A stretch of DNA of 57,801 nucleotides, from the IMG/VR virus record IMGVR_UViG_3300032080_000129, positions 1 to 57,801 of that record; one strand, given 5' to 3'. Positions 1-57,801 of the stretch are shown here, in pieces. Origin of the DNA: a virus. A program made the position numbers and the translations under genes. The notes under the pieces were generated by a model. It was not told the origin of the DNA, ran no database searches, and saw only the letters and a list, made by a program, of their open reading frames with translations. Position 1 is the first letter of the stretch. The number at the start of each line of letters is the position of its first letter.

Positions 1-1287
1 CTATCGGGTTGCGCGGACGGTCTTCACTCGTTCGGCGAGGAACGAGTCGAGCTGCTCGCGCGCGCGATCCATCTCGCCCGCGAGGACGTGGGTGTAGCGA
101 TTCAGGGTGATCGCAGCCGCGCCTCGCTGGCGCTCCGGAGTGGAGTGCCCCATCCACTCGCTCGCCACCTTCGGGCTCACTCCGGCATGGTCGAGCCAGG
201 TGGCGCAGGTGTGCCGACACTCCTGGAGGTTGATCGGCACCAGAAGCTCAGGCCGGCGCTCTTGCTTGCGAGCGGTCTTCCTCTCGTCGGAGTTGACCTC
301 CTCCCAGGCTTCGCGGCAGCGCCGCAGATAAGGACCGGTAGCCATCTCGCCTGACCGAGAAGCACGCAGCGGCGGACAAACTTTGCCGGCGGTCGGTCGC
401 CCCTGCCGGAGGCGAGCCGTGCGGAGGATGATCAGCAATGGTCGGACGATGGGAACAACGCGCGTCGCTGCCTCCGACTTGCCGCCGCCGGCCGCCTTGT
501 CAGCGAGCAGAAGCAAGCGCTTGTCGAGATCGACCTCCGCCCAGGTCAATCGACGGATCTCCGCTGCCCGGGCAGAGGCGTAGGCAGCCAACGCGAGGGG
601 AACCTGGTCGGCGTCGTCAAGAGCCTTCAGCAGCCCTCTTAGCTCTCCGGGCGTCGCCACCCGATCTCGCGGGGTCGAGTCGTTAGCCGGCAACTGGACA
701 TGGGCGCCGGGGTCGGCCGTGGTGAACTCCCGCTGGCGCGCCCACCGATAGAGACTGTTTAGTGCGTAGACCCGTGAGCGGATCCGCGACGCCGAGATCA
801 TCCCCAGCCATTCGTCGACCGCGTGCTGAACGTCGCCGCCGCCGACGTCGTCCAGCCGCCGGTTTGACCACTCATCCGGGAGATGACCCAGCGTCAGACG
901 GAGATCCGCCGCGGCCTCATCGCGATAGGGCATCCCCTTCTTAGTCAGGGCCGTGCCATCGGTGACGGCGACCCTGAACCTCTCGATCGCCGTCTCAAGG
1001 CGCATTGAGGAGGTTCCAACCGGCCGCCCCATGCGGAGAGAGGCAGCTAGATCGGCCCGAGCGTTGCGCGCCTCGACGGCTTTGGGATGGTGCTGCGTCT
1101 TCCGGGTTCGCTTGAAGCGCTTGTCGTAGACGACGCCGAAGTAGGAGGGCCTGCAGTCACACCGGCCATCCCTCCGGCCTTCGCTAAGCGCGACGCTCAG
1201 CGCGCAGCCTTCGCGATGCCTGGCGTAGACCCCTTGGAACTTCGTCTTCGTGTCTCGGCCGGCCACCTTCACGCGGCAGCCTGACAC
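1..1287 (-). CDS. int: Tyrosine recombinase (phage integrase)
   Basis: Site-specific integrase of 428 residues starting at GTG. The N-terminal part has a CDC motif (residues 43-45) and a basic FGVVYDKRFKRTRKT arm-binding-like stretch; residues 95-200 look like a SAM-like core-binding domain; the catalytic domain follows. Visible active-site residues are R240 (ARAAEIRRLTW), R358 (QECRHT), H381 (WMGHS) and Y398 (LNRYTH). In family terms the HxxR histidine position is Q355, which is unusual. The gene overlaps the upstream excisionase-like gene by 19 bp, as expected for a co-transcribed int/xis pair at the end of the early operon. The stop codon is the first codon of the window, so attP/attL would lie just outside. 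Confidence 0.95.
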   Translation of the reverse strand: MSGCRVKVAGRDTKTKFQGVYARHREGCALSVALSEGRRDGRCDCRPSYFGVVYDKRFKRTRKTQHHPKAVEARNARADLAASLRMGRPVGTSSMRLETAIERFRVAVTDGTALTKKGMPYRDEAAADLRLTLGHLPDEWSNRRLDDVGGGDVQHAVDEWLGMISASRIRSRVYALNSLYRWARQREFTTADPGAHVQLPANDSTPRDRVATPGELRGLLKALDDADQVPLALAAYASARAAEIRRLTWAEVDLDKRLLLLADKAAGGGKSEAATRVVPIVRPLLIILRTARLRQGRPTAGKVCPPLRASRSGEMATGPYLRRCREAWEEVNSDERKTARKQERRPELLVPINLQECRHTCATWLDHAGVSPKVASEWMGHSTPERQRGAAAITLNRYTHVLAGEMDRAREQLDSFLAERVKTVRATR

Positions 1288-1454
1288 TTCTGCGCCTGAT
1301 CATCCACCCACCTCTCGAGATCCCGGGGCCGATAAAGCCGCAGTTGCCCGGAATAGACGCAGGGAAGGTGGGGCTGAATGTGCCGCTCGAAGTGCCGCAG
1401 GCTCACCCCGCAGTTTTCCGCCGCTTCCTTGCGCGTCACGAGAAGTCGCCCCAC
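1269..1454 (-). CDS. Excisionase-like MerR/AlpA HTH protein
   Basis: A 61-residue protein starting at GTG. The sequence LLVTRKEAAENCGVSLRHFE followed by IYRPRDLERW-like spacing (here LRLYRPRDLERWVDD) is the winged HTH plan of AlpA/Xis recombination directionality factors. It lies directly upstream of the integrase and overlaps it by 19 bp. The likely role is to bend attachment-site DNA and bias the integrase toward excision. It could instead be a small MerR-like regulator of int; the family match is by eye. Confidence 0.75.
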   Translation of the reverse strand: MGRLLVTRKEAAENCGVSLRHFERHIQPHLPCVYSGQLRLYRPRDLERWVDDQAQKCQAAA

Positions 1455-1457
1455 GCT

Positions 1458-1610
1458 CTACTCCATCCCCTCAGACTCAGTAGAGGTGGCTAGGGCTAGC
1501 TCCGTTGCGAGATCGTTCCAGGCGTCCTGCTGCCGGTCATGGAGGTCAAGCCACGTCGGGGGGATCGCCTGTAGGCGGCACCACCGTTCGTAGAGCTCGC
1601 GCCCGGTCAT
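1458..1610 (-). CDS. Small hypothetical protein, 50 aa
   Basis: The ATG at 1610 overlaps the TGA of the preceding reading frame (ATGA), giving a 50-residue protein beginning MTGRELYERWCRLQAIPPTW and ending in an acidic tail. The longer open frame that extends upstream to 1817 is an artefact of the frameshifted neighbour. Aromatic and acidic content is typical of small actinophage early proteins. Function is unknown. The gene precedes the excisionase-like gene by three bases, so it is in the same transcript. Confidence 0.6.
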   Translation of the reverse strand: MTGRELYERWCRLQAIPPTWLDLHDRQQDAWNDLATELALATSTESEGME

Positions 1611-1817
1611 GCTTCCTTCTTCCGGGTCCGCAGTTCCTCGACCATGCGCTTTGCGGTCGCGACGTGCTGGCGACAGGGGTAGAGGTACTGTGCGGTGCCG
1701 ACCTTCTTCCCGGTGCGGTAGATCTCGATGGCCTCGACGCCCGGCCTCCCGCACCAATCGCACCTTCGCTCGGCGGGGGGGGGCAGGTTTACCGAGATGT
1801 GCGCCTCCCAGGCTCAT
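1607..1817 (-). pseudogene. Zinc-ribbon-like protein with frameshift at a G9/C9 tract
   Basis: The ATG at 1817 overlaps the stop of the methylase gene (ATGA) and encodes MSLGGAHLGKPAPP. The mRNA then meets nine C's (1775-1783 on this strand as G's) and the ATG frame continues as Arg-rich nonsense. If one C is removed, the frame continues as AERRCDWCGRPGVEAIEIYR and on to a CxxH pair, ending at TGA 1607-1609, which overlaps the next ATG. The repaired product would be about 69 residues with CxxC...CxxH zinc-ligand spacing. Either the assembled C9 is one too long, or the gene is genuinely off or slipping. Both flanking ATGA overlaps argue that the repaired frame is the functional one. Confidence 0.7.
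1775..1783. repeat. G9 homopolymer inside a coding region
   Basis: Nine consecutive G's sit within the zinc-ribbon-like gene. One base fewer would restore the reading frame. Such tracts are prone both to sequencing error and to slippage. Confidence 0.9.
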
Positions 1818-2344
1818 CGCCCCTCACCGCTCTCGCTCGACTTGGATTTGCTGGGTGAGGACCAGATGACGAGGCAGCAGCCGAAGGGGGGGCGCGAGTT
1901 CGGAGCGACCGAGTCAGCCCCGGGCGGGATGAAGCGCATGCGGCCGGGAAGGAACTCGACCGTCAGAGAGCCGTTCCGCCTTCCGGGCTCGATGAGCGTT
2001 TGCCACCAAACCTGCTCAGTCCGGTTGGCGGGGAGCAACATCACCACGAGGTCCGCGCCGGAGTCCCAGGCCTTTTCGACCCACGGGGCGATGTCCGAAT
2101 ACGGCGGATTGCACCAGACCCTCTCGCCGCTCCAGTCCTGCGCCAAGCCGTCGTCCTCGAGCGTGTAGAAGCGAGGAAGCTTCGCGTTCTCCTTCGAGGC
2201 CGCCACGTCGACCGTGAACCGGAACCGCTCGTGCAGGGGTGCGAAGACCTCGGGCGTCGTCTCCCGATCGTCAACGAAGGGGTTGGCCCCCCGCTTCCCT
2301 ACCTGCTGGCGGTGGTTTCGGGCTTTGAAGCCGACGAGGCTCAC
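1814..2344 (-). CDS. dam: Phage DNA N6-adenine methyltransferase (Dam family)
   Basis: A 176-residue protein starting at GTG. It has the compact plan of phage N-6-adenine methyltransferases: TVDVAAS near residue 44 as the AdoMet-binding segment, then VWCNPPYSD at 77-84, which is the NPPY catalytic motif of adenine methylases, followed by ADLVVMLLPANRTEQVWW. It would methylate adenine in phage or host DNA and could protect against restriction. Start and stop overlap both neighbours (GTGA and ATGA), so it belongs to the early operon. Specificity cannot be read from the sequence. Confidence 0.88.
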   Translation of the reverse strand: MSLVGFKARNHRQQVGKRGANPFVDDRETTPEVFAPLHERFRFTVDVAASKENAKLPRFYTLEDDGLAQDWSGERVWCNPPYSDIAPWVEKAWDSGADLVVMLLPANRTEQVWWQTLIEPGRRNGSLTVEFLPGRMRFIPPGADSVAPNSRPPFGCCLVIWSSPSKSKSSESGEGR

Positions 2345-2628
2345 CCCTGCTCCCCCTTTGAGTCACCGCTCGACTCCAGTGCTTCTTTACCTAGCTGGGT
2401 GAGGCGGTGGACTTCGCAGGGGCCGAAGTAGCCCTCTGCTTTGCGGGCGGACAGATGCCCCGAGGCAACCAGCCGCTCGATTCGTAGCCGTGCGTTCTTG
2501 AGGTAGATGTCCTGCGCCAAAGCGAGGTGCCAGACCGTCGGTTCTTCCTGCATCTCGTCGCCGACGTAGACGCTTTCGAGGCTCGAAACGATCCGCAGCG
2601 TCTCTACCTGGCTCGGTCGAAGTGCCAT
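2341..2628 (-). CDS. Hypothetical protein, winged-helix-like, 95 aa
   Basis: Starts ATG at 2628 and overlaps dam by four bases. The segment AQDIYLKNARLRIERLVASG followed by YFGPCEVHRLTQLGKEAL resembles a winged-helix fold with a wing and a final helix, but no family is recognised. The C terminus carries one of the TQ motifs discussed under the dispersed ACCCAGC element. A regulatory or DNA-binding role is only inference. Confidence 0.65.
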   Translation of the reverse strand: MALRPSQVETLRIVSSLESVYVGDEMQEEPTVWHLALAQDIYLKNARLRIERLVASGHLSARKAEGYFGPCEVHRLTQLGKEALESSGDSKGEQG

Positions 2629-3050
2629 CAGTGGTCACCGCCTGACTTGCTGGGTAGAGAGTCGGCGAAGTCAGAGAGGCGCTGCGACAGGGACCGGGCG
2701 TCGTCTTCGCCATCGCCGAGGACGTAGGGCAGGCACCGCAGAACTAGGCCAATCTCCTTCTCGCTGAGGAGGTTTGGGGGGGTCGCAGGGCGAACGCCCG
2801 CCTCCCGCTGCTTGTCGATCGCGTCCATGCGCCACTCGTTGATCTTGTCCTCCTCAACGACGCCCGCTAGCTCGGGAGGCAGAGCGCGCTCAACGTCTTC
2901 GACCGCCTCCGCCAGCATTTCCATCGTCGGGGCGGCGTTCGGTTCCGCACTCAGCGCCTCGGAGAGGATCGGCAGGATGTAGCGGAGCTCGAAGGCCCGC
3001 TGCGCAGACATTCGAATCGTCACCTGCTGCATGGGATCGAACCCGCCCAT
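2628..3050 (-). CDS. Hypothetical protein, 140 aa
   Basis: A mostly helical acidic protein starting MGGFDPMQQVTIRMSAQRAF and overlapping the next gene by one base. Its C-terminal 40 residues (NLLSEKEIGLVL ... LSQRLSDFADS) match the C terminus of the protein encoded at 4874-5179 (NVLSEEEARLLT ... LLERLSDFAKEG), so the two genes share a duplicated domain. Function unknown. Confidence 0.7.
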   Translation of the reverse strand: MGGFDPMQQVTIRMSAQRAFELRYILPILSEALSAEPNAAPTMEMLAEAVEDVERALPPELAGVVEEDKINEWRMDAIDKQREAGVRPATPPNLLSEKEIGLVLRCLPYVLGDGEDDARSLSQRLSDFADSLPSKSGGDH

Positions 3051-4042
3051 CAGCCCTCACCGCTCTTGTCGTCTGAGGAGGGCTGGGTAAGGGGATTGCA
3101 GTTGGAGCAGGCGGCCCATTCGGAGCCTTCCCAGATGACGCCCTGCTCGCATTCCTCGCACTCCCGGTCGCGGGCCTCCAAGGTCTCGACGTGCCAGGGG
3201 TCGCTGCTGCCTCCATCGCGGGCGCAGATCCCTTCCGGCTTCGCGGGGTCGGTCGAGGCGCAGGTCGGACAGTGCCCCTCCTCTACCCCGCCTTCCTGTC
3301 CATCGGAGGGCTGCTGGCGGCCGTACTCGTTGACAGGGTGATCCGGGTGGTCCGTGCAGCCAGGGCAGCCGCTCGTGCTGAGGTTGCCGCCGTGGACGCA
3401 GCGGGTCGCCGGCAGTTTGCATTCGTCGCAGAGCCACCGGGTGTCATCGCAGGTCGAGCATCCGGGTTGATGGTTCCCATCCGAATCGGCGCTGACGGGA
3501 GGTGCCGAGGTGGAAATGGAGACCTCGGCATGGAGCTCGGAGCCTCCGTGCCTGTCCCCACAGGTGTCAGCGCCGACTCCGACGGGTCGCTGGGAGAAGT
3601 CGTAGAGTGCGTCCGAAAGCTCAACCGTCAGCAGGTTCCGGGAGAGCAGGAAGTTGTTCAGCCCCTCCCTTACCTGCTCCAGCGTGTACCTCGGCTCCTC
3701 CTCTACCTGCTGGGGAAAATGCGTGGAGCCCTGATTGAGCCGGGCGGTTTCGCCAGGCATTCCCGCTTTCGCGGCCTCCTCGGCAAGCTCCTCGCTCGCG
3801 TCCACCACCACGGCGGTGAGCCTGTCGACGTTGGCTGCTTCCTCTACCTGTGCGGTGAAGTAGCGACGGAGCATCGGGAGGGCGTCCTTGATTCCTTGGC
3901 GCCATCGCGCTTTCTCGTCGGGGCTGGCTTCCTCCCAGATGCCAGGGAAGCGGTCCTCCATCGCGCCCTCCATTGCCTTCTTCGCTGCTCCATCCAGGAT
4001 GTGGAAAGGGACCTCCTCGGTGATCTGCTGGGGGTCGGTCAT
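3050..4042 (-). CDS. Cys-rich hypothetical protein with zinc-knuckle C terminus, 330 aa
   Basis: Residues 1-150 are helical and acidic (IWEEASPDEKARWRQGIKDA). After a linker, residues 190-320 hold at least five CxxC pairs (CSTCDDTRWLCDEC, GCPGC, CPTC, CEECEQG, CSNC), suggesting several treble-clef or zinc-ribbon modules. QVEE repeats occur three times in the N-terminal half. The N-terminal helical segment resembles widespread small actinophage proteins, but no function is recognised. It could bind nucleic acid or act as a scaffold through the zinc modules. Confidence 0.75.
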   Translation of the reverse strand: MTDPQQITEEVPFHILDGAAKKAMEGAMEDRFPGIWEEASPDEKARWRQGIKDALPMLRRYFTAQVEEAANVDRLTAVVVDASEELAEEAAKAGMPGETARLNQGSTHFPQQVEEEPRYTLEQVREGLNNFLLSRNLLTVELSDALYDFSQRPVGVGADTCGDRHGGSELHAEVSISTSAPPVSADSDGNHQPGCSTCDDTRWLCDECKLPATRCVHGGNLSTSGCPGCTDHPDHPVNEYGRQQPSDGQEGGVEEGHCPTCASTDPAKPEGICARDGGSSDPWHVETLEARDRECEECEQGVIWEGSEWAACSNCNPLTQPSSDDKSGEG

Positions 4043-4278
4043 GCTGCACGCTCCAGTTCGGCGACGGGCTGAATATGGGCGCGCTGGAAGTAGCCGATGT
4101 AGCGGGTGTATGCCGGGGGGATCGCCTGGGCCAGGCCCTCGACCGTCATCCAGTCAATGCCCATCGCCTCGCGCCATTCCTCAGCACCGTTGGCCCGTCC
4201 AAGCTCCCGCTCCCTGCCCTTGGTCGCCCCACCCTGCTTGCAGTAGGCATCAACGAGAATCAGCTTCCCCTCAGCCAT
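4039..4278 (-). pseudogene. Internally deleted C5-cytosine methyltransferase remnant
   Basis: Only 79 residues. The N terminus LILVDAYCKQGGATKG matches motif I (DLFCGAGGA-type AdoMet loop) of phage Dcm enzymes, and the next 35 residues, AMGIDWMT...LAQAIPPAYTRYIG, match the extreme C terminus of the same enzymes. Everything between (the PCQ catalytic loop, ENV, target-recognition domain) is missing. The frame is intact and start/stop overlap the neighbours, so the deletion was in frame. It cannot be an active methyltransferase; a retained minor role is possible. Confidence 0.75.
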
Positions 4279-4526
4279 TACGGGGTCTCCTCGTGCTGGG
4301 TAGTGGTGGTAGCTAGCTCAGGGCGGCAGGTCTGACAGAGGCGCGGCGCGAGCTTCCAAGCGTCCTCGCCGGTCCAGATCGTGTACTCGGTCTGGTCGGG
4401 AACCAGGCGCCCGCAGCGGGTCCGCTCGACGGCCGGGTAGTCGCTTCCGTCGGCCATGTGCAGACGAGAGAAGCCGCGGTACTTCTTCAAGTGCCAGACG
4501 ACCGCACGCTCAGCCATCATCTCCAT
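4278..4526 (-). CDS. Small zinc-binding-like hypothetical protein, about 82 aa
   Basis: I place the start at one of the clustered ATGs 4517-4526 (MEMMAERAVV), because the upstream gene ends at 4510 and the longer open frame to 4700 lies inside that gene. TRCGRLVP and LCQTC provide two Cys pairs about 30 residues apart, a CxxC-like knuckle pattern seen in many small actinophage proteins that begin with a residue set such as VVWHLKK. Function unknown. Confidence 0.65.
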   Translation of the reverse strand: MEMMAERAVVWHLKKYRGFSRLHMADGSDYPAVERTRCGRLVPDQTEYTIWTGEDAWKLAPRLCQTCRPELATTTTQHEETP

Positions 4527-4881
4527 CCCCCTCACCTGGAAGGTCAGTCCAAGGACTGGTGAAGGTGCTGCCATCTGAGAAGGTGGCGATGGCGCGGGAC
4601 TGGAGCCAGCACGCCTCGATGTGGCAACCGGCCTCTTCGGTCCCTCGCACGATTTCCTCGGCGAGCCGGCGGTCCTTCGTCCCCCCGCCCGGAACGACAT
4701 TGGGCTGGTGCGGGTATTTGGCGACCACCCGGTATTCGGTGACCTCCTCTACAGGTGGAGAGTCGAGTGCGGCACGGAGGACGGTGAAGACCTGGCTGCG
4801 GGCGAGTTGCTGGGAGCGACCAGCGCCCCTCAGTGCCTCCTCGGCGATCTCCTGATCCAGCCGGAGCACCAGGTCAGCCAC
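4510..4881 (-). CDS. Hypothetical protein, 123 aa
   Basis: The start is the GTG at 4881, preceded by AAGGGAGCGATC as ribosome binding site; the longer frame to 4929 runs back into the previous gene. The protein opens VADLVLRLDQEIAEEALRGA (helical) and ends in a Gly/Asp-rich acidic tail. The second half has beta-rich VTEYRVVAKYPHQPNVV. No family recognised. Confidence 0.65.
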   Translation of the reverse strand: MADLVLRLDQEIAEEALRGAGRSQQLARSQVFTVLRAALDSPPVEEVTEYRVVAKYPHQPNVVPGGGTKDRRLAEEIVRGTEEAGCHIEACWLQSRAIATFSDGSTFTSPWTDLPGEGDGDDG

Positions 4882-5179
4882 GATCGCTCCCTTCCTTGGC
4901 GAAGTCGGAGAGGCGCTCCAGTAGGGCATCCATGGCTCGTTTCTCGCCAGCGGTTGCGGCGCCGATAGTCAGCAGCCGCGCCTCCTCCTCGCTCAACACG
5001 TTCGGCGAGTCGGCGGGGATGTAGCGCTCATAGCCGCGCATCTGCCCGTGCTTGCTCTCGGCGCCCTGGCGGTCGGTGGCATAGACGGCGGGGCGTCCGT
5101 CGGGTTCGCCGAGCGGCCGTGGACCGAAAGCGACGAACGCCTCCCGCTTCATCCCCTTGTTGCTCTGCTCAGCGGGCAC
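4874..5179 (-). CDS. Hypothetical protein sharing a duplicated C-terminal domain, 101 aa
   Basis: The C-terminal half (NVLSEEEARLLT, then LLERLSDFAKEGSD) is similar to the end of the protein at 2628-3050. An alternative start is the internal Met of MKREAF. Overlaps both neighbours by about ten bases, typical of this operon. Function unknown. Confidence 0.65.
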   Translation of the reverse strand: MPAEQSNKGMKREAFVAFGPRPLGEPDGRPAVYATDRQGAESKHGQMRGYERYIPADSPNVLSEEEARLLTIGAATAGEKRAMDALLERLSDFAKEGSDRG

Positions 5180-5393
5180 GATCCTCCAATCGGGCGCCGA
5201 CGATGCGAGCGGAGTGACCGGCGATGGCCCAGGCGTTATCTGCTTCGCGAACGCCGATGCCTAGGGCGACCTCGCCCCGGATCTGCTCCTGCAGGATCTC
5301 CCAGAGGTCCAGGTCGTACTCCTCCAGCGAGGCTCGCATCCCCTCGGTACTGATCCCCTCGACCGCGATTTCAAGCACCAGTCGCTCAGCCAC
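5169..5393 (-). CDS. Hypothetical protein, 74 aa
   Basis: Starts MAERLVLEIAVEGISTEG and is acidic and alpha/beta in character. It overlaps its neighbours by 8 and 11 bases. No motif recognised; accepted because it fills the operon in phase with coding-like composition. Confidence 0.6.
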   Translation of the reverse strand: MAERLVLEIAVEGISTEGMRASLEEYDLDLWEILQEQIRGEVALGIGVREADNAWAIAGHSARIVGARLEDRAR

Positions 5394-5610
5394 GTCCCTC
5401 TCCTTTGTCCTCGGTGTGTGCCGGGAGTTCGCCGTCTTTCCTCAGCGAGGCGCGGCAGTGCTGGCAGGTGACGATCTCGGGCGAGGAGTGATTCGCGACC
5501 TCAACCCAGCGGTTCGTGCTGGATAGGGCGCCGCAGAGAGTCAGGTCGAAGCCCGGAGCCGCGTGGATCTTCCGAGACGGTCGATATTCGACGGTGCGGA
5601 TCGAGGCCAT
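5386..5610 (-). CDS. Hypothetical zinc-finger-like protein, 74 aa
   Basis: ATG at 5610 overlaps the upstream TAA (TAATG). Contains TLCGALS and VTCQHCRASL, giving a C...CxxC knuckle comparable to the gene at 4278-4526. Such short Cys-pair proteins are frequent in actinophage early operons. Function unknown. Confidence 0.6.
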   Translation of the reverse strand: MASIRTVEYRPSRKIHAAPGFDLTLCGALSSTNRWVEVANHSSPEIVTCQHCRASLRKDGELPAHTEDKGEGRG

Positions 5611-5711
5611 TAGCGCGGCCCTCCGAACGTCCAGAGCGTCAGTCGCACCCAGCCGTAGAAGATCGCCAAGCAGACCGGCAGCGCTATGGCCAGTTCAACG
5701 GCCGGACTCAT
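5610..5711 (-). CDS. 33-aa single-span membrane micropeptide
   Basis: A short gene with exact translational coupling: ATG at 5711 overlaps the upstream TGA (ATGA), and TAA overlaps the downstream ATG (TAATG). The product begins MSPAVELAIALPVCLAIFYG and is a single hydrophobic helix followed by a few polar residues. Role unknown; it could modulate a membrane partner or be a superinfection-related peptide. Confidence 0.6.
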   Translation of the reverse strand: MSPAVELAIALPVCLAIFYGWVRLTLWTFGGPR

Positions 5712-5989
5712 CCCTGGCCCTCGCTATCGGTGGAGGGGAAGGCGGCGTCGAGGGCTGCAGCGATGCCCTGTTCAACGATGGGGCGGTAGTGGTCGGCGGT
5801 GAAGTCGTCGTAGACAAGCTCGGCGGCCTCTGCGGCAGCTTTGAGCGCTTCCTTGCTCTTCAGCGAATTTCTTACCTCGCTGAGGGCGACGACCTCGACC
5901 CGCTCACTCTCGGCTAGCTCTGACCCCTCGCATCGAAATGGTCCGTGGTCGAACCGAAAGCCGAGGCCGGTGATCGTCCATCGCCTCAC
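5708..5989 (-). CDS. Hypothetical protein, 93 aa
   Basis: Opens MRRWTITGLGFRFDHGPFRC (beta-rich), then a Lys/Ala-rich helix and a helix DHYRPIVEQGIAAALDAAF. Overlaps both neighbours by four bases. No family recognised. Confidence 0.65.
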   Translation of the reverse strand: MRRWTITGLGFRFDHGPFRCEGSELAESERVEVVALSEVRNSLKSKEALKAAAEAAELVYDDFTADHYRPIVEQGIAAALDAAFPSTDSEGQG

Positions 5990-6348
5990 GACTTATCCTC
6001 CGATTCCGGGGGGAACTGCTCAATGGCACGAGCGACGCCCTCCGCAATGCGAAAGGTGCGTAGCCGCTTGTCGATCCGGCGCTCGCCCCTGGCCTGCTCT
6101 TCGAGGTCCGCTTGCAGCTTCTCCAGCCGTTCACGTAGCTCCCGGACGTAGGAGGAGCCGGGGAGGAGCGGGGTGAGGTCAGCGAGGAAACTCCGGGCGT
6201 GGTCGAGCTTCGACGCGCGTTCCTCGTCGCTCAGCTCCTCCCAGCTCGGGAGGTTGTCAGCGAAGGTGCGCAGCGACCAGAACTTCTTCGCCAGCTTTTC
6301 GACAGCCTCCTGTGGCTCGGCCGGGGACTGCTTGCCGGGGGCGGCCAT
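5986..6348 (-). CDS. Hypothetical coiled-coil protein, 120 aa
   Basis: A helical protein with a central LRERLEKLQADLEEQARG coiled-coil-like stretch and an ending rich in acidic residues. The first half (AKKFWSLRTFADNLPSWEEL) looks like a helical domain. It sits between two membrane micropeptide genes. Function unknown. Confidence 0.65.
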   Translation of the reverse strand: MAAPGKQSPAEPQEAVEKLAKKFWSLRTFADNLPSWEELSDEERASKLDHARSFLADLTPLLPGSSYVRELRERLEKLQADLEEQARGERRIDKRLRTFRIAEGVARAIEQFPPESEDKS

Positions 6349-6485
6349 CAGAGCACCCCCAGTTCGCTCAGGATTACGCCGACCGGGAAGGCGACAAGGA
6401 CGATGACGATCAGGCCGATCAGGAACGCCCGGACGAAGTTGACGGGATCAGCGAGCCAGCGGTCGAAGTCGTCGCGCCAGTTCAT
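6348..6485 (-). CDS. 45-aa single-span membrane protein
   Basis: ATG at 6485 overlaps the TGA of the large upstream gene, and its TGA overlaps the next ATG. The product has an amphipathic start (MNWRDDFDRWLADPVNF) followed by one strongly hydrophobic helix, FLIGLIVIVLVAFPVGVI. It is a probable inner-membrane micropeptide of unknown role. Confidence 0.6.
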   Translation of the reverse strand: MNWRDDFDRWLADPVNFVRAFLIGLIVIVLVAFPVGVILSELGVL

Positions 6486-8428
6486 CGGCCGTCCTCCTGC
6501 TGCTCGGCCTGTACCACGACCCGAAGAAGCTCACGCGCAGCCGGTAAGTCGTCGTCTTCACCTCGGTCGCGTATCGCTCCGAGTAGAGCCTGAGCATGGT
6601 GCGCCCGCAGCGGCGTGAGCAAGACGATGCCTCGACCCGGCTCGTCTCCATTCCGTAGCTCTTCGAGTCGTCCATTCTCATTGCGCTCGAACCAGAGTGG
6701 GTGATCGCAGTCCTGTACCTCGACCTGTGGTGAGGGAGGCTGGGTCGAGGCGGCGGGTTCATCGCAGCGGTCGCAGCGTTCTTGCTTGGCGCAGTCGCAC
6801 TCGGGCGTCTGTTTCGGATCTCCCGAGGCGTCAAGCCAACGGCGGGTCCGTTCGTAGGCAGACATCTCGCCCTCGTCAGCGATCCCCTCCTCCACCCCGC
6901 CGCTGTTCCCCGCCGCTTCCTTTTCGGCGAGGGCCTCGAGGAGGTCGGCGGTCGCTCGGCGAGCCGTGTGAAGGTCGGCAGCGTCGTCGGTCCCGAGGGC
7001 TCCGGCGATCGCGATGGCGAACCGACACAGGTTGCCGCTGTTCCCTGGTACTGGCTGGGTGGCCGGACGTAGGACAAGCTCCAGCCCCATCCGCTCCGTC
7101 GCTGCGGCGAGGTGCTCGCCCTGGTCGGCGAGATCTTCCACGTCCCTTTCGACGCGGCCGATCAGGTTCTGGCGCGTTTCGTTACGGTCGTCCCTGCCGA
7201 AGAGCGCAGCGACCCGGTGAGTCGGAAAGACGACCTTCTCCCCGCTGTTCCCCGGTGACTCGGGCTGGGTGGAAGCGGTAGTGACGAGACGCGCCAGAAC
7301 GCCGCGCACGTACTCCTCGCCCTCTTTGGTCACATAGCAGAAGCCCTCGTCGGTGATGTCGCGGCCGGTCGCCAGCAGACCCTCGTCCTCAGACTCGTCC
7401 GCCGCCAGGTCGTCGGGGAGAAGCCCGTCGTCGTACCAGCCGAGCGCCAGCACCTTCAGCGCTTTCGCGACCTCCTCCCCCAGTAGCTCGGGGGTGGACT
7501 GGCAGTCCGACCGAAGGTGGGGGCGCAGCTTGCCGATGATGTGCTCGAAGGCAAGGCACACCCCTTTCTTGCCAGGCGTCCCCCGTATCTCTTCTACGGT
7601 GCGTTCCAGGTCGGAGATGACGTCGACCACAGCCGCCTCCAGCCCGCACCGTGGTACCTCAGGGTCCGCCTCGGGCTGGGTAAGGAGGGTGGAGACTCGG
7701 CGCAGGTAGGCAGAGTCGTGCCGGAGCGCTTCACGGGCGAAGAACTCGATGCCCTCGTCCTTCGAAAGCACCTCCAAGGTTCCGCCGATCCGGTGGAGTT
7801 CGTCGCCGAGCTCGTTAGCCAGGAGCGCGAAGCCCTCCTCCCCGTCCTCCCCTACCTCAGGGTCCTGCTGGAGCGGGGTGGAAGAGGCCTGGGGAAGGGC
7901 CTCGCGGAGTTGGTCAACGAGTTCGCCGAGTCGATCGGCTTCGGACTCCAGTCGCTCCTTTTCCCGAAACTCAGACGGGGTGATGTCAGTGCAGTTCTCT
8001 TCTTCGGCGAGCCCGGTCGCGCAACTCCGGCGACGACAGACCTCCTCGTCAAGCTCCTCGACCACCTCCCTTACCTGTTTGTCCCTCTCAGAGAGAGCGG
8101 CACCGACGGAGGCGATTACCTCGGCGCCACCTTTCGCGAGCTTCAGGGCTTCAGCTAGAGCGGCCTCGGCTTTCTCGGCGCGGTCCTCCATCCGCCCGTA
8201 GGCGAGCTGGTAGCGATCGGCGTGCTTGCTCTGTTCGTCCCGCTGGCGCTCTACCTCACCTAGCTTCTGTTCGGCTTCTTTGAGGTAGTCCAGCTCGACT
8301 AGAACGGTGCCGCTCTCCGGCAGCGGGTACATGCCCTTCGGGAGCAGGTGGTACGCGCTGCCGGCGCCGACGAGTTCGAACTGCTGGAGCTCCGGTACCG
8401 TGCCCTCCTGGCTCTGGGGGTTAGACAC
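6482..8428 (-). CDS. Large acidic mosaic protein with repeated TQP / GNSG linkers, 648 aa
   Basis: The start is the GTG at 8428 (VSNPQSQEG); the open frame upstream of it overlaps the previous gene. It opens with a long coiled coil (LKEAEQKLGEVERQRDEQSK onward). After residue 200 it becomes a string of short modules separated by linkers with TQP or GNSG (LTQPEADPEV, STQPESPGNSGE, ATQPVPGNSGN, STQPPSPQ). In neighbouring genes the same TQ/PSK codons mark C termini, so this looks like several former small genes fused head to tail. A C-terminal CDCAKQERCDRC pair could bind zinc. Function unknown. Confidence 0.7.
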   Translation of the reverse strand: MSNPQSQEGTVPELQQFELVGAGSAYHLLPKGMYPLPESGTVLVELDYLKEAEQKLGEVERQRDEQSKHADRYQLAYGRMEDRAEKAEAALAEALKLAKGGAEVIASVGAALSERDKQVREVVEELDEEVCRRRSCATGLAEEENCTDITPSEFREKERLESEADRLGELVDQLREALPQASSTPLQQDPEVGEDGEEGFALLANELGDELHRIGGTLEVLSKDEGIEFFAREALRHDSAYLRRVSTLLTQPEADPEVPRCGLEAAVVDVISDLERTVEEIRGTPGKKGVCLAFEHIIGKLRPHLRSDCQSTPELLGEEVAKALKVLALGWYDDGLLPDDLAADESEDEGLLATGRDITDEGFCYVTKEGEEYVRGVLARLVTTASTQPESPGNSGEKVVFPTHRVAALFGRDDRNETRQNLIGRVERDVEDLADQGEHLAAATERMGLELVLRPATQPVPGNSGNLCRFAIAIAGALGTDDAADLHTARRATADLLEALAEKEAAGNSGGVEEGIADEGEMSAYERTRRWLDASGDPKQTPECDCAKQERCDRCDEPAASTQPPSPQVEVQDCDHPLWFERNENGRLEELRNGDEPGRGIVLLTPLRAHHAQALLGAIRDRGEDDDLPAARELLRVVVQAEQQEDGR

Positions 8429-8648
8429 GGTCGGCCTCCTTTTCTTCGACGGCCGTGATTGCGATGTCGGCGGCTTCTTTCCATTCGGCCGCGGTCTCGG
8501 TGCTCTCCCACATGCGGCGCGCGGTCGCCCAGACACGGGCGCGAAGCTCGGCGGGGACCATGTACCAGTGCTGCTTGCACATGAGCTGGCCGCTGCGGCG
8601 TCCTTTCGGGCAGCCGTCGATCGGGCAGCGGTTCGGGTTCTCAGGCAT
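8421..8648 (-). CDS. Conserved small actinophage zinc-finger protein, 75 aa
   Basis: RCPIDGCPKGRRSGQLMCKQ followed by HWYMVPAELRARVW gives a C-x4-C...C-x2-H zinc site followed by the W-rich helix that I recognise from many actinobacteriophage hypothetical proteins. Function is not known in that family. Overlaps the next gene by eight bases. Confidence 0.75.
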   Translation of the reverse strand: MPENPNRCPIDGCPKGRRSGQLMCKQHWYMVPAELRARVWATARRMWESTETAAEWKEAADIAITAVEEKEADRV

Positions 8649-8904
8649 TCGCGATCAGCCCCCAGACCCACTCGGCGAAGTGCTCGCCTGGAACGGTGTA
8701 GGTGCCGCCGTCCGCTCGCGCGAGGGTCACGAACGAGCCCTTGGCTTCGACCTCGCCGCGGAACTCCTCGAAGTCGAACTCCTCGTGCTCGTCGGGCGAA
8801 GCGAACAGGTAGCCAAGGGCCTCGGCGGTCGCCCGGCTCAACCGGTGTTCCATTCGCTCCTCAGCCTCTACCTGCTTCTGTACCTGGCTCTGGTCAGGCG
8901 GCAT
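8641..8904 (-). CDS. Hypothetical protein, 87 aa
   Basis: I use the ATG at 8904 (MPPDQSQVQKQVEAEERMEH) because the upstream gene stops at 8894. The N terminus is a Gln/Glu-rich helix, the C terminus a beta-rich TYTVPGEHFAEWVWGL module. It carries two copies of the QV codon motif (CAGGTA). Function unknown. Confidence 0.6.
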   Translation of the reverse strand: MPPDQSQVQKQVEAEERMEHRLSRATAEALGYLFASPDEHEEFDFEEFRGEVEAKGSFVTLARADGGTYTVPGEHFAEWVWGLIANA

Positions 8905-9184
8905 CGCGGGCCTCGACTTTGCTGGGTAGGGTCGGGGCAGCAAGACGAAAGCAATCCTCGATTCGCTCGACGCCGATGAGTTCGTCTAACGCCGCCATCA
9001 CGGAAGCCGCGGACCGACCGGAAGCCGCACAGATCGCCGCAACGTCCAGAGGGGTGTCAACGTCTGCTAGGGCATCGAGGACCGCCGCCCTCCGGCTGGC
9101 CCGCAAACGCTCTGCCTTGGTCGGGCCGGTGCGAACGCGAACGACCGGCACCTTCTCCACCTGCTTCTCAGGGCTAGTGGTCAT
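8894..9184 (-). CDS. Small winged-helix-like DNA-binding protein, 96 aa
   Basis: Start ATG at 9184 (MTTSPEKQVEKVPV). The stretch AAVLDALADVDTPLDVAAIC followed by ASGRSAASVMAALDELIGVERI has the spacing of a winged HTH (helix, recognition helix, short wing). It is basic near the N terminus. It may regulate the operon downstream of the 9.5-kb divergent promoter. The end PSKVEARDAA carries the ACCCAGC-type codons. Confidence 0.6.
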   Translation of the reverse strand: MTTSPEKQVEKVPVVRVRTGPTKAERLRASRRAAVLDALADVDTPLDVAAICAASGRSAASVMAALDELIGVERIEDCFRLAAPTLPSKVEARDAA

Positions 9185-9428
9185 GGTTGGTTCCTTTTGC
9201 GGCCGGCGCCGGGCAAGAGCCATCGCGGGCCGCGCGTTCGGCTTCTCGGAGGTCCCCAAACAGCAAGCCCTCGTAACGAGCAGCCAGCGAGGGATGACGA
9301 CTGCGGCTCCAGCACCCCTTAATAGCGTCGTACTGCTCTCTGAGAGCCTCGACGCGATCCCCCGGCGAGATTTCGTCCCGCCCGAAGGTGGGTATCGCAA
9401 CGCGGGTAATCTGCTTGGTGCTGCTCAT
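9174..9428 (-). CDS. Hypothetical protein, first gene left of the 9.5-kb divergent region, 84 aa
   Basis: Start ATG at 9428 with AAGGGAG eight bases upstream; the longer frame enters the intergenic region. Sequence MSSTKQITRVAIPTFGRDE, then a helical region with YDAIKGCW and RYEGLLFGDLREAERAA. No family recognised. It would be the first gene transcribed leftward from the divergent promoter region at 9429-9541. Confidence 0.6.
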   Translation of the reverse strand: MSSTKQITRVAIPTFGRDEISPGDRVEALREQYDAIKGCWSRSRHPSLAARYEGLLFGDLREAERAARDGSCPAPAAKGTNHDH

Positions 9429-9492
9429 AGGGCTGACTCCCTTGAGTAGGAGGGCTGGACGTTGGCGCGTCGCGAGCCCTGTTTGCTTGATG

Positions 9493-9533
9493 GCACATAC
9501 GATACCACAGTGCCGGTTGCACATGCGCTACCA
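9493..9533. promoter_or_regulatory. Direct-repeat operator upstream of the RHH gene
   Basis: Two 15-bp direct repeats, GCACATACGATACCA (9493-9507) and GCACATGCGCTACCA (9519-9533), differ at two positions and start 26 bp apart. They lie in the 113-bp divergent intergenic space, ending eight bases before the RHH start. Tandem direct half-sites are the usual target arrangement of MetJ/Arc-type regulators, so this is probably the autoregulatory operator. Promoter hexamers are not clear. Confidence 0.65.
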
Positions 9534-9541
9534 TCCCCGCT

Positions 9542-9700
9542 GTGACCCAGAAGGCAAAGCGAGCCGCCACCACCGTTCGCCTCCCCCAGGACATGCTCCC
9601 CTTGATCCAGCGAGAAGCCGACGAGGTAGGCGTCTCCAAGAACGAGTGGATCGCCCTGGTACTCGCCGCCGCAGTCGGCTACAGGCTGCCTAAGAAGTAG
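9542..9700 (+). CDS. Ribbon-helix-helix (Arc/CopG) repressor, 52 aa
   Basis: A GTG-started gene opposite to the early operon. The protein VTQKAKRAATTVRLPQDMLP then continues as a helix, a turn VSKNEWIALVLAAAVG and a basic end. TTVRLPQ is the beta ribbon, ADEVGVSKNEWI the two-helix turn: the whole protein is one RHH domain. It is likely dimeric, binding the direct repeats just upstream and controlling the divergent leftward genes. No toxin gene follows it, so a free-standing repressor is more likely than an antitoxin. Confidence 0.8.
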   Translation: MTQKAKRAATTVRLPQDMLPLIQREADEVGVSKNEWIALVLAAAVGYRLPKK

Positions 9701-9708
9701 GCCAGCCA

Positions 9709-9939
9709 TCAGCCTTCCTTTCCTTCAGTAGGGGAGTCGATGAGGAGGAGTTCGGGGCAGCGGTACGAGGGCGGCTGCACGTAGAAGGGTTGGCCGGGCG
9801 CGTTCGGGAAGTCGGCGAGCGCGACGAAGCCGAACTGCTCGACCGCCGTGCCAGTGAACGTTCCGTCGCCACCGCCAGCGGTTTCCACCCGAGCCCCTAC
9901 CGTCAGCTCATGCCCCTGCTTGTCGTTGATGCGGGGCAT
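9709..9939 (-). CDS. Hypothetical SH3-like small protein, 76 aa
   Basis: MPRINDKQGHELTVGARVET followed by FTGTAVEQFGFVALADF is an all-beta, KOW/SH3-like pattern common to small phage proteins. It converges with the RHH gene (8 bp apart). Function unknown. Confidence 0.65.
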   Translation of the reverse strand: MPRINDKQGHELTVGARVETAGGGDGTFTGTAVEQFGFVALADFPNAPGQPFYVQPPSYRCPELLLIDSPTEGKEG

Positions 9940-9941
9940 CT

Positions 9942-10265
9942 CTAGTTGGTCTCCTGCTGGGTGGAAGCGGCGGGCTCAGGCGCCGGTTTCCGAACGACGA
10001 GAAGCTCGAAAGGCACCGGATGTTTCAGGTACGTCTCAGCGAGCCCAAGCAGCCACATGCCAGGCGAGTAGGAAAACTCCACCGGGTCTTCGTCGCCGTT
10101 CTTCCAGCGGATGACCCACTCGTCGCTGCTGATCGCCAAGCGCGCCACCTGCTGCGCACGGTCGCGGGCTTCGTAGACGAGGATGGTTCCCTCGGCGCGT
10201 TCGGCCCGCTGCCGCATCGCGTCAAGCTGGCGCTCCAACTCCTGAACCGCTGCCGAGACCTTCAT
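9942..10265 (-). CDS. Hypothetical coiled-coil plus beta protein, 107 aa
   Basis: N-terminal coiled coil (VQELERQLDAMRQRAERAEG), then a beta-rich EWVIRWKNGDEDPVEFSYSP module and the C-terminal linker PAASTQQETN, another ACCCAGC-coded tail. Lies two bases after the next gene. Function unknown. Confidence 0.65.
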   Translation of the reverse strand: MKVSAAVQELERQLDAMRQRAERAEGTILVYEARDRAQQVARLAISSDEWVIRWKNGDEDPVEFSYSPGMWLLGLAETYLKHPVPFELLVVRKPAPEPAASTQQETN

Positions 10266-10562
10266 CTACTCGACCTCCTGTTTGAAGGAGGCGAGGGCAG
10301 CTCGGGCTACTTCATCGGTGCGGTCCTGAGCGGCAGAGTTCGTGAGATCGTCGTCGTTGTAGATGCCGACGATCTCCTCCAGGGCCTGAACCAGTCCCTG
10401 TATGGAGGTCTCGGGGAAGTACTTTTCGCCTTCGTTCTGGCAACCGCAAACGCAATTCGGGAATGCGCTCATGTCACTCGGTCGGCGGGAAGGGTCACGG
10501 CGCGTCAGGTGCACCACCGGCCACCCCGCCTCTTCTGCTTTGCGGGGATGGTTTGCCATCAC
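10266..10562 (-). CDS. Hypothetical protein, about 98 aa
   Basis: The start overlaps the HNH-like gene stop (ATGA at 10562/10559); an internal ATG (MSAFPNCVCGCQ, near 10472) is an alternative start because the first 30 residues are less convincing. NCVCGCQNEGEKYF has three close Cys residues; the rest is helical and acidic. Function unknown. Confidence 0.5.
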   Translation of the reverse strand: MMANHPRKAEEAGWPVVHLTRRDPSRRPSDMSAFPNCVCGCQNEGEKYFPETSIQGLVQALEEIVGIYNDDDLTNSAAQDRTDEVARAALASFKQEVE

Positions 10563-11125
10563 GCCGCTGCCTTTCGGAACGGGCTCTCGAGCTCCAGGCG
10601 AGCCAGGACGCCGCGGTTGGGGTACTCGATGTCAAGCCGTTCGCAGTGTTCGATCAGCTCCCGATCCAGCTCCTCGAAGTAGATGCGCTCGCGCTTGGCG
10701 GTGACGGCTGAGTGGAAGCCGGGGCAGAGCGGCGCCCCGATGATCGGGTTGTAGACGAGCTTCAGCAGCTCCTCGCGCGGCAGGTCGCCGAAGATCCGCC
10801 TCCACCACTGAGCTTCGATCAGGTGATGAGACTGGAGCTCGCCGCCGGAGCACTGGTGGCCCTCTCGCAGTTCGCGCGCCCAGCAGACCTCGCCGCTGCA
10901 GACCCGGTCGTGGAATTCTTCGGCTGCCGCTGCCTCCAGGGGCGTGTAGGTGCGCAGGCGACCGTTGTTCCTCGACGCCTTCTTGCGGGCGTTTCGCTCC
11001 ATGCCGGTGATGAACCGCCGCCAGCATTCGGGGCAGTTCGCCTCATCGGGCTCCGGGTTCATGTGCCGGGTCTTGTAGTACTCATTGCCGTCGATCTGGC
11101 AGCCGTAGGGGCAGTAGAGCTTCAT
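10559..11125 (-). CDS. HNH-like nuclease-fold protein, 188 aa
   Basis: N-terminal zinc motifs YCPYGCQ and CPECWRRF; the second half has CSGGELQSHHLIEAQW, then LVYNPIIGAPLCPGFHSAVT. The HH pair, the NP..GAPLC segment and the final H match the beta-beta-alpha metal layout of HNH proteins (HxxI ... NGVPLC..CH). It probably nicks or cuts DNA, as in mobile HNH or replication/packaging-associated nucleases. One expected Cys ligand is replaced (PGFH), so activity is uncertain. Confidence 0.65.
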   Translation of the reverse strand: MKLYCPYGCQIDGNEYYKTRHMNPEPDEANCPECWRRFITGMERNARKKASRNNGRLRTYTPLEAAAAEEFHDRVCSGEVCWARELREGHQCSGGELQSHHLIEAQWWRRIFGDLPREELLKLVYNPIIGAPLCPGFHSAVTAKRERIYFEELDRELIEHCERLDIEYPNRGVLARLELESPFRKAAA

Positions 11126-11517
11126 CCCGCAGCCCTCCGCGCCGAATCGGTCCTAGCCCTGTGGCGGCGGGAGCGTGCGCGGCGACGACTGACAGCGCTC
11201 TCCTCCCACTCGGCAAGCCGTTCGGCGATGACAGTCCGCTTGCGCTTAGTCAACTTTCCCACGAGCACGTAGAGGGAGGTATGGGTCTCCTGCATCAACC
11301 GCTGGTGAGCGCGCCACTGGTAGCGAGGAATCGCCTTACACAGTTGCTCCAGCCGCATCTCCCGGAGCCAGTCGGGGATCTCGCCCATCAGGATCTCGGC
11401 GACCTTCACGTCTCCGGCCTTGATCGCTTTCTTCAGGCCGGCCCTTGCAAGTCGGACCTCGTTGGCGGTTGCCAGGGCTTGCATCCACTGCTCGGGATTC
11501 GGGTTTCGAGTTGCCAT
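11122..11517 (-). CDS. mIHF-like actinobacterial integration host factor homologue, 131 aa
   Basis: PEQWMQALATANEVRLARAG, LKKAIKAGDVKVAEIL, MRLEQLCKAIPRYQWRA and LTKRKRTVIAERLAEW follow block by block the plan of actinobacterial integration host factor (R-x-AR-x-x-LK near the N terminus, an HhH-like IPxY segment, and a final helix). mIHF compacts DNA and assists lambda-type integration. This copy adds a basic Arg-rich tail (residues 110-128). A phage-encoded version beside replication genes could bend the origin or attachment DNA. The match is by eye but covers most of the protein. Confidence 0.65.
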   Translation of the reverse strand: MATRNPNPEQWMQALATANEVRLARAGLKKAIKAGDVKVAEILMGEIPDWLREMRLEQLCKAIPRYQWRAHQRLMQETHTSLYVLVGKLTKRKRTVIAERLAEWEESAVSRRRARSRRHRARTDSARRAAG

Positions 11518-12003
11518 CTAGCGCTCACCCCCGGCGGCAGTCAACTCACGGCTAACCGTCTCCCTAACCTCAGCCAGATCCCGCAGCTTCTTCTCGAAGA
11601 GGCCGGTGATGTTCGGGGCGCGGTCCTGGCCGGCGACGATCTCTCGCGCTTCCTTCGCCGCTTTGCGGCACAGGTCGGGGTCAAACTCTGCGACCAGCTG
11701 CCGGATGCGATCGCGTCGGGGTAGTGGCCAGTCGTTGCCGAAATCGTTGGGGGACAACCAGCGGAGCCCAGCCGTCAGGTGGTGAATGACCTCTCGCTGC
11801 ACAGAAGACGTAACGTCTGCAGGACTTCTTTTGCAGTTAAGAGGAAGGTATGCATGCAGCCCTGACCCTTGCTGTTTCTCTGCACTCTGGACTCTGGACT
11901 CTGTACTGGCATCCCTAACGCATGCGGCTTCGCATCGCCCATTGCATATGCGGTTGCATTGCGACGGCAGTGCGCTGTAGATGCGTTTGCATTGCGTTCG
12001 CAT
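11518..12003 (-). CDS. Putative replication protein carrying the origin-like repeats, 161 aa
   Basis: Starts ATG at 12003, overlapping the upstream TGA (TGATG). The first 60 residues are Cys/Ser-rich and low in structure because the DNA there holds iteron-like repeats; the rest (GLRWLSPNDFGNDWPLPRRD onward, then EFDPDLCRKAAKEAREIVAG) is helical and resembles C-terminal parts of phage replication adaptors. Together with the DUF1376 gene upstream it probably recruits host helicase or primase. The N-terminal Cys-rich segment may be tolerated passenger coding. Confidence 0.6.
   Translation of the reverse strand: MRTQCKRIYSALPSQCNRICNGRCEAACVRDASTESRVQSAEKQQGSGLHAYLPLNCKRSPADVTSSVQREVIHHLTAGLRWLSPNDFGNDWPLPRRDRIRQLVAEFDPDLCRKAAKEAREIVAGQDRAPNITGLFEKKLRDLAEVRETVSRELTAAGGER
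11884..12003. other. Candidate phage replication origin (iteron-like repeats)
   Basis: Inside the 5' part of the preceding gene are ATGCGGTTGCATTGCG (11948-11963) and ATGCGTTTGCATTGCG (11981-11996), 33 bp apart and one mismatch different, with partial copies ATGCGGCTTCGCAT (11922-11935) and TTCGCAT (11997-12003). A 7-bp tandem ACTCTGG run (three units, 11884-11904) lies alongside. Phage origins embedded in initiator genes, as in lambda O, have this arrangement. Confidence 0.6.
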
Positions 12004-12380
12004 CAGGCGGCCTTCGCTTCTTCTTCGGCAACCCTGCGCAGCCGCTCTCGCTCCCAGCGCGCCTCGGCCGCCTTCCGTGCCGACTCCGATTTGCCCAGAG
12101 CCTCGGTGCGGACGTCCTCCATCTTCAGGTTGACCAGCCCGCCATCGCCGTTTGGGTGCCACTTGTGGGCGAATGCCGGCCACAGTTTTTTTAGCCGCGA
12201 CGGCGAGGAAGAAAGGAAGCGGGCGTTCGCCGCCACCTCGGCGAAGATCGAGCCTCGCTGCCAGGCGATCAGGAGCAGCTTCCAATAGGCCCCGAACTCC
12301 TCGTCGGTAAGCCCCATCTCCATAGCGTCCGCGAGAGCGTCGTCGACCCAGAGCTTCATGTAGGGGAGTTCTGATGGCAC
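12003..12380 (-). CDS. DUF1376-type phage replisome organiser N-terminal domain protein, 125 aa
   Basis: Starts GTG at 12380 (VPSELPYMKLWVDDALADA). The opening PYMKLWVDDALADAM, then LTDEEFGAYWKLLLIAWQRG and FLSSSPSRLKKLWPAFAHKW is the winged-helix pattern of DUF1376 / replisome organiser proteins. It ends in a basic helical tail. It is likely the origin-binding component, acting on the repeats immediately downstream. The gene abuts the Gp37/Gp68 gene. Confidence 0.8.
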   Translation of the reverse strand: MPSELPYMKLWVDDALADAMEMGLTDEEFGAYWKLLLIAWQRGSIFAEVAANARFLSSSPSRLKKLWPAFAHKWHPNGDGGLVNLKMEDVRTEALGKSESARKAAEARWERERLRRVAEEEAKAA

Positions 12381-13184
12381 TCACCGTCCCCCGCTTGCAG
12401 TCGTCGCCAAAGGCGGCATCTCGTCATAGGTGCGGCCGTCGAGCAGGCGCCCGTTGGACTCAGGGCGGGGTCCACCGTTCTGCTTGTGGAAGAAGGCGAC
12501 GCCTTCGACCGCGCACTCGCCGCGAAGGTCGGCGGCCCACGCGGGATCGAAGGAACGGTGGCCAGGGCCGGACTCCCCGCCCGTGATCAGCCAGTCGATA
12601 TCGGTGAGGTCGAGTTGGCGGCCCTCGTAGCCGTCCCGCCATTGGCCACCCGGCGCATCGCAGACCAGCGGACCCAACAGCGACTCGGCCGAGATGAATC
12701 GAACCGCCGCCGGCACTTTGCGAAGCAGATCGGCCCGGTACACCCACCGATGAGTCTCAACGGTCACGCCCAACCAGACGTTCGGATACCCGTCGCCCCA
12801 GTCGGCGGGAAGCCTGGTCGGAATCAGGCGGGGGCGCTTGGTGAGGATCTGGTAGGTCGACTCCGGCGTTTCGCGGATGACTCTCCACGCCTCGTCGCGC
12901 CACTCGTCGGCCGCCGGGTGAAACCAGTCAGACCAGGAGCAGGTGAAGACGAGGTGGCGCCCGCGCTCAGCGATTGCCGCATCGCGCTCGCGCTTCCAGG
13001 AAGTCTTCCGCAGGGGCGCGTAGAAGGTGGCGTCAGCGCAGCGCTGCACGACTTCGGGGTCACGCCCGTAGCGGCGCTGATCCCGGAACATGTAGCACTC
13101 GTCGCAGCCCTCGCTGACTTTGTCGCAGCCTCGCCAGGGGTTCCAGGTCGAGTCGGTCCACTCGATGACCGAGCGCTCGCCCAT
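12381..13184 (-). CDS. Phage Gp37/Gp68 family protein (DUF5131), 267 aa
   Basis: IEWTDSTWNPWRGCDKVSEG followed by CDECY is the family signature; downstream come HLVFTCSWSDWFH, TKRP and WLITGGESG, also characteristic. The Cys pattern C-x6-GC-x2-CY is suggestive of a metal or radical SAM-like site, but the activity of the family is not established. Such genes are frequent in phages of actinobacteria and proteobacteria. It overlaps its upstream neighbour (TGATG). Confidence 0.88.
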   Translation of the reverse strand: MGERSVIEWTDSTWNPWRGCDKVSEGCDECYMFRDQRRYGRDPEVVQRCADATFYAPLRKTSWKRERDAAIAERGRHLVFTCSWSDWFHPAADEWRDEAWRVIRETPESTYQILTKRPRLIPTRLPADWGDGYPNVWLGVTVETHRWVYRADLLRKVPAAVRFISAESLLGPLVCDAPGGQWRDGYEGRQLDLTDIDWLITGGESGPGHRSFDPAWAADLRGECAVEGVAFFHKQNGGPRPESNGRLLDGRTYDEMPPLATTASGGR

Positions 13185-13510
13185 CAGACCCCGGCTCCCG
13201 TGGTGGCTTTGTGAGACACGAGGTCGCCGAACGTCTCGTCAACTCGCGAGCAATCGTTGTGGTCATCGGCCGGACCACCGCTGAGCGTTTCGAAGATCGA
13301 CCGGCTGTGGTCCGCGCTCGAGGTCCAGAACTCCAGCCACATACCGGTGAGGTCGAAGCGGATCAGCACGAAGTCGCCGCGCCCGTCGGTTCGGTCGATC
13401 CAGCCGTAGACGTCTACCCCGCCTTCGTGGTTTTCCAGATGACGATCCCAGCGAACCAGCGGCAACAGGTTCAGCGTCTGCGCAATCCGCTGCTTGGTGA
13501 TCGGACCCAT
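13184..13510 (-). CDS. Hypothetical protein, 108 aa
   Basis: ATG at 13510 overlaps the upstream TGA; a GTG one codon earlier is an alternative. Contains QRIAQTLNLLPLVRWDRHLE and WIDRTDGRGDFVLIRF, an alpha/beta fold with a beta hairpin. No family recognised. Confidence 0.65.
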   Translation of the reverse strand: MGPITKQRIAQTLNLLPLVRWDRHLENHEGGVDVYGWIDRTDGRGDFVLIRFDLTGMWLEFWTSSADHSRSIFETLSGGPADDHNDCSRVDETFGDLVSHKATTGAGV

Positions 13511-14445
13511 CACGCCGCCTCCCGATCCTGCATCCGTTCCAATGACGATTCCTCTAAGCCAGGAAGAGGGGCGGGCTCAGCATCGGCGGGAAGAGAGGCG
13601 CTCAGACTCGCCCCACCCGGACCTTGCGTATCGCGGGACACCGATGCTGAGCCCTCGCCCGAAACAGCAGCGACCAAGGAGTCGCCACACCTACCGCTGC
13701 TGTTTCCGACGAGCGATTGATCGGGCGAGGTACCGCCGGGGGTCGCTTTGACTGCCCCCGTCCCATCCATCGGGGGCTGGCCGCGACCCTCGGCGGTACC
13801 CTCGCCCGAAACGATGCTGGCCACGCCCGAGGACGCTCCTTCAGGACCAGCACCGTTTCCGACGAGCGTTTGAATCTCCCCGACGGACTCATAATCCGTC
13901 CGGGCACCGAACCTTTCTTGGCCCTTCCGGGTGAAGATGTAGACGCCTGACTTCGCGCCCTTCCTCGCCGCGATCGTCGACTTGCGTCGTTCCTTCTCCT
14001 CGATTAGGCCGCTGCCGGCGAGGGAGCCGAACTGTGCGGTTGCGAGTCGTCGGCACTCCTTTACTTCGCCTTCGGGGTAGAGGTCGATCAGGTCGTCGGC
14101 GAAGCACTCCCCGGTGGTTTTGATCCGGTCGATGATCGCTTGGCGGATCAGGCCGCTCAAGTCGCGGTTGTGTTTCTTGGTGGCTTGCTGATCGCGGACG
14201 GTCTGGAGTGGATGGCCAGTCGGGTCTACGTCGGGTCTGCCGTGCCGCTGGAGCCTCTTGGCGCACGCTTCGCTCCGGTACACCGCATCGGACCGGAGTC
14301 CCAGCAGAGAAGCGCGGCAGCCACAAGCGCACACGGGCTCCCCCGGGCCGCCGCAGACCGGGCACCGTTCGTTTTCGCCGACCTCGATGCTCCATTTGCC
14401 GTGGTGCGGGCAAACCAGATGACGCTTCGCGTTCGGCGGGGTCAC
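13510..14445 (-). CDS. Zinc-ribbon / winged-helix protein with low-complexity internal repeat, 311 aa
   Basis: Residues 1-60 hold CPHHGKWSIEVGENERCPVC and VCACGCRASLLG, two zinc modules; the next segment, residues 85-165 (LSGLIRQAIIDRIKTTGECF ... RKSTIAARKGAKSGVYIFTR), looks like a winged helix. The last 110 residues are Gly/Ser-rich and contain an imperfect duplication: LVGNGAGPEGASSGVASIVS and LVGNSSGRCGDSLVAAVSGE. It may be a DNA-binding protein with a flexible tail. Function unknown. Confidence 0.7.
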   Translation of the reverse strand: MTPPNAKRHLVCPHHGKWSIEVGENERCPVCGGPGEPVCACGCRASLLGLRSDAVYRSEACAKRLQRHGRPDVDPTGHPLQTVRDQQATKKHNRDLSGLIRQAIIDRIKTTGECFADDLIDLYPEGEVKECRRLATAQFGSLAGSGLIEEKERRKSTIAARKGAKSGVYIFTRKGQERFGARTDYESVGEIQTLVGNGAGPEGASSGVASIVSGEGTAEGRGQPPMDGTGAVKATPGGTSPDQSLVGNSSGRCGDSLVAAVSGEGSASVSRDTQGPGGASLSASLPADAEPAPLPGLEESSLERMQDREAA

Positions 14446-14921
14446 TCGACTCCCCCGGTGTCCGGAATGGAGAAGTCAGGATGCTGGGAGGCCATGTGGC
14501 GCCGCACGTTTTTGAAGCTGCGATTGCAGCAAGGGCAGACGCCAGCCTTGATGCGCTTGAGAATCCGATCACGTTCGTTCCGGGCGCGAGTGGCCGCGGC
14601 CTTCTGCGCCCTCCGGCTTGCCTCGCTCTGATCAAGCTGGGCGGTGAGCCTGGCGCTTCTATCCCGCTGAGCCTCCAGGCGCAGACGAAGATCCTGCTCC
14701 TCGCTTAGACCCGAGTAGCGCCAGGAGTGTCCGAAGGGACAGCAAACTTCCCAGTGCTTGCCGGGGTGAGCGGCGCTGTTGTACTCCTGGGCCGACTCGT
14801 TGAAGGACTTCGGGATGGCGTAGGTGACGTGGCACGTCGGGCACTCGACTACATCCAGGGTCGTGGATGCGCTGAAACGCTTTCCCTCGGCTGCGCTGTA
14901 GATCGTCCTCGAAGCGGCCAT
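14442..14921 (-). CDS. Zinc-finger hypothetical protein, 159 aa
   Basis: VECPTCHVTYAIP plus CCPFGHSWRYSG form an N-terminal zinc site, a coiled coil (LRLRLEAQRDRSARLTAQLD) follows, and the C terminus CPCCNRSFKNVRRHMASQHP is a C2H2-type finger. This three-part plan is known from actinophage hypothetical proteins. It probably binds DNA or RNA. ATG at 14921 overlaps the RNA ligase stop. Confidence 0.75.
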   Translation of the reverse strand: MAASRTIYSAAEGKRFSASTTLDVVECPTCHVTYAIPKSFNESAQEYNSAAHPGKHWEVCCPFGHSWRYSGLSEEQDLRLRLEAQRDRSARLTAQLDQSEASRRAQKAAATRARNERDRILKRIKAGVCPCCNRSFKNVRRHMASQHPDFSIPDTGGVE

Positions 14922-15961
14922 TACGCCACGACCTCGGTGTTCCAGATGGTGTCCGGCGTCGTCGGCTCAGGCTTGATCGCTTTCCAGATCAGATCCTCGT
15001 AGGGCTTGCCATCGAGCATCCGGAAGAGGACGGCGGTGTTGCCCCCGCACCGCTTGAAGTATTCGGCAATCTCGCGCCGGTCGTCCGTCGGCGGCTTCCC
15101 CTCAAAGAGCGCCTGAGCGGCGGCGACCTGCGCCCGGAATTCGTCGCGTAGAGAGGCGGTGGTCGAGTCGACCCAGGCGAAGATCTCGTCAGGGATTCCG
15201 TCCAGTTCGCTGACCGGATCCTGACCAGCGGCAAGTGCCTCCCAGATACGGCGGGCATTGATCCCGGTGACAATTCGATGCAGCCGGACGTACTCGGCGT
15301 GCTTGATCTTCACTCGCAACCCGGAGGTGAAGGTGACCACGTACCCCTCACAGTTGGGGCGGTCTTGGTCAACGAGTTCCTCGAAGCCGAGGTAGTGGCG
15401 CTCCGCCTTCTCCCCTGGCCAAGCACCGTGCATGTGCGGGCGGTCTTCAGCAGTCAGGTTGTCGAGCACTGCCAGGAGGACGAGTTTTCGGTCGCCGCCG
15501 TAATCGACGACGATCCGGTTAGCCGGGTAGACGATCTCGAAGAGGGCGGTTTCGCCGCGGTGCCAGGCAGCGCCGTGTTCGTGAAGGATGCGCGTCCCTT
15601 CGATTGCCTGCTCGCTGGTGAAGCTCCCACGGGTGGCGAGCCGCCATTCGTCGCCCAGCGGGTAGGCAATCCCGAGGGAGCCATCGACCTTCTCGGCGAC
15701 AGTGAACGTCCCCAATTCCGAGGTGTTCAGATCCGGGAGTTCGTGCAGGTTGAAGAACTTCGGGAACGGGCGAGCAACTACGGCTCCCTCGACATCAAGG
15801 ATCAGGCCTCGACACGCGAGCGTCTCTGGAGTCCAGTGCTTCTCGAACTGGGTTCGCTCCGTGTAGTTGTAGATCCACAGGTCGGCCTCGGGGTGGCGCT
15901 GACTTCGCAGCCATCCCTCGGCGACCAGCGCGTCTAGGCGCTCGCGGTCGAACTTGTTCAC
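14921..15961 (-). CDS. RNA ligase, T4 Rnl1-like, 346 aa
   Basis: Nucleotidyltransferase ligase motifs are in order: AEKVDGSLG at 89-97 (K91 as the adenylated lysine of KxDGS), LATRGSF near 108 (motif Ia-like), LFEIVYP at 140-146 (motif III), EGYVVTF at 205-211 (motif IV), and VKIK at 217-220 (motif V). A C-terminal helical extension follows, as in T4 RNA ligase 1. It should seal 3'-OH/5'-phosphate RNA breaks, the classic role being repair of tRNA cut by host defence. No polynucleotide kinase partner is visible in the window. Confidence 0.9.
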   Translation of the reverse strand: MNKFDRERLDALVAEGWLRSQRHPEADLWIYNYTERTQFEKHWTPETLACRGLILDVEGAVVARPFPKFFNLHELPDLNTSELGTFTVAEKVDGSLGIAYPLGDEWRLATRGSFTSEQAIEGTRILHEHGAAWHRGETALFEIVYPANRIVVDYGGDRKLVLLAVLDNLTAEDRPHMHGAWPGEKAERHYLGFEELVDQDRPNCEGYVVTFTSGLRVKIKHAEYVRLHRIVTGINARRIWEALAAGQDPVSELDGIPDEIFAWVDSTTASLRDEFRAQVAAAQALFEGKPPTDDRREIAEYFKRCGGNTAVLFRMLDGKPYEDLIWKAIKPEPTTPDTIWNTEVVA

Positions 15962-16206
15962 CTCGCCGCCCCCGCAAGCTCAAGAGCCTCAGCCCGATCA
16001 ACCGCCAAGCACTCCTCGCAAGGCTCCTGTCCCAGACGAGAGAGACCGAGGGAGAAGATCCGCCCAGACGCCTCACCCGTGTCGAAGTCCAGTTCCTTAC
16101 CGCAGCGGGACACCGAGATCCGGTGGCGGCCGATGACGCGCACCAGCTTCTCCTCGACATGGATCAGCCCCGTGTCCCGCTCGGCTACGTAGATGGTGCG
16201 GGCCAT
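15958..16206 (-). CDS. Hypothetical protein, 82 aa
   Basis: Starts MARTIYVAERDTGLIHVEEK; beta-rich with C34 in SVSRCGKELDFD and a CEEC pair near residue 62 that could form a zinc site. Overlaps the RNA ligase by four bases. Function unknown. Confidence 0.65.
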   Translation of the reverse strand: MARTIYVAERDTGLIHVEEKLVRVIGRHRISVSRCGKELDFDTGEASGRIFSLGLSRLGQEPCEECLAVDRAEALELAGAAR

Positions 16207-16436
16207 CAGTCGAGCTCCTTTGCTCGCCAGCAGGCGCCGTCGAGTTCCGCGAGTCCGGCGCGCTCGAGGACGCGGAGCTGGTAGCTGATGCTCGCCAGCG
16301 GAATGTCAACGAAGGGTTTCTGCGCGCCGATCAGCGTCAGACTCATCGGCCTCTCCGCCTTGCACAGAAGTTCGTAGAGCTTCATGCCCGTCTCGTTTTT
16401 GAGGGCCTCCTGCTGCTTGTGGGAGTGGTCGACCAT
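16206..16436 (-). CDS. Small winged-helix DNA-binding protein, 76 aa
   Basis: GMKLYELLCKAERPMSLTLI followed by LASISYQLRVLERAGLAELD is a winged HTH of the ArsR/PadR type (SISYQLRVLERAGL as recognition helix). It is short but complete as a DNA-binding domain. It overlaps both neighbours by one base. It probably tunes early transcription. Confidence 0.7.
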   Translation of the reverse strand: MVDHSHKQQEALKNETGMKLYELLCKAERPMSLTLIGAQKPFVDIPLASISYQLRVLERAGLAELDGACWRAKELD

Positions 16437-16840
16437 CAGGACGACACCTCCTCAAGGTCATCGCCGAGTGCGGAGATCAGCTCGCCCGCTCGGACCGCGG
16501 CGTTGGCCGCTGCGTCAGGAGACCCCGCGACCGACATCGCCACCAGCTCGACGGTGAAGACACCAAGGCCGGTACTGAGGTCGGGCGCTTCGAACCCCGA
16601 TCCGTACTTGACAAGCGCCTTGGCGGCGCCCTCCTTTCCTCCGAACAACTCGTAGAAGGTGCGGCGAGACGTGCGGGCCGATTTGACGATGTCGCCGATC
16701 GACGCGGCCAGGTAGCCCTTCGCGCAGATGGCATGGGCCAAGCCGTCGAGGATCCGCCGGCGCTGGTTCTCCTCGACGAACTCCCTGGGCAGACCGTGGC
16801 GACCGGGGGGCAGGGTGCAGAGAAGCGGGGTGGTATACAT
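16436..16840 (-). CDS. TetR-type regulator lacking most of its ligand domain, 134 aa
   Basis: LPREFVEENQRRRILDGLAH then ICAKGYLAASIGDIVKSART and SRRTFYELFGGKEGA is a full TetR DNA-binding domain. The LPPGRHGLPREF opening is the style I associate with Thermoleophilia TetR genes. The family is normally about 190-210 residues; here only about 60 remain after the HTH, so the effector-binding core is truncated. It is likely captured from the host and may now act as a constitutive binder. It starts one base before the exonuclease stop. Confidence 0.8.
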   Translation of the reverse strand: MYTTPLLCTLPPGRHGLPREFVEENQRRRILDGLAHAICAKGYLAASIGDIVKSARTSRRTFYELFGGKEGAAKALVKYGSGFEAPDLSTGLGVFTVELVAMSVAGSPDAAANAAVRAGELISALGDDLEEVSS

Positions 16841-17775
16841 CAGCCGACCACCGCCTCGGTGGCAGCCTCAAGCTGGGCGTCCATCTCGCGCGCCGTCTTC
16901 CGACCATCACGGGCCTTCGCTGCAGCGCCGTTGATCTTCCCGGCAAACCGGTAGGTCTCCAGCGCGGACTCGAAGCTCTCTGGAGTGCCCTCCGCCTTGA
17001 AGAACTCGTAGGTGCCGTCGTCAAAGACCTGGAGGATCGCCGCCCAGTTGGACTCGCCAAACCCAGATTCCTCGGCGAGCAACGGGTAGCCCCCACCTAC
17101 CTGGGCATGTGCGGCGCAGGAGATGAAGCCACCAGTCTTCAGGTCGATGACGCCGGGACCTTTGGCTGAGTGGCAGGCGCAGGAGGACCGATCACATTCG
17201 GCCAGTAGACGACCGCGGAAGTCAAGCCGGCCCGCAACCCGCAAAGCCTCCGAATAGACGACTTGCTCGACCTGGGCAGCCTTCGGTTCGTGGTCGAGGA
17301 AGAACTGCGAGACAGCGAGGGCGCGTTGCAGCTCCCGTTCGTTGAACCGGTTGAAGTCCGGAACCGGTCGCCCCATAGCAAGCGCTTGGAAGGCGAGCAC
17401 GTGGACGTTCGTGCCTTCGTCGCCCGCCTTGTCTCGGATCTGGTCATAGGTGAGACCGTGGTCTTCCAGCTCCTTCCACATGCGGTCGGGGCTGGTGAGC
17501 CACGCCGCGAACTCAGAGCTCTCGGCCAGATAGAGCTGAGCGACCCCAAGGAGCTGGGTCCGCGCCGCCCAACGCAGCAGGTTCTTGGGGTCATAGTCGA
17601 GCGTCTTGACTGCCGAAGTGACACCCGTCAGCCGCGTCCCCTTCCGGCCCGTATCCGGATTATGCCTCCAGTAGGAGTGATCCTGTTTGGGGTCGGTCGG
17701 GTGCTTGTCGATGTACCAGAGCTTCTGCCCGTTCGGGAGTAGCACCAGCTCTTCGTAAGGAGCCGGGGCGCTCAT
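16840..17775 (-). CDS. PD-(D/E)XK exonuclease-like protein, 311 aa
   Basis: The nuclease core is visible as E170, then AGRLDF (D185), VIDLKTG (D211-x-K213) and QVGGGY (Q225 with Y230), the order expected for the RecB/Cas4/lambda-exo superfamily. Two Cys (CSCACH-like, residues 199-201) sit just before the catalytic strand. Its neighbour is the candidate annealing protein, so it probably resects ends for phage recombination. No helicase or Gam gene is adjacent. Confidence 0.8.
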   Translation of the reverse strand: MSAPAPYEELVLLPNGQKLWYIDKHPTDPKQDHSYWRHNPDTGRKGTRLTGVTSAVKTLDYDPKNLLRWAARTQLLGVAQLYLAESSEFAAWLTSPDRMWKELEDHGLTYDQIRDKAGDEGTNVHVLAFQALAMGRPVPDFNRFNERELQRALAVSQFFLDHEPKAAQVEQVVYSEALRVAGRLDFRGRLLAECDRSSCACHSAKGPGVIDLKTGGFISCAAHAQVGGGYPLLAEESGFGESNWAAILQVFDDGTYEFFKAEGTPESFESALETYRFAGKINGAAAKARDGRKTAREMDAQLEAATEAVVG

Positions 17776-18617
17776 TCCTCTCCGCCCTTCTTCTCGGCCG
17801 GCGCGTCGACCTCAGCCTCGGTCTCCTTTTTCGAGATCCAGCGTTCGAACTTTTCGGCCTGCTCGTAGGTGAGGCCGGCGATGCCTTCGACGGCACCTTT
17901 CTTCGTCGAGCAGTCGCCTACGTCTTTGCCACCAGCGGCGTGCGAAGCCGCCAACCGGAAGGCCTCCTTCGCGGCGGGGACCTTCCAAGCTCGATCGACG
18001 AGCTTGGAAGCGATGCCCGGGCCTATCTCGGCCGGGCTCGCGGGCTGACCGTTACCGGCCCCTTTTGACGCCTGCTCGGCAATCTGCTCGTTGACGTCGG
18101 GGTCGAGGTCAGCGGCTCCCAGGTAGATCTCGTAACCCGGTCCGACGCGAGCAAACGCCGGCTTCGCAGCGTTGGTGTAGGAGCCCTTGTAGACGTTCCC
18201 CGTGGTTGAGCCGCGATCGACTCCGCCGTAGCTGGAGCGAGAAAAGAGGGGCTTCTCGGGCGTGCCGACCGTAACCGTGACCCGCGCCAGCTTTCCCTCG
18301 TTGAAGTACTCCTCGTCGGCGAACCACCAGAGGGGCGTCAAGACGTTGTCCATGCGGTCGATCTGAACCTGCACCGCCCGCACACCGGTGGACTCGTAGG
18401 GCTTCCCCTTCTCAAGCCTCGGGACGTATTTGATGAAAGCCGAGGGGATCGGTTCTCTCAACAGAGGCCGCAGTTTCAGGAACAGCTCGGGATCCAGCTC
18501 GGTAGCCGCGCCTCGAATCTCCGCTGCCTTTGCGGCGATCACAGCCTCAGCCTGCTTGGCCTCGGCGAGTGCCTCGGGCGTCGGGTCACTCGTCGCCTTT
18601 TTGCCTTGAGCGCTCAC
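17772..18617 (-). CDS. Candidate single-strand annealing protein, 281 aa
   Basis: The segment PLLREPIPSAFIKYVPRLEK, then STGVRAVQVQIDRMDNVLTP and LWWFADEEYF ... VTVTV resembles the beta-sheet core of Rad52/Sak-type phage annealing proteins, and the Lys/Glu-rich C terminus is typical of them. It overlaps the exonuclease start by four bases, the usual order of exonuclease/annealase pairs. The family match is not certain; a ssDNA-binding protein is the main alternative. Confidence 0.55.
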   Translation of the reverse strand: MSAQGKKATSDPTPEALAEAKQAEAVIAAKAAEIRGAATELDPELFLKLRPLLREPIPSAFIKYVPRLEKGKPYESTGVRAVQVQIDRMDNVLTPLWWFADEEYFNEGKLARVTVTVGTPEKPLFSRSSYGGVDRGSTTGNVYKGSYTNAAKPAFARVGPGYEIYLGAADLDPDVNEQIAEQASKGAGNGQPASPAEIGPGIASKLVDRAWKVPAAKEAFRLAASHAAGGKDVGDCSTKKGAVEGIAGLTYEQAEKFERWISKKETEAEVDAPAEKKGGEE

Positions 18618-18934
18618 GACCCGTACTCCTCAGCAAGCTCGCGCTGGATATCCTCGTGGTCCAGAACCATCAGCCCCACTTTCAGGTGAAGGTCAGCCGC
18701 GCCTTTCCTGCCGCGGTTTTGGTCGAGCACCGGCTGAACCCGTCGCATCAGCTCCTCGCGGACCTCCTCCAACGATCGAGCGACACGCGCAACGTCTTCG
18801 AGTTCCATCGGCTCGCCGGGCCGTACCTCTTCGCGGGCTCGCTCGTAGGCAGTGGGCAGGGCGAGACGCAAACCGGCGTCGGCTCTTTCCCGAGCCTCGA
18901 TCAACTCCAGCTCGGGTATGTTGGGTACAGCCAT
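18614..18934 (-). CDS. Hypothetical helical protein, 106 aa
   Basis: I choose the ATG at 18934 because GGAGGTGGATCC precedes it as a strong ribosome binding site; the ATG at 19012, which overlaps the upstream stop, would add 26 residues. The protein is helical (ARVARSLEEVREELMRRVQP). Located just upstream of the recombination genes. Function unknown. Confidence 0.6.
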   Translation of the reverse strand: MAVPNIPELELIEARERADAGLRLALPTAYERAREEVRPGEPMELEDVARVARSLEEVREELMRRVQPVLDQNRGRKGAADLHLKVGLMVLDHEDIQRELAEEYGS

Positions 18935-19008
18935 GGATCCACCTCCGTGGCTCGCGGGCCGGGACGCTGCTACGTCGCCGGTCCTGTTTTGTTGAAGGTC
19001 TCGGGGGT

Positions 19009-19386
19009 TCATCGCCGCGCCTCACGCAGGGAGCGATGCACGGCGGCAGCGAGTTCGGCAAGCCCCGGGTCTGAGCCGCCCCATTCGACCCGCCAGTCAC
19101 CTAGGTCATCGACCAACGGACGGAGGTCGTCCGTCTCCTCAAGGATCTTCATCCCGTCTAAGGTCAGATCAGAGAAAGGAGTCGGGCAGGAGCAGCCAGT
19201 GTCGGCGGCAGCCCGTAGCTCACCTGAATCGACGTTCCGCCAGATGACGATCTGTGCGAATTCGTAGGAACCCGCCCAGTCGTACTCGGCGAGGATCGCC
19301 CAACCCGCCGGCGGGTCGTAGTAGGGAGACTCGCCATATCTGGCGTAGCCGCCCTCATCGCTGATCCCTTCGCGCCAGGCCATCAA
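19009..19386 (-). CDS. Hypothetical phage protein of DUF7574-like type, 125 aa
   Basis: PPAGWAILAEYDWAGSYEFA then VIWRNVDSGELRAAADTGCS, CPTPFSDL is the characteristic sequence of a small actinophage family I recognise (DUF7574-like). The core is beta-rich with a CSCPTPF turn. Function not known. Start may be the second Met (19383). Overlaps the membrane gene downstream. Confidence 0.75.
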   Translation of the reverse strand: MMAWREGISDEGGYARYGESPYYDPPAGWAILAEYDWAGSYEFAQIVIWRNVDSGELRAAADTGCSCPTPFSDLTLDGMKILEETDDLRPLVDDLGDWRVEWGGSDPGLAELAAAVHRSLREARR

Positions 19387-19616
19387 GCAGCCCTCCCGTA
19401 GCGCTCATCGCTCGGCACCCGGGCATTCCCGCCACCGATCACCTGGAAGGGAGCGTCGAGTTCCTTGGCCGCATGGAGTTCGGCACGCCGGCGCCGTTCA
19501 CGCTCCTCCGCGCGCCTGGCCGCAGCCATCACGACGACAAAGCCGACGGACGCGAAGGTCGAGATGGCGAGCCAGATCAGCCCGGCCTCGATCAGGGAAG
19601 AGACTGCGAGCACCAT
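19383..19616 (-). CDS. Membrane protein with one helix and basic tail, 77 aa
   Basis: One or two N-terminal hydrophobic segments (SSLIEAGLIWLAISTF, ASVGFVVVMAAA) followed by a run RRAEERERRRRAEL that would stay cytoplasmic. ATG at 19616 overlaps the preceding TGA (TGATG). Role unknown. Confidence 0.6.
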   Translation of the reverse strand: MVLAVSSLIEAGLIWLAISTFASVGFVVVMAAARRAEERERRRRAELHAAKELDAPFQVIGGGNARVPSDERYGRAA

Positions 19617-19720
19617 CACGCGCTCACCGCCTCTCGGCCTTCAACCAGAAGGCACCAGGCCATGAGGTCGACTAGGGGTCGCAGTGTCCAGCTAAGGAAG
19701 ATGAGGGCGAGCGGGTTCAC
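19616..19720 (-). CDS. 34-aa small protein
   Basis: A GTG at 19720 overlaps the upstream TGA (GTGA), and its TGA overlaps the downstream ATG (TGATG). Product VNPLALIFLSWTLRPLVDLM continues with a hydrophobic helix and an acidic end. Exact coupling on both sides supports translation. Function unknown, possibly membrane-associated. Confidence 0.5.
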   Translation of the reverse strand: MNPLALIFLSWTLRPLVDLMAWCLLVEGREAVSA

Positions 19721-20049
19721 TTCTGCCCACGCTCCGCTAGCTCTATGGCGCGGTCGTACATCGCCATCGTTGCGGCGTGTCCCAGCCGGTCATTCACGAC
19801 ATGAACCGCGGCGCCGTGCCGCTCGCGAGCAGCTTCATCAAGCAACTCGACGGCCTCTGGGTAGAGCCTGTCGCTCTCGAACTCAAGGGTCCCGAGAGCG
19901 CAGAAGCTGAACGCTTCCTCGTAATCGCAGCGGTTCCCCTCACGGTCGCGCGCACTCACGCCCTGCGCCAACCGCTCCGGATCACTGATCCGCTCCTTCG
20001 CTGCCCGTAGTACCTCTACTACCGAGCGCTCAGTGGTTGCGGTGGTCAT
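19717..20049 (-). CDS. DUF6197-type conserved phage protein, 110 aa
   Basis: VVEVLRAAKERISDPERLAQ then GVSARDREGN, FSFCALGTLEFE and VVNDRLGHAATMAMYDRAIE match the plan of the DUF6197 family (S/FCALGA core and VND motif), widespread in actinophages. Function is unknown for the family. Overlaps its neighbours by four bases. Confidence 0.8.
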   Translation of the reverse strand: MTTATTERSVVEVLRAAKERISDPERLAQGVSARDREGNRCDYEEAFSFCALGTLEFESDRLYPEAVELLDEAARERHGAAVHVVNDRLGHAATMAMYDRAIELAERGQK

Positions 20050-20282
20050 CGCGGTCGCCGATCTCGCTCGACCTTGGCGTAGGCGTCCTCAAGAAAGTCG
20101 GTAACCCGAGCGCCAACCGCGAGCAGTAGATTGGCAAGAGCCAGGAGAACGAAGACACCAGCCCACGTTGCGAGAAACCAACCGGACTCTCGACCGGTAG
20201 CGAGCTGGTAGACGAGCCCACCCGCCACCGCCGAATAGAAAGCGCTCTGAATGAAGAGCCAGATCCGCTCGCCGTTGCTCAT
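20046..20282 (-). CDS. Two-span membrane protein, 78 aa
   Basis: Hydrophobic helices ERIWLFIQSAFYSAVAGGLV and SGWFLATWAGVFVLLALANL, then a basic tail. ATGA overlap with both neighbours. Function unknown. Confidence 0.6.
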   Translation of the reverse strand: MSNGERIWLFIQSAFYSAVAGGLVYQLATGRESGWFLATWAGVFVLLALANLLLAVGARVTDFLEDAYAKVERDRRPR

Positions 20283-20527
20283 GAAGCCACCCCCGCCAGC
20301 TCAGCCTCATAGGCAACGAAGGTCAGACACCGTTCCCAGTCGTGGTATTCCACCTTGCCTTCGTGGAGTTCTTCGACGATCTGGGAGAGGGTCATCGACG
20401 CCGGCACGTTGGCCTGCGACTCGAAGATCTGGGCGGCCTCCTCGACCGTCTCGCACTCCCACTTCTGGTCTTCCCTGCCGTTGAGCTGGGGACCGCCGTC
20501 GTAGATGGCCTCCACTACATAGGTCAT
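20279..20527 (-). CDS. Hypothetical protein, 82 aa
   Basis: MTYVVEAIYDGGPQLNGRED begins a beta-alpha protein with an acidic helix ETVEEAAQIFESQ and ends LTFVAYEAELAGVAS. Couples to the large HTH gene by four-base overlap. No family recognised. Confidence 0.6.
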   Translation of the reverse strand: MTYVVEAIYDGGPQLNGREDQKWECETVEEAAQIFESQANVPASMTLSQIVEELHEGKVEYHDWERCLTFVAYEAELAGVAS

Positions 20528-21255
20528 GCGGCCACCCTCTTTCGGCCGCGTCTCCGGGCAGGGAAGTGATGGCCCGCTTGGCGCAAGCGCTTAATCCGCG
20601 AGTAGACCGAGCTGATGGAGGCGTAGCCGGTGAACTCGGCGATCTGCTCAAGGGTCAGCCCTTCGCTCCACAGTTCTTCCAGGTACTGCGGTGATGCGAT
20701 CGGCGCGGCCGCCCCTTGCGGATCAACAGGGTTCGGCGGAACCTCAAGACCGAGTCTTTCGGCCCGGTCGAACATGCCGTTGACTGAGGCCGCGCTGGTG
20801 CCAAGGCGGCTGGCGATCTGATGGTTAGTCAGACCCTCTGAGCGCCAAGCGATGATCTGTTGGCGGCGCTCTTCCCGAACATCGGCGTCGCCACCGAGCC
20901 GCCGTAGGGGCAGGTTGGTCTCGCCGCGTTTTCGCCACGCGTGAACCAGGCTGGTGACCGAGTGCGAGGAAAGCCCTTCACCAATCTCCTCCGCGATCAA
21001 CCTGGCCGGCAGGCCTTCCCGCCACTTTTCCTTTATCTGACGGTTGCGCTCTCCGTATTTCGCCTCGTGCTTGCAGTCGCCGCACAGGTCATCGGGGGTC
21101 GCCGTACCGTCGTAGACGTCGGCGCTGCACTCCCGGCAGATCGCGGTGTACTGAGTTCGACGGCGGCAGCGCTGGCTGCACCAGATCCTCTTGCCGCGGG
21201 TGCCCGTGAGGTCCACGTCGCAATCGCGGCCTCGGCAGACCCGACGCTCCCCCAT
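20524..21255 (-). CDS. Zinc-ribbon protein with three HTH modules, 243 aa
   Basis: The N terminus carries VCRGRDCDVDL, IWCSQRCRRR, ICRECSADV and LCGDCKHE zinc knuckles. Three HTH units follow: LPARLIAEEIGEGLSSHSVT, EGLTNHQIASRLGTSAASVN and EGLTLEQIAEFTGYASISSV, each with a sigma-region-4/GcrA-like loop. A strongly basic tail RRRGRKRVAA ends it. It is the first early gene after the repressor and may be the early transcription activator, or a homing-type DNA-binding protein. It is likely expressed from the promoter near 21.5 kb. Confidence 0.75.
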   Translation of the reverse strand: MGERRVCRGRDCDVDLTGTRGKRIWCSQRCRRRTQYTAICRECSADVYDGTATPDDLCGDCKHEAKYGERNRQIKEKWREGLPARLIAEEIGEGLSSHSVTSLVHAWRKRGETNLPLRRLGGDADVREERRQQIIAWRSEGLTNHQIASRLGTSAASVNGMFDRAERLGLEVPPNPVDPQGAAAPIASPQYLEELWSEGLTLEQIAEFTGYASISSVYSRIKRLRQAGHHFPARRRGRKRVAA

Positions 21256-21258
21256 GAC

Positions 21259-21495
21259 CTAAGCCACCTCCCTAGAAGAAGCTCCGGTGGGGATGCGATC
21301 CCAACCCATGAGCCACGAGGGCTCGACTCCGAGGAACTCGGCAACTAGTGGAGCGAGGTCGGCGGGGATCGTCGCCCCGTTGGCCCACTTCCGGACCGTG
21401 TCTTCAGTCCGCTCGATGGCGGAGGCGACTTCGCTGCGGGACCTGCCCGCCGACACCATTGCCTCCGCCAGCCGGTTCTTCGGGGGATTGACCAT
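21259..21495 (-). CDS. Cro-like XRE repressor, leftward arm of the switch, 78 aa
   Basis: RLAEAMVSAGRSRSEVASAI then ERTEDTVRKWANG and PADLAPLVAEFLGVEPSW is a one-domain XRE HTH with the SRSEVA / TEDTVRKW helix pair. The protein is related in those helices to the divergent repressor at 21586 (SRSEVAARV / KTEDTIRKFEG). ATG at 21495 lies 18 bp from the nearest operator half-site. As first gene of the early operon it is the likely Cro or early regulator. Confidence 0.8.
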   Translation of the reverse strand: MVNPPKNRLAEAMVSAGRSRSEVASAIERTEDTVRKWANGATIPADLAPLVAEFLGVEPSWLMGWDRIPTGASSREVA

Positions 21496-21512
21496 GGACC
21501 CACCGTAGCAGG

Positions 21513-21546
21513 TTCCAGAATCTCATTCCAGACTTCTTTTCTGGAT
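21513..21546. promoter_or_regulatory. Lysogeny-switch operator region
   Basis: TTCCAGA occurs at 21513-21519 and 21526-21532, and the inverted copy TCTGGAT at 21540-21546. The last two form TCCAGA-N7-TCTGGA. It lies in the AT-richer 90-bp divergent intergenic region. A possible rightward promoter is TTCCAG (21526) with TATTCT (21548) 16 bp apart, which would overlap the operator. The leftward promoter is not clear. Confidence 0.65.
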
Positions 21547-21585
21547 CTATTCTCTTATGTGCGGATTTGGTTTACCGTTGCGGCG

Positions 21586-21828
21586 GTGGCGACCGGATTG
21601 ATAGAAGCGCTCGCAGCGGCAGCGAAGCGGGCGAGGGAAGATGCCGGCGTCAGCCGCAGCGAGGTCGCGGCCCGTGTTGGAAAGACTGAAGACACGATCC
21701 GAAAGTTCGAGGGCGCGCAGACCTTCACTGCCTTGAACGACATCATCGATGCCTATGAGGAGACGACCGACTCGTCCCTACTGGACCTGCTCTCCGAGGC
21801 TGAAGCCACCCTCAAGAGAAAAGGCTGA
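21586..21828 (+). CDS. CI-like XRE repressor, rightward arm of the switch, 80 aa
   Basis: I place the start at GTG 21586 (VATGLIEALAAAAKRARED); the open frame to 21559 would begin at the transcription start region. SRSEVAARVGKTEDTIRKFE is the HTH, followed by LNDIIDAYEETTDSSLLDLL. The gene has no visible Shine-Dalgarno and may be translated from a leaderless mRNA. It is the only gene on this strand in the area, as expected for the lysogenic repressor. It has no cleavage/dimerisation domain of CI type. Confidence 0.75.
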   Translation: MATGLIEALAAAAKRAREDAGVSRSEVAARVGKTEDTIRKFEGAQTFTALNDIIDAYEETTDSSLLDLLSEAEATLKRKG

Positions 21829-21980
21829 CCCGACTCCAGTTCGTCTTCGAACTCGTCTAGGGCGGGCTGCCAGACCGAAGCGGGACCGAGCCGCTTCCGA
21901 TGACGACGAACATCGGCCAAGAGATCGTCGAGCACGTCTCGCTCGGTCCCGCTTCCGTCGGCTGAACCCCCCTCCTGCAC
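21753..21980 (-). CDS. Possible gene antisense to the repressor 3' end, 75 aa
   Basis: A GTG at 21980 is preceded by GGGGAGGAAAGG, a good ribosome binding site. The protein (GTERDVLDDLLADVRRHRKR, then a WQPALDEFEDELESG helix) looks like a real alpha-helical protein for 50 residues, then runs out in a Ser/Glu-rich end that overlaps the + strand repressor by 76 bp. The coding sequence contains the two arms of a 15-bp inverted repeat. It could be a repressor partner, or fortuitous. Confidence 0.42.
   Translation of the reverse strand: MQEGGSADGSGTERDVLDDLLADVRRHRKRLGPASVWQPALDEFEDELESGQPFLLRVASASESRSSRDESVVSS
21877..21955. repeat. 15-bp perfect inverted repeat with nested stem
   Basis: GAAGCGGGACCGAGC at 21877-21891 and its exact reverse complement at 21941-21955, 49 bp apart; inside lies CGACGA (21904) with TCGTCG (21925). 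RNA from either strand could form a two-level hairpin. Downstream of the + repressor, so it could be an RNA-stability element or terminator without a U-run. Confidence 0.65.
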
Positions 21981-22013
21981 CCCTTTCCTCCCCTGCCGGT
22001 CCGTTTAACTTTT

Positions 22014-22036
22014 AGGCGCTTAACTAGACAGCGCCT
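22014..22036. terminator. Weak hairpin between convergent regulators
   Basis: AGGCGC at 22014-22019 pairs with GCGCCT at 22031-22036 (11-nt AT-rich loop) and is followed by TTT on the + strand. It lies between the + repressor and the leftward winged-helix gene, so it may end rightward transcription. Confidence 0.4.
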
Positions 22037-22097
22037 TTGGAGTGGCAGAGGGTTCCGAACTGCCGACCTGCTTGTCAAGTGTTATGCGCGCCGTTCG

Positions 22098-22748
22098 TCA
22101 ACGTTTGTCCGGCGCCGGCACCTTGAAGAGGCCGAAGCCCGAAGAAATGTGGACCGCGCCGCGGCCTTCGGCACTTCGGCGTTCGGCTGACCGCTGCTCG
22201 ATTTGGTCCATCCCTTCCCGGGCCTGTTCGTAGAGTTCCAGGGCTTCATCTAAGCCCCGTTCATCGACGACCCGCCGAGTCCGCGACATGTGGAACTTGT
22301 CATCCTTACCTAGCGTTCCCTGCTTCCACGCCAGCACGTAGTCATCGAGCTGCACCTGCATGAACTCGCCTAGAAGGTGCTCGGCGAGAACCGGGTCGTC
22401 GGCGACGAGCTGATCCCACTCATCCGTTTCGATCAGCGACCGCTCAGTTGCTTTGTAGAACTTCTCGGAGGGCTTCCCGGCGTTTCGGCGCTCCTCGACC
22501 ATTTCGGCGCACCCGAGCTTCACCAGCTCTTTCGTGTGGTAGTTGACGTTGACCAGATCCTTCCGACCGAGCTTGAGGTGCCGCGTCATCTCGGCCGGAC
22601 TGGCGGTGCGCTCGGTCAGAATTTTGAAGATGGCGGCACGCAGAGGATGCTCCATCGCCTTCAGGCGATTCTGGCTTGCCTTGCGCTCGGTTCTGGTCGC
22701 CACGGTCGCCCCCTCAGTGCTCCGATTGGCTTGAAGGTACTTGTTCAT
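22098..22748 (-). CDS. ArsR-type winged-helix regulator, 216 aa
   Basis: KAMEHPLRAAIFKILTERTA then SPAEMTRHLKL and VNVNYHTKELVKLGCAEMVE is a complete winged HTH; the C-terminal half is the helical part found in Thermoleophilia winged-helix regulators (VEHPLR-type with ERSLIETDEW). A second member of the same family lies at 55022. It is located between the immunity region and the lysis block and could control late or lysis genes, or be a host-derived moron. The start could be one of three in-frame sites; the listed ATG is the first. Confidence 0.75.
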   Translation of the reverse strand: MNKYLQANRSTEGATVATRTERKASQNRLKAMEHPLRAAIFKILTERTASPAEMTRHLKLGRKDLVNVNYHTKELVKLGCAEMVEERRNAGKPSEKFYKATERSLIETDEWDQLVADDPVLAEHLLGEFMQVQLDDYVLAWKQGTLGKDDKFHMSRTRRVVDERGLDEALELYEQAREGMDQIEQRSAERRSAEGRGAVHISSGFGLFKVPAPDKR

Positions 22749-22791
22749 AGCGCAAGATGTCCACTAAGCGCATGAACGTCCTCTAGCGCAG

Positions 22792-22944
22792 TCATCGTTT
22801 CTTCCGCCTTCCGAGATCGCGAAAGGGGGTGAGGACCAGATGACCATGGCGAAAACCGACGAGGTAATCCCGGCCGTAAAAATCGGCAAGACTGGCTGAG
22901 CTGCTGTCCGCCATCGGCGGATAGGTTTCGCGCGGCGCTGACAT
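22792..22944 (-). CDS. Small hypothetical protein, 50 aa
   Basis: ATG at 22944 follows AGGAG by 12 bases. MSAPRETYPPMADSSSASLA then DYLVGFRHGHLVLTPF and a basic end RRKKR. The frame upstream of this ATG is less convincing. Function unknown; it is the first small gene left of the 23.0-kb gap. Confidence 0.45.
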   Translation of the reverse strand: MSAPRETYPPMADSSSASLADFYGRDYLVGFRHGHLVLTPFRDLGRRKKR

Positions 22945-23240
22945 GGAGGTCTGTTCTCCTGTTGGTGCAAGGCCGGGTGCTCGCTGTTTGCCGCAGCGAC
23001 CCCGGCCGCTTTTCAAGTTCCGGTCGCGACTATAGCGCCTGAGTACCGGAGCGGTTCCTGAACAACAGCAAGTAGGGATAGCTGCTTTGGGGTTCGACGG
23101 TGGAGCTCCGTCGTCAGCCGATGGCATGAGCGACTCGATGGCCGAGTGGGAACATCAACCCTGCGGAACGCTCAATGTCGGCAACGGCCAGGCTCCAGGG
23201 GTCAGCAGGGGCGACTTCAGTTGTAGCGGCTACAGGCTCA
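22945..23240. other. Intergenic stretch without a convincing gene
   Basis: About 300 bp between the small protein and the lysis genes. Six-frame reading shows only open frames that are Ser/Pro/Cys-rich and not protein-like. I see no clear promoter or hairpin with U-run; it may hold the late-region 3' end. Confidence 0.4.
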
Positions 23241-23465
23241 TCAAGGACCGGAGGCAAGTTCTGAGGCAGTTCGTGCCGCCTCGGCGCTCAGAGCCAAGGT
23301 GACGACAGCGACCTCCTCGGGCGTCACACCATCCTCCACTACGTAGTCCCGAGGGCCGTCGAGCGAGTAGGAGGCGACCAGCTTCCAGTCATCTCCGCAC
23401 TTCACGTAGGCGCCATTGCGTATGCCGCTTCCGGTGCGACTCAGACGAACGACCGTGCCCTCCAT
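23241..23465 (-). CDS. Hypothetical beta-rich protein, 74 aa
   Basis: MEGTVVRLSRTGSGIRNGAY then VASYSLDGPRDYVVED and a helix LALSAEAARTASEL. ATG at 23465 lies directly before the holin-like gene stop. Likely the last gene of the lysis block. Function unknown. Confidence 0.6.
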   Translation of the reverse strand: MEGTVVRLSRTGSGIRNGAYVKCGDDWKLVASYSLDGPRDYVVEDGVTPEEVAVVTLALSAEAARTASELASGP

Positions 23466-23651
23466 TCAACTGCCGCCTTCGGGAGTCGACCAGCCTATCG
23501 CAGCGAGGCCTGCGGTCAGCACCACGGCGCCGAGCTCTTCGCGGTCGAACTCCCCGGTCGCCACCCAGCGGGAGGCGATGAAGAACAGCCCGGCCACGGC
23601 AGGTACCAAGACCTTGGGAACGGGGATCAGGGGCTTCAGCCTCTCAGCCAT
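23466..23651 (-). CDS. Holin-like two-span membrane protein, 61 aa
   Basis: ATG at 23651 (MAERLKPLIPVPKVLVPAVA) overlaps the upstream 53-residue gene by eight bases. Two hydrophobic helices (VLVPAVAGLFFIAS and AVVLTAGLAAIGW) are joined by a short charged linker. Small size and position two genes after the endolysin favour a holin, but the same topology occurs in other phage membrane proteins. Confidence 0.6.
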   Translation of the reverse strand: MAERLKPLIPVPKVLVPAVAGLFFIASRWVATGEFDREELGAVVLTAGLAAIGWSTPEGGS

Positions 23652-23805
23652 TCGTGGCCTCGCAATCCGCGGTCTCGGAGGCGACATCGAGCACCGTTCC
23701 CGGTGCAAGAGGCTGATCGCTCCCCTCGCCGATCATTTCCAGCTCATAGAGCGGCGGGTCGGTCTCTCTCACAGAGGCGATGCGGTACTGCGCAGGCTCG
23801 TTCAT
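23644..23805 (-). CDS. Small protein between endolysin and holin, 53 aa
   Basis: ATG at 23805, TGA overlapping the holin-like start. MNEPAQYRIASVRETDPPLY then a beta segment and an acidic end. Coupled on one side; no hydrophobic segment. Function unknown. Confidence 0.6.
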   Translation of the reverse strand: MNEPAQYRIASVRETDPPLYELEMIGEGSDQPLAPGTVLDVASETADCEATNG

Positions 23806-23868
23806 CGTCGTGCCTTTCTGGAGAAGGGATTCACGGTCCCTCTGGGCGGCTGATCCAATTGCGCATCG

Positions 23869-24693
23869 TCAGCTCCAGTCGGGGCGGGCCACGATGCCCC
23901 GGTCGAACTCCGACAGCGAGCGGACGTTTTCGGCCACCTCACCGCCGTTGGACTCCTGGCCACCGGCCGTGGTGTTGCCGCCGAGGCAGCGGACCTGGCC
24001 ATTGCGGGGCCGCTCGGCGACAACCTCGATGTGCTTGCCGCCCCACAGGCAGGCGAGGTCACCCGGGCGGGCGTCCTCGGCCTTGACCGCCTTCAGGCCA
24101 TTGACCCCGGCGATCGCATCCGCGGTGATGTAGGGGGCGAAGCCGAGCCGGATTCGGTTCGGGATCTTCGCCCCGCCCAGCTTCACCACCACCCAGCAGG
24201 CGAAGCAGCCGCACCAGAAGACCGGGCCGGTGTAGCCGGTGAAGCGGATGAACTCCTCCACCTTGCCGCCCCAGTTCGAGCCCTCCGGCTGCTCCTTGAT
24301 ACCGATCAGCTCGCGACCCCGCGCCACCGCCTTCTCGCCGGCGTCCTTCGCGTAGCGTTTGCGGAGCTTCTCCCGGTAGTCCTTCCGACGGCGGCCGGCT
24401 GCCTCCTCCTCATCGGTGCGCTTGCGGCCGCGGATCAGCTTCTGGGTGCCTTCCGAGATGGTGCCGTTGCGGAGCTTGTCGTGCGCGTCCCCGCAGATAC
24501 CAAGGCAGTAGGCGATGTCAGCGGCAGCCTCAAAGGTCTGGCCGCCGAGGTCACCGTCGACCTTGATCTGCCGGTCGATCTTGAAGTGCTCGAACCGCTC
24601 GTTGATCTGCCCCTGCAGCGCCCTGACATCGGCACCAGAGAGAATCGGGGAGTGCAGCGACAGGGGTCGATGCACCTCTTTGCGGTGGGCCAT
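23869..24693 (-). CDS. Endolysin: peptidoglycan-binding plus CHAP amidase domain, 274 aa
   Basis: Residues 20-90 form a peptidoglycan-binding-like domain (ADVRALQGQINERFEHFKID ... VDGDLGGQTFEA). After a Lys/Arg-rich linker, residues 120-270 form a CHAP domain: the nucleophile is C161 or C163 (FWCGCFACWVV), followed by RPGDLACLWGG, the catalytic His in GGKHIEVV and GGN. It would hydrolyse cell-wall peptide bonds during lysis. No signal peptide, so release depends on a holin. Confidence 0.85.
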   Translation of the reverse strand: MAHRKEVHRPLSLHSPILSGADVRALQGQINERFEHFKIDRQIKVDGDLGGQTFEAAADIAYCLGICGDAHDKLRNGTISEGTQKLIRGRKRTDEEEAAGRRRKDYREKLRKRYAKDAGEKAVARGRELIGIKEQPEGSNWGGKVEEFIRFTGYTGPVFWCGCFACWVVVKLGGAKIPNRIRLGFAPYITADAIAGVNGLKAVKAEDARPGDLACLWGGKHIEVVAERPRNGQVRCLGGNTTAGGQESNGGEVAENVRSLSEFDRGIVARPDWS

Positions 24694-24781
24694 GGGCGGC
24701 CCTCCTTTCGAATCGGGGTCGATGGATGCCCGCCAGTGCGCCCGAGTGGGCGGAGGGCGAGCAGGACTCAGGAAGAGGGAG

Positions 24782-25255
24782 CTACTTGGCGACGGGAATC
24801 TCGTTGGCGAGGATTGCGCCGACGGTGTTGTGCAGCAGGCGTTTCAGCTCCTCGCCGTAGCCGAACCGCTCGGCGTTCTGGTCGATGGAGCGACGAATGT
24901 CCCCGTCGTCGTGCCGGCGGGTGGCGGCGATCCAATCGCAGAGCATCTCCGTGAGCTGGATCAGGTTCATGACCCCGATGCCTTCCATGAAGTGCTCCGG
25001 GTGGTGATCGTTGTGAGCGTAGTGGTGCCGGAGACCCTCCCCCATCTCGGCGAGGAAGCCCTTGTACTCGTCGCTGCCGTAGGTGGAGTCCTTGAGTTGC
25101 GGCGTCACCCGGTCGAAGACTTCGACCTCGGGCGGCTCCAGCTTCGAGCGGTCATGGCGATGCGCCCGTTCCGTCAGGTCGCCCGCTACACCGAGCAGAA
25201 GGCCGCGCACCTGGGCGATGTGCTCATGGGTGTCCGGCCGTGAGTCGTAGGCCAC
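24782..25255 (-). CDS. DUF5662-type phage protein, 157 aa
   Basis: HRHDRSKLEPPEVEVFDRVT then KGFLAEMGEGLRHHYAHNDH, HPEHFMEGIGVMNLIQLTEM and RRSIDQNAERF are the His/Asp-rich conserved blocks of DUF5662, an HD-like phage family. Metal binding by the many His is likely; activity is not known. It lies upstream of the endolysin in the lysis block. Confidence 0.8.
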   Translation of the reverse strand: MAYDSRPDTHEHIAQVRGLLLGVAGDLTERAHRHDRSKLEPPEVEVFDRVTPQLKDSTYGSDEYKGFLAEMGEGLRHHYAHNDHHPEHFMEGIGVMNLIQLTEMLCDWIAATRRHDDGDIRRSIDQNAERFGYGEELKRLLHNTVGAILANEIPVAK

Positions 25256-25337
25256 GGTGGTGGCTCCTTTCGTTGCTATTGGCGCCGCGCTTACAGGCGG
25301 CGAGGATCAGGGGGGGAGCTGGGTGTAGGGTCAAAGC

Positions 25338-25565
25338 GTGACTGATTCGCACGGGCCTTACGTGATTCGCCTCTTCTTTGATGACCCTGAAGGCATGGAG
25401 GAGACCGAGGCGATGGCGGGTCCATTCGCCGACGGAACCGAGGTCGCCGCCGCGCTATTGGGCGCTGGCTTTCGATGTAAGTCCGACAACGAGGACCCCA
25501 CCGAGGTCTGGTGGGACGGGGCATCGACGGTGCAGGTCATCCCCTTGACTGCTGCACTGCCGTAG
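25338..25565 (+). CDS. Hypothetical protein on the rightward strand, 75 aa
   Basis: GTG at 25338 (VTDSHGPYVIRLFFDDPEGM), then an alpha/beta fold with VAAALLGAGFRCKSDN. First of a four-gene rightward cluster embedded in leftward late genes. It may be expressed from its own promoter in the lysogen. Function unknown. Confidence 0.6.
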   Translation: MTDSHGPYVIRLFFDDPEGMEETEAMAGPFADGTEVAAALLGAGFRCKSDNEDPTEVWWDGASTVQVIPLTAALP

Positions 25566-25632
25566 CTGCTGCCCGCGCAAGCGCTCCAGCAGAATTCAGC
25601 GCTCCGAGACTCCTGCGTACTACCTTCGGTAG

Positions 25633-25872
25633 ATGGCCATGAGGAGAGGCCGAGGACTCTGGATCTGCCCCGACTGCGGGACGATGCGATCGTTCCGCTT
25701 CAGCTCCATGCACTACCCAGCAGATACGAGACACGAGTACTGCGGAGGAGAGCCGATACCTCTCGAAGAACCTCCTCCCCATCCAAAGAAGACAGAGCGC
25801 CTTGCTTCTGAAAGCCGGGTGGAGCGAGGGAGGCTGAGACCGGGTCCTGAAGGTGGCGGGAACGGGCGGTAA
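25633..25872 (+). CDS. Hypothetical zinc-binding-like protein, rightward, 79 aa
   Basis: GLWICPDCGTMRSFRFS then a Cys in HEYCGGEP gives three possible zinc ligands, with a Pro-rich and basic C terminus. Opens MAMRRGRG. Second gene of the rightward cluster. Function unknown. Confidence 0.6.
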   Translation: MAMRRGRGLWICPDCGTMRSFRFSSMHYPADTRHEYCGGEPIPLEEPPPHPKKTERLASESRVERGRLRPGPEGGGNGR

Positions 25873-25882
25873 GGTGCTGGGA

Positions 25883-26245
25883 ATGGCAGATTGGATTGTG
25901 ATCGATGGGTTGGATCTCAGCGCGACGGGGCCTACGGTCACCATCGAGGCAGGGACCAGTTGGGGGCGGGCGCTCGACAAGGTCGGCGCGAGCTTTCACA
26001 TCGAGCACGTCCCTGACGAGGCCGAGGAGCGAAGGATCAGCGCCGAGGCAGCGGAGTTCCTGCGGGACTACGAGTTCGAGGAGGCCGGGTCGGTCCTCGC
26101 CATTTTCTGGCGCTACCACTCCCTCGAAGCCGAAGAGTTCGACACGGTCGAGGAGGCCGAGCGCTTCCTTGAGAGCGGCGAGGAATATGGGACCTTGTCG
26201 GGCGAAGCCATCGTCACCGGCGACGAGATCACGGTCCTGCCATGA
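25883..26245 (+). CDS. Hypothetical protein with VIDGLDLS repeat domain, 120 aa
   Basis: I start at ATG 25883 (MADWIVIDGLDLSATGPTVT). The first 20 residues resemble the gene at 48125-48427 (PYVVIDGLDLSGEGQRVTVD), so the two are paralogous at the N terminus. Highly acidic C terminus. ATGA-type overlap with the membrane gene after it. Function unknown. Confidence 0.65.
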   Translation: MADWIVIDGLDLSATGPTVTIEAGTSWGRALDKVGASFHIEHVPDEAEERRISAEAAEFLRDYEFEEAGSVLAIFWRYHSLEAEEFDTVEEAERFLESGEEYGTLSGEAIVTGDEITVLP

Positions 26246-26481
26246 AGACCCTTCGCGAGACGGCCGATGAGTTCGCCGCCGCGATCCGCAGGGACCCCAC
26301 CTTCAAGTGGTTGTCGACCGGCGGCAACGTCTTCTATCCGCCAGCTGCGATCTTCCTCATCGCTCCGCTCGTGGCGGCGGCCACCGGCCCGACGACCGGC
26401 ATGCACATCTACGCCTACATCTCGATGTTCGTGCTCGGCCTCGTCTGCCTGGTCTTCGCGGGGTTCAGCGAACCGCGCTGA
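26242..26481 (+). CDS. Two-span membrane protein, rightward, 79 aa
   Basis: Begins with an amphipathic helix (KTLRETADEFAAAIRRDP), then PPAAIFLIAPLVAAAT and MHIYAYISMFVLGLVCLVF as transmembrane segments. ATGA overlap with the previous gene. A possible superinfection-exclusion type membrane protein, but no family match. Confidence 0.6.
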   Translation: MKTLRETADEFAAAIRRDPTFKWLSTGGNVFYPPAAIFLIAPLVAAATGPTTGMHIYAYISMFVLGLVCLVFAGFSEPR

Positions 26482-26484
26482 TCC

Positions 26485-27210
26485 TCATCGCGTCCTCACA
26501 CAGACCCCAGCCACCACCTGAACACAGACATCAAGATCAGGGAGGTTGGCGCCGGGGGCTTCTACTTGGACGTCGGCTTTGGCTACTGGCGGAGGGACGA
26601 CGGGCGGAACGGTGATCGGCGGGCCATCGCCTTTCGATGGTGAAGGCGTAGACGGCGCTGCAGTCGTCGGGGCGGCCGCGGGCGCCGGGTTGCTGCCGGT
26701 GTCCGTCGGCGTCGACGGTTGTCCGCTACCGCCCTTGCCCGGCGTGGCCGGTGACCCCTCGCCGCCTTTGCCTGCCGCAACATCCTCCCCGCCGCCCTCA
26801 GTACGGGGGCCGACCTGCTGAGAGCCGTTAGGACCAAGCTGCGAGGCATCACCTTTCGGACCCTGATCTGCTCCGACGCGCAGGCGGACTCGGTTCTTCT
26901 CTTGGTCGACGAATTGCTGCGGACAGTTCTTCCCGCGCTGGTCCGTCACCCGCTGGTAGGAGATGCAGGGCCCTTTGATTGGCTCGGCTCGAGCTATCGC
27001 CTGCCGCAGCTCGGCGCACTCCGCACTGGAGGGGTCCTGACTACAGGCGGTCTTCGCCACGAAGGTGGACTGCGAGTAGAGGCCGAGGCCGAGGAACAAG
27101 GCGATCGTCAGTGCGGCAGAGACCCCTGCCGAGACGAGGATCGCGGTCGCCGGATTCGCGGACATCCACCAGTACGCGGCATTCGCTCGGTGCTTTACCT
27201 GTTCTTTCAC
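26485..27210 (-). CDS. Membrane-anchored Pro/Gly-rich protein, 241 aa
   Basis: GTG at 27210 overlaps the TGA of the micropeptide gene (GTGA). One transmembrane helix at about residues 20-45 (ATAILVSAGVSAALTIALFL) follows a short cytoplasmic start, then four Cys, then a long Pro/Thr/Gly-rich stretch (SNPAPAAAPTTAAPSTPSPS) and a Cys-containing C terminus. It resembles a cell-wall-spanning accessory or lysis protein; no family recognised. The gene converges with the rightward membrane gene (3 bp apart). Confidence 0.6.
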   Translation of the reverse strand: MKEQVKHRANAAYWWMSANPATAILVSAGVSAALTIALFLGLGLYSQSTFVAKTACSQDPSSAECAELRQAIARAEPIKGPCISYQRVTDQRGKNCPQQFVDQEKNRVRLRVGADQGPKGDASQLGPNGSQQVGPRTEGGGEDVAAGKGGEGSPATPGKGGSGQPSTPTDTGSNPAPAAAPTTAAPSTPSPSKGDGPPITVPPVVPPPVAKADVQVEAPGANLPDLDVCVQVVAGVCVRTR

Positions 27211-27290
27211 GTCCAGAACCTTTCGATCGCGATAGCCAGGCCAAAGAGGGTCAGCGCCCAGGTGAAAGGCCACTCGTCCCAGCGGCTCAT
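27207..27290 (-). CDS. 27-aa membrane micropeptide
   Basis: ATG at 27290 overlaps the upstream TGA and its own TGA overlaps the downstream GTG. Product MSRWDEWPFTWALTLFGLAI continues to IERFWT: one short hydrophobic helix with flanking Trp. Double translational coupling supports it. Role unknown; lies between two membrane proteins. Confidence 0.5.
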   Translation of the reverse strand: MSRWDEWPFTWALTLFGLAIAIERFWT

Positions 27291-27481
27291 CTGAACGGAA
27301 ACACCCTGTCGATTCCCTGGCCCGCCCAGAACAGGGCCAGAACCACCAGAGCCCCCAGCAGCTCCGCGTCGATGGTCTGGGTCTTGATCTGCGAGTAGGC
27401 AGCGAGCACCAGCAACACCACCGTGATCAGCTTGGCCATCGCCGGCGATGACTTTCGCTCGGGCTGAGAGTCGGGGGTCAA
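27287..27481 (-). CDS. Membrane protein, holin-like, 64 aa
   Basis: TTG at 27481 has GAGAGGA 11 bases upstream; the internal ATG at 27439 (MAKLITVVLLVLAAYSQIKT) is an alternative, giving 50 aa. Two hydrophobic helices (ITVVLLVLAAYS and LLGALVVLALFWAG). It could be a holin alongside the one at 23466, or part of a tail-associated membrane unit. Start uncertain. Confidence 0.55.
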   Translation of the reverse strand: MTPDSQPERKSSPAMAKLITVVLLVLAAYSQIKTQTIDAELLGALVVLALFWAGQGIDRVFPFR

Positions 27482-27509
27482 TCAACAGGGTCCTCTCTGG
27501 GTGGGCAAA

Positions 27510-29240
27510 TCAGGACAGGGCAAGGGTTTGGATGTCGGCTTGGAGCCGCTCGAGCAGCGCCTGCAGACCTTCGGGCGGTGCGTCGAGGTCGACGGTTGCC
27601 GTTCGGGTGTTGTGCTCGTAGCTGCGCCGCACGATCCGCCGGTAGCTCGGGTCGGCGGCATCGGGGAATCGCACTTCGTCGCCAGCGCGGACCTGGGAGA
27701 CCGGGCGCATGACGCCCCGGTCGTCCATGACGTAGCCCGAGAGGGTGGCCGATCCGGAGCGGTTCAGGCGATTGGCTTCCCGCAACCAGATTTCGCCGAC
27801 TTCGATCATCCGCGCGGGGGTGCTGATCCTGCGCAGATCGAGACGATCCATTCGGTCGACTCCCGCCCTCACCGCCGGGTGGTCGGGGTCGGTGATTTCA
27901 AGTGCGTCGGTTTCCACCGTGGCGCCCGAGCCGATCGGCCCTACCGAGAGCGTCCGGCCATCGACATCCTGCGCGGTGACGAGGATCCTGTCCCAGGACC
28001 GAGCCGCATCGAAGCCCTGTTCCTGTAGGCCCGAGGGTCCGGCGTAGGCCTGCCAGCGCCGACCATAGGTTCCCGGCCGCTTCAATTTGAATCGCTTCTT
28101 CTCTACGAACCAGTCCAGCAGCTCGTATTTCGTCAGCTCCTGCACCACCTGCGACATGGGGCCGGGGTCTGAGAACCAGGCCTGCTGAACGATGTAGCCG
28201 GTGTCTTCGAGGTCTTCGTCCCGGGCTTCGAGCTCGGTGAATTCCGGAATTGCCCAGCCCAGCATCGGGGCCACAGTGAAGCCGACATCGGGCCAGGTGC
28301 CTTGCAGGGCCAATCCGTGGCGGCCTATCACCTTGAGGTTTTGCAGTCGGAAACGCTCGGCGTAGGGATCGCCTTCGGCCGCACCGAGATAGGCCGAGAT
28401 GAATCGGACGAAGCGCAGCCCTGCCACCGCCGAGGAGACGACTTGCTGCAGCGCGGTCGAGGCGTTGTGATCGGTGCCCGTGACCGTCTCGACTATGCCG
28501 TCTGCCGACAGACTGGCGCGATGGAGAAAGCTCGCATCGGGGGAGGCGGAGCGCCCAAGAAAGTCGTAGAGCACTTCGGCGATGTCGACGCCGCCCGAGT
28601 CATAGACGAACTCGTTCCACTCCACCTTGCCGGCCTTCAGGTGGTTGTAGGAGAAGGTCAGCGAGGGGCGCACTTCCCCGGCGGCAGCGTCAATGCTGGT
28701 CGATATCCCGCTGAGATCCGCGCCGGCCCCGATCAAGGCGGCCTTCAGTGCGGCTGACGGTTCACCGCATTTGCTGAGGTCGCCGTCGATGAACCCCGGC
28801 CCGATCAGAGCGCTGTTGTCTTCGAGTGCCTTGGACCACCCGACCGCCTCAGCGGTGATCGACACGCGGTCGCCGTCGGACTCCGGCGTCTTGTCGAGCC
28901 GGTAGTTGGCGACTTCCTCGACCCCCGGCCCGTAGACCGTGATCGCACTGAAGGGAGCGAGATCGGGGAATGACTCGCGGGGGTTGCGCGCCAGCAGGAC
29001 CGAGCCTTCCTTGTCAAGCCCGGGCATCTCATCGACCAGGCGCATATCGCTCGCGACGTTCTCGGTCAAAGGCTCATCTGCTGCCCAGCGGGAGGGTCGC
29101 CCGTTAGGTGGATCAATGCGCCAGGCGAGATCATCAGGTGGGTACTCGCGGACGATGGCTACCCGAGCAGGGGCGACAACTTCAGCGGGTTCGCCTAACG
29201 TCCCCGAGCCCAGGGTCCCGGTGCCAAGGGTGCCGGGCAT
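27510..29240 (-). CDS. Minor tail / tail-tip protein, ReqiPepy6 Gp37-like, 576 aa
   Basis: An N-terminal GTLGTGTLGSGTLGE repeat precedes a large beta-rich protein with WSKALEDNSALI, QLTKYELLDWFVEKKRFKL and a final RIVRRSYEHNTRTATVDLDA. The spacing of the conserved blocks resembles siphovirus Gp37-like prophage tail proteins of the endopeptidase/tip class. It lies between the tail fibre and membrane genes and probably forms the tail tip. Specific enzymatic activity is not visible. Confidence 0.7.
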   Translation of the reverse strand: MPGTLGTGTLGSGTLGEPAEVVAPARVAIVREYPPDDLAWRIDPPNGRPSRWAADEPLTENVASDMRLVDEMPGLDKEGSVLLARNPRESFPDLAPFSAITVYGPGVEEVANYRLDKTPESDGDRVSITAEAVGWSKALEDNSALIGPGFIDGDLSKCGEPSAALKAALIGAGADLSGISTSIDAAAGEVRPSLTFSYNHLKAGKVEWNEFVYDSGGVDIAEVLYDFLGRSASPDASFLHRASLSADGIVETVTGTDHNASTALQQVVSSAVAGLRFVRFISAYLGAAEGDPYAERFRLQNLKVIGRHGLALQGTWPDVGFTVAPMLGWAIPEFTELEARDEDLEDTGYIVQQAWFSDPGPMSQVVQELTKYELLDWFVEKKRFKLKRPGTYGRRWQAYAGPSGLQEQGFDAARSWDRILVTAQDVDGRTLSVGPIGSGATVETDALEITDPDHPAVRAGVDRMDRLDLRRISTPARMIEVGEIWLREANRLNRSGSATLSGYVMDDRGVMRPVSQVRAGDEVRFPDAADPSYRRIVRRSYEHNTRTATVDLDAPPEGLQALLERLQADIQTLALS

Positions 29241-30586
29241 CAGTTGAGAAGCTTCAGGGTGGCACTACAGATTTCGAAGCCCGTTCCATACTGATCGGCT
29301 TCGATTTTGCGAGTGCTTCCGGAGTCCTGAAACACTCCGACCTCGAGGTAATCACCTGCTTTCGATTCCAGATGCATTGCCGAGAATGGGACCGCTCGGC
29401 CGTTGCGCCCGGAAAAGCTGTGCTGGTGCTGGAAGAGCGTGTTGTTGGAGCCCCCGTTCAGCGTCACAAACGCTGAACGCTCTCCCGTGGTGACGTTTTC
29501 GTCGTCGAACATCAGGCTCCCGAGAAGGAGCCAATCTTGTTCGGGAATTGGAAGAAGAATCCGGGTCGGGTTTTCGGCCGACCAGCAGCCCCCGATGTTC
29601 AGGCCGAGGGACCCGCCTGCATCACTCCAAGGGACTTTCACAGCTTCCGAGTTCGGCACCGACAAGGACGCGGTGCGCCGCAGCTTGCACTTGATCCGAG
29701 GTCCCGCTGCCGGAGCGAATGCCAGGGCGGTGATGTTCAGCGTGATCGTGGCATCGGTGGTCAACTGCCACGCCGAGTTTCGGTTGACTTCGCCCTCTGA
29801 GACCGTGATCAGCATTCCGGGCCGCGCCTTTTCAGAGGAATCCATCTCGGAGGCGCGTTCCATCGACCATTTGGACCCTGCGCCTCCAAGCGCCAGAACT
29901 TTGTAGAAGCCGTTATTGGCTCCCGTCGCCTCGTTCTTGACCAGGACGTAGTCGCCTACGGAGGGAGCCACCGAGTCGATCGTGGCGATCGCTCCGTTCG
30001 CATTGGCTTCGAGTTTGTTCCCGGTCCGGGTGTTGGCTGCCAGGGCGGCGACGGTTGCCAGCCGAGCGGCGGGCGAGGTGCTGCCCGAGCTAGGCGTTGC
30101 CCATTTGACGCCGGCCGACTGGGCTGAATCAGCGGTCAGCACCTGCCCGTCGCTGCCCACCGCGACCCGGGCAACCGTGTTGTCGGCGGTGCCGGCGAGC
30201 AGGTCGCCCTTTGCGTCGACCAGAGACTTTGGGATCAGCAGCCCGGTCGCCGTATCGACGTAATTCTTGACTGCTTTCTGGGTCGGGTATTTGGTATTCG
30301 AGTTGGCGGCGAGGGTCCCGTCGGTGTCCTTGTTGGACAGAAGCTCGCGCAGAGTGGTCGCTGCTTCCGCAGCGGAGATTCGGGCTGCAACCGTTGCGCT
30401 CGCACCCTGCGGGTTGGTGCCAAGGGTGCCCTGTACCTGCATCATCGCTGAGTCGACGTCGTTATGGAGCCCGGCGTGGAACCCCTCGCCTTCGGGTTCC
30501 CCGGCTTTGGGTTCTCCGGTGTCGCTGCGGTCCCGACCTTCGAGATCAGTAGGCAGCGTGTCGAGAGCTGCGGGGTAGGAAGACAC
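29240..30586 (-). CDS. Tail fibre / receptor-binding protein, 448 aa
   Basis: The fibre features NTKYPTQKAVKNYVDT and NTVARVAVGSDGQVLTADSA (repeat blocks of phage fibres) lie in residues 95-165, followed by KWATPSSGS and a C-terminal beta-rich head with FSGRNGRAVPFSAMHLES. The first 50 residues are acidic with GEPKAGEPEGEG. It probably binds the host cell surface. It starts with GTG at 30586 and lies next to the moron island. Confidence 0.85.
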   Translation of the reverse strand: MSSYPAALDTLPTDLEGRDRSDTGEPKAGEPEGEGFHAGLHNDVDSAMMQVQGTLGTNPQGASATVAARISAAEAATTLRELLSNKDTDGTLAANSNTKYPTQKAVKNYVDTATGLLIPKSLVDAKGDLLAGTADNTVARVAVGSDGQVLTADSAQSAGVKWATPSSGSTSPAARLATVAALAANTRTGNKLEANANGAIATIDSVAPSVGDYVLVKNEATGANNGFYKVLALGGAGSKWSMERASEMDSSEKARPGMLITVSEGEVNRNSAWQLTTDATITLNITALAFAPAAGPRIKCKLRRTASLSVPNSEAVKVPWSDAGGSLGLNIGGCWSAENPTRILLPIPEQDWLLLGSLMFDDENVTTGERSAFVTLNGGSNNTLFQHQHSFSGRNGRAVPFSAMHLESKAGDYLEVGVFQDSGSTRKIEADQYGTGFEICSATLKLLN

Positions 30587-30707
30587 GTTGAAGCGGCCCC
30601 TTTCAAGGCGTTGGAGTTCTCGGCTGCGGCGCGGCGCTCGGCCGCGAGTAAAAAGGCCAGCCCCTACTAGGAGGCTTTGGCGAAACTCGCCAAGCCAGTA
30701 GTAGTGC

Positions 30708-30763
30708 GGGGTAGCTGAGTCGCCTTCATCAGCGATACCTCAGATCTGCACAAGCTCTACCCC
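30708..30763 (+). ncRNA. Candidate structured RNA element
   Basis: Sequence can fold into a nested structure: GGGGTAG pairs with CTACCCC (outer 7 bp), CTGAG with CTCAG, TCGC with GCGA (8-nt loop). It precedes a + strand terminator by about 65 bp, so an RNA of about 150 nt (30700-30854) is possible. No start codon is needed. Strand is inferred from the terminator. Confidence 0.35.
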
Positions 30764-30826
30764 AGAACAAAAAAGCCGGTGTTTGCGGGGATGTCGCTCT
30801 GGACCCGCGAAGGCTTTGCCGCCCGA

Positions 30827-30854
30827 GGCTACAGGGTGTGCCCCAGCCTTTTTT
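30827..30854 (+). terminator. Rho-independent terminator, + strand
   Basis: GGCT-ACA-GGG-TGTG-CCC-C-AGCC followed by six T's. Good GC stem with a U-run, in the direction of the rightward strand. There is no protein gene immediately upstream on this strand, which suggests a noncoding transcript. Confidence 0.55.
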
Positions 30855-30864
30855 CGTGTGGCAC

Positions 30865-30882
30865 ACCGGCAGATCTGCCGGT
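30865..30882. promoter_or_regulatory. 18-bp perfect palindrome
   Basis: ACCGGCAGATCTGCCGGT, a perfect dyad just after the terminator. It is a possible protein-binding site or cruciform. Preceded by GTGTGGCACAC, another small dyad. Confidence 0.55.
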
Positions 30883-30939
30883 GGCCCCGAATTGCGCGTT
30901 GTCCCCTAAAGGAGACAAGTTGCATTCTCCACTTGCGAT

Positions 30940-31077
30940 TCTAGAGCGGAAAACTTTGGTGAAAACAATTTTGACCTCGTTTGGTCTGCCCCTCGGACGC
31001 GCCAACGTCGCGGGGGGCTTCTTTGTGGTTGGCAAGGGGAAATCTATGGGTTAGATCGGACGTTAAACCGCTCTAGA
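30940..31077. repeat. 10-bp inverted repeat bracketing 118 bp
   Basis: TCTAGAGCGG at 30940-30949 and its exact reverse complement CCGCTCTAGA at 31068-31077. The second arm is also part of a local CCGCT/AGCGG hairpin. It could be a mini-element end, a protein-binding pair or an RNA long-range stem. No target-site duplication is obvious. Confidence 0.5.
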
Positions 31078-31128
31078 AAGCGGAATTAGGTATCCCTTCC
31101 CCGAAATTTCATTAACAACAAGGACCTC

Positions 31129-31149
31129 TTAAGGATCGGCTATCCTTAA
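31129..31149. promoter_or_regulatory. Operator-like palindrome before the AAA gene
   Basis: TTAAGGAT-CGGCT-ATCCTTAA is a perfect 8-bp dyad just upstream of the AGGA ribosome binding site (31150-31153) and the ATG at 31162. A -35-like TTAACA lies near 31112. It is placed to allow autorepression or control by another regulator. Confidence 0.5.
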
Positions 31150-31161
31150 AGGACTCCTGTT

Positions 31162-32415
31162 ATGACCCAACCTTTGGGAAAGAACCCGTTTCGACCCGGT
31201 GTCGGCACCCGCCCCCTCCATTTGGCGGGTCGCGATCAATCGATGCGGAGGTTCCGCTCCATGCTTCGGGCCGCGCCAGAGCAGCCAGCAAACATGCGGC
31301 TGACCGGACTTCGCGGGGTGGGTAAGACCGTCCTTCTGGGCGAGTTCCAGTCGATCGCGGAGAGCAACGACTGGGCGAGCGCCGTCTTGGAGTTCCAGCC
31401 CGGCCACAACCGGGAGGATCAGATGGTGAGCGCCCTCCTGAACATTGCGCAGGATTCGAAGATGCGGCTCTCGCGGATTGAGCGAATCAAGAAAGCCATC
31501 GGGGGCGCTGTTCGCAATGCGGGAACCCTCGGCATGGGGTGGGAAGAATTCCAGGTCACCTACGACCCGATGGTCGAACAGCAGCGAGAGGACATAACCA
31601 AAGCACTCTTTGAAGTGGTGGAGATGGCAGTGCAGAAAGGACGGACCGGGTTCGTCCTTCTGCTCGATGAGGCGCAGGTAATCCGCGACGAGACCAAACG
31701 CGAGGGCGAGCACCCCCTCTCCCTGTTGATCTCGTCAATCGTCGCATTGCAGCGCCGGGAGATTCCTCTCGGTCTTGTCCTGTGCGGACTGCCGACCTTG
31801 ACCGGCAACCTGCTCAAGGCCCGCTCCTACACCGAGCGGATGTTCCGGGGCGAGGAGATCGGTTCCCTTGAGGAGGGAGACGCGAGGGAAGCGTTTGACA
31901 AGCCGCTGGCAGAGGCAGGGGGACACGTCACCGCTGATAAGGACCTCATCAGCCGCGTCGTTGATGAGGTTGAAGGCTACCCCTACTTCATCCAGCTTTG
32001 GGGCGCTGAGCTTTGGGACGCAGCCGAGATCGCGGAGGTCGATCACCTCTCGACCCGTTTGCTGGATGTGGCGCGACCCGAAATCTACAGCCGTCTCGAC
32101 CTTGACTTCTACAACCCGCGCGTTGAAACCCTGACCCCCGCAGAGCAGGACGTTCTACTGGGAACGGCCGATGCGGACTATCCGCCCTTGGTGGTCTCAA
32201 AACTCAACGACGCGATCAACAAGACGCCTACCAACGTCAACGTCCTTCTTGGGCGGCTGGTGGACGCAGGGGTTCTGTATCGACTCCGCAAAGGCGAGTA
32301 CGACTACACCGCTCCTAGGTTCCGCGACTACTTGGTGCGCCGCACTCGTTCTGCTCGCGCCAAAGAAGCGACCCGCAGCGACACGCCTGCGGGCATCGAA
32401 CAGACGCTTTTCTAG
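31162..32415 (+). CDS. AAA+ ATPase of AAA_16/archaeal-ATPase style with C-terminal winged helix, 417 aa
   Basis: The N-terminal NPFRPGVGTRPLHLAGRD start is that of a widespread actinobacterial AAA family. Walker A GLRGVGKT at 49-56, Walker B FVLLLDEAQ at 164-172; sensor-type LVLCGLPTL near 210 follows. The C terminus (LTPAEQDVLL ... NVNVLLGRLVDAGVLYRLRK) is a winged helix ending in a basic tail. The gene has its own promoter region and sits alone in a tail operon, the pattern of a moron. It could be a defence or superinfection-exclusion ATPase, or a DNA-handling factor; no partner is visible. Confidence 0.8.
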   Translation: MTQPLGKNPFRPGVGTRPLHLAGRDQSMRRFRSMLRAAPEQPANMRLTGLRGVGKTVLLGEFQSIAESNDWASAVLEFQPGHNREDQMVSALLNIAQDSKMRLSRIERIKKAIGGAVRNAGTLGMGWEEFQVTYDPMVEQQREDITKALFEVVEMAVQKGRTGFVLLLDEAQVIRDETKREGEHPLSLLISSIVALQRREIPLGLVLCGLPTLTGNLLKARSYTERMFRGEEIGSLEEGDAREAFDKPLAEAGGHVTADKDLISRVVDEVEGYPYFIQLWGAELWDAAEIAEVDHLSTRLLDVARPEIYSRLDLDFYNPRVETLTPAEQDVLLGTADADYPPLVVSKLNDAINKTPTNVNVLLGRLVDAGVLYRLRKGEYDYTAPRFRDYLVRRTRSARAKEATRSDTPAGIEQTLF

Positions 32416-32447
32416 CCGACGCCCCTCTCGCGGGGGGTGAGAGCCAT

Positions 32448-32609
32448 CCATGGGGTCAGCGGTCCGAATGACCTTCCATGGGGTAGACCCGACCCGAACA
32501 GGAGGTATCCATGATTCAGCTACTCCCGCAACCCCGCTTGGCTAGTCGCGTGGCGCGTTTCGCCAATCCCTCCTAGGCGGCCCGGTAGGCACAACAGGGT
32601 GGTCGGGTC
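32448..32609 (+). other. Leader-like region around a short ORF: repeats and stem
   Basis: CCATGGGGT is repeated at 32448-32456 and 32476-32484; GACCCGACC at 32486-32494 can pair with GGTCGGGTC at 32601-32609. The stem encloses a ribosome binding site and a 21-codon ORF. This might be an attenuator-like leader for the secreted-protein genes downstream. Confidence 0.4.
32511..32576 (+). CDS. 21-aa short ORF with consensus ribosome binding site
   Basis: ATG is preceded by AGGAGGTATCC, the strongest Shine-Dalgarno in the window. Product MIQLLPQPRLASRVARFANP-S. A signal-less basic peptide. Strong initiation with a very short product suggests a leader peptide, or a small regulatory peptide. Nothing else is known. 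Confidence 0.45.
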   Translation: MIQLLPQPRLASRVARFANPS

Positions 32610-32690
32610 CGGCTCGAGCTGGATAAGATGCCGTCCGTTGAAGCGCGCACAAACCCGCTGCGCGCCTACCCTGAGGGAGGATCCCGAAAG

Positions 32691-32909
32691 ATGAACCGCT
32701 TTGTGGCCATATTTGCCCTAACGCTTGTTGGCGTTGTGCTCGGCCTGGGGGTCGGCCAAGTTACTTCTGCCGACTCAGCTTCGAACTACACCGACCGCCT
32801 GATCTTGCGGGAGCTGAAGGAAATCAACGAGCAGCTAGACGCAATCAAGTACAACACGGGGGCCGTTTGCCAGGACGCCTCCAAGGGCTTTTCGTGCCGA
32901 AAGTTCTAG
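32691..32909 (+). CDS. Secreted small protein, 72 aa
   Basis: ATG at 32691 preceded by GGAGG; the upstream frame to 32628 is not needed. MNRFVAIFALTLVGVVLGLG and following VGQVTSADS is a signal peptide with a possible cleavage after TSADS or ADSAS. The mature part has a coiled helix (RLILRELKEINEQLDAIK) and a C-terminal pair of Cys (AVCQDASKGFSC). It is a probable lysogenic-conversion protein acting outside the cell. No family recognised. Confidence 0.65.
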   Translation: MNRFVAIFALTLVGVVLGLGVGQVTSADSASNYTDRLILRELKEINEQLDAIKYNTGAVCQDASKGFSCRKF

Positions 32910-33005
32910 CGCGGGTCGCCCCGAAGGCGCTACCCTTGATCGATCAATCAAGCGCCCCGGCGACGCTCCAACGTCCCGGGGCATGGCACCAAGGAGAATG
33001 AGTCC

Positions 33006-33365
33006 ATGATGCACCTCAGAAAGCTATCGGTAGTCGCTGGTGTGGTCGCTCTATCCCTCGTCTGGCCGGGGTTGGCTGCGGCCGACGCTGAGCGCCTGAC
33101 TTTTCCTGTGGCCAAACAGGCGATGACGCGCTACGCCGAGGAAGAAGCTGCAGGTCACCCAAACGACACCTATCGCATCTACAACTGCCGCAGGCGGTCC
33201 GGCACGATCATCTGGTGCGCGATCCGCTGGCGCTATCCGGCCGCCCGTGATGAACCTGGCGCGACCGGTTACTACGTACTGCACACCCGAACCGTTGCGC
33301 AATCGAAAACCGAATGCCTCACGGTCTGGGAAGTCCTATGGGAAGACAAGAGGTGCGTCGGCTAG
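33006..33365 (+). CDS. Secreted Cys-containing protein, 119 aa
   Basis: Signal peptide MHLRKLSVVAGVVALSLVWP with cleavage likely after AAADA. The mature part has a Cys in YNCRRRSGT, one in IWCAIRW, and two near the end (TECLTVW, DKRCVG), which could form disulfides. This plan, short secreted protein with two disulfides, is common in Thermoleophilia. It lies convergent to the minor tail gene (overlap of four bases). Probable moron. Confidence 0.65.
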   Translation: MMHLRKLSVVAGVVALSLVWPGLAAADAERLTFPVAKQAMTRYAEEEAAGHPNDTYRIYNCRRRSGTIIWCAIRWRYPAARDEPGATGYYVLHTRTVAQSKTECLTVWEVLWEDKRCVG

Positions 33366-35284
33366 CTCGCCTCACGGGCGAAGAGGACGCCATCTCTGCT
33401 GAAGGTCTGCAGGCTAAGCCCAGGAGCGGCTCCATCCGGCAACTCGGTTAGGTCCCCCGCGCTCGGGATGGCGATCGTCCGGGTTTGTCGTTCCTCCAGC
33501 CCACCCGCCGGGGTAAACGGGAGAAAGCCGTCTGGGCCGAGGTGGCCCCAGGCATCCGCCGTTGGATGCTGGCGGACGACGCCATCTGATCGAACTTCCA
33601 GCGATCGTGAGGTGAAGCAAACCTTGTCTTCATCGCCCTGTTCGGTGTAGTAGAGGGTGAGGCCCATCCGGTCAACACGGGCTTCGCGTTCGGTGCCCGT
33701 CGCCTTCTCAAAAGCGAGACCGAACCCGAAGTCTTCGGCGTTCGTCTGCGCTCGGGTTACTTTGAGGGAGGCGAGATCCTCTGCGGTCCACTCGTAGATG
33801 AAGACTGCGTCAGAGACGGGCCACCCGCCAGATGGGTACTGGGCCTTGTTGGGACCGACGGGGACTCCCCCTATGAACAGATGCACCGAATGATCCCCGA
33901 ACTGCAGGCCGCCTTCGGGGGAGGATTTCTCCACGATGCCGACCGCAGAAACAGGGCGAGCCCCGACCGGAAGGGCGAAGCCATGCTGGAGCGCCTTCAG
34001 GTAGTTGGAGATGGTTCCGGCGCCCGAGACTTTGATGCTGGCGTACGAGTTGTCACTGGCTTTGGCGTTGGCAGGGCTCGTCCATGCCACCGTGCCCATC
34101 GAGGCATCACTGGTGACTGAACCTGGAGCATGCGTTTTCTGCGCTTCAGCAACCGGGGGCTGTTCCGGCTCGCGCAACACCAGGTATTGCTCGCTGGATA
34201 GCGGATAGACATCCCTTATTCGAAGTGCCCCTGAGCCCCCTGGAGCCCAAGCAGTCAGTTTCCACTCCCAGCGCTGATCCCCCAGCAAGGCCTCTTCGGC
34301 TCGGGGCACCCCGAGGAAGACGGGGATCCAGGCACCTACTGCCGGGGTCGAGATGATCGGTAGGGACTCATCCCAGCGGGTGGCGCCCAGCGCCCGCGAC
34401 AGGAGCTGCAGTCGAATGCCACCCGGTTCACTGCCTTGGTCGAGGATCCGCATCCACATCGGCCGCGGGCCGCGATGGGTCATGTGTCCCTCGCCGACGA
34501 TCTCGGAACTAAGGATCGTCATCCGCCCCGCCGTCAATGCCGTGTGTTGAACGACTTCGGCTCCTTCGACGGTTTTCACTTCCGCCCCACCCTTCGGCGT
34601 CAGATTCTTCGCCAAGTAGTGAAGCTGGGCCGTGGGGTCCGCGAGATCGTCCGGGGCATAGATGCACTCGCGCGAGAAGATCAGGCCGCGCAGATCTTCG
34701 GAGCCCGTGTTTTCGAACCGCCCGCACCAGAGACCTTTGGCGCTCCCCTGACTAGCCGCCTCCGTCGAGAGGAGGTGGCGCGCTCCGGCCGCCGTGGTGA
34801 AAGTTCCGGCTTCGCGCTCTTCGGTCGAATAGCCGGTCGGCCAGCGGGTCGCCGTAAGCACCACGTCCGGTGCATCCCGACGGTGCGCAAAGAGCCATCC
34901 TTGCAGGCCCGAGATCGAAAGCGTGTGTCGCAGAACCTTGTAGCCGATCGAGCCTGCGAACCCGCCGTCTTCATCGAAGTCCCGGCGTATCCAGCCACCG
35001 TGTTCCTGGATCGTCCCCACCTTCTGCTGGAGCTTGTGAGCTGCCTCGGCGAGGGAGACCTCCCCCTCCTCCTTGACCCGGATCGGGATGCGGATCTGCA
35101 CGCCTTGGCGGTGCCCGTCCGAGGAGGTTTCCCCTTCGGCCTGGCGCACCATCTGCGGGGTGATCTGGGACTCGCCCCAGTCGACGCCCTCGGCGCGGAT
35201 CTGGAGGCCGAGCTGGTCCAGGGCCAGCTCCACTCGCTCGGGAATAAACTCGACCGGGTCGAGCACACAAGTCTCTTCAGCCAA
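33362..35284 (-). CDS. Minor tail protein (distal-tail-like), 640 aa
   Basis: Starts TTG at 35284 after GGGAGGTGAAGG. Follows the tape measure in transcription order, the place of distal-tail/minor tail proteins. Beta-rich with HKLQQKVGTIQEHGGWIRRD near residue 90 and GSLYK-type strands; the C terminus carries GPDGFLPFTPAGGLEERQT. It resembles siphovirus minor tail proteins rather than a fibre. No enzymatic motif seen. Confidence 0.7.
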   Translation of the reverse strand: MAEETCVLDPVEFIPERVELALDQLGLQIRAEGVDWGESQITPQMVRQAEGETSSDGHRQGVQIRIPIRVKEEGEVSLAEAAHKLQQKVGTIQEHGGWIRRDFDEDGGFAGSIGYKVLRHTLSISGLQGWLFAHRRDAPDVVLTATRWPTGYSTEEREAGTFTTAAGARHLLSTEAASQGSAKGLWCGRFENTGSEDLRGLIFSRECIYAPDDLADPTAQLHYLAKNLTPKGGAEVKTVEGAEVVQHTALTAGRMTILSSEIVGEGHMTHRGPRPMWMRILDQGSEPGGIRLQLLSRALGATRWDESLPIISTPAVGAWIPVFLGVPRAEEALLGDQRWEWKLTAWAPGGSGALRIRDVYPLSSEQYLVLREPEQPPVAEAQKTHAPGSVTSDASMGTVAWTSPANAKASDNSYASIKVSGAGTISNYLKALQHGFALPVGARPVSAVGIVEKSSPEGGLQFGDHSVHLFIGGVPVGPNKAQYPSGGWPVSDAVFIYEWTAEDLASLKVTRAQTNAEDFGFGLAFEKATGTEREARVDRMGLTLYYTEQGDEDKVCFTSRSLEVRSDGVVRQHPTADAWGHLGPDGFLPFTPAGGLEERQTRTIAIPSAGDLTELPDGAAPGLSLQTFSRDGVLFAREAS

Positions 35285-35290
35285 CTACCT

Positions 35291-38200
35291 TCACCTCCCT
35301 CCAGGGGTCAGTCGTCCGGTGACGACCGCATCGCGGGCCGTCTTCTCTACGTAGGCTTTCGTCCGGCGGTCACCCAGGAAGACCTCCACCGGATCTCGGG
35401 TGTCGCCCTCCTTCTGCACGATGTCGCCGTTGATGACGATTCGCGGTTCCCCGCCGCCGCTCAGCATCTCGGCCGATTCCGAAGGGTTGAAGACCCGCGC
35501 CGGGCCTTGAACGACCTCGGGCTTTCCGGTCTCGCCGGCGATCCCCCACTGCCCCGCCCCGATGTAGCCGCCGGTGGCGAACATCCCCGCGTAGCGACCA
35601 CCGGGGTAGGAGGCCTCGAAGTCGCGAATGGTGGTTCGCTGGGCCTCGGAGACGAGGAATCGCTTGCGGTAGTCGACGTTGAGCTGCGCTTCCAATTCCT
35701 TCAGCTCGGAGATCCCCGAGGTCGCATCGCCCACCTTCAGGGCCAGTTCCCGAATCGAGTTCTGGATCTCGAAGATGCGCCCGCCGAAAGCGCCGGCCTG
35801 CGGTTCAGAGGGCAGCGAGCCCAGGATCCCCTGCGGACCCGAGAGGCCCTGGATCTCTTCCAGCTCCCCCGCCCACGTTTCGTCGCGCATCGTCGTCGCG
35901 TTGGCGATCGCTTCCTCGAGCAGCGGGACCTTGTAGGCGGCTTTCTTGTACTGGGCGTAGGTGTTCGAGGGAACGCCAGCAGCGTCCTTGCCGGGCTTGC
36001 CTTTTTTCCCTTTCCCCGACCCGCTTTTGCCGCCCCCGGCGAAGTATTCGAGGACGCCGCCGAGCTGCTTTTTCCCTTTTCCGGCCGGAGCGACCACGCC
36101 TTTGTCGACGCCAACGTTCAGCGCTTCGATGTCGGCGATCTGCCGCTGGAAGTTCCCGATTTCCCGGGTCGCCGTCTCCTGGGCTCGCACCGTCGTGTTG
36201 CGCCAGGCCAGCAGTTGATTCAGCTGGTCTCCATAGGCCCCACGCTCCAGCCCTACGTAGGCATCGGTGACGTTTTCGGGCTCCAGGCTGACGAGTTGCG
36301 AGGCGTATTCTTCGCCCACGTCGGCGTTTCGCCGCAGGCCCGCCAACTGCGCTACGAGCTCGGGGAAGGCCGCACGTTTGCTGATTTTCCCGGCGACCCT
36401 CGCCTTGACCGCTTCGACGTGCTTCTTCTGCCGTTCGATGGTCTTCTCGCGCTGCTCTCGCCCGCGCTCCTGAGCTCGCTCCATCGCTTTCTCCAGGCTG
36501 CGGAAGTTCGACGGGTCCTGCCCCGTGATCTCGCCGTGGCCTTTCGCGTACTGGGCGAGGCTGGAGAGAACGTTGACCGCCCCCTGCGGTTTGGTCTGCG
36601 CCGCGGCCCGCTGCACGGCGTCCAAGACGTGGGCCCGCTCATCCTCCTCGAAGATCCCTGCGCGCCCCCAGAACTTGATCAGGCGCCAGAGCTTCGACTG
36701 CTTGGCTGGCAAGGACTTGGCTCCGTTGGCTTCGTCTTCGAGGGTTCGCAGGCGCTTTTCGTAGTTGGCCTTGCGCTGCTTGCCTTCGGCGGCTTTTTGC
36801 TGGCCGCCGGTAAGCCCGGCACTTTCCATGTCGGCCCCGGTCATAAGCCGCATCGCTTCCCTTGCGCCGTTCATCCGGTCGCTCATCGCTTTGACGCCCG
36901 AGCGCTCCCATTCGGTGTCGAAGAACTTGGCGGCTGCCGCCGCGCTCGGCTGGGAATTCAGCCCACCCTTGAGCCTTGAAGCCGGTTCGGGTCCGGACCA
37001 CATGAATTCCTGTTGGAAGGGGATGCTCGTCCAGGAAACGCCCTGGGACTCGGCCTGGGCCAGAAGCTGTTCCTCGAAGAAGTCGAATCCATATAGCCCT
37101 CGTCCACCGGTTCCGATCGACGCCGGATTCCACAAGGACTCGCGCCAGGCATTGCCGATGACCCCGGCGGCCCCCTTGTAGTTCAGCCCCCTACCGAGCA
37201 GATCCTTGCCGATGGTCAGGGCGACATTCTCCTGGGCCGGCGTGGCGTTGATGAAGCCCCCATCGGCGAGCTTTTGAATCAGCCCGCCGAGCTTGAAGAA
37301 CGCGATGTGGTTGTGCAGGCCCGAGCCGTAGTCGTGGATGTCGTTCTCGGTCACTCCGGCGATGTGCTGAGACACCCACGCCTGCATCGCCGTGCTCGGG
37401 GGAACGAAGTCGAACGCTCCCGGGTTGGCGGCGGTCCCCCGCATGTGCGAGGAGGTCGGCGAGCCGTTGGCCGCGGCATTCTCGGCCGCCGATCGCCAGT
37501 CTGAGGAAATCGAGGAACCGAACTTCTGCGCCAGGAAGTTGGCAACGGTGTAGGTATGGGAATCGACCCATGCGTTGTCGCCCAGCTGCTTCATTCCTGG
37601 AGGCGGGCCGATGAAGGCAGCGCCGTTGCCACCCCCCGCCGTTGACGTTTTCGGTCGCTGCTTCTCAACGAAGTCCCGAGCGGCGTTCCAGGCCAGGCTC
37701 GCCGCGCCCTGCCCGAGGTCTCGGAGCGGACCAGCAGGTCCCGCCATCTGCGGCTTGCCGTGCAGCCCGCCCTTCTGAAAGCGCGGCACCGCTGCGTTGC
37801 GAGCTTCGAGGTTCCGCTGGCCGTAGGCCCGCACTTCCGGCGGCAGGTAGACCCGCTCGCCGGGCTCAAGCGCCACAGGCGTCAATCCGCCTTTCTGGAA
37901 CGGCAGCGCCTTAACGGCTTCGCGGTTTTCAACGAAACTGCCGACCGGCAAGACGGTGCGGTAGGTGTCTCCCGAACCGGAGCCGGGGACGATAAAGCCG
38001 CCGGTCTGCTTGCTCTGCTCACCAGTGATCGTGTCGATGACGTCGCCGGCCGCTCGACCGATGGCGCTCCCTCCGGCACCGACGGTCTTCACCGTGAAGT
38101 CGACCCCCTTCTTCACCCCGAACGCAGAGAGGATCGAATCGACGTTGACTCCAAGGTCGCTGAGGTATCCGGACACAGCGGTAACTAGATCGGCGAAGAC

Positions 38201-41056
38201 CCCGGCTACGGCCCTTGCTCCCCTGCCTGCTTCCTTGGTGATCTGGTTACTCGTCTTGCCGAACCTCGTAACTAGGGAAGATTCGAGTCGCGCCGCGGAG
38301 CCTTTGACCAGCCTGCCGTCTGCCTCCATGCGGCGAGCCATCCCGATCATCGCGTCCTGGGCGGCTTCGCGAGCGCCTTTGGGCATCTTGTTGAGCGTCT
38401 TGATCTGAGCCGAGATCTGGCGGTTGTTGATCTTGCCGACCTCCGCCCAGCCCACCGAGAAGCCGCGGGCGATGCCGAGGGGGTCGCGCCCTTCGAACAG
38501 GCGCTGTTTCCGGGTCAGCGAGCGGATCATCTTCAGACCGACGTCGGTCTCGATCACGCCCTGGCGCATGCCCGCCCGAATCGCATCGATGCCGGCGCCC
38601 ATGTTCTGCGCCATTGCCTGGCGCCATTTTTCGGGGTTCTCCGCCCAGACTTCGTCGATGCCGGAGACGTTCTGCTGCATCACCGCGTGGATGTCCGTGA
38701 CGCGCGAGACGGCACCGGAGTGCAGGAGATCGAAACCCTTCTTGTAGGTGCCGATCGTTTCGACCCCGCGCTCTATCACCCTGTTAACGAGGTCAAGCTT
38801 CTGGCGGACGGTGTCCAGGGCCTCCGTGCTCGCTCCCTGCCCAGTCAAGTGCTTGAGTTCTTCTTGGAGTTCTGCGCGGAAGCCACGAAGACCCGAGCGC
38901 CCAACCCATTCCGGCGCCGACACCTTCACCCCCGCTAGTTCTCCAGGCGAATGAACAAGTTCCCCCTGGGAACCAAGGTCCATGCCTCGCATCATGTCCT
39001 TGATCTCTGGGAGGCGCCGATGCAGTCCTGCGAGGTAGTCCTCGGCGAGCTGGTCCCCCCAATCGTCGTGCGAACCCGACAGGAAGGTCGACACTCCCGC
39101 GCCAAGCGCCGCGCCGATCGCCGTACCAATACCAGGGGCAATGGCACTGCCCACGGCGGCCCCCACGCCCGCGCCTTCAAGAGCCACCCCGATTCTCTGC
39201 CCCGTATTTCCACTGACGATTTCCTTCGTGATCCCACCTACTAGCAGTCCTCCGAGCCCCCAGGTGGCCAGCCCGGTCATGGCTCGGGTGCCCGCACCTT
39301 TCAGCGCCGAGGCCATCTGAGGTCCAGCGGTGCGGATGTTGGATGCAAAGCTTCTGACGAACGAGCGGCTGCCGGCTTTCCCTCTACTGGCCATCTCTTT
39401 CTCGAGGTCCGGCAAGGCGTAGAGGCCACTCATTGCGGAGGACCCCGCGGCGATCTGGGCGGCTTCAGCTTCGGCCCGGCGAACCGAGGTTGAACCCAGC
39501 CAGTAGCGCGAGCTGGCGGCCGGGGCCGCACGAGAGGCAGCCGCTCCTGCAGCAGCCGCAGCGGTAACGGGAGTGGCCGGCGCGGCAGTAGCCGCAACCG
39601 TCTCGGCCATTCCCCTGGCGACCCCTAGCCCCATCAGGCGACCGATGGCTTTACCCGTCGCCAGCAGAGCGCCCTTTCCCCCTACGGCACGAATCACGAG
39701 CGCGACGGAGAACAATTTGCCCCACACGTTCAGCTCGCCCCAGGCACCCAGAATCCCCTTAACCAGAGCGCCAACGAACTGCGGCCCTGCCTTCACGGCC
39801 GCAGCCGTGCCCTTCTCCACCAGCTCGGGATAGATGTCGGCCGCCGCGTCGATAGTACGCTCGGTAATCAGGTCGAGAGACTTCAGGAACTTCTCTTCGC
39901 CCGAAAGGCTTCGGTCGTCGAAGATCGCTGAGACCTCGCGCGCCAGGTCGGTGGCGGCGTCGGTGGTGCCCTCAAGTGAAGGTCTGATGGTCTGGTAGAC
40001 CCGGATCCCCAGCGTCTCGGCCGCGCCCTGCATCTCTTCCAGCGAGCCCTGGAAGTTGTCCATTTTCTTGCGGGCGACTTCCTGGGCCGTCCCCTGCTTG
40101 GCGTTGGCCTGTTCCAGAGCGCGAATCGCTTTGGGCGACGATGCATAGAGAGCGTTGAGGGTTCGCACACCATCGGTGCCGGCCAAGATCGCGAGCGTCT
40201 TTGCCCTTTCGGATTTCGTCATGTCCTCGGTGGCCACCCGCAGTTCCCGCGAGATCCCTGCGCCGCGTTTCAGTTCACCGTTCTGGTTCTGCCAGTGAAT
40301 CCCTAGTTCCCTAGCAAGGTTGGCCTGTTTCTCGGTTGGTTTTAGGAGCTGGATCAAGGCGGTTTTCATCGAGGTGCCGGCGTCGGAGTTCTTGATCCCC
40401 GATTCCGCCAGCGCCTCCAGCACGGCGACGGTTTCGTTCATCCCGTAGCCAGCCAGCTTCGCCACCGAGCCACCCTGTTTAAGGGCCATCGCGAAGTCGC
40501 TGACATCGGCCGTGGTGCGATTAGCGGCCGTTGCCAGCATGTCGGCAATCGACACGGCTTCCTTGCCGCCGAGCCCAAACAGCTTCATCGAGTTGACCGT
40601 GGTTTCGGCTGCTACGCCGAGTTCAAGCTCGCCTGCCGCGGCCAGCGAGAGCGATGCCTGCACCCCGCCGCCATAGATCTGTTCGACTGACAGGCCGCCC
40701 TTGGCGAGTTCAGTCTGTGCTTCGCTGACCTCTCGAGCGGTGAACGCCGTGGATTCGCCGAGCTTCAGCGCTTGGCGTTCCAGGACCGCCATCTGCTTGC
40801 CACTGGCTCCAGAGACCGCCCCCAGGGAGTCGATCTGGCGTTCGAAGTCCATCCCGACCTTGGTGGCCGCAACGAGTGCCGCGCCCGTACCCACTGCCGC
40901 CGCCTTGACCCCGAGTTCGAGGCCTCGGCCCATACGCTGCCCGGCCTTCGCCGTGCGTTCCAGGCCTGCGTGGGTCGTAGCAAGACCCGCGTTCGTCTTG
41001 TTGATTCCCTTTGCCTGGACGAGGACGCTGAGGACCGCGGTCGGCACGGCGTTCAT
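35291..41056 (-). CDS. Tape measure protein with tail-tip lysozyme module, 1921 aa
   Basis: The N-terminal half contains a TP901-type tape measure domain (KLGESTAFTAREVSEAQTEL, AAETTVNSMKLFGLG, FAMALKQGGSVAKLAGYG; about residues 60-330). Gly/Ala-rich hydrophobic segments follow around 560-680. About residues 1200-1420 hold cell-wall enzyme modules: SHMRGTAANPGAFDFVPPS with HDYGSGLHNHIA (peptidase-like), and YKGAAGVIGNAWRESLWNP with GGRGLYGFD, which is the catalytic start of tail-tip lysozymes. The rest is coiled coil (from about 1440). Length implies a long tail. Upstream AAAGGAG ribosome binding site. Confidence 0.95.
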   Translation of the reverse strand: MNAVPTAVLSVLVQAKGINKTNAGLATTHAGLERTAKAGQRMGRGLELGVKAAAVGTGAALVAATKVGMDFERQIDSLGAVSGASGKQMAVLERQALKLGESTAFTAREVSEAQTELAKGGLSVEQIYGGGVQASLSLAAAGELELGVAAETTVNSMKLFGLGGKEAVSIADMLATAANRTTADVSDFAMALKQGGSVAKLAGYGMNETVAVLEALAESGIKNSDAGTSMKTALIQLLKPTEKQANLARELGIHWQNQNGELKRGAGISRELRVATEDMTKSERAKTLAILAGTDGVRTLNALYASSPKAIRALEQANAKQGTAQEVARKKMDNFQGSLEEMQGAAETLGIRVYQTIRPSLEGTTDAATDLAREVSAIFDDRSLSGEEKFLKSLDLITERTIDAAADIYPELVEKGTAAAVKAGPQFVGALVKGILGAWGELNVWGKLFSVALVIRAVGGKGALLATGKAIGRLMGLGVARGMAETVAATAAPATPVTAAAAAGAAASRAAPAASSRYWLGSTSVRRAEAEAAQIAAGSSAMSGLYALPDLEKEMASRGKAGSRSFVRSFASNIRTAGPQMASALKGAGTRAMTGLATWGLGGLLVGGITKEIVSGNTGQRIGVALEGAGVGAAVGSAIAPGIGTAIGAALGAGVSTFLSGSHDDWGDQLAEDYLAGLHRRLPEIKDMMRGMDLGSQGELVHSPGELAGVKVSAPEWVGRSGLRGFRAELQEELKHLTGQGASTEALDTVRQKLDLVNRVIERGVETIGTYKKGFDLLHSGAVSRVTDIHAVMQQNVSGIDEVWAENPEKWRQAMAQNMGAGIDAIRAGMRQGVIETDVGLKMIRSLTRKQRLFEGRDPLGIARGFSVGWAEVGKINNRQISAQIKTLNKMPKGAREAAQDAMIGMARRMEADGRLVKGSAARLESSLVTRFGKTSNQITKEAGRGARAVAGVFADLVTAVSGYLSDLGVNVDSILSAFGVKKGVDFTVKTVGAGGSAIGRAAGDVIDTITGEQSKQTGGFIVPGSGSGDTYRTVLPVGSFVENREAVKALPFQKGGLTPVALEPGERVYLPPEVRAYGQRNLEARNAAVPRFQKGGLHGKPQMAGPAGPLRDLGQGAASLAWNAARDFVEKQRPKTSTAGGGNGAAFIGPPPGMKQLGDNAWVDSHTYTVANFLAQKFGSSISSDWRSAAENAAANGSPTSSHMRGTAANPGAFDFVPPSTAMQAWVSQHIAGVTENDIHDYGSGLHNHIAFFKLGGLIQKLADGGFINATPAQENVALTIGKDLLGRGLNYKGAAGVIGNAWRESLWNPASIGTGGRGLYGFDFFEEQLLAQAESQGVSWTSIPFQQEFMWSGPEPASRLKGGLNSQPSAAAAAKFFDTEWERSGVKAMSDRMNGAREAMRLMTGADMESAGLTGGQQKAAEGKQRKANYEKRLRTLEDEANGAKSLPAKQSKLWRLIKFWGRAGIFEEDERAHVLDAVQRAAAQTKPQGAVNVLSSLAQYAKGHGEITGQDPSNFRSLEKAMERAQERGREQREKTIERQKKHVEAVKARVAGKISKRAAFPELVAQLAGLRRNADVGEEYASQLVSLEPENVTDAYVGLERGAYGDQLNQLLAWRNTTVRAQETATREIGNFQRQIADIEALNVGVDKGVVAPAGKGKKQLGGVLEYFAGGGKSGSGKGKKGKPGKDAAGVPSNTYAQYKKAAYKVPLLEEAIANATTMRDETWAGELEEIQGLSGPQGILGSLPSEPQAGAFGGRIFEIQNSIRELALKVGDATSGISELKELEAQLNVDYRKRFLVSEAQRTTIRDFEASYPGGRYAGMFATGGYIGAGQWGIAGETGKPEVVQGPARVFNPSESAEMLSGGGEPRIVINGDIVQKEGDTRDPVEVFLGDRRTKAYVEKTARDAVVTGRLTPGGR

Positions 41057-41095
41057 CCAGGCTCCTTTCGTGGGTCGGGGGTAAGCGGTGGGCGG

Positions 41096-41144
41096 GACCG
41101 GCAGCGCGCGACCTGGCCGAAAGGCTTGCTCGCGGCTGCCGGTC
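41096..41144. other. Strong hairpin before the tape measure gene
   Basis: GACCGGCAGC and GCTGCCGGTC (41096-41105, 41135-41144) form a perfect 10-bp stem, extended inward by CGCGA/TCGCG. It lies between the tail chaperone stop (41153) and the tape measure start, with no U-run. It probably affects mRNA processing or tunes expression of the tape measure relative to the chaperones. Confidence 0.55.
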
Positions 41145-41152
41145 CATCAGGG

Positions 41153-41330
41153 TCAGGAGGAGCTGCGTTCGGCCTCACGGCACCGAACGTTGTTGAAGGC
41201 CTTCCAGTAGTCGAACTCGGTCTCGGACATTCCCGAGCCGGGCGGAAGACCTTCTAGTTCGCCGACGGTCTTGTGCAGCCGCTCGGCGAGTTCGAACATG
41301 AAGCGGAGGTCGCTACTCGGAGTCGTGAAA
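41153..41330 (-). CDS. Tail assembly chaperone C-terminal part, reached by +1 frameshift
   Basis: In the frame +1 to the chaperone gene, an open frame continues past its TAG and encodes SSDLRFMFELAERLHKTVGE and then LEGLPPGSGMSETEFDYWKA, ending at TGA 41153. FELAERLHKTVGELEGL...SGMSETEFDYWKAF is the signature of the second tail chaperone (T) of siphoviruses. The mRNA just upstream has GAG-UUU-CAC, where a P-site Phe-tRNA can move from UUU to UUC; this is the same UUU-C arrangement as known +1 sites. An internal ATG at 41299 without a good ribosome binding site is the alternative. Confidence 0.7.
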
Positions 41331-41681
41331 CTCGGCCTCGCGCTTGGCGGCCTCCTCCTTCTTGTCGCCGCCGAGCTTGCCGGCGACGTCCAGCACCTTG
41401 TCGACCTTCGAGGCCGGCCACTTCGGGAGGAACTTCCGGACCTCTTTGACCGAGAGGTTCGGTTCGCGGACGGCGTGGGCGAACATGCGGCACTGGAACT
41501 CCATCACGTCGCCGACGTTGCCGTCCTCGTCGAGCAGGCCCTTGAGCAGTTTCGCCCGTCGGCCAGCCTCCAGCTCGCGGACCAGAACGTCGCCGCCGAG
41601 CTCCTCGTACTCGACCTCCTCCTCGCGGAAGCTGAACGTCTCGTGAGCAGCGTTGATCTGCTCTGGGGTAAGTCGTGGCAC
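41313..41681 (-). CDS. Tail assembly chaperone, 122 aa
   Basis: GTG at 41681 after AAAGGAG. MPRLTPEQINAAHETFSFRE then LEAGRRAKLLKGLLDEDGNV and EVRKFLPKWPASKVDKVLDV is the plan of the first siphovirus tail chaperone (G-like). The last 30 residues are Lys/Glu-rich. It probably coats the tape measure during tail assembly. The reading frame ends at TAG 41313, but a +1 frameshift would add about 55 residues (see the neighbouring feature). Confidence 0.85.
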   Translation of the reverse strand: MPRLTPEQINAAHETFSFREEEVEYEELGGDVLVRELEAGRRAKLLKGLLDEDGNVGDVMEFQCRMFAHAVREPNLSVKEVRKFLPKWPASKVDKVLDVAGKLGGDKKEEAAKREAEFHDSE

Positions 41682-41696
41682 TTAAGGCGCTCCTTT

Positions 41697-42161
41697 CTAG
41701 ATTTCCGCCAGGAAGGCGTCGAGTTCGGCTTTGCTTTCGAATTCTTTGTAGCCGTGACGGCTGCCGTTTTTGAGCTCCAGCGTCATCGACTCCGGCTCTC
41801 CGACTTTGGCGCCGATCGGCGTGTATTTGTAGAGTTTCGCGACCATCACCATCGCCGGGTTGGCGGCGCTGATTTCTTCGTCGTCGGCCTTGACGACGAG
41901 GGGGAACGGCGCCCCGCTATCGAAGAGCGGTTTGCAGGTCTCGTGAATCGATCCCCCGGACCGGTCCTGAAATACCTGAACGGTGGCGGTTGCGGTCTTG
42001 AGACCCGTGCTCTCCTCCGAGTAGCCGCCACCCTGAAATCCAGTGACATCGTGCTCGGCGGAGCTGATCTCGATCCTCACTTCGTTGGACGAGTTCGAGA
42101 TATCGACACCGTCGATTTCGATCGCCGCGTCCAGAATCGGCTGCTTTGGTTCGGCAGGCAT
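41697..42161 (-). CDS. Major tail (tube) protein, 154 aa
   Basis: IEIDGVDISNSSNEVRIEIS then DVTGFQGGGYSEESTGLKTA, LVVKADDEEISAANPAMVM and ESMTLELKNGSRHGYKEFES is the beta-barrel plan of siphovirus tail tube subunits; position directly upstream of the chaperones agrees. No C-terminal Ig domain. Expected in hundreds of copies. Confidence 0.8.
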   Translation of the reverse strand: MPAEPKQPILDAAIEIDGVDISNSSNEVRIEISSAEHDVTGFQGGGYSEESTGLKTATATVQVFQDRSGGSIHETCKPLFDSGAPFPLVVKADDEEISAANPAMVMVAKLYKYTPIGAKVGEPESMTLELKNGSRHGYKEFESKAELDAFLAEI

Positions 42162-42196
42162 TGCCTACTCCTCCTTCGTGTTGGTTGCCGCCGGGC

Positions 42197-42466
42197 TCAG
42201 CCGGCTGGGTTGGCGGCGGCCTTGATCGCCTCGATAACCTCGTCCTTGTTGGCGAGGGTGTCGGGGCTCTTCACGCCGGCGATCTCCGCGAGTTCGTTCA
42301 GCTCGTCGCGGGTCTTGTCGGCTAGGCCGTCTCCGTCTTGTGCGAGGGCGATCCCGCCCCGGTCGATGGCGCGCTGCGCCGTCTCCTCGGGTAGGTCTGC
42401 CTCGAATTCCTCTCCCGGCTTGTGCCCGAACTGCGGCAGAGTCCCGGTGACGACGTACTTCGCCAA
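42197..42466 (-). CDS. Hypothetical protein with HeH/LEM-like C terminus, 89 aa
   Basis: N-terminal beta segment AKYVVTGTLPQFGHKPGEEF, then LADKTRDELNELAEIAGVKS and NKDEVIEAIKAA, a two-helix HeH/LEM/SAP-like motif. The same motif ends the protein at 45399-45776 (GKSREELNKIADEAGVQN). Found in many head and tail assembly neighbourhoods; function unclear. Confidence 0.7.
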   Translation of the reverse strand: MAKYVVTGTLPQFGHKPGEEFEADLPEETAQRAIDRGGIALAQDGDGLADKTRDELNELAEIAGVKSPDTLANKDEVIEAIKAAANPAG

Positions 42467-42476
42467 GGTCGTCCTC

Positions 42477-42836
42477 CTATTGCGTTACGACAACCCACTC
42501 GGCGCCGAGCACCGGGCCGTCTTTGGTCGGGTAGGTGCGCCAGCCGCTGGCGCTCACGATCTTGATTCCGCGGACAAGGCCGCCCAGGGTCTGGTCGCCC
42601 CGATAGAGGTAGTCGGCGACTGAGTCATCCTCGTTGGGGTCAAGTAGGTGGTCGAGTGCCTTCTGCACCTCGTGGTCCGCAGGGTCGCCGAGGTAGACCC
42701 GGACAAGCATCAGCGGCGAGGTCAACTGGCCCTTGAAGGTCTGCGGTGGCTTCTGGTCGCCGGTGATCACCTCTGCGGTCAGCTCGGCTGGTAGAGCAGC
42801 GCGAAGTGCCTCACGGATCTCGGTGAGTCGGGACAA
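42477..42836 (-). CDS. Tail/head completion protein, 119 aa
   Basis: The start is TTG at 42836 (LSRLTEIREALRAALPAELT), with GAGGAG five to ten bases before; the longer frame overlaps the upstream gene. The protein is alpha/beta with LMLVRVYLGDPADHEVQKAL. Its place between the two-component head completion genes and the tail tube suggests a tail terminator or connector. No precise family. Confidence 0.55.
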   Translation of the reverse strand: MSRLTEIREALRAALPAELTAEVITGDQKPPQTFKGQLTSPLMLVRVYLGDPADHEVQKALDHLLDPNEDDSVADYLYRGDQTLGGLVRGIKIVSASGWRTYPTKDGPVLGAEWVVVTQ

Positions 42837-42853
42837 CAGGAACTCCTCTCGGG

Positions 42854-43267
42854 CTAGGTGAAGATTCGGTAGATGCCGCCGCGGTGGCGCCACTGCTCGC
42901 CGTTGGTCGTCTCGCCGTAGCGGACGGGTGACTCGCGGAGGATGTGAAGGCGTCGGCCGTTCGGTAGGGCTAGGCGGGCGCGGTGCAGCAGTTCCTTGCA
43001 GCGGGCATCGATCGCCTCGACCGTCGAGAGCGCCGATCCCCGACCGACGCCCTTGACCTGCCAGAGAGCGCGTTCGTTGCCCTCGTCGCCGAAGACCCAC
43101 TGCTCGGTACCGGCTTGGTGGCTGAAGATGACGTAGGGAGGGTCGCTTCCTGCCGGGGCCGCTCCCTCGTGGATCCCGTCAGGTTCGCCGAGGAGCGCTT
43201 GAAGGTCATCGTCGCCCGCGAGACGGGAGTAGATCGCGGCGCGCACCGGATCGGGTGCCGGGGGCAC
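42854..43267 (-). CDS. DUF3168-like tail terminator protein, 137 aa
   Basis: VRAAIYSRLAGDDDLQALLG then YVIFSHQAGTEQWVFGDEGN and LSTVEAIDARCKELL match the DUF3168/tail-terminator pattern (AIYxxL...DPPYVIF). It closes the tail tube end that meets the head. Ends with RHRGGIYRIFT. No oddity except close packing. Confidence 0.72.
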   Translation of the reverse strand: MPPAPDPVRAAIYSRLAGDDDLQALLGEPDGIHEGAAPAGSDPPYVIFSHQAGTEQWVFGDEGNERALWQVKGVGRGSALSTVEAIDARCKELLHRARLALPNGRRLHILRESPVRYGETTNGEQWRHRGGIYRIFT

Positions 43268-43270
43268 CGC

Positions 43271-43408
43271 TCAGTCCTCCTCGCCGCAGCCGTGCGGCAC
43301 AAGTCCCTCGTCGAAGCAGGTCAGGCACCCGTCGCACTCGCCGTCGCAGTCCGGGCACTCCTCGTAGAGGAGGTCGGGGTCGAGGATGGGGACCGTGTCG
43401 AGGCTCAC
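43271..43408 (-). CDS. Cys-rich micropeptide, 45 aa
   Basis: GTG at 43408 overlaps the TGA of the preceding gene (GTGA). The product ends CPDCDGECDGCLTCFDEGLV and PHGCGEED: six Cys in a zinc-knuckle-like cluster. It is likely metal-binding. Function unknown. Not a shadow: the other frames here are low in coding character. Confidence 0.55.
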   Translation of the reverse strand: MSLDTVPILDPDLLYEECPDCDGECDGCLTCFDEGLVPHGCGEED

Positions 43409-43608
43409 GCCAACGCGGTGTTGCCGTCGTCGTCGCGAGCGGCGAGTACTGGCGCCAGCCACGCGGGCGGCGAATCGCAGTCGTAGATGACGAGGGCGCC
43501 GTCGATGATGGCCCAGCCCTCTACGTTGTGATGCTCGGTGCAGGAGGCAAGCGCCGCCTCCTGATCCTTCGACGCAAGGATCTCTTGCAGGCGTTGCTCG
43601 GGGATCAT
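43405..43608 (-). CDS. Hypothetical protein, 67 aa
   Basis: ATG at 43608 overlaps the metallopeptidase stop (ATGA). MIPEQRLQEILASKDQEAAL then CTEHHNVEGWAIIDGALVIY. An alpha/beta small protein. It shares the tight coupling of its neighbours. Function unknown. Confidence 0.6.
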   Translation of the reverse strand: MIPEQRLQEILASKDQEAALASCTEHHNVEGWAIIDGALVIYDCDSPPAWLAPVLAARDDDGNTALA

Positions 43609-44042
43609 CGTTTCTCCTTCGCTTTTGGCCACTCGATGAGGGGCAGGCTGGGTGCAATCGCGTCAGCGAGGCCGTCAACGCCGAACTCCACATTGCGGCG
43701 GAAGTTGGCCATCAGCAGCTCATAGGTCGCTTGTGAGAACCCGTCCTTCGCATCGACTCGGACGATTTCGCAGGCCGGGTTGAGGTGGGCGTGGATCAGC
43801 TCGTGGACCACCGTGTGACGGATCTCCTCGGCTGGCTGCACACGGGTCGACTCGATGAAGGTCAGGTAGGCGAGCTTTCTGCCATCGACGCATTCGATGG
43901 AGGCCACGGGTTGATTCAGGCCCCACGGCAGAGCGATCTCCGGCTCGCCGATCCTGACGATGAACTCCCAATCCATCAGGGCGAGGCGGTCAGCGACCAG
44001 ACGGACATAATCCGCAAGACGTTGGGTGTCGGGTTTCGTCAC
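43605..44042 (-). CDS. Phage metallopeptidase-like protein with HExxH, 145 aa
   Basis: RHTVVHELIHAHLNP gives H80-E81-x-x-H84, the zinc-binding motif of gluzincins/SprT-like proteins. It is preceded by a beta-rich N terminus (DWEFIVRIGEPEIALPWGLN). Similar small zincins occur in head-completion regions of actinophages. A third ligand is not obvious. It may process a structural protein or be vestigial. Confidence 0.7.
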   Translation of the reverse strand: MTKPDTQRLADYVRLVADRLALMDWEFIVRIGEPEIALPWGLNQPVASIECVDGRKLAYLTFIESTRVQPAEEIRHTVVHELIHAHLNPACEIVRVDAKDGFSQATYELLMANFRRNVEFGVDGLADAIAPSLPLIEWPKAKEKR

Positions 44043-44356
44043 CCGTAAACCTCCGCCATCCCGGCCATGAACGGCGCACGCGCCTCCTCGACCGAGGGAG
44101 CGAGCATCGGCTGCGGCTCCATGTGGACGGTGCCCAGCTCGTTGAAGATCGTGTGCTCAACGGGGTTGTAGACGGTGCCCTCCACCGCGCCCGTCATCTC
44201 GCCAGTCCAGCCGTTGCGCATCTGGCCCTTGTCGACCCGGGAGCGCAGCTTGCAGCCCGCCTCAATATCGAAGACCGTCTTCTCGACCACCAGCTGCGCA
44301 CGCGCCTCGGCACCCGCGATGATCGCCGGGATGCGACTCTTCAGGATTGCCGTCAC
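44039..44356 (-). CDS. HK97 gp10-like head-tail connector, 105 aa
   Basis: Helical start RIPAIIAGAEARAQLVVEKT then CKLRSRVDKGQMRNGWTGEM, VYNPVEHTIFNELGTVHMEP and MLAPSVEEARAPFMAG, the pattern of gp10-family head-tail joining proteins (NxxxxxTxxNxGT then P near C-terminus). Lies between the metallopeptidase and the stopper. Confidence 0.78.
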   Translation of the reverse strand: MTAILKSRIPAIIAGAEARAQLVVEKTVFDIEAGCKLRSRVDKGQMRNGWTGEMTGAVEGTVYNPVEHTIFNELGTVHMEPQPMLAPSVEEARAPFMAGMAEVYG

Positions 44357-44724
44357 AGTGCCTTCACCTCCACCCTGCGGGTTGCGTTGAGCGCCCCGAA
44401 CTCACGGAGCGCGGTGATCGAATAGGTGACGCCGTTGACCTCGCAGCGGTCTGAGGCGCTGACTTCGGTCCCGGATGGCCAGGCCGTGACATGGGTCGAT
44501 GCCTCGTTCAACTGATTCCCACCGGTGGAGCTGGCGCCGGTGCGGCCGATGACTGCAATCGAGCACGGCAGCTCCGGCCCCGGGGTGTAGGTCTCGTCGT
44601 GACTGCCGGCGCCGTCGGGTTTGCGCTCGTACCGGACGATGCGCCCGGTGTCGAGCAGCTGTTCCTCGGCATCGCTGCGGATCTCCGCCATCTCGGCCGG
44701 GGTGACGCCATCCCTCAGCGCCAC
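44353..44724 (-). CDS. Head-tail stopper-like protein, 123 aa
   Basis: ADAEEQLLDTGRIVRYERK-like start (here SDAEEQLLDTGRIVRYERKP) then beta segments (CSIAVIGRTG, HVTAWPSGTEVSASDRCEVN) ending GVTYSITALREFGALNATRR is the beta-barrel plan of head completion (stopper, DUF6093-like) proteins. Overlaps the gp10-like gene by four bases. Confidence 0.68.
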   Translation of the reverse strand: MALRDGVTPAEMAEIRSDAEEQLLDTGRIVRYERKPDGAGSHDETYTPGPELPCSIAVIGRTGASSTGGNQLNEASTHVTAWPSGTEVSASDRCEVNGVTYSITALREFGALNATRRVEVKAL

Positions 44725-45299
44725 CAGGACCAGGCTCCTCGCCGCGAAGCTCGGCGGCGTCCGTCAGTGCGTCGTAGGCTCACGGAACCCGCGAGCGCCT
44801 TCCGGCCGAACTCTCGCGCCTGCTCGAGCAATTGCGCGTGGCGCTGGCTCCGCTTCAGCGACTGGCCGTCGACCGTGATGTCATAGCCCGCCTTCACCGC
44901 AGCGGCCCAGTCGGTCAAGACCTCGGCCGCAGCGACGTTCAGGTCATAGGCGAGACCGGTGAGAAGCAGGGCGTAAGTCGAGCGGTCAGTGTCGAACGTA
45001 ATGTGGCCATCCGGGTGAACCGTCGCACCCGGAACCGCCACCCCGCCACTATCGATGACGCTCGCTGCCTCGGCGTCGAGGGTGCCTCGCACTTCGGCCT
45101 GGGCCTCCCGCACTTCCAGCATTCCGGTGGCTCCGCGGGTAAACCGCTTGACGACCGGAGCCTGCACGAGCCGCTGGCTGACGTGCTTGTCGAGGACCGC
45201 TTGGAGCTGCTCATCGCTCCAGTAGGCGGTGCCCCCGATTTCGTACTGATCCTCCTCGACCGCAACCTTGCGGCGCAGTGCGTTAACGATCTGGGTCAC
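44715..45299 (-). CDS. Head-tail adaptor-type protein, 194 aa
   Basis: MTQIVNALRRKVAVEEDQYE then YWSDEQLQAVLDKHVSQRL, LLLTGLAYDLNVAAAEVLTD is the mostly helical pattern of siphovirus head-tail adaptor/connector proteins (gp6/gp15 type). C-terminal end RRRASRRGAWSWWR is basic and overlaps the stopper start by ten bases. Confidence 0.68.
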   Translation of the reverse strand: MTQIVNALRRKVAVEEDQYEIGGTAYWSDEQLQAVLDKHVSQRLVQAPVVKRFTRGATGMLEVREAQAEVRGTLDAEAASVIDSGGVAVPGATVHPDGHITFDTDRSTYALLLTGLAYDLNVAAAEVLTDWAAAVKAGYDITVDGQSLKRSQRHAQLLEQAREFGRKALAGSVSLRRTDGRRRASRRGAWSWWR

Positions 45300-45334
45300 A
45301 GCGCCTCCTTTCGGTCGTGGGTGCTGATCGCCGC

Positions 45335-45355
45335 GCCCGGGGTGCGACCCCGGGC
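45335..45355. other. GC hairpin between assembly genes
   Basis: GCCCGGGG-TGCGA-CCCCGGGC, a perfect 8-bp stem in the gap between the adaptor gene and the HeH protein gene. No U-run; a candidate mRNA stability or partial termination element. Confidence 0.55.
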
Positions 45356-45398
45356 TCTCCCATACGGGTGCATCGCTCGATGCTGCGCGGCTGGGGAA

Positions 45399-45776
45399 CT
45401 AGTCGTCCGTCGGGGTGCCCGGGTTGGACGCCTCGACGATGGCGGACTTGACCTCGTCCTTGTTGGCGAAGCCCTCGGGGTTCTGAACGCCCGCTTCGTC
45501 GGCGATCTTGTTCAGCTCCTCGCGAGACTTGCCCTCCAGGTCGTCCAGGTTCGTCCGGGCGCCGTCGGAGCGGGTCTTCCCGCTCTGGGGCGTCGGCTTC
45601 TCCTGATCCGGGGTCGTTTCCTCAGGCGCCGGCGTGCGCTTGCCCACCGACTCGTAGTCCTCGTCCCGAGCAAGCACCTTGTCCTGCTCGGTTCCCACGT
45701 AGGCGCCGAAGGTCTCTTCGGTCTCCTTGTGGCGGTACTCGTTGACCTCGTCAGAGGCCTTGGTCTTACGTGCCAT
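45399..45776 (-). CDS. Hypothetical protein with HeH/LEM-like C terminus, 125 aa
   Basis: A charged, low-complexity centre (TPAPEETTPDQEKPTPQSGK) and C-terminal GKSREELNKIADEAGVQNPE with NKDEVKSAIVEA. The same C-terminal module occurs at 42197-42466. It lies directly downstream of the capsid gene. It may be a capsid accessory (decoration or head-tail linker); this is only position-based. Confidence 0.65.
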   Translation of the reverse strand: MARKTKASDEVNEYRHKETEETFGAYVGTEQDKVLARDEDYESVGKRTPAPEETTPDQEKPTPQSGKTRSDGARTNLDDLEGKSREELNKIADEAGVQNPEGFANKDEVKSAIVEASNPGTPTDD

Positions 45777-45789
45777 CTAGATCAGCCTC

Positions 45790-46662
45790 CTATTTCGCGA
45801 CGTGGGCGAGGGCGAGGGTCTCGGGCTCCAGGACCTTCACGCCGTAGACCTCCAGGCCCTTGACGGCGTCACCGAAGCGGCGCTCGGGGCGGAACGCCTC
45901 CTGCTGGACGATCTGCCCGGCGAAGGTCGTGGAGTAGTTACCGGCCCCCGCGAGGACCTTCCAGTTCGGAACCGGCGAGCCGCCCGAACCCGGAGAGTCT
46001 GGGGTTGCCGTGGTCCGCAGGACTTCGAACCCGGCCAGTTTCCCGATCGAGCCGGTGCGGACGATGGTGACATCGGACTCGATGTAGCGGGGGTCCAGCA
46101 GGATCTCCGCCTCGAGGTCCGGGTTGATCACCATCCACAGGTCGCTCAGGTCGGCATCGTTGTTCTCGATCTGGCGCCGCAACTCGACTGCCAGCTCGTA
46201 GGGGGTGAAGTCCCCGGAGCCGTCAGCTTTCACATCTACCGGCGTCGCGTCGGTCCCGACTTTGTTGATCGTCGAGGCCGCGGCCTGTTTCGTGGCGGCG
46301 TGACGATCGATCGTGCCGGCCATTCCGCGGCCGGCGCGTTTGCCGAACTGATCGAGCAGACCGACATTGGCCTGTGCTTCGTTGACGTCGTCGACCATGA
46401 CGTTGAAGTACTTGTGCTGGTCGACCACGAGGGTCTGGGTCGTCCCGTCCGGTTCTTCGGGCGCGTCCATGTCTTCACCGGGCGCGTAGTCCTTGATCGT
46501 CGGGTCGCCGATCTTGTTGATGTGGACGGTGTCGCCCTCTTTTTCGATTTCGCCGACCCAGTCGCGGTTGGCGATCTCGGGCTGGGCATAAACGAGGGTG
46601 GCGTCCAAGTGCCGCTGCAGGCGGGCCGACCACACCTCGGGGATGAACTGATCGATAGCCAC
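45790..46662 (-). CDS. Major capsid protein (P22-coat/HK97 fold), 290 aa
   Basis: FIPEVWSARLQRHLDATLVY then NRDWVGEIEKEGDTVHINKI, DAPEEPDGTTQTLVVDQHKY and FGKRAGRGMAGTIDRHAA ... GLEVYGVKVLEPETLALAHV match the plan of phage coat proteins of the P22-gene-5/HK97 class. Length and the scaffold gene before it agree. No maturation protease is seen in the neighbouring genes. GGAGG ribosome binding site before the GTG/ATG start. Confidence 0.9.
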   Translation of the reverse strand: MAIDQFIPEVWSARLQRHLDATLVYAQPEIANRDWVGEIEKEGDTVHINKIGDPTIKDYAPGEDMDAPEEPDGTTQTLVVDQHKYFNVMVDDVNEAQANVGLLDQFGKRAGRGMAGTIDRHAATKQAAASTINKVGTDATPVDVKADGSGDFTPYELAVELRRQIENNDADLSDLWMVINPDLEAEILLDPRYIESDVTIVRTGSIGKLAGFEVLRTTATPDSPGSGGSPVPNWKVLAGAGNYSTTFAGQIVQQEAFRPERRFGDAVKGLEVYGVKVLEPETLALAHVAK

Positions 46663-46728
46663 GGGGGCTACCTCCCTTCGGGGATGTAGTTATCTGGCTG
46701 CCCGGGCGCCACTTGGAGCGCGGGATTG

Positions 46729-46793
46729 GGCGGCGCTTGCCGCCGACTTCAGGTGATGGGGAGGCGGACGGGAGCGGCGCTTGCCGCTCCCGT
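46729..46793. other. Tandem hairpins between scaffold and capsid genes
   Basis: GGCGGC-GCTT-GCCGCC (46729-46744) and ACGGGAGCGGC-GCTT-GCCGCTCCCGT (46768-46793) share the same GCTT apex. They sit in the 145-bp gap and may adjust capsid versus scaffold expression by mRNA processing or partial termination. Confidence 0.6.
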
Positions 46794-46807
46794 CTTGCCT
46801 CTCAAGA

Positions 46808-47653
46808 TCAGGACTTCAGGCCAGCGAGTGCCGATTTCGGGATCTTCCCTTCGTCGAAGAGCTGGTTGAAGCGATCGGTTTCGGTTTTTGCCATCTTCGC
46901 GACAGCTTCCGGGGTCAGCTCTTTGGAGCCACGTTTGCGGTCGGGGGCACCGCCGGGGTTCTCAGGCGGTTTCGTGTTCTCGTCATCCGGGCCCGCAGCG
47001 GCTGCCTTGAACTCGGGAAACTCCTCAAGCACCTCTTCGACGGCGCTTTGGGCGCCCTGTACCTCGCGCTCATCGTCGATGGTGATGTCTTTGCGCTCGA
47101 CCAGACGAAGGAGCCGGCGATGTTTTTTGACCGGCACGTCCAACTCACCCGCCGCGTCTCGGATCGCTTCGTTGATCAGGAGGTTGTCGGCCACGGTCCG
47201 TTCCCGCTCCGCTGCGGCGCGGTTTTCCTCGCTCTCGCGTTTTACCGTCTCCTGCTCGGTCTCTTGAGCCTGGCGCAGTTCGTCCGCTTCCTCTTTGCGC
47301 TTCCGAGCCTCGGCTTTGGCCGCTTGCTCGGCGTTGCGGGCGTTCTCGACGGCGCGTTCGGCCTTCGCCTGATCGAACTCGCCGTCCCATTTCGGTTTGC
47401 GCTGCTCGGCGTCTTCCTCGGCTTTGCGGGCCTCTTCTTCGGCGTCTTCGCGCTCTTCCTCGGAGCGTTGTGCAGTTGCTTCGGCCTCGGCCTGTTCCTC
47501 CTCGGGAGTTTTGTCGCCGCCGGCCATCTGCGGCAGGAAGGCGCCCTGGGGGGTGACGGTGGCGCCGCTCAATCCCCCGGCGAGGGGCTTCAGTGCGAAG
47601 GCACGCTGGCGGATCACCGCCCATAGGACGATGGCCAGAAACTTCAGGGACAT
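46808..47653 (-). CDS. Scaffolding protein, 281 aa
   Basis: The start is taken at ATG 47653 (MSLKFLAIVLWAVIRQRAFA); another candidate is the Met of MAGGDKTP. The middle is an extended Glu/Ala/Lys-rich coiled coil (residues 40-190), then VPVKKHRRLLRLVERKDITI and a C-terminal helix FNQLFDEGKIPKSALAGL. High helical content with position before the coat gene identifies it. The N-terminal hydrophobic stretch is odd and may be the wrong start. Confidence 0.75.
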   Translation of the reverse strand: MSLKFLAIVLWAVIRQRAFALKPLAGGLSGATVTPQGAFLPQMAGGDKTPEEEQAEAEATAQRSEEEREDAEEEARKAEEDAEQRKPKWDGEFDQAKAERAVENARNAEQAAKAEARKRKEEADELRQAQETEQETVKRESEENRAAAERERTVADNLLINEAIRDAAGELDVPVKKHRRLLRLVERKDITIDDEREVQGAQSAVEEVLEEFPEFKAAAAGPDDENTKPPENPGGAPDRKRGSKELTPEAVAKMAKTETDRFNQLFDEGKIPKSALAGLKS

Positions 47654-48124
47654 TCGGATACGACGAGCTCTCCGCACTTGCGGGTGCCTCCTTGGGCATA
47701 GCGGCCACCCCGCCCTTGCGGGGAGCCTGTATCGAAGAGGTGCGGGCAGGCAGCGGGTGCGCGCCGCGCCTGCTGGGTGAGCAGGGGCTCCCATCAGCCT
47801 GCGCTCCCATCAGCCTGCCCTGTGGAGTGGGGCATCTGTCATCGCCCGGGAGATGCTGGTCTTCCCCTCCGGCGCCTCTACAGCGCCAGCGGAGCGACAG
47901 GGACTCGAACCCCGAAGGCGACTGACGCCGCCCTACGCGCTTAGCGGGCGCGCTCCTCGTCCTGCCGGACTCGCTCCGTGAAGATCAGATCGGTTCGGCC
48001 CGGTGAGGGCTCCGAGACGAGCGGCTGATCAGGCACAGGAAGTTCGAGGCTGACCGGCCCCGCGAAGACCGGCGACGTTTTCGCGCCAGCCGTGTACGGA
48101 CTCCGTGAATGGTGACAAGGTGCT
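47654..48124. other. 470-bp gap with tRNA-like and short open frames
   Basis: No clear gene. A GTG frame at 47941-48036 (31 codons, ending GRTDLIFTERVRQDEERAR) looks protein-like but lacks a ribosome binding site. A tRNA-like stem-loop lies at 47891-47956. The 48.06-48.12 kb part contains a frame continuing from the upstream gene that reads like protein (AKTSPVFAGPVSLELPVPDQ), hinting at a decayed small gene. No promoter seen. Confidence 0.4.
47891..47956 (-). other. Degenerate tRNA-like sequence
   Basis: Read on the minus strand it has an acceptor stem GGAGCG/CGCTCC, a T arm CGGGG-TTCGAGT-CCCTG and a partial D arm, but only 66 nt, with no room for a normal anticodon arm. It is not counted as a functional tRNA. 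It may be a decayed tRNA or a tRNA-mimic in the intergenic gap. Confidence 0.4.
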
Positions 48125-48427
48125 TCATTTCCAGTAGGCCTTCCGCTCCCACTCGCCGTAAGCGCGATCCCCGAGACCTTCCCAGAAAGCAGCGAGGCGG
48201 TTGAAGGGGCGCGCGGCGCGGTAACAGCGTCCCGCCCACCGGTCGAGCAGGCGCATCCGTAGCTGCCTTTCGACGCTCGCCTGTTCCTCGGGCGAGCGAT
48301 ACTCCATGGTCTCGAAGGCGTCGGGGTCCACAGTCACCCGCTGGCCCTCGCCGGATAGATCGAGGCCGTCGATGACGACGTAAGGTCCGTCCTTCACAGG
48401 TTCCACCGTACCACTGCAACCCGCCAT
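48125..48427 (-). CDS. Hypothetical protein with VIDGLDLS N terminus, 100 aa
   Basis: ATG at 48427 overlaps the MuF gene stop. PYVVIDGLDLSGEGQRVTVD at residues 15-34 parallels the gene at 25883; the rest is a basic helical domain (QLRMRLLDRWAGRCYRAARP). Last of the head-gene block on this side. Function unknown. Confidence 0.65.
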   Translation of the reverse strand: MAGCSGTVEPVKDGPYVVIDGLDLSGEGQRVTVDPDAFETMEYRSPEEQASVERQLRMRLLDRWAGRCYRAARPFNRLAAFWEGLGDRAYGEWERKAYWK

Positions 48428-49461
48428 CAACCGACCCCCAACTCGCTCAGCGTCGCCACCCGCTTTCCCTCTCCCCAGCGAGCCGAACGGGTGTCCCGCA
48501 CCATCTCCTCAAGGGTCACCTCCCCGCGCTCGTAAGCGTCGAAGCGAGAGCGTCCGAGGATGCTCAGACGGTCGGCCTCGGGAAGCGAGGCGAAGCGCTG
48601 CGGGCCAGCAACGATTTCCGGTCGAGCATCCGGAAGGTTGAACCCGAGTTCGCGCCAGCTCAGCGTCTGCGGCAGCGCCGTGCAGCGGCAGCCGGGGTGG
48701 GAGGCGAGCGTTTCATCCAGCGTGTGTTCGGAGCCGTGTTCGGCCGAGCACACCGGGCAGGCGGTGACCTCGGCGATCCATATCCAGCCCTTCACGACCG
48801 AGGACCGGCGGTACTGCTCGAAACTCGTTTCCCGGTAGACCCTCATCACCTCGGTGCGGCTGATCACCATGGCGCGGTTGCGGGCGATGCCCGAGGCCTT
48901 GCGCACGTCGGCGGCGATCGTCCTGACTGGCGCTCCCCGCGCCACCCCGCTCATCAGTGCGTCCTTGACCTTCTGGGTCGTGTCGGGTGCGATCTCGGCG
49001 AGCAGGCGGCCGAGCGGCTGGCCGTGGGCGGCGTTACGAACCAGGCGTTCCATCTGGTCCGTCGGCAGCCGCTTGAAGCTGTCGGCGACCATTGCCTCGG
49101 CGGACGCCGGCGCTGGGCCCAGGACCGCGGCGGTCAGCTCCGGCGCATCGGCCAAGGCCCGCGCTGCCGCTTCTTTCTTCGTCCCGAGGATCGTCTGGAT
49201 GCAGGACTGGAGGTAGTCGAGCGTGTTCTGCTCGTGCTGGGCAATCAGGGCGCGGTAGCGCTCCTCGGCTGCGAGCCAGGCCGGGCGAACCTCGATGCCG
49301 GCGGCGCGTGCCTCCTCGATCCGTTTCGTCAGCGGCGCCAGGTGGCGGTTCAAATCCTTCAGCACCGCTTGGTAGGTCCGGGCCACCTCCGACATGCCGT
49401 TCGACTCGATCTGCATGAGCCGGCGGCGGCGCTTGGCGATCTCCCGCTCGGCCCTGCTCAT
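48427..49461 (-). CDS. MuF-type phage head morphogenesis protein, 344 aa
   Basis: Long helical N-terminal part (RHLAPLTKRIEEARAAGI), then GVARGAPVRTIAADVRKASG, ISRTEVMRVYRETSFEQYRR and the C-terminal signature VTACPVCSAEHGSEHTLDET ... HPGCRCTALP. The last is the CxxC...HPxCRC cluster of MuF-like minor head proteins. Lies directly downstream of the portal block in transcription. Probably a minor head component injected or assembled inside the capsid. Confidence 0.85.
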   Translation of the reverse strand: MSRAEREIAKRRRRLMQIESNGMSEVARTYQAVLKDLNRHLAPLTKRIEEARAAGIEVRPAWLAAEERYRALIAQHEQNTLDYLQSCIQTILGTKKEAAARALADAPELTAAVLGPAPASAEAMVADSFKRLPTDQMERLVRNAAHGQPLGRLLAEIAPDTTQKVKDALMSGVARGAPVRTIAADVRKASGIARNRAMVISRTEVMRVYRETSFEQYRRSSVVKGWIWIAEVTACPVCSAEHGSEHTLDETLASHPGCRCTALPQTLSWRELGFNLPDARPEIVAGPQRFASLPEADRLSILGRSRFDAYERGEVTLEEMVRDTRSARWGEGKRVATLSELGVG

Positions 49462-49784
49462 GCTGCGATTTCTCCAGCCTTCGCCCTCTCGATGCTCTCG
49501 ACCTGACGGATCTTCTCGTAGTCCTCATGTCGAAGCGGGACACTGGCGAAGGTACCCTCGTCGTCAAGGTCAGCAGCGCCGATCCCCAACCCTTCGCGTT
49601 GAAGACTGAACCAGCCAGCGCCCTTACGAGAAGGCCTGACTGAAACGATCAGCCAGCAACTCCCCGTGTCCGGATTGATCGCGATTTCGCCCTCTTCCGG
49701 AGGATCGTGGTAGCCGTTCTCTTCATCCCAGCCGACCCACCACGTAGAGCGGGTGACGAGGCCGGGGGTGCAGCCGCGCGCCAC
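49458..49784 (-). CDS. Hypothetical protein, 108 aa
   Basis: GTG at 49784 (VARGCTPGLVTRSTWWVGWD). Contains GYHDPPEEGEIAINPDTGSC and WFSLQREGLGIGAADL; a beta-rich protein of unknown role. It overlaps the MuF gene by four bases. An accessory head protein is possible from its position only. Confidence 0.6.
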   Translation of the reverse strand: MARGCTPGLVTRSTWWVGWDEENGYHDPPEEGEIAINPDTGSCWLIVSVRPSRKGAGWFSLQREGLGIGAADLDDEGTFASVPLRHEDYEKIRQVESIERAKAGEIAA

Positions 49785-49794
49785 CGCTACCTGC

Positions 49795-50136
49795 TCAGAC
49801 CCGATAGGCGCGGAATTTCAGCTCGGCCGAGGCCACATCTACATGCACCTGACCGCCTTTCTGACGGAAGGCCTCATTGGCCTCGATGCGGATGAGCCTC
49901 GTCGCTTCTTTCGGCACCGTGACTTCGAGCTCGTTGATGTCGACGCCGCCAACCTCACCGGGGGTTTTCAGGGTGACGACGCGGCCTTCGGTGGTGCCGA
50001 CGTTCTGGCACTCCAACAGCACGGCGCCGCCACCGGGCTTGACGAAGTGGTCTTCGGCAGGGACGCCGGTGACCTGCGCCGGCGGCGTGGTGCCTTTGAC
50101 GGTGACGGGGGTGACAGGGATCTCGACGCGGGGCAT
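49795..50136 (-). CDS. Ig-like capsid decoration/accessory protein, 113 aa
   Basis: VEIPVTPVTVKGTTPPAQVT then AVLLECQNVGTTEGRVVTLK, ELEVTVPKEATRLIRIEANE and QVHVDVASAELKFRAYRV alternate beta strands, as in an Ig-like fold. Placed between portal and MuF genes; a head fibre or decoration role is inferred. Confidence 0.6.
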   Translation of the reverse strand: MPRVEIPVTPVTVKGTTPPAQVTGVPAEDHFVKPGGGAVLLECQNVGTTEGRVVTLKTPGEVGGVDINELEVTVPKEATRLIRIEANEAFRQKGGQVHVDVASAELKFRAYRV

Positions 50137-50183
50137 TCAGGGGTCCTTTCGGTCAGGGTCAGGTCATCTAGGGCGGGGCTTTT

Positions 50184-51587
50184 TCACTCGTCTTCGAAGG
50201 TGCCTTCGCGGAGAGCTTTGGCGGCCGCTTCTGCTCCGTCCTCTGCCTCCTCGGCCATCCGCTTCTGCTCCTCCTCCCAGTCGTAGCCGCGCTTCTCGGC
50301 GATGGTGCGGCGGGAGACGACCTTCATCCGGATCTCCGACTCGTCTGCTTCTGCGTCGGCCTTGGGATCGGAGGGGGTCGAGTCGGGCCAGCCGAGGGAG
50401 ATCGTCCAGCCTTTCAGCCCCCGGAGCTCCAGGATCCGGCGGGCGATCTCAGAGATCACCCAGCCGTAAGTCAGGTGCTTGGTGCCGGTGCGCTCCGAGA
50501 GGGGCTCGTACTCGACCTTGAGCGCGACACCGGTGGTCGGGCCAGCGTTGCCCGTCTCCCCCAGCGCCACCTTGGGGATATGCGTTCCCTCGAAGAGCGA
50601 AGTCTTCAGTTCCTTGAAAAGTTCCATCGCCGAGGTGAGTTCGGCGACGACGAGCTGGCCCAGCTTGGCTTTCTCGTTCGGTATCGCCAGCAGTTCCCCG
50701 ATGCCGACTTCTAGCGCCTGGAGCTTGTCAACCGTCTCGCCGAAGATCACAGGTACCGGATGGCCCTGCAGCCGCAGCATCCGCCGCATATCGGAGGCGA
50801 CCGACTCCAGCTGCTCGATCATGTCGAGCACCGGCGGTGAGAGATCGGCGCGGCCGTAGAAAGTGTTCGGGGACGGGAGGTTCTTGCCCTCAACGATCGG
50901 CGCGAAGTCGTAGTCCCAAGCGTCCTGATCGAGGACGACCCAGTCGTTCGCGTCCTCGTTGTGCTCCTCCAGCACGATGGTCCATGACGAGGGCTTCAGC
51001 GGTTCGTTGGGCTCGATCCGCCACCGCCGAACGACGCCGAGCCCGGTTTCCTCGTCCACCGTGGTCCACTGGACGAAGTACCGCTTCAGGACGCCGACAT
51101 CGTTCTCGTCCCACTCGGCAGAGCAGTTGGCCGGGTCGAGAACTGAAACGCGCCCGGTTTTGTAGAGGCGCACCCAGACGTGTCCGCAGATCCCGCCATT
51201 CGTCGCGAGGTCGTGCAGGTCGAGGCCGCGCCGCATCGGTGGCCAAGCGGCGTCTAGCTCTGCAGTGGCGCGCGCCGTCTGCGCCTCGGCGTCCTGCTCA
51301 GTCTCCTCAGGTTCCTCCCCCTCCTCAACCGCCGCCTCCGCTGGCTCAGGAGGACTCGGCTGGAAGGACACCCCGCCGTCTTTACCGAGCAGGAAGGAGA
51401 CGCCCTTGTCGACGATCAGCGCCGGGTAGTCGAAGCGGATGTTGTCGTCGTGGCCCTCGTCGGTATCGAGGTACGTGGGCCCTTCGCCGTCGTAGGCCTT
51501 CCACGCCCGCGCGTACTCGTTGAGTCGCCGGGATTCGTCTTGGGCGACGAGATCGGCGATGTGCATTTCAGAGGCGGTAAGCGGCAC
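50184..51587 (-). CDS. Portal protein (SPP1/Gp6 type), 467 aa
   Basis: ADLVAQDESRRLNEYARAWK at the start, RFDYPALIVDKGVSFLLGKD, then FYGRADLSPPVLDMIEQLES and KVEYEPLSERTGTKHLTYGW are portal landmarks (wing, stem and clip region order). The centre has an acidic insert (EEGEEPEETEQDAEA). A dodecameric head-vertex portal is expected. It follows the large terminase, as usual. Confidence 0.88.
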   Translation of the reverse strand: MPLTASEMHIADLVAQDESRRLNEYARAWKAYDGEGPTYLDTDEGHDDNIRFDYPALIVDKGVSFLLGKDGGVSFQPSPPEPAEAAVEEGEEPEETEQDAEAQTARATAELDAAWPPMRRGLDLHDLATNGGICGHVWVRLYKTGRVSVLDPANCSAEWDENDVGVLKRYFVQWTTVDEETGLGVVRRWRIEPNEPLKPSSWTIVLEEHNEDANDWVVLDQDAWDYDFAPIVEGKNLPSPNTFYGRADLSPPVLDMIEQLESVASDMRRMLRLQGHPVPVIFGETVDKLQALEVGIGELLAIPNEKAKLGQLVVAELTSAMELFKELKTSLFEGTHIPKVALGETGNAGPTTGVALKVEYEPLSERTGTKHLTYGWVISEIARRILELRGLKGWTISLGWPDSTPSDPKADAEADESEIRMKVVSRRTIAEKRGYDWEEEQKRMAEEAEDGAEAAAKALREGTFEDE

Positions 51588-51608
51588 GTGTCTCCTTGGT
51601 CACGGCGC

Positions 51609-53189
51609 TCAGCGCCAGGGGTGGTTCTTGGTTCCGGATGCGGGGCCGGGGGCGTTGGCGAGCCAGGTCATCGCTTGGCTCATCGCGTCAACCTGGTCGT
51701 CGTGAGCGCCGTTGTCGAAGATCGCGTGCTCGGAGATGAACTCGCCAACGCTGGTCTGCTCGTAGCCCAGGGGGGCCGGGATGAACTCGCCTTCGGGTAG
51801 GTAGACGTTTCCGGCCTCCACGATCGGTTCAGCGGCCGAGGCTCGCACCGTCTTGCCTCCTTCGGGCGGGACAGGCAGCATGCCGGGAATCTCGGCCTTC
51901 AAGGTGTTGATCACCGCCGGCCCGTTGGCCTTGTCCTCTACGAGCTTGGCCGAGGCGGGTTTCCACTGCTGGAGTGCCCTGACAGCCGCCAGGGACTCGG
52001 TGAAGCTCAGCCGTTTACGGATCTGGCCGAGGAGGAAGCGGTTGGCGCCATGGGCTCCCCAGACCTGACCAACGACGTAGCTAGACGCCTCGGTCTGGCT
52101 GTCTGAGAACCGCATGTCCCACGAGTGGATCACGCGGTCGAAGGGTGGAAGCGTTTCCCAGCGCTTCCACCAGTAGCGCTTGAACATCCCGCCCTCCAAG
52201 GGAGCGGGACGCTGCTGCATTTGGCCGGCGTAGCCGTAGCTGCCCAATCCCTTTGCCAGCTCGGCCAGCCGCTCGGGCGAAAGGCGTACCGGCTCCAGCA
52301 ACTCGTCCTCCTCGGTGCGAGGATCGCCGGGGAGTTCGCGGCCAGGCTTCACCACCACCTTGGGTTTGCCGTCCACCTCCTCAACCACCTCGCGATCGGG
52401 CAGCCGTACATGGTCGGGGTAGGTGAACGGATGGCCAGGCTCGTACTCGGCGGGAAGGCAGAGGTGGTGCCAACCGCCCTGGGCGAGCAGGTGGCCGGTC
52501 AGATCCTCCTCGTGTAGGCGCTGCATTACGATCACGCCTGCCGCCTCGGCGTTGTTGAAGCGGGTGGTCATCGTCTCGTCCCACCATTTGTTCGCGGCTA
52601 GGCGCTCAGCGTCGGAGCGGGCCTGCTTCGCGTTCAGCGGGTCGTCGATGACGATGCGATCGCCGCCCTCACCGGTCGCGATCCCTCCCACCGAGGTGGC
52701 AAGCCGCATCCCGGTCAGCGTCGTCTCGTACTTCTCCTTGGCGTTCTGGTCGCCGGTCAGCTCCCAGGGGTCCTCAGAGAGCAGGGAGAGCAGCCCCTGG
52801 TAGCCGACGCGCTCAAAAAGCGTGCCCTCTTCCCTTGCGCCTTGTGACTGAATCAGGCGCCGGCAGCGAACGGAGTCACGAAGGCTGAGGCTCTGCGCGT
52901 AGGTGGCGAAAAGCCAGCGCAGGTGCCCGGCGTCGAGCCATTCCCAGCAGGGCCAGAACACCGCGGTGGTCAGGCTCTTCATCGTCCTCGGAGGAACGTT
53001 GACGATCAGCCGACGCAGTTCCCCGCGCCCTACTGCTTCAAGGTGCTCGGCCAGCACGTCGATGTGCCAGCCGTGGATGAAGGGCGTGGCGGGCTCGACT
53101 ACCGGCCAAGCCTCACGGATGAAGGTCGAGAGGCGGCGCCGGCAGCGCTCGGCGGTTAGTTCATCGCGAGACGGAAGCCGGGTGAGCAC
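51609..53189 (-). CDS. terL: Terminase large subunit, 526 aa
   Basis: FIHGWHIDVLAEHLEAV then LIVNVPPRTMKSLT is the ATPase Walker A (residues 62-74); RIVIDDPLNAKQARSDAE gives the Walker B / C-motif region, MTTRFNNAEAAGVIVMQRLH the coupling motif, and VEDKANGPAVINTLKAEIPG with DQVDAMSQAMTWL the C-terminal nuclease landmarks (D residues near 410 and 500). It packages DNA into the capsid. Preceded by the small subunit gene. Complete. Confidence 0.93.
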   Translation of the reverse strand: MLTRLPSRDELTAERCRRRLSTFIREAWPVVEPATPFIHGWHIDVLAEHLEAVGRGELRRLIVNVPPRTMKSLTTAVFWPCWEWLDAGHLRWLFATYAQSLSLRDSVRCRRLIQSQGAREEGTLFERVGYQGLLSLLSEDPWELTGDQNAKEKYETTLTGMRLATSVGGIATGEGGDRIVIDDPLNAKQARSDAERLAANKWWDETMTTRFNNAEAAGVIVMQRLHEEDLTGHLLAQGGWHHLCLPAEYEPGHPFTYPDHVRLPDREVVEEVDGKPKVVVKPGRELPGDPRTEEDELLEPVRLSPERLAELAKGLGSYGYAGQMQQRPAPLEGGMFKRYWWKRWETLPPFDRVIHSWDMRFSDSQTEASSYVVGQVWGAHGANRFLLGQIRKRLSFTESLAAVRALQQWKPASAKLVEDKANGPAVINTLKAEIPGMLPVPPEGGKTVRASAAEPIVEAGNVYLPEGEFIPAPLGYEQTSVGEFISEHAIFDNGAHDDQVDAMSQAMTWLANAPGPASGTKNHPWR

Positions 53190-53195
53190 ACGCGC

Positions 53196-53765
53196 TCAGG
53201 CCTCCTCAAGCTTCGCTGCGATCCGCTCCAGCGCATCCAGCTCGTTGTCGTCCAGCTTTTCGAGGTCAACCTTGACCCGCTTCTCGATCTTGCCCGAGTG
53301 GTTGACATCGACTCGATCGCGGTACTTCTCCGGGCGCCGGGACTTCAGCATGAACTCCAGGAGGCGGTCGCTGTAGCTCTGCACATCCGTGACGTGTTTC
53401 CCCGCCGAGACCAACGGGGTCGTCACACCCTCAACCGCGCGACGATAGGCCTCACGCTCCATCGCCTCGGTCGATTCCTCCTCAGCGTCGGCCCAAGCCA
53501 GTGCGAAGTCCTCATTCCGCTGCCGCTCGGCGTAGACGGTATTGCGCGAGATCCCCATCAGTTCGCAGGCGGTCGAGACCATCCCGCACCAGCGGAAGGT
53601 GTCCAGCCACTGCTCGCGAGACCAGCGCTCATCACGCGGGCGCGTTGCAGTGTCCTGAGCGTCATCGTGTGGATGGCGCCCGCAGCGATCGCTTCCCCTC
53701 TTCGGGAACGCCGTGCAGGGCTTGCCGTCCTGGCGCTTTCCGGTGCACCGCTTCGGCTCGCTCAC
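53196..53765 (-). CDS. terS: Terminase small subunit, 189 aa
   Basis: N-terminal RCTGKRQDGKPCTAFPKRGS with CGRH is a zinc-like motif; then an HTH (WCGMVSTACELMGISRNTVY) and helices for oligomerisation (DFALAWADAEEESTEAMERE), ending with a coiled tail. The order DNA-binding then central helices is that of TerS. It lies directly before TerL (6 bp). Confidence 0.8.
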   Translation of the reverse strand: MSEPKRCTGKRQDGKPCTAFPKRGSDRCGRHPHDDAQDTATRPRDERWSREQWLDTFRWCGMVSTACELMGISRNTVYAERQRNEDFALAWADAEEESTEAMEREAYRRAVEGVTTPLVSAGKHVTDVQSYSDRLLEFMLKSRRPEKYRDRVDVNHSGKIEKRVKVDLEKLDDNELDALERIAAKLEEA

Positions 53766-54190
53766 GACTCTCCCCCTTCCTGCATCCGCAGCGCCTTGCG
53801 CATCTTCCTGACGACCGCGCTTTTGCTCGCCTCCCCTACCGTGGGGCAGTCGCGGGCCTCGATCTCAGCGGCTGCGGAGCGGCAGACCTGGGCGTGAAGC
53901 CGGAGGCGGTCGCCCTTGCGTTCCCGGGACTTGGCGCGTGCCTTGGCTCGGTTGCCGTTGGCTCCGGCGGCGATCCGGTCCTTCCGCTCGGCCTCCTGCT
54001 CGAACTCCTCGGCGGCTTGGCGCAGATCCTCTGGAGTCTTATCGAGCGACCCCTGGTCTTCGGCGATGACCCGCAGGGCCTCCTCTCGGTCTGGGGCCGA
54101 CACGCTGCCACTGACCAGGCGATGGCCGTCGTGTTCAACGGCGATGTCGAACTGAAAGTCACTCAAGGCACTTGCCTCCTTGGCGGGCAC
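53762..54190 (-). CDS. Hypothetical protein upstream of terminase, 142 aa
   Basis: Beta-rich N terminus (FQFDIAVEHDGHRLVSGSVS), then basic helices (KDRIAAGANGNRAKARAKSR). ATG/GTG start at 54190; overlaps the small subunit start by four bases. DNA binding is plausible because of its basic region. Function unknown. Confidence 0.6.
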   Translation of the reverse strand: MPAKEASALSDFQFDIAVEHDGHRLVSGSVSAPDREEALRVIAEDQGSLDKTPEDLRQAAEEFEQEAERKDRIAAGANGNRAKARAKSRERKGDRLRLHAQVCRSAAAEIEARDCPTVGEASKSAVVRKMRKALRMQEGGES

Positions 54191-54242
54191 TTGCTCGCCG
54201 GGTCGTGTGGTTGCCGGGCCTCTTGGCCTCGGCGATTCAGAA

Positions 54243-54437
54243 CTACGCGGTGCGCCAGCGGACGACAGGTGGGCCTTCCCCGTCGTGTCCTGCGTCGACT
54301 CGCCTGCTCACCCGGCCTTCGCCGTGGAGCGAGTTGAGGGTCGGGACAACCTCTCGCGGGGTGGGATGACCGAGACGTTCCGCGAGCTGCAAGGCGGTCA
54401 TCTCTCCACTGAGCGCATCGAGGATGCTGGACTCCAT
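54243..54437 (-). CDS. Small winged-helix protein at head of the late operon, 64 aa
   Basis: MESSILDALSGEMTALQLAE then RLGHPTPREVVPTLNSLHGE and GRVSRRVDAGHDGEGPPVVR is a compact wHTH. It is the first gene of the structural operon in transcription order, so it may regulate late transcription. ATG at 54437. Confidence 0.65.
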   Translation of the reverse strand: MESSILDALSGEMTALQLAERLGHPTPREVVPTLNSLHGEGRVSRRVDAGHDGEGPPVVRWRTA

Positions 54438-54583
54438 CGGGCCTCCCGTCTCGTAGCTGGTTAGAAGACTCGCCCTGCACCGGTCATCACGGCTCCCTCG
54501 GGAGCGCCGGGGTCAGGGCGGTTACTGCGCGGCCACCGTTTCCTCAGCAACGCCGAAGCGAGGCTGGTCCAGGGTGGCGCTGA

Positions 54584-54657
54584 TGGCGGGGGCCAGATTT
54601 GAACTGGCGACCTCAGCGACATGAGCGCTGCGAGCTACCTGGCTGCTCTACCCCGCG
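54584..54657 (-). tRNA. tRNA-Met (CAT), initiator-like
   Basis: A 74-nt cloverleaf: acceptor CGCGGGG/CCCCGCC with a C1.C72 mismatch at the first pair (the mismatch at this position is the hallmark of bacterial initiator tRNA), D region AGAGCAGCCAGGTAGCTCG as in fMet tRNA, anticodon arm CAGCG-CTCATGT-CGCTG, T arm GCCAG-TTCAAAT-CTGGC, discriminator A. It differs from host-type initiator in that the three G-C pairs expected in the anticodon stem (GGG/CCC) are not there. CCA is not encoded. It lies between regulators and the late operon, in antisense to nothing. Confidence 0.85.
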
Positions 54658-54763
54658 GTGAAGACTCCCGACGCCCGTCCCTCTGACAGGAAAGCGCCGG
54701 GGGTGGATAGCGGTGAGTCGCAAGGGCGGGCAGGGGGTCGCCTTCGCGGTCTGAGCTATCCGT

Positions 54764-55006
54764 GTGAGGGTGCCTCTAGCCGAGCGGGCTGCGAGGCGTG
54801 ATCGTCTGCGGGCGCACGTGTCCCACCTCGATCAGGGGCTGATACTACACGTCAGCCACGGACGGATCTTCTTCGTCGGGGAAAATCGGGTAGTGGGTCA
54901 GTTTGAACCGCGGGGCTCGCAGGAGGCGCCAGAATGCCCCAGGCCGATAGAGAACTCGGCAACTATGTATCCAGAGCACGTAGGGCCAGGCAGCGCTGAC
55001 GCCTGA
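54764..55006 (+). CDS. Possible rightward small protein, 80 aa
   Basis: GTG frame with a protein-like centre (HLDQGLILHVSHGRIFFVGE then NRVVGQFEP) but no ribosome binding site and a weak C terminus. It may be a shadow. It is next to the tRNA and convergent to the wHTH gene. Low confidence. Confidence 0.35.
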   Translation: MRVPLAERAARRDRLRAHVSHLDQGLILHVSHGRIFFVGENRVVGQFEPRGSQEAPECPRPIENSATMYPEHVGPGSADA

Positions 55007-55021
55007 GCCCTGACGGTGGGG

Positions 55022-55681
55022 TTACCTGGGCATGGACGGCGACTCGAAGGCCAGTGCCCCAGACGTAGCCGTGAAGGTCGGCGTGCCGTCGTCCTCGCCT
55101 CGCTCATGCCTCCGGACGATGGAGGCGGCTTTGATCCCCTGCGCTCGCTCTAGCGTCTCGGCTTGCAGATCCCGCAGTTCTTTCCAGCCCTGCTCATCCA
55201 GCTCCAAAGGCACCCAGCTCAAGTGGCGGTCGGGGCGCTTGTCGAAGGTGCCTTGGTAGATGGCTCCCTCGGCTCGCGCTATCAGCATCTGCAAAGTCGA
55301 CCGCGAGATGCTTCGCCGCTGCTCCAGGCTCAGCGCCTTGAAGTCCTCGTCGGTATGAAGCGCCAGCATTTTGCTTCGGTAGACGTGCTCGCTGGCGCCG
55401 CGTCTCGGGATGGTCTGGGTCAAGACGATGCAGTCGGCTTTCGCAAGCTCCTTGAAGTGATACGCGATGTGCGAGAGCGCGTTTTTCTCGTCCCCTTCGA
55501 AGTCGAAGCCGGGCGGCAGTAGTCCGCGCCGGAGGAACTGGATCGGGCTGAGGTCGCCTTCGCAGAGAGCTTCCAGAATTCGGACGCGGATCGGGTGTTT
55601 CAGCGCTTGGCAGACCGACTGCTCATTGGGGGAGCGCCTGTCCGCTCGACTCTTTCCAGCCTTCTGTGACCCCTGGTTCAT
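55022..55681 (-). CDS. ArsR-type winged-helix regulator, 219 aa
   Basis: ATG at 55681 is preceded by AGGAGG, so I prefer it to the longer start at 55699. VCQALKHPIRVRILEALCEG then SPIQFLRRGL, LSHIAYHFKELAKADCIVLT is a winged HTH with family-specific extension GASEHVYRSKMLALHTDEDF and a C-terminal helical half (LELDEQGWKELRDLQAETLE). It belongs to the same host-style family as 22098-22748. It likely controls genes near its upstream operator at 55.8 kb. It is probably a moron or captured host regulator. Confidence 0.78.
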   Translation of the reverse strand: MNQGSQKAGKSRADRRSPNEQSVCQALKHPIRVRILEALCEGDLSPIQFLRRGLLPPGFDFEGDEKNALSHIAYHFKELAKADCIVLTQTIPRRGASEHVYRSKMLALHTDEDFKALSLEQRRSISRSTLQMLIARAEGAIYQGTFDKRPDRHLSWVPLELDEQGWKELRDLQAETLERAQGIKAASIVRRHERGEDDGTPTFTATSGALAFESPSMPR

Positions 55682-55770
55682 ACAGCCCCTCCTGAGCACT
55701 TCAATCGTTTAGATCGCGAGAACCTATCCGATTGTGCGGTTGAGTTAAACGCTATTTGCGGCCGGGGTCT

Positions 55771-55812
55771 TAGTTAGTAGAACCACTTCTATTAGTAGAG
55801 GTAGTTCTATTA
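55771..55812. promoter_or_regulatory. AT-rich near-palindromic operator
   Basis: A nearly symmetric stretch with repeated TAGTAG/TTCTA elements (ACCACTTCTA then TAGAGGTAGT around a TTAG centre; outer AGAAC/GTTCT). It lies about 90 bp upstream of the wHTH start and 42 bp before a rightward 19-codon ORF. A regulator could act on both divergent genes. Confidence 0.55.
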
Positions 55813-55853
55813 ACAGCCGGGTTCCCCAGACGACGGGAAGGGGGTGAACTCGG

Positions 55854-55913
55854 ATGAAGATCATCGGCAGCGTGCCGGTCCACCCGGCCGCGTCCATCAA
55901 CAAGGGGGGCTGA
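55854..55913 (+). CDS. 19-aa short ORF with GC hairpin behind it
   Basis: ATG 55854 follows GGGGGTG by eight bases; product MKIIGSVPVHPAASINKGG. It is divergent to the wHTH gene and preceded by the AT-rich operator; a CCCCGGC/GCCGGGG hairpin (about 55936-55964) follows. Could be a leader peptide or a small signalling peptide; no evidence for either beyond layout. Confidence 0.4.
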   Translation: MKIIGSVPVHPAASINKGG

Positions 55914-56038
55914 CCCTCCCCAGCCCTTTAGGTGGCCCCGGCGCTCGATTCGGGCCGGGGTCGCCATGTGAAGTCGAATCTGAGGCAGGGGGCTTGGCGA
56001 CCGCCCCTGAGGACGCGCCGCCTGCTCTCGTTGGCTTG

Positions 56039-56575
56039 CTAGGCGAGGGAGCGCTCGCGTGCCATCTCTACGCCCCATTCAATGTCTTCGAGTGAGGGCG
56101 GCTCTTGCGAGATGAACACCGAGTGATACGGGATCTCCTCGCCCTCTACGGTCAGTTCGTAACCGGGGAAGGCGTGGGAGAGATTGCGGAGGTCCGTCGC
56201 GTCTTCATCCCAATGCTTCTGGATGACTTCATCGACAAGGGCCAGTTGATCGCTGGTCATCCAGTCGATCTGGGCCTTGCGCTTGGCGACGATCCTCCTC
56301 TGTCTGTACATGTACCTGCCGACCTCTTGAATCTCGATTGATCCCGAGTCCTTGAGGTCGCGCTCAGCGAGCAACTGCTCATCGGCGAGCGGCCCGTGAG
56401 GCTTCTTTCGGTAGCACGCGCCAGTGATTGACTCGCCGAACTCGGCATGGGCGCCGAAGTCGCTGAGGAACAGCAACTTGGCGAGCTTGACGCGCCCGAA
56501 ACGGGGATCGTCGCTCGACCTCTCAGCGAGGTAGAGGATCAACTCCCGCGTCTTCTGTATGGATTCTTTAGTCAT
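56039..56575 (-). CDS. SocA/Panacea-type antitoxin domain protein, 178 aa
   Basis: ATG at 56575 (MTKESIQKTRELILYLAERS) after GGGGG. RFGRVKLAKLLFLSDFGAHA then ITGACYRKKPHGPLADEQLL is the Panacea (SocA, DUF4065) pattern (KLxKLLFLxD ... YxxxPxGP). Families with this domain neutralise many unrelated toxins. The neighbour on the other strand is a DUF3800 fragment, a type of partner gene seen in defence loci. It probably belongs to an accessory TA-like module. Confidence 0.75.
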   Translation of the reverse strand: MTKESIQKTRELILYLAERSSDDPRFGRVKLAKLLFLSDFGAHAEFGESITGACYRKKPHGPLADEQLLAERDLKDSGSIEIQEVGRYMYRQRRIVAKRKAQIDWMTSDQLALVDEVIQKHWDEDATDLRNLSHAFPGYELTVEGEEIPYHSVFISQEPPSLEDIEWGVEMARERSLA

Positions 56576-56715
56576 TAAACCCCCACATCTGGATCTTTTG
56601 TTTTGTACCACACTGATGCTAGCGGACACTGCGGGCGGGCTTAGCAAAGATCCCGCTTGACGCAGGAGGCATTTCTCGCGGCGCCGCCGATGCCGTCCGA
56701 AGGCGTGAGTACAAC

Positions 56716-57147
56716 ATGGCCTGTTCCTGTCGTCCGCTTTCGGGATCGACGCTTCAGGTAGGCCCCTCCGGCGGGACCCGGGGGGGTCTACTTCTTTTTG
56801 GGCTCTACAAGCTGGCTTGGTATCTCCACTTCAAGTTTGTGGCACCGCGGATAGCGGACCCAGACGACAGCTTGCTGGTGGTCGCTTCTTCCCTGATGAT
56901 CAATCGTAAAAAGAAGGCCGTGAAAGAAGCCGTCGATAGCGTCGTCACCCAGGTTGCGCCGACGCTGAACTACGAGTCGTCCTTCCTGCCGGCCCTGTGC
57001 GATCCCTGTCTCCAGGTAGCCGACTACTGCACTTGGGCGCTCCAGCGGAAGTACGAGCAACTGGAAGACTCCCGCTCCTACGATCTCGTCAAGCATCTGA
57101 TCCGGTCGGAGTGGGAGCCGTTTCGCCTCGGCACTCGGCGCTACTAA
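56716..57147 (+). pseudogene. Truncated DUF3800 protein
   Basis: From residue about 30 onward (LYKLAWYLHFKF, VASSLMINRKKKAVKEAV, LPALCDPCLQVADYCTWALQ) this matches the C-terminal half of DUF3800 proteins (LQxADYxxWAxxRKYE signature at the end). The N-terminal catalytic half (the YxDESG start) is absent; the first 28 residues are low in coding quality. A G7 run in the boundary suggests a frameshift or deletion. A functional nuclease-like DUF3800 is unlikely. Confidence 0.7.
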
Positions 57148-57279
57148 AGGGGCCGGAGAGGCCCGGACTGGCTAGCCGTTAGGCAGAGCCCCCAGGACCC
57201 TTTCGCCAGCGTGGGAATCACTCTCCGTACCAAAAGGTAGTCAATGCATCGGCGGAAAGCCAGCCAATTTTAGGGGTTC

Positions 57280-57801
57280 CTAATCCAGCAGCGCCGCAAT
57301 CTCTTCCAGAGACCAGATGTGATCAGCAACGCCGGCAGCCATTGCCGGGGTGCGCGGGTAGCGCTCCTTCAACGTCCTGTGCGGGCGAGCGAAGTTGTAG
57401 TGCATGAAGTGGAGGCTGACCGCGTGGGCCAGGTTCTCGACTTTGCGGCTGAAGCCATTGGTGAGCCGCGTGAACCGCCGCATCCCCATCCGCATGGTCA
57501 GGTTCTGGCGCTCGACGTAGCTGGTTGAGTAGAAGTCACAGGCATCGGCGATGGCCTTCACTAGCTCGCGGGGGTCGGCTTCCAGCCCCGTCATCACCCT
57601 CACGACCGTGTCCAGCCTGGGGCAGGAATCGCCTCGCTCCATGCGCGAGATCTCGGCCTGGTGGACGGACAGCCTCTCGGCGAACTGTTCCTGATTCTGC
57701 CCCGCTCGCCGGCGTGCGTTGAAAACGAAGCGGCCGAACTCCGCTGCCGCCGCCGCCCGATATCGCTGATTCCCATCGGGCTCAATACCCTCTGCCTGCA
57801 T
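57280..57801 (-). CDS. XRE HTH fused in frame to an IS1-like transposase C terminus, 173 aa
   Basis: Residues 21-87 are a typical XRE domain (FGRFVFNARRRAGQNQEQFA, VHQAEISRMERGDS). From residue 91 the sequence is the C-terminal end of IS1-like DDE transposases (STSYVERQNLTMRMGMRRFT, SLHFMHYNFARPHRTLKERY, VADHIWSLEEIAALLD). The junction ACD|FYSTS has no break in frame. Only the transposase tail is present, so transposition is not expected. The gene begins on the last codon of the window, so the N terminus may extend. Confidence 0.75.
   Translation of the reverse strand: MQAEGIEPDGNQRYRAAAAAEFGRFVFNARRRAGQNQEQFAERLSVHQAEISRMERGDSCPRLDTVVRVMTGLEADPRELVKAIADACDFYSTSYVERQNLTMRMGMRRFTRLTNGFSRKVENLAHAVSLHFMHYNFARPHRTLKERYPRTPAMAAGVADHIWSLEEIAALLD

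Follow-up and report, generated by a model that had tools for sequence, protein, structure and literature searches.

Tail genes and reading frames at the locus

The stretch of DNA analysed here (the window) corresponds to one IMG/VR virus record with a length of 57,801 bases. Its tail genes were located on the minus strand and encoded a major tail protein, a chaperone G, a T-like region and a tape measure protein, in the order tail tube - G - T - tape measure that is found in known G/GT loci. The G-type tail assembly chaperone ORF (41681-41313, minus strand as for all features of this locus) had a length of 122 aa with a GTG start (41681) and a TAG stop, and matched the profile 'tail assembly chaperone' phrog_344 (E 3e-6). 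A Shine-Dalgarno-like AAAGGAG was read from the sequence at 41696-41690, 8 nt before the GTG start. The upstream neighbour was the major tail protein (42161-41697; phrog_4574, E 8e-11) while the downstream neighbour was the tape measure protein (41056-35291; 1921 aa). The T region ran from UUC to TGA in the +1 frame of G (41329-41153, 58 codons before the stop) and matched 'tail protein' phrog_337 (E 6e-5). A profile test of nine fusions showed phrog_344 in 9/9 and weak matches for the T parts, with phrog_337 in two and phrog_14766 in four. Structure prediction of G alone produced a mean pLDDT of 59, which was too low for a fold search, and a sequence search of solved structures with G returned no match.

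The 3' end of G in the window read ...GAG UUU CAC GAC UCC GAG UAG. The UUU codon (41330-41328) was in frame in G and followed by CAC, and the 0-frame stop TAG (41315-41313), which ends the short product G, was found 15 nt downstream of the first base of UUU. The T-like peptide FTTPSSDLRFMFELAERLHKTVGELEG...ETEFDYWKAFNNVRCREAERSSS was located in the +1 frame, which was open from well upstream of this site to the TGA at 41155-41153, and was not open in the -1 frame at the window locus. The preliminary description, which ended the first chaperone at TAG 41313 and placed the T-like sequence in +1 and not -1, was correct in these details. The predicted slip site UUU_C (41330-41327) reads GAG UUU CAC in the 0 frame and UUC in the +1 frame. 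With TTTC read as one Phe, the predicted G-T fusion (41681-41153) has 175 aa and no internal stop, and TTTC occurs in frame only once within it.

Two small ORFs of the head-tail region on the minus strand (42197-42466 and 45399-45776) both ended in a Rho_N/SAP-like motif of about 40 residues, apparently a C-terminal domain that is shared or was duplicated. Genes for tRNA-Ser (gct) (47889-47977) and tRNA-Met (54584-54657) were also identified on the minus strand. No gene for tRNA-Phe, which could have a bearing on UUU slippage, was found among the tRNA genes of the window.

Conservation of the UUU_C site in homologous loci

Neither viral nor genome contigs yielded additional loci with a profile built from the window and its nearest relative, locus L002, therefore relatives were reached through tape measure searches and then with a chaperone profile. 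Scans for the window's own subclade recovered L002 alone. The comparison set comprised 39 loci from viral contigs, which gave 29 distinct sequences, or 10 groups when G was clustered at 70% identity. Every homologue of the window's chaperone type came from an environmental contig. The sole close relative was L002 (71-73% identical), which has T in the +1 frame and GAG UUU CAG at the position of the window's site.

T was in the +1 frame of G in 29/29 distinct loci. The homologous Phe was encoded by UUU in all 29, whereas the remaining Phe codons of these G ORFs comprised 92 UUC and 8 UUU (Fisher p 6e-22, a value that ignores kinship). The base after UUU was C in 28 of the 29 loci and U in one, while C followed 20 of the 100 other Phe codons (p 2e-14). 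The single exception was L111 with UUU_U, where re-pairing would still be possible. The junction codons, which the preliminary description had proposed to compare in related phages, were conserved against a UUU share of 8% at other Phe positions. At this share, UUU in 10/10 groups would be extremely unlikely even when groups are counted as independent. In the window, the expected number of UUU_C in the overlap was approximately 0.07 by codon use; since the site was in addition kept in all 29 distinct homologues (once as UUU_U), its presence in the window's overlap is not chance.

The codon after UUU was CCG in 16 loci, CAG in 8, CCA in 3, CAC in 1 and TCG in 1, and the frame-0 residue at this position varied accordingly (P, Q, H or S). 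This free frame-0 residue points to selection on the nucleotides. Residues of the +1 frame were conserved right after UUU; with UUC counted as codon 1, R was found at codon 2 in 24/29, A at codon 4 in 26/29 and R at codon 8 in 28/29 loci. Translation of the +1 frame thus appears to begin directly after the site. Downstream of the site, residue conservation was discriminating whereas plain codon-phase entropy was not. A need for Phe in both overlapping frames would also force UUU followed by U or C, and UUU_Y might then be kept merely by this double coding with no slipping there. Such an account requires translation of the +1 frame from upstream of the site, but L075 and L098 have a +1-frame stop 35 nt upstream, and UUU_C is also present in the unrelated Ajin-type chaperones and in HSTV-2 described below, which makes it hardly credible.

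Finally, UUU_C near the junction was absent in 12/12 loci with T in the -1 relation (L077, L080, L083 and nine isolate phages). L077, L080 and L083 share the tape measure domain but belong to another chaperone type; their T is in the -1 frame, and their junctions carry the canonical -1 sites GGGGAA or GGGAAA. The single UUU_C seen in a -1 overlap was in L077, 504 nt before the stop. The -1 slippery heptamer class (XXXYYYZ, GGGGGAA) was rejected for the window, where T is in +1 and no such site was found at the junction.

Predicted route to the fusion and candidate stimulators

From the conserved frames and site, we consider it very probable that the locus makes both G and a G-T fusion by a +1 slip at UUU_C. 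Two tail assembly chaperones would be produced from one start. Most ribosomes would read G and stop at TAG 41315-41313, while in a minority the peptidyl-tRNA-Phe on UUU would move forward by one base, its anticodon would re-pair with UUC (41329-41327), and these ribosomes would carry on in the +1 frame to complete the 175-aa fusion. The step of tRNA-Phe from UUU to UUC would improve the pairing at the wobble position, an argument already made for PA-X. If the proteins work as in lambda, G would coat the tape measure protein, and the fusion would recruit the tail tube protein through its T part. The joining of the two chaperones by a +1 frameshift, as first suggested in the preliminary description, is strongly supported by the comparison, with both T in +1 and UUU in every distinct locus.

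T could instead be a separate protein and not part of a fusion, started at an internal ATG (41299-41297) with possible coupling to termination at TAG 41315-41313. In the window this ATG follows the stop by 13 nt, an ATG is present at the corresponding position of L002, and T4-like phages are reported to make both chaperones without a frameshift according to the title of a work cited in PMC12859696. However, it is the sole nearby start in the T frame and has no Shine-Dalgarno (GACCTCCGCTTC), in agreement with the earlier remark that T lacks a strong start. Moreover, the positions of +1-frame starts were not conserved among loci, and L111 has no start before +139, which is inside the conserved T core; internal initiation is therefore not the general route to T. 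Conservation of the +1 frame (FRxAxxxR) begins ahead of any start, the UUU in 29/29 loci would be left unexplained, and the G stop is 66-153 nt past UUU in most loci. Overall, a separate T as the only product is very unlikely, and the comparison, in which T was in +1 in all 29 loci and L111 lacked a usable start, suggests that T has no initiation of its own and would be reached by frameshift. An extra separate T product may nevertheless be made in the window and L002 from their shared ATG after the stop.

A -2 slippage, of which phage Mu and phage 9g are known examples among tail chaperones (PMC5009743, PMC4276943), would lead to the same frame as +1. A -2 slip is very unlikely here because the sequence two bases back misfits tRNA-Phe and varies freely: the codon formed there is xGU, xAU or xCU, which does not fit the tRNA-Phe anticodon, and the codon before UUU may be AAG, CGA, CGG, ACG, GAG or others. 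No run such as GGGCGA or CCCUUUUUUU was found, nor a repeat for re-pairing two bases back, and -2 slippage gives no reason for the fixed C after UUU.

Candidate stimulators of the predicted +1 slip at UUU_C were also considered. The A-site codons were mostly common in the window's usage (CAG, CCG, CAC), hence a slow A-site codon was rejected as a stimulator for most loci. Downstream RNA structure was rejected as well, with a mean z of -0.35 (60 nt) and -0.89 (100 nt) compared to -0.76 for a control stretch, that is, nothing beyond the control. Both results were counted against the slip reading. A Shine-Dalgarno-like AAGGAGG at -30 to -24 from UUU (41360-41354 in the window) was near-constant in the 29 loci, and the Glu at -27 was encoded by GAG in 25/25 compared to 75% elsewhere in G. 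This motif probably reflects codon bias and a conserved DKEAI peptide rather than a stimulator. In the prfB type of +1 shift, the slip codon is preceded by a Shine-Dalgarno at a distance of about 3 nt and the A site holds a stop. A Shine-Dalgarno-stimulated shift of this type was rejected, as AAGGAGG, the nearest strong candidate, ends 24 nt upstream of UUU and the G stop is 15-153 nt downstream.

Other +1 tail chaperones and known systems

Frameshifting of G/GT is general in long-tailed phages, and -1, -2 and +1 shifts all occur (PMC5009743). The window resembles lambda in its gene order and in a short product and a predicted rarer fusion from one start; however, lambda and most phages shift -1 while the window would shift +1 at UUU_C. 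In the SEA-PHAGES data there were 350 forward sites compared to 2368 backward sites, and a 2024 frameshift predictor stated that no general forward-shift motif is known (PMC10885494). The preliminary description regarded a +1 shift as unusual, which holds in that +1 is the minority direction, but +1 joins are already annotated in records of Krampusvirus, Wollypogvirus and HSTV-2.

Among isolate bacterial phages with the +1 relation, UUU_C was found in 12/12 examined. In Microcystis phage Mae-JY09, G and T are in +1 with CGA UUU CCU. The +1 relation with UUU_CG[U/C] was found in 11/11 Ajin-type phages: Ajin, Aesir, Haunter, Krampus, Kurnik, Wollypog, LuckyLeo, Lambo, BigMama, BiteSize and Indlulamithi. 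Searches with window-type fusions gave no match to the Ajin-type chaperone family. Krampusvirus, Lambovirus, Terapinvirus, Dclasvirinae, Wollypogvirus and Indlulamithivirus thus share the +1 relation and UUU_C with the window but differ in having UUU_CG[U/C] and another chaperone family. A +1 join is annotated in four of the 11 Ajin-type GenBank records, and the Krampus record carries the annotators' note 'slipp is weird' at such a site. In the GenBank records of Ajin, LuckyLeo and Mae-JY09, the +1 T region is entered as a hypothetical gene of its own, and a +1 join is probably needed. In addition, ORFs in the chaperone position of Bifidobacterium phage Bbif-1 (GQ141189, 1412-2277) are named 'DNAase primase' and 'terminase large subunit-like', labels that look wrong for their place.

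For archaeal viruses, TTT-CGC was proposed earlier for +1 in HF1 haloviruses (PMC7230728), and halovirus HSTV-2 was called 'very likely +1' in a review (PMC5009743). The HSTV-2 junction was read here as UCC UUU CGC, 24 nt before the G stop at 5514, with a +1 join annotated; it differs from the PA-X site UCC_UUU_CGU in the last base only. The HF1 group and HSTV-2 resemble the window in their +1 chaperone ORFs with UUU_C at the junction, but they are archaeal myoviruses with CGC in the A site and shifts that are proposed only, and their chaperones are likened to the window's by the junction and not by protein kinship. All +1 pairs examined (42/42) had UUU followed by C (41) or U (1), a count inflated by kinship as the pairs were mostly gathered by homology.

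Influenza PA-X is an established case of P-site slippage on UUU_C (PMC3498833), and UUU_C with CGN is the motif of PA-X and the amalgaviruses (PMC3498833, PMC5052127). The window is like influenza A PA-X and the plant amalgaviruses in UUU_C in the P site and in the predicted slip of tRNA-Phe from UUU to UUC; these systems differ in their eukaryotic ribosomes, their other genes and a CGN A site, for which the window type has CAN, CCN or UCG. The 'PA-X-like' label of the preliminary description therefore fits the P-site step but not the A-site codon, which is CAC, CAG, CCG or CCA and not CGN. CGN in the A site was absent from the 29 window-type loci and present in the Ajin-type chaperones and HSTV-2. 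Listeria phages PSA, A118 and A500 and phage SPP1 also have a +1 shift in tail genes; however, the gene (major tail protein) and the outcome are different, and the Listeria site is CCC_UGA beside a stop codon.

Tail chaperones with a +1 shift had been described before, TTT-CGC having been proposed for the HF1 haloviruses. The new elements are a predicted UUU_C[C/A] variant and comparative evidence suggesting UUU_C as the common +1 signal of tail chaperones; a literature search of partial coverage found no paper that reports UUU_C in the tail chaperones of bacterial phages. That +1 sites based on UUU_C might form a class was anticipated in the PA-X paper (PMC3498833). It seems somewhat probable that UUU_C has the same general role for +1 shifts in tail assembly chaperones as the slippery heptamer has for -1 shifts. 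It would be used in at least three chaperone families that the present searches do not link, in bacterial and archaeal viruses, and would work in the window's clade with no CGN, rare A-site codon, adjacent stop, nearby Shine-Dalgarno or RNA structure. A rule of searching for UUU_C where T is in +1 would allow many split or mislabelled tail chaperone genes to be annotated. In addition, P-site +1 slippage in the absence of a stop codon could be studied in a naturally occurring bacterial system, and phages, archaeal viruses and influenza PA-X would be linked.

Follow-up and report, generated by a model that had tools for sequence, protein, structure and literature searches.

A phage-encoded initiator-type tRNA-Met with an M1-type anticodon stem and an altered anticodon loop, possibly tolerant of anticodon nucleases

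Introduction

Why would a phage carry an initiator tRNA that departs from the bacterial one in the very stem by which initiators are selected? The three G:C pairs of the anticodon stem are described as strongly conserved and as a central element in the selection of initiators (PMC7949028). Exchange of the middle pair, G30-C40 to C30-G40, gives M1, a standard laboratory mutant of tRNAfMet, which supports 20-fold less translation in E. coli (PMC11497404). In M1, A1339 and G1338 of the 16S rRNA make weaker contacts to the anticodon stem and the discrimination against CUG is lost; C30:G40 is the pair found in elongator tRNA-Met (PMC11497404). The window analysed here is the whole IMG/VR virus record IMGVR_UViG_3300032080_000129 (57,801 bases, classed as linear), and the phage that it represents carries a natural version of this mutant. 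Initiator tRNAs encoded by phages have been described before, as have phage tRNAs with an altered loop; no report of a natural, recurrent and virus-borne M1-type initiator was found in the mostly non-subscription literature searched.

Identity and structure of the tRNA-Met gene

ARAGORN and the Rfam tRNA model (55.6 bits, E-value 2.5e-9) delimit with identical bounds an initiator-type tRNA-Met(CAU) at positions 54584..54657 on the minus strand, upstream of the terminase genes. The gene reads CGCGGGG TA GAGC AGCCAGGTA GCTC G CAGCG CTCATGT CGCTG AGGTC GCCAG TTCAAAT CTGGC CCCCGCC A and encodes no CCA. The minimum-energy fold is the full cloverleaf, with the CAU anticodon in its loop. In this fold C1 is opposite C72 with no Watson-Crick pair, as in initiators, and the remaining six acceptor pairs, the D stem, the anticodon stem and the T stem are all perfect (0 of 20 pairs broken; folding z of -2.3). 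The initiator marks A11:U24, G2:C71 and C3:G70 are present, together with A73 and an initiator-type D arm. An identity as elongator tRNA-Met or tRNA-Ile2 was considered and is ruled out by the C1xC72 mismatch and by the G10 A11 G12 D arm.

The initial annotation had reported the position of this tRNA, the C1.C72 mismatch, the fMet-type D arm, the CAT anticodon, the stem CAGCG/CGCTG and the loop CTCATGT, and each of these bases is confirmed. Its statement that the GGG/CCC stem had been lost goes too far: of the three G:C pairs, G29:C41 and G31:C39 persist, and the exchange concerns the middle one alone, from G30:C40 to C30:G40. The tRNA therefore lacks the complete G29:C41, G30:C40, G31:C39 set of initiators and corresponds to the definition of M1, with C30:G40 between two conserved pairs in an initiator body. 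Likewise, the description of one end of the molecule as having elongator features holds for C30:G40, which is the elongator pair (PMC11497404), but is overstated for a molecule whose D arm, 1x72 mismatch and two of three G:C pairs are of the initiator type. The anticodon loop consists of C32 U33 C34 A35 U36 G37 U38.

Conservation of the gene in a related phage

The window displays the gene set of a tailed temperate phage: a tyrosine integrase lies at the left end (1..1287, minus strand) and the gene of a repressor-like protein at the right end, and genes for portal, capsid, tape measure and terminase are present as well. The record is linear and viral and contains no host junction. No near DNA match to the window was found among phages. 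Relatives of the integrase and of an RNA ligase point weakly to actinobacteriophages, and those of the terminase and capsid proteins have mixed affiliations.

The closest viral relative found is IMGVR_UViG_3300044468_000011 (59,275 bases), whose terminase large subunit is 71.7% identical to that of the window (51609..53189, minus strand). This gene and the terminase small subunit (53196..53765, minus strand), downstream of the tRNA-Met, were used as synteny anchors. The search for the tRNA in related phages that had been proposed with the initial annotation was successful, since the relative has an initiator-type tRNA in the syntenic place, upstream of its terminase genes. The initial claim of a phage-borne, initiator-like tRNA with a changed anticodon stem-loop is supported. 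Eleven positions separate the two tRNAs, and no pair is broken: the pairs 28:42, 30:40 and 52:62 are compensated and the remaining changes fall in loops and at position 72. The probability that 11 random changes leave every pair of the tRNA-Met unbroken is 0.002. Both phages keep the 1x72 mismatch (C x C in the window, C x U in the relative), and G37 is common to both. The anticodon stem of the relative has the canonical GGG/CCC (G29 G30 G31 : C39 C40 C41), from which the window differs there only at the middle pair, so that the G:C signature is altered and not removed. The synteny, the 11 differences without a broken pair, the retained mismatch and the shared G37 indicate that the tRNA-Met is a maintained gene.

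The gene is preceded by a conserved non-coding 5' flank (54658..54866, minus strand) of about 200 bp, the last 60 bp or so being nearly invariant between two phages that are otherwise diverged, and the upstream gene content of the two phages changes at this flank. It matches no Rfam family, contains no consensus promoter and folds no better than shuffled sequences; when the element was searched elsewhere, only the relative was recovered. It could be a promoter, a cos site or a recombination site.

The conservation of the tRNA-Met and of its flank speaks against the idea that the gene is decaying or belongs to a host whose sequence was caught at a prophage border. These readings would account for a stem-loop that departs from the bacterial consensus and for record termini that coincide with gene boundaries. 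We give them a very small probability, as the pairing is unbroken, the changes relative to the orthologue are compensatory, the folding z is negative, and the gene is surrounded by phage genes and has a syntenic counterpart in another virus. Moreover, the initial annotation would have taken an identical sequence, as the only initiator tRNA of the host genome, as the sign of a host gene; in the bacterial genomes searched, the matches to an exact pattern with this D arm and a base other than A37 include no complete tRNA with the loop CTCATGT.

A role in lysogeny, also suggested at the outset in the form of an attachment-site copy, can be considered on the same grounds. The tRNA could be such a copy or could replace a host initiator disrupted on integration, and tRNA-dependent lysogeny does exist in actinobacteriophages (PMC10865867), with which our phage shares a temperate gene set, a tyrosine integrase and a tRNA of its own. 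In contrast to that system, the tRNA-Met is located about 53 kb from the integrase, towards the opposite end of the record. A search of the window found no repeat that includes it, and no other evidence of attachment accompanies it. The relative, in whose record no tyrosine integrase was detected, keeps the tRNA, with the reservation that both are linear records from which sequence may be missing. This role appears highly improbable, and the attachment-site, host-gene and pseudogene readings are all disfavoured.

The M1-type stem in viruses and bacteria

A pattern scan of viral contigs recovered 28, besides the window, that contain the M1-type stem. In 27 of the 28, the stem belongs to a called tRNA with an initiator D arm, and the outer stem pairs vary and are mostly compensated. 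No M1-type stem was recovered from the 596 bacterial genomes sampled (0/396 Actinomycetota and 0/200 Pseudomonadota), a result that covers host initiators only in part, because the pattern demands an exact D-arm segment and a similar pattern matched 232 of 296 actinobacterial genomes. Position 30 is G in 187 of the 198 distinct viral initiators compared and another base in the other 11, and the pairs 29:41 and 31:39 vary widely among phage initiators. Most M1-type viral tRNAs have the normal loop CTCATAA, so that the altered stem and the altered loop do not form one coupled adaptation. It is rather doubtful that phages repeatedly evolve M1-type initiators as a selected adaptation of the ribosome grip, by which start sites would be shifted or recognition of the canonical stem escaped.

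Changed start-site choice was evaluated separately. An M1-like tRNA might discriminate less between start codons and favour phage messages or non-canonical starts, considering that the window tRNA has the same C30:G40 as M1, with its lost CUG discrimination and its weaker contacts to A1339 and G1338 (PMC11497404). However, the recognisable starts of the genes common to the window and the relative are ordinary ATG, GTG or TTG codons, and no convincing case of a switch to CTG was found among these genes: the single gene with CTG at the position of the relative's ATG has a GTG two codons before it. Complexes with GUG and UUG are likewise less stable with M1, and many genes of the phage start with GTG. 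We regard this explanation as very unlikely.

The tRNA might also be a decoy or an inhibitor, that is, a formylatable and poorly initiating tRNA that sequesters IF2 or disturbs the maturation of host ribosomes. When all three pairs of tRNAfMet are replaced, the molecule is charged and formylated and binds IF2, and its overexpression disturbs ribosome biogenesis in E. coli (PMC10486304). Here one pair out of three is changed, the GGG/CCC of the relative is intact, and impaired initiation would harm the phage as well. We rate such a role as scarcely probable.

The anticodon loop in viruses and bacteria

Among the matches listed (roughly 150), nearly all actinobacterial initiators have the arrangement GGG-CTCATAA-CCC. 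In bacteria represented by one genome per species (about 85,000), 34 stretches combine the D arm of the window type with a base other than A at position 37, and about half of them are incomplete. Complete bacterial initiators with G37 or C37 amount to about 14 distinct sequences from these roughly 85,000 species; such bases are thus rare in bacteria and not restricted to phages. Bacterial genomes with complete initiator-type C37 or G37 tRNAs include that of Rheinheimera lutimaris, in which two C37 copies lie near each other.

Viruses were examined by targeted scans, whose counts are lower bounds for C32 initiators and are not frequencies; some viral contigs may contain host flanks. At least 20 contigs contain initiators with C32 and a base other than A37, most of them complete tRNAs. 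At least 105 stretches correspond to U32 initiators, most of which have loops other than UUCAUAA, mostly with C, U or G at position 38 or with an altered position 37. Concerning isolate phages, G37 is present in the mycobacteriophage Yucca (Bixzunavirus) and U38 in CN1A and Sixama; most of the other isolate-phage initiators have a normal loop but a stem other than GGG/CCC. Initiators altered at positions 32, 37 and 38 are therefore met repeatedly in phages; bacteria have them too, but rarely. The initiators of Yucca, Clavibacter phage CN1A, Gordonia phage Sixama and Streptomyces phage Wakanda resemble that of the window by their initiator D arm and by a non-consensus loop or stem, but among those compared none joins C30:G40 with G37 and U38. 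In Wakanda, Sixama and GodonK, a tRNA-Met of the elongator type is encoded next to one of the initiator type.

A nuclease-tolerant initiator or a drifting one

The explanation that we put first, at somewhat less than even chances, is that the tRNA-Met is a functional phage initiator altered to escape anticodon nucleases. The determinants of charging and formylation are retained (CAU anticodon, unpaired 1x72, A11:U24), and the tRNA, if expressed, would probably be formylated and used in initiation. Its stem-loop has diverged from the bacterial sequence where VapC-type nucleases cleave initiator tRNA, at 38/39. The VapC of enteric bacteria cleaves tRNAfMet between A38 and C39, and a leptospiral VapC likewise cuts tRNAfMet (PMC4105405). 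G37 and U38 are changed bases beside this known cut site, and changes in the anticodon loop of phage tRNAs have been predicted to evade VapC (PMC10264068). During infection of a host presumed to possess such a nuclease, the tRNA-Met would supply a start tRNA that is poorly recognised by it. The pair C30:G40, as in M1, would be expected to loosen the P-site grip, and the phage thus probably tolerates a less efficient initiation.

The window also encodes a T4 Rnl1-like RNA ligase (14921..15961, minus strand) with intact motifs, including KVDGS. Its orthologue in the relative is 60.5% identical and lies upstream of the fMet-type tRNA, with its end at a distance of 1.1 kb. Coliphage ligases repair tRNA-Lys after cleavage by PrrC, in work cited in PMC10264068, and the ligase of our phage could mend cut tRNAs in parallel. 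A polynucleotide kinase homologue, sought next to the RNA ligase as in Arthrobacter phage Bauer, was not found in the window. Finally, a tRNA-Ser(GCU) (47889..47977, minus strand) with a long variable arm, the loop CCGCTAA and an unusual D arm has C33 in place of the near-universal U33; it scores below the gathering threshold of the Rfam tRNA model in the window, and a near-identical copy is present in the relative. Taken together, the loop changes at the VapC site, the RNA ligase and the C33 tRNA-Ser(GCU) in both phages favour a role in the protection of translation, in which, judging from these sequences, the tRNA-Met may act as the nuclease-tolerant initiator. Counting against the nuclease reading are the existence of bacterial initiators with G37 or C37, the fact that Shigella phages generally avoid encoding tRNAfMet, the target of VapC there (PMC10264068), the uncoupled stem and loop changes, and the kinase homologue not found in the window. 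Of the three suggestions made in the initial annotation, resistance to tRNA-cutting defences has the best support.

Unconstrained drift is the main rival to nuclease escape. As the host supplies an efficient initiator, the stem and loop of a supplementary phage initiator could drift with pairing kept and with no nuclease involved. The wide variation at 29:41 and 31:39 beside a mostly kept G30, as well as the normal loop of most M1-type tRNAs, are consistent with such a relaxed constraint. It accounts less well for changes that keep recurring at the loop edges 32, 37 and 38, for the G37 that both phages keep despite 11 differences elsewhere in their tRNAs, and for the RNA ligase that the phage also carries. 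We consider drift possible and less probable than nuclease escape.

Comparison with characterized tRNAs

The tRNA-Met shares with the laboratory M1 (PMC11497404) the pair swap, the conserved G29:C41 and G31:C39, the CAU anticodon and an unpaired 1x72. It differs from M1 in being natural and phage-borne, in having G37 and U38 in addition, and in having C72 where M1 has A72. With the nuclease-evading phage tRNAs (PMC10264068) it has in common the changed bases 37-38 beside a known nuclease cut site; in contrast to these, among which tRNAfMet is generally avoided (the Shigella case), it is an initiator and its stem is changed too. For a natural M1-type phage tRNA, the orthologue with a normal stem constitutes a matched control with which to test directly how far the G:C signature is required in infected cells, and the two tRNAs allow one to ask whether nuclease escape drives change in this signature.

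Three other genes of the window deserve mention. A SocA/Panacea-domain protein, antitoxin-like, is encoded near the right end (56039-56647, minus strand). A DUF5131 protein resembling those of radical-SAM mobile pairs (12381-13184, minus strand) matches the PADLOC candidate-defence models PDC-M41B and PDC-M30B. An AAA-ATPase gene (31162-32415, plus strand) adjoins the tail genes, among neighbours that are mostly on the minus strand.
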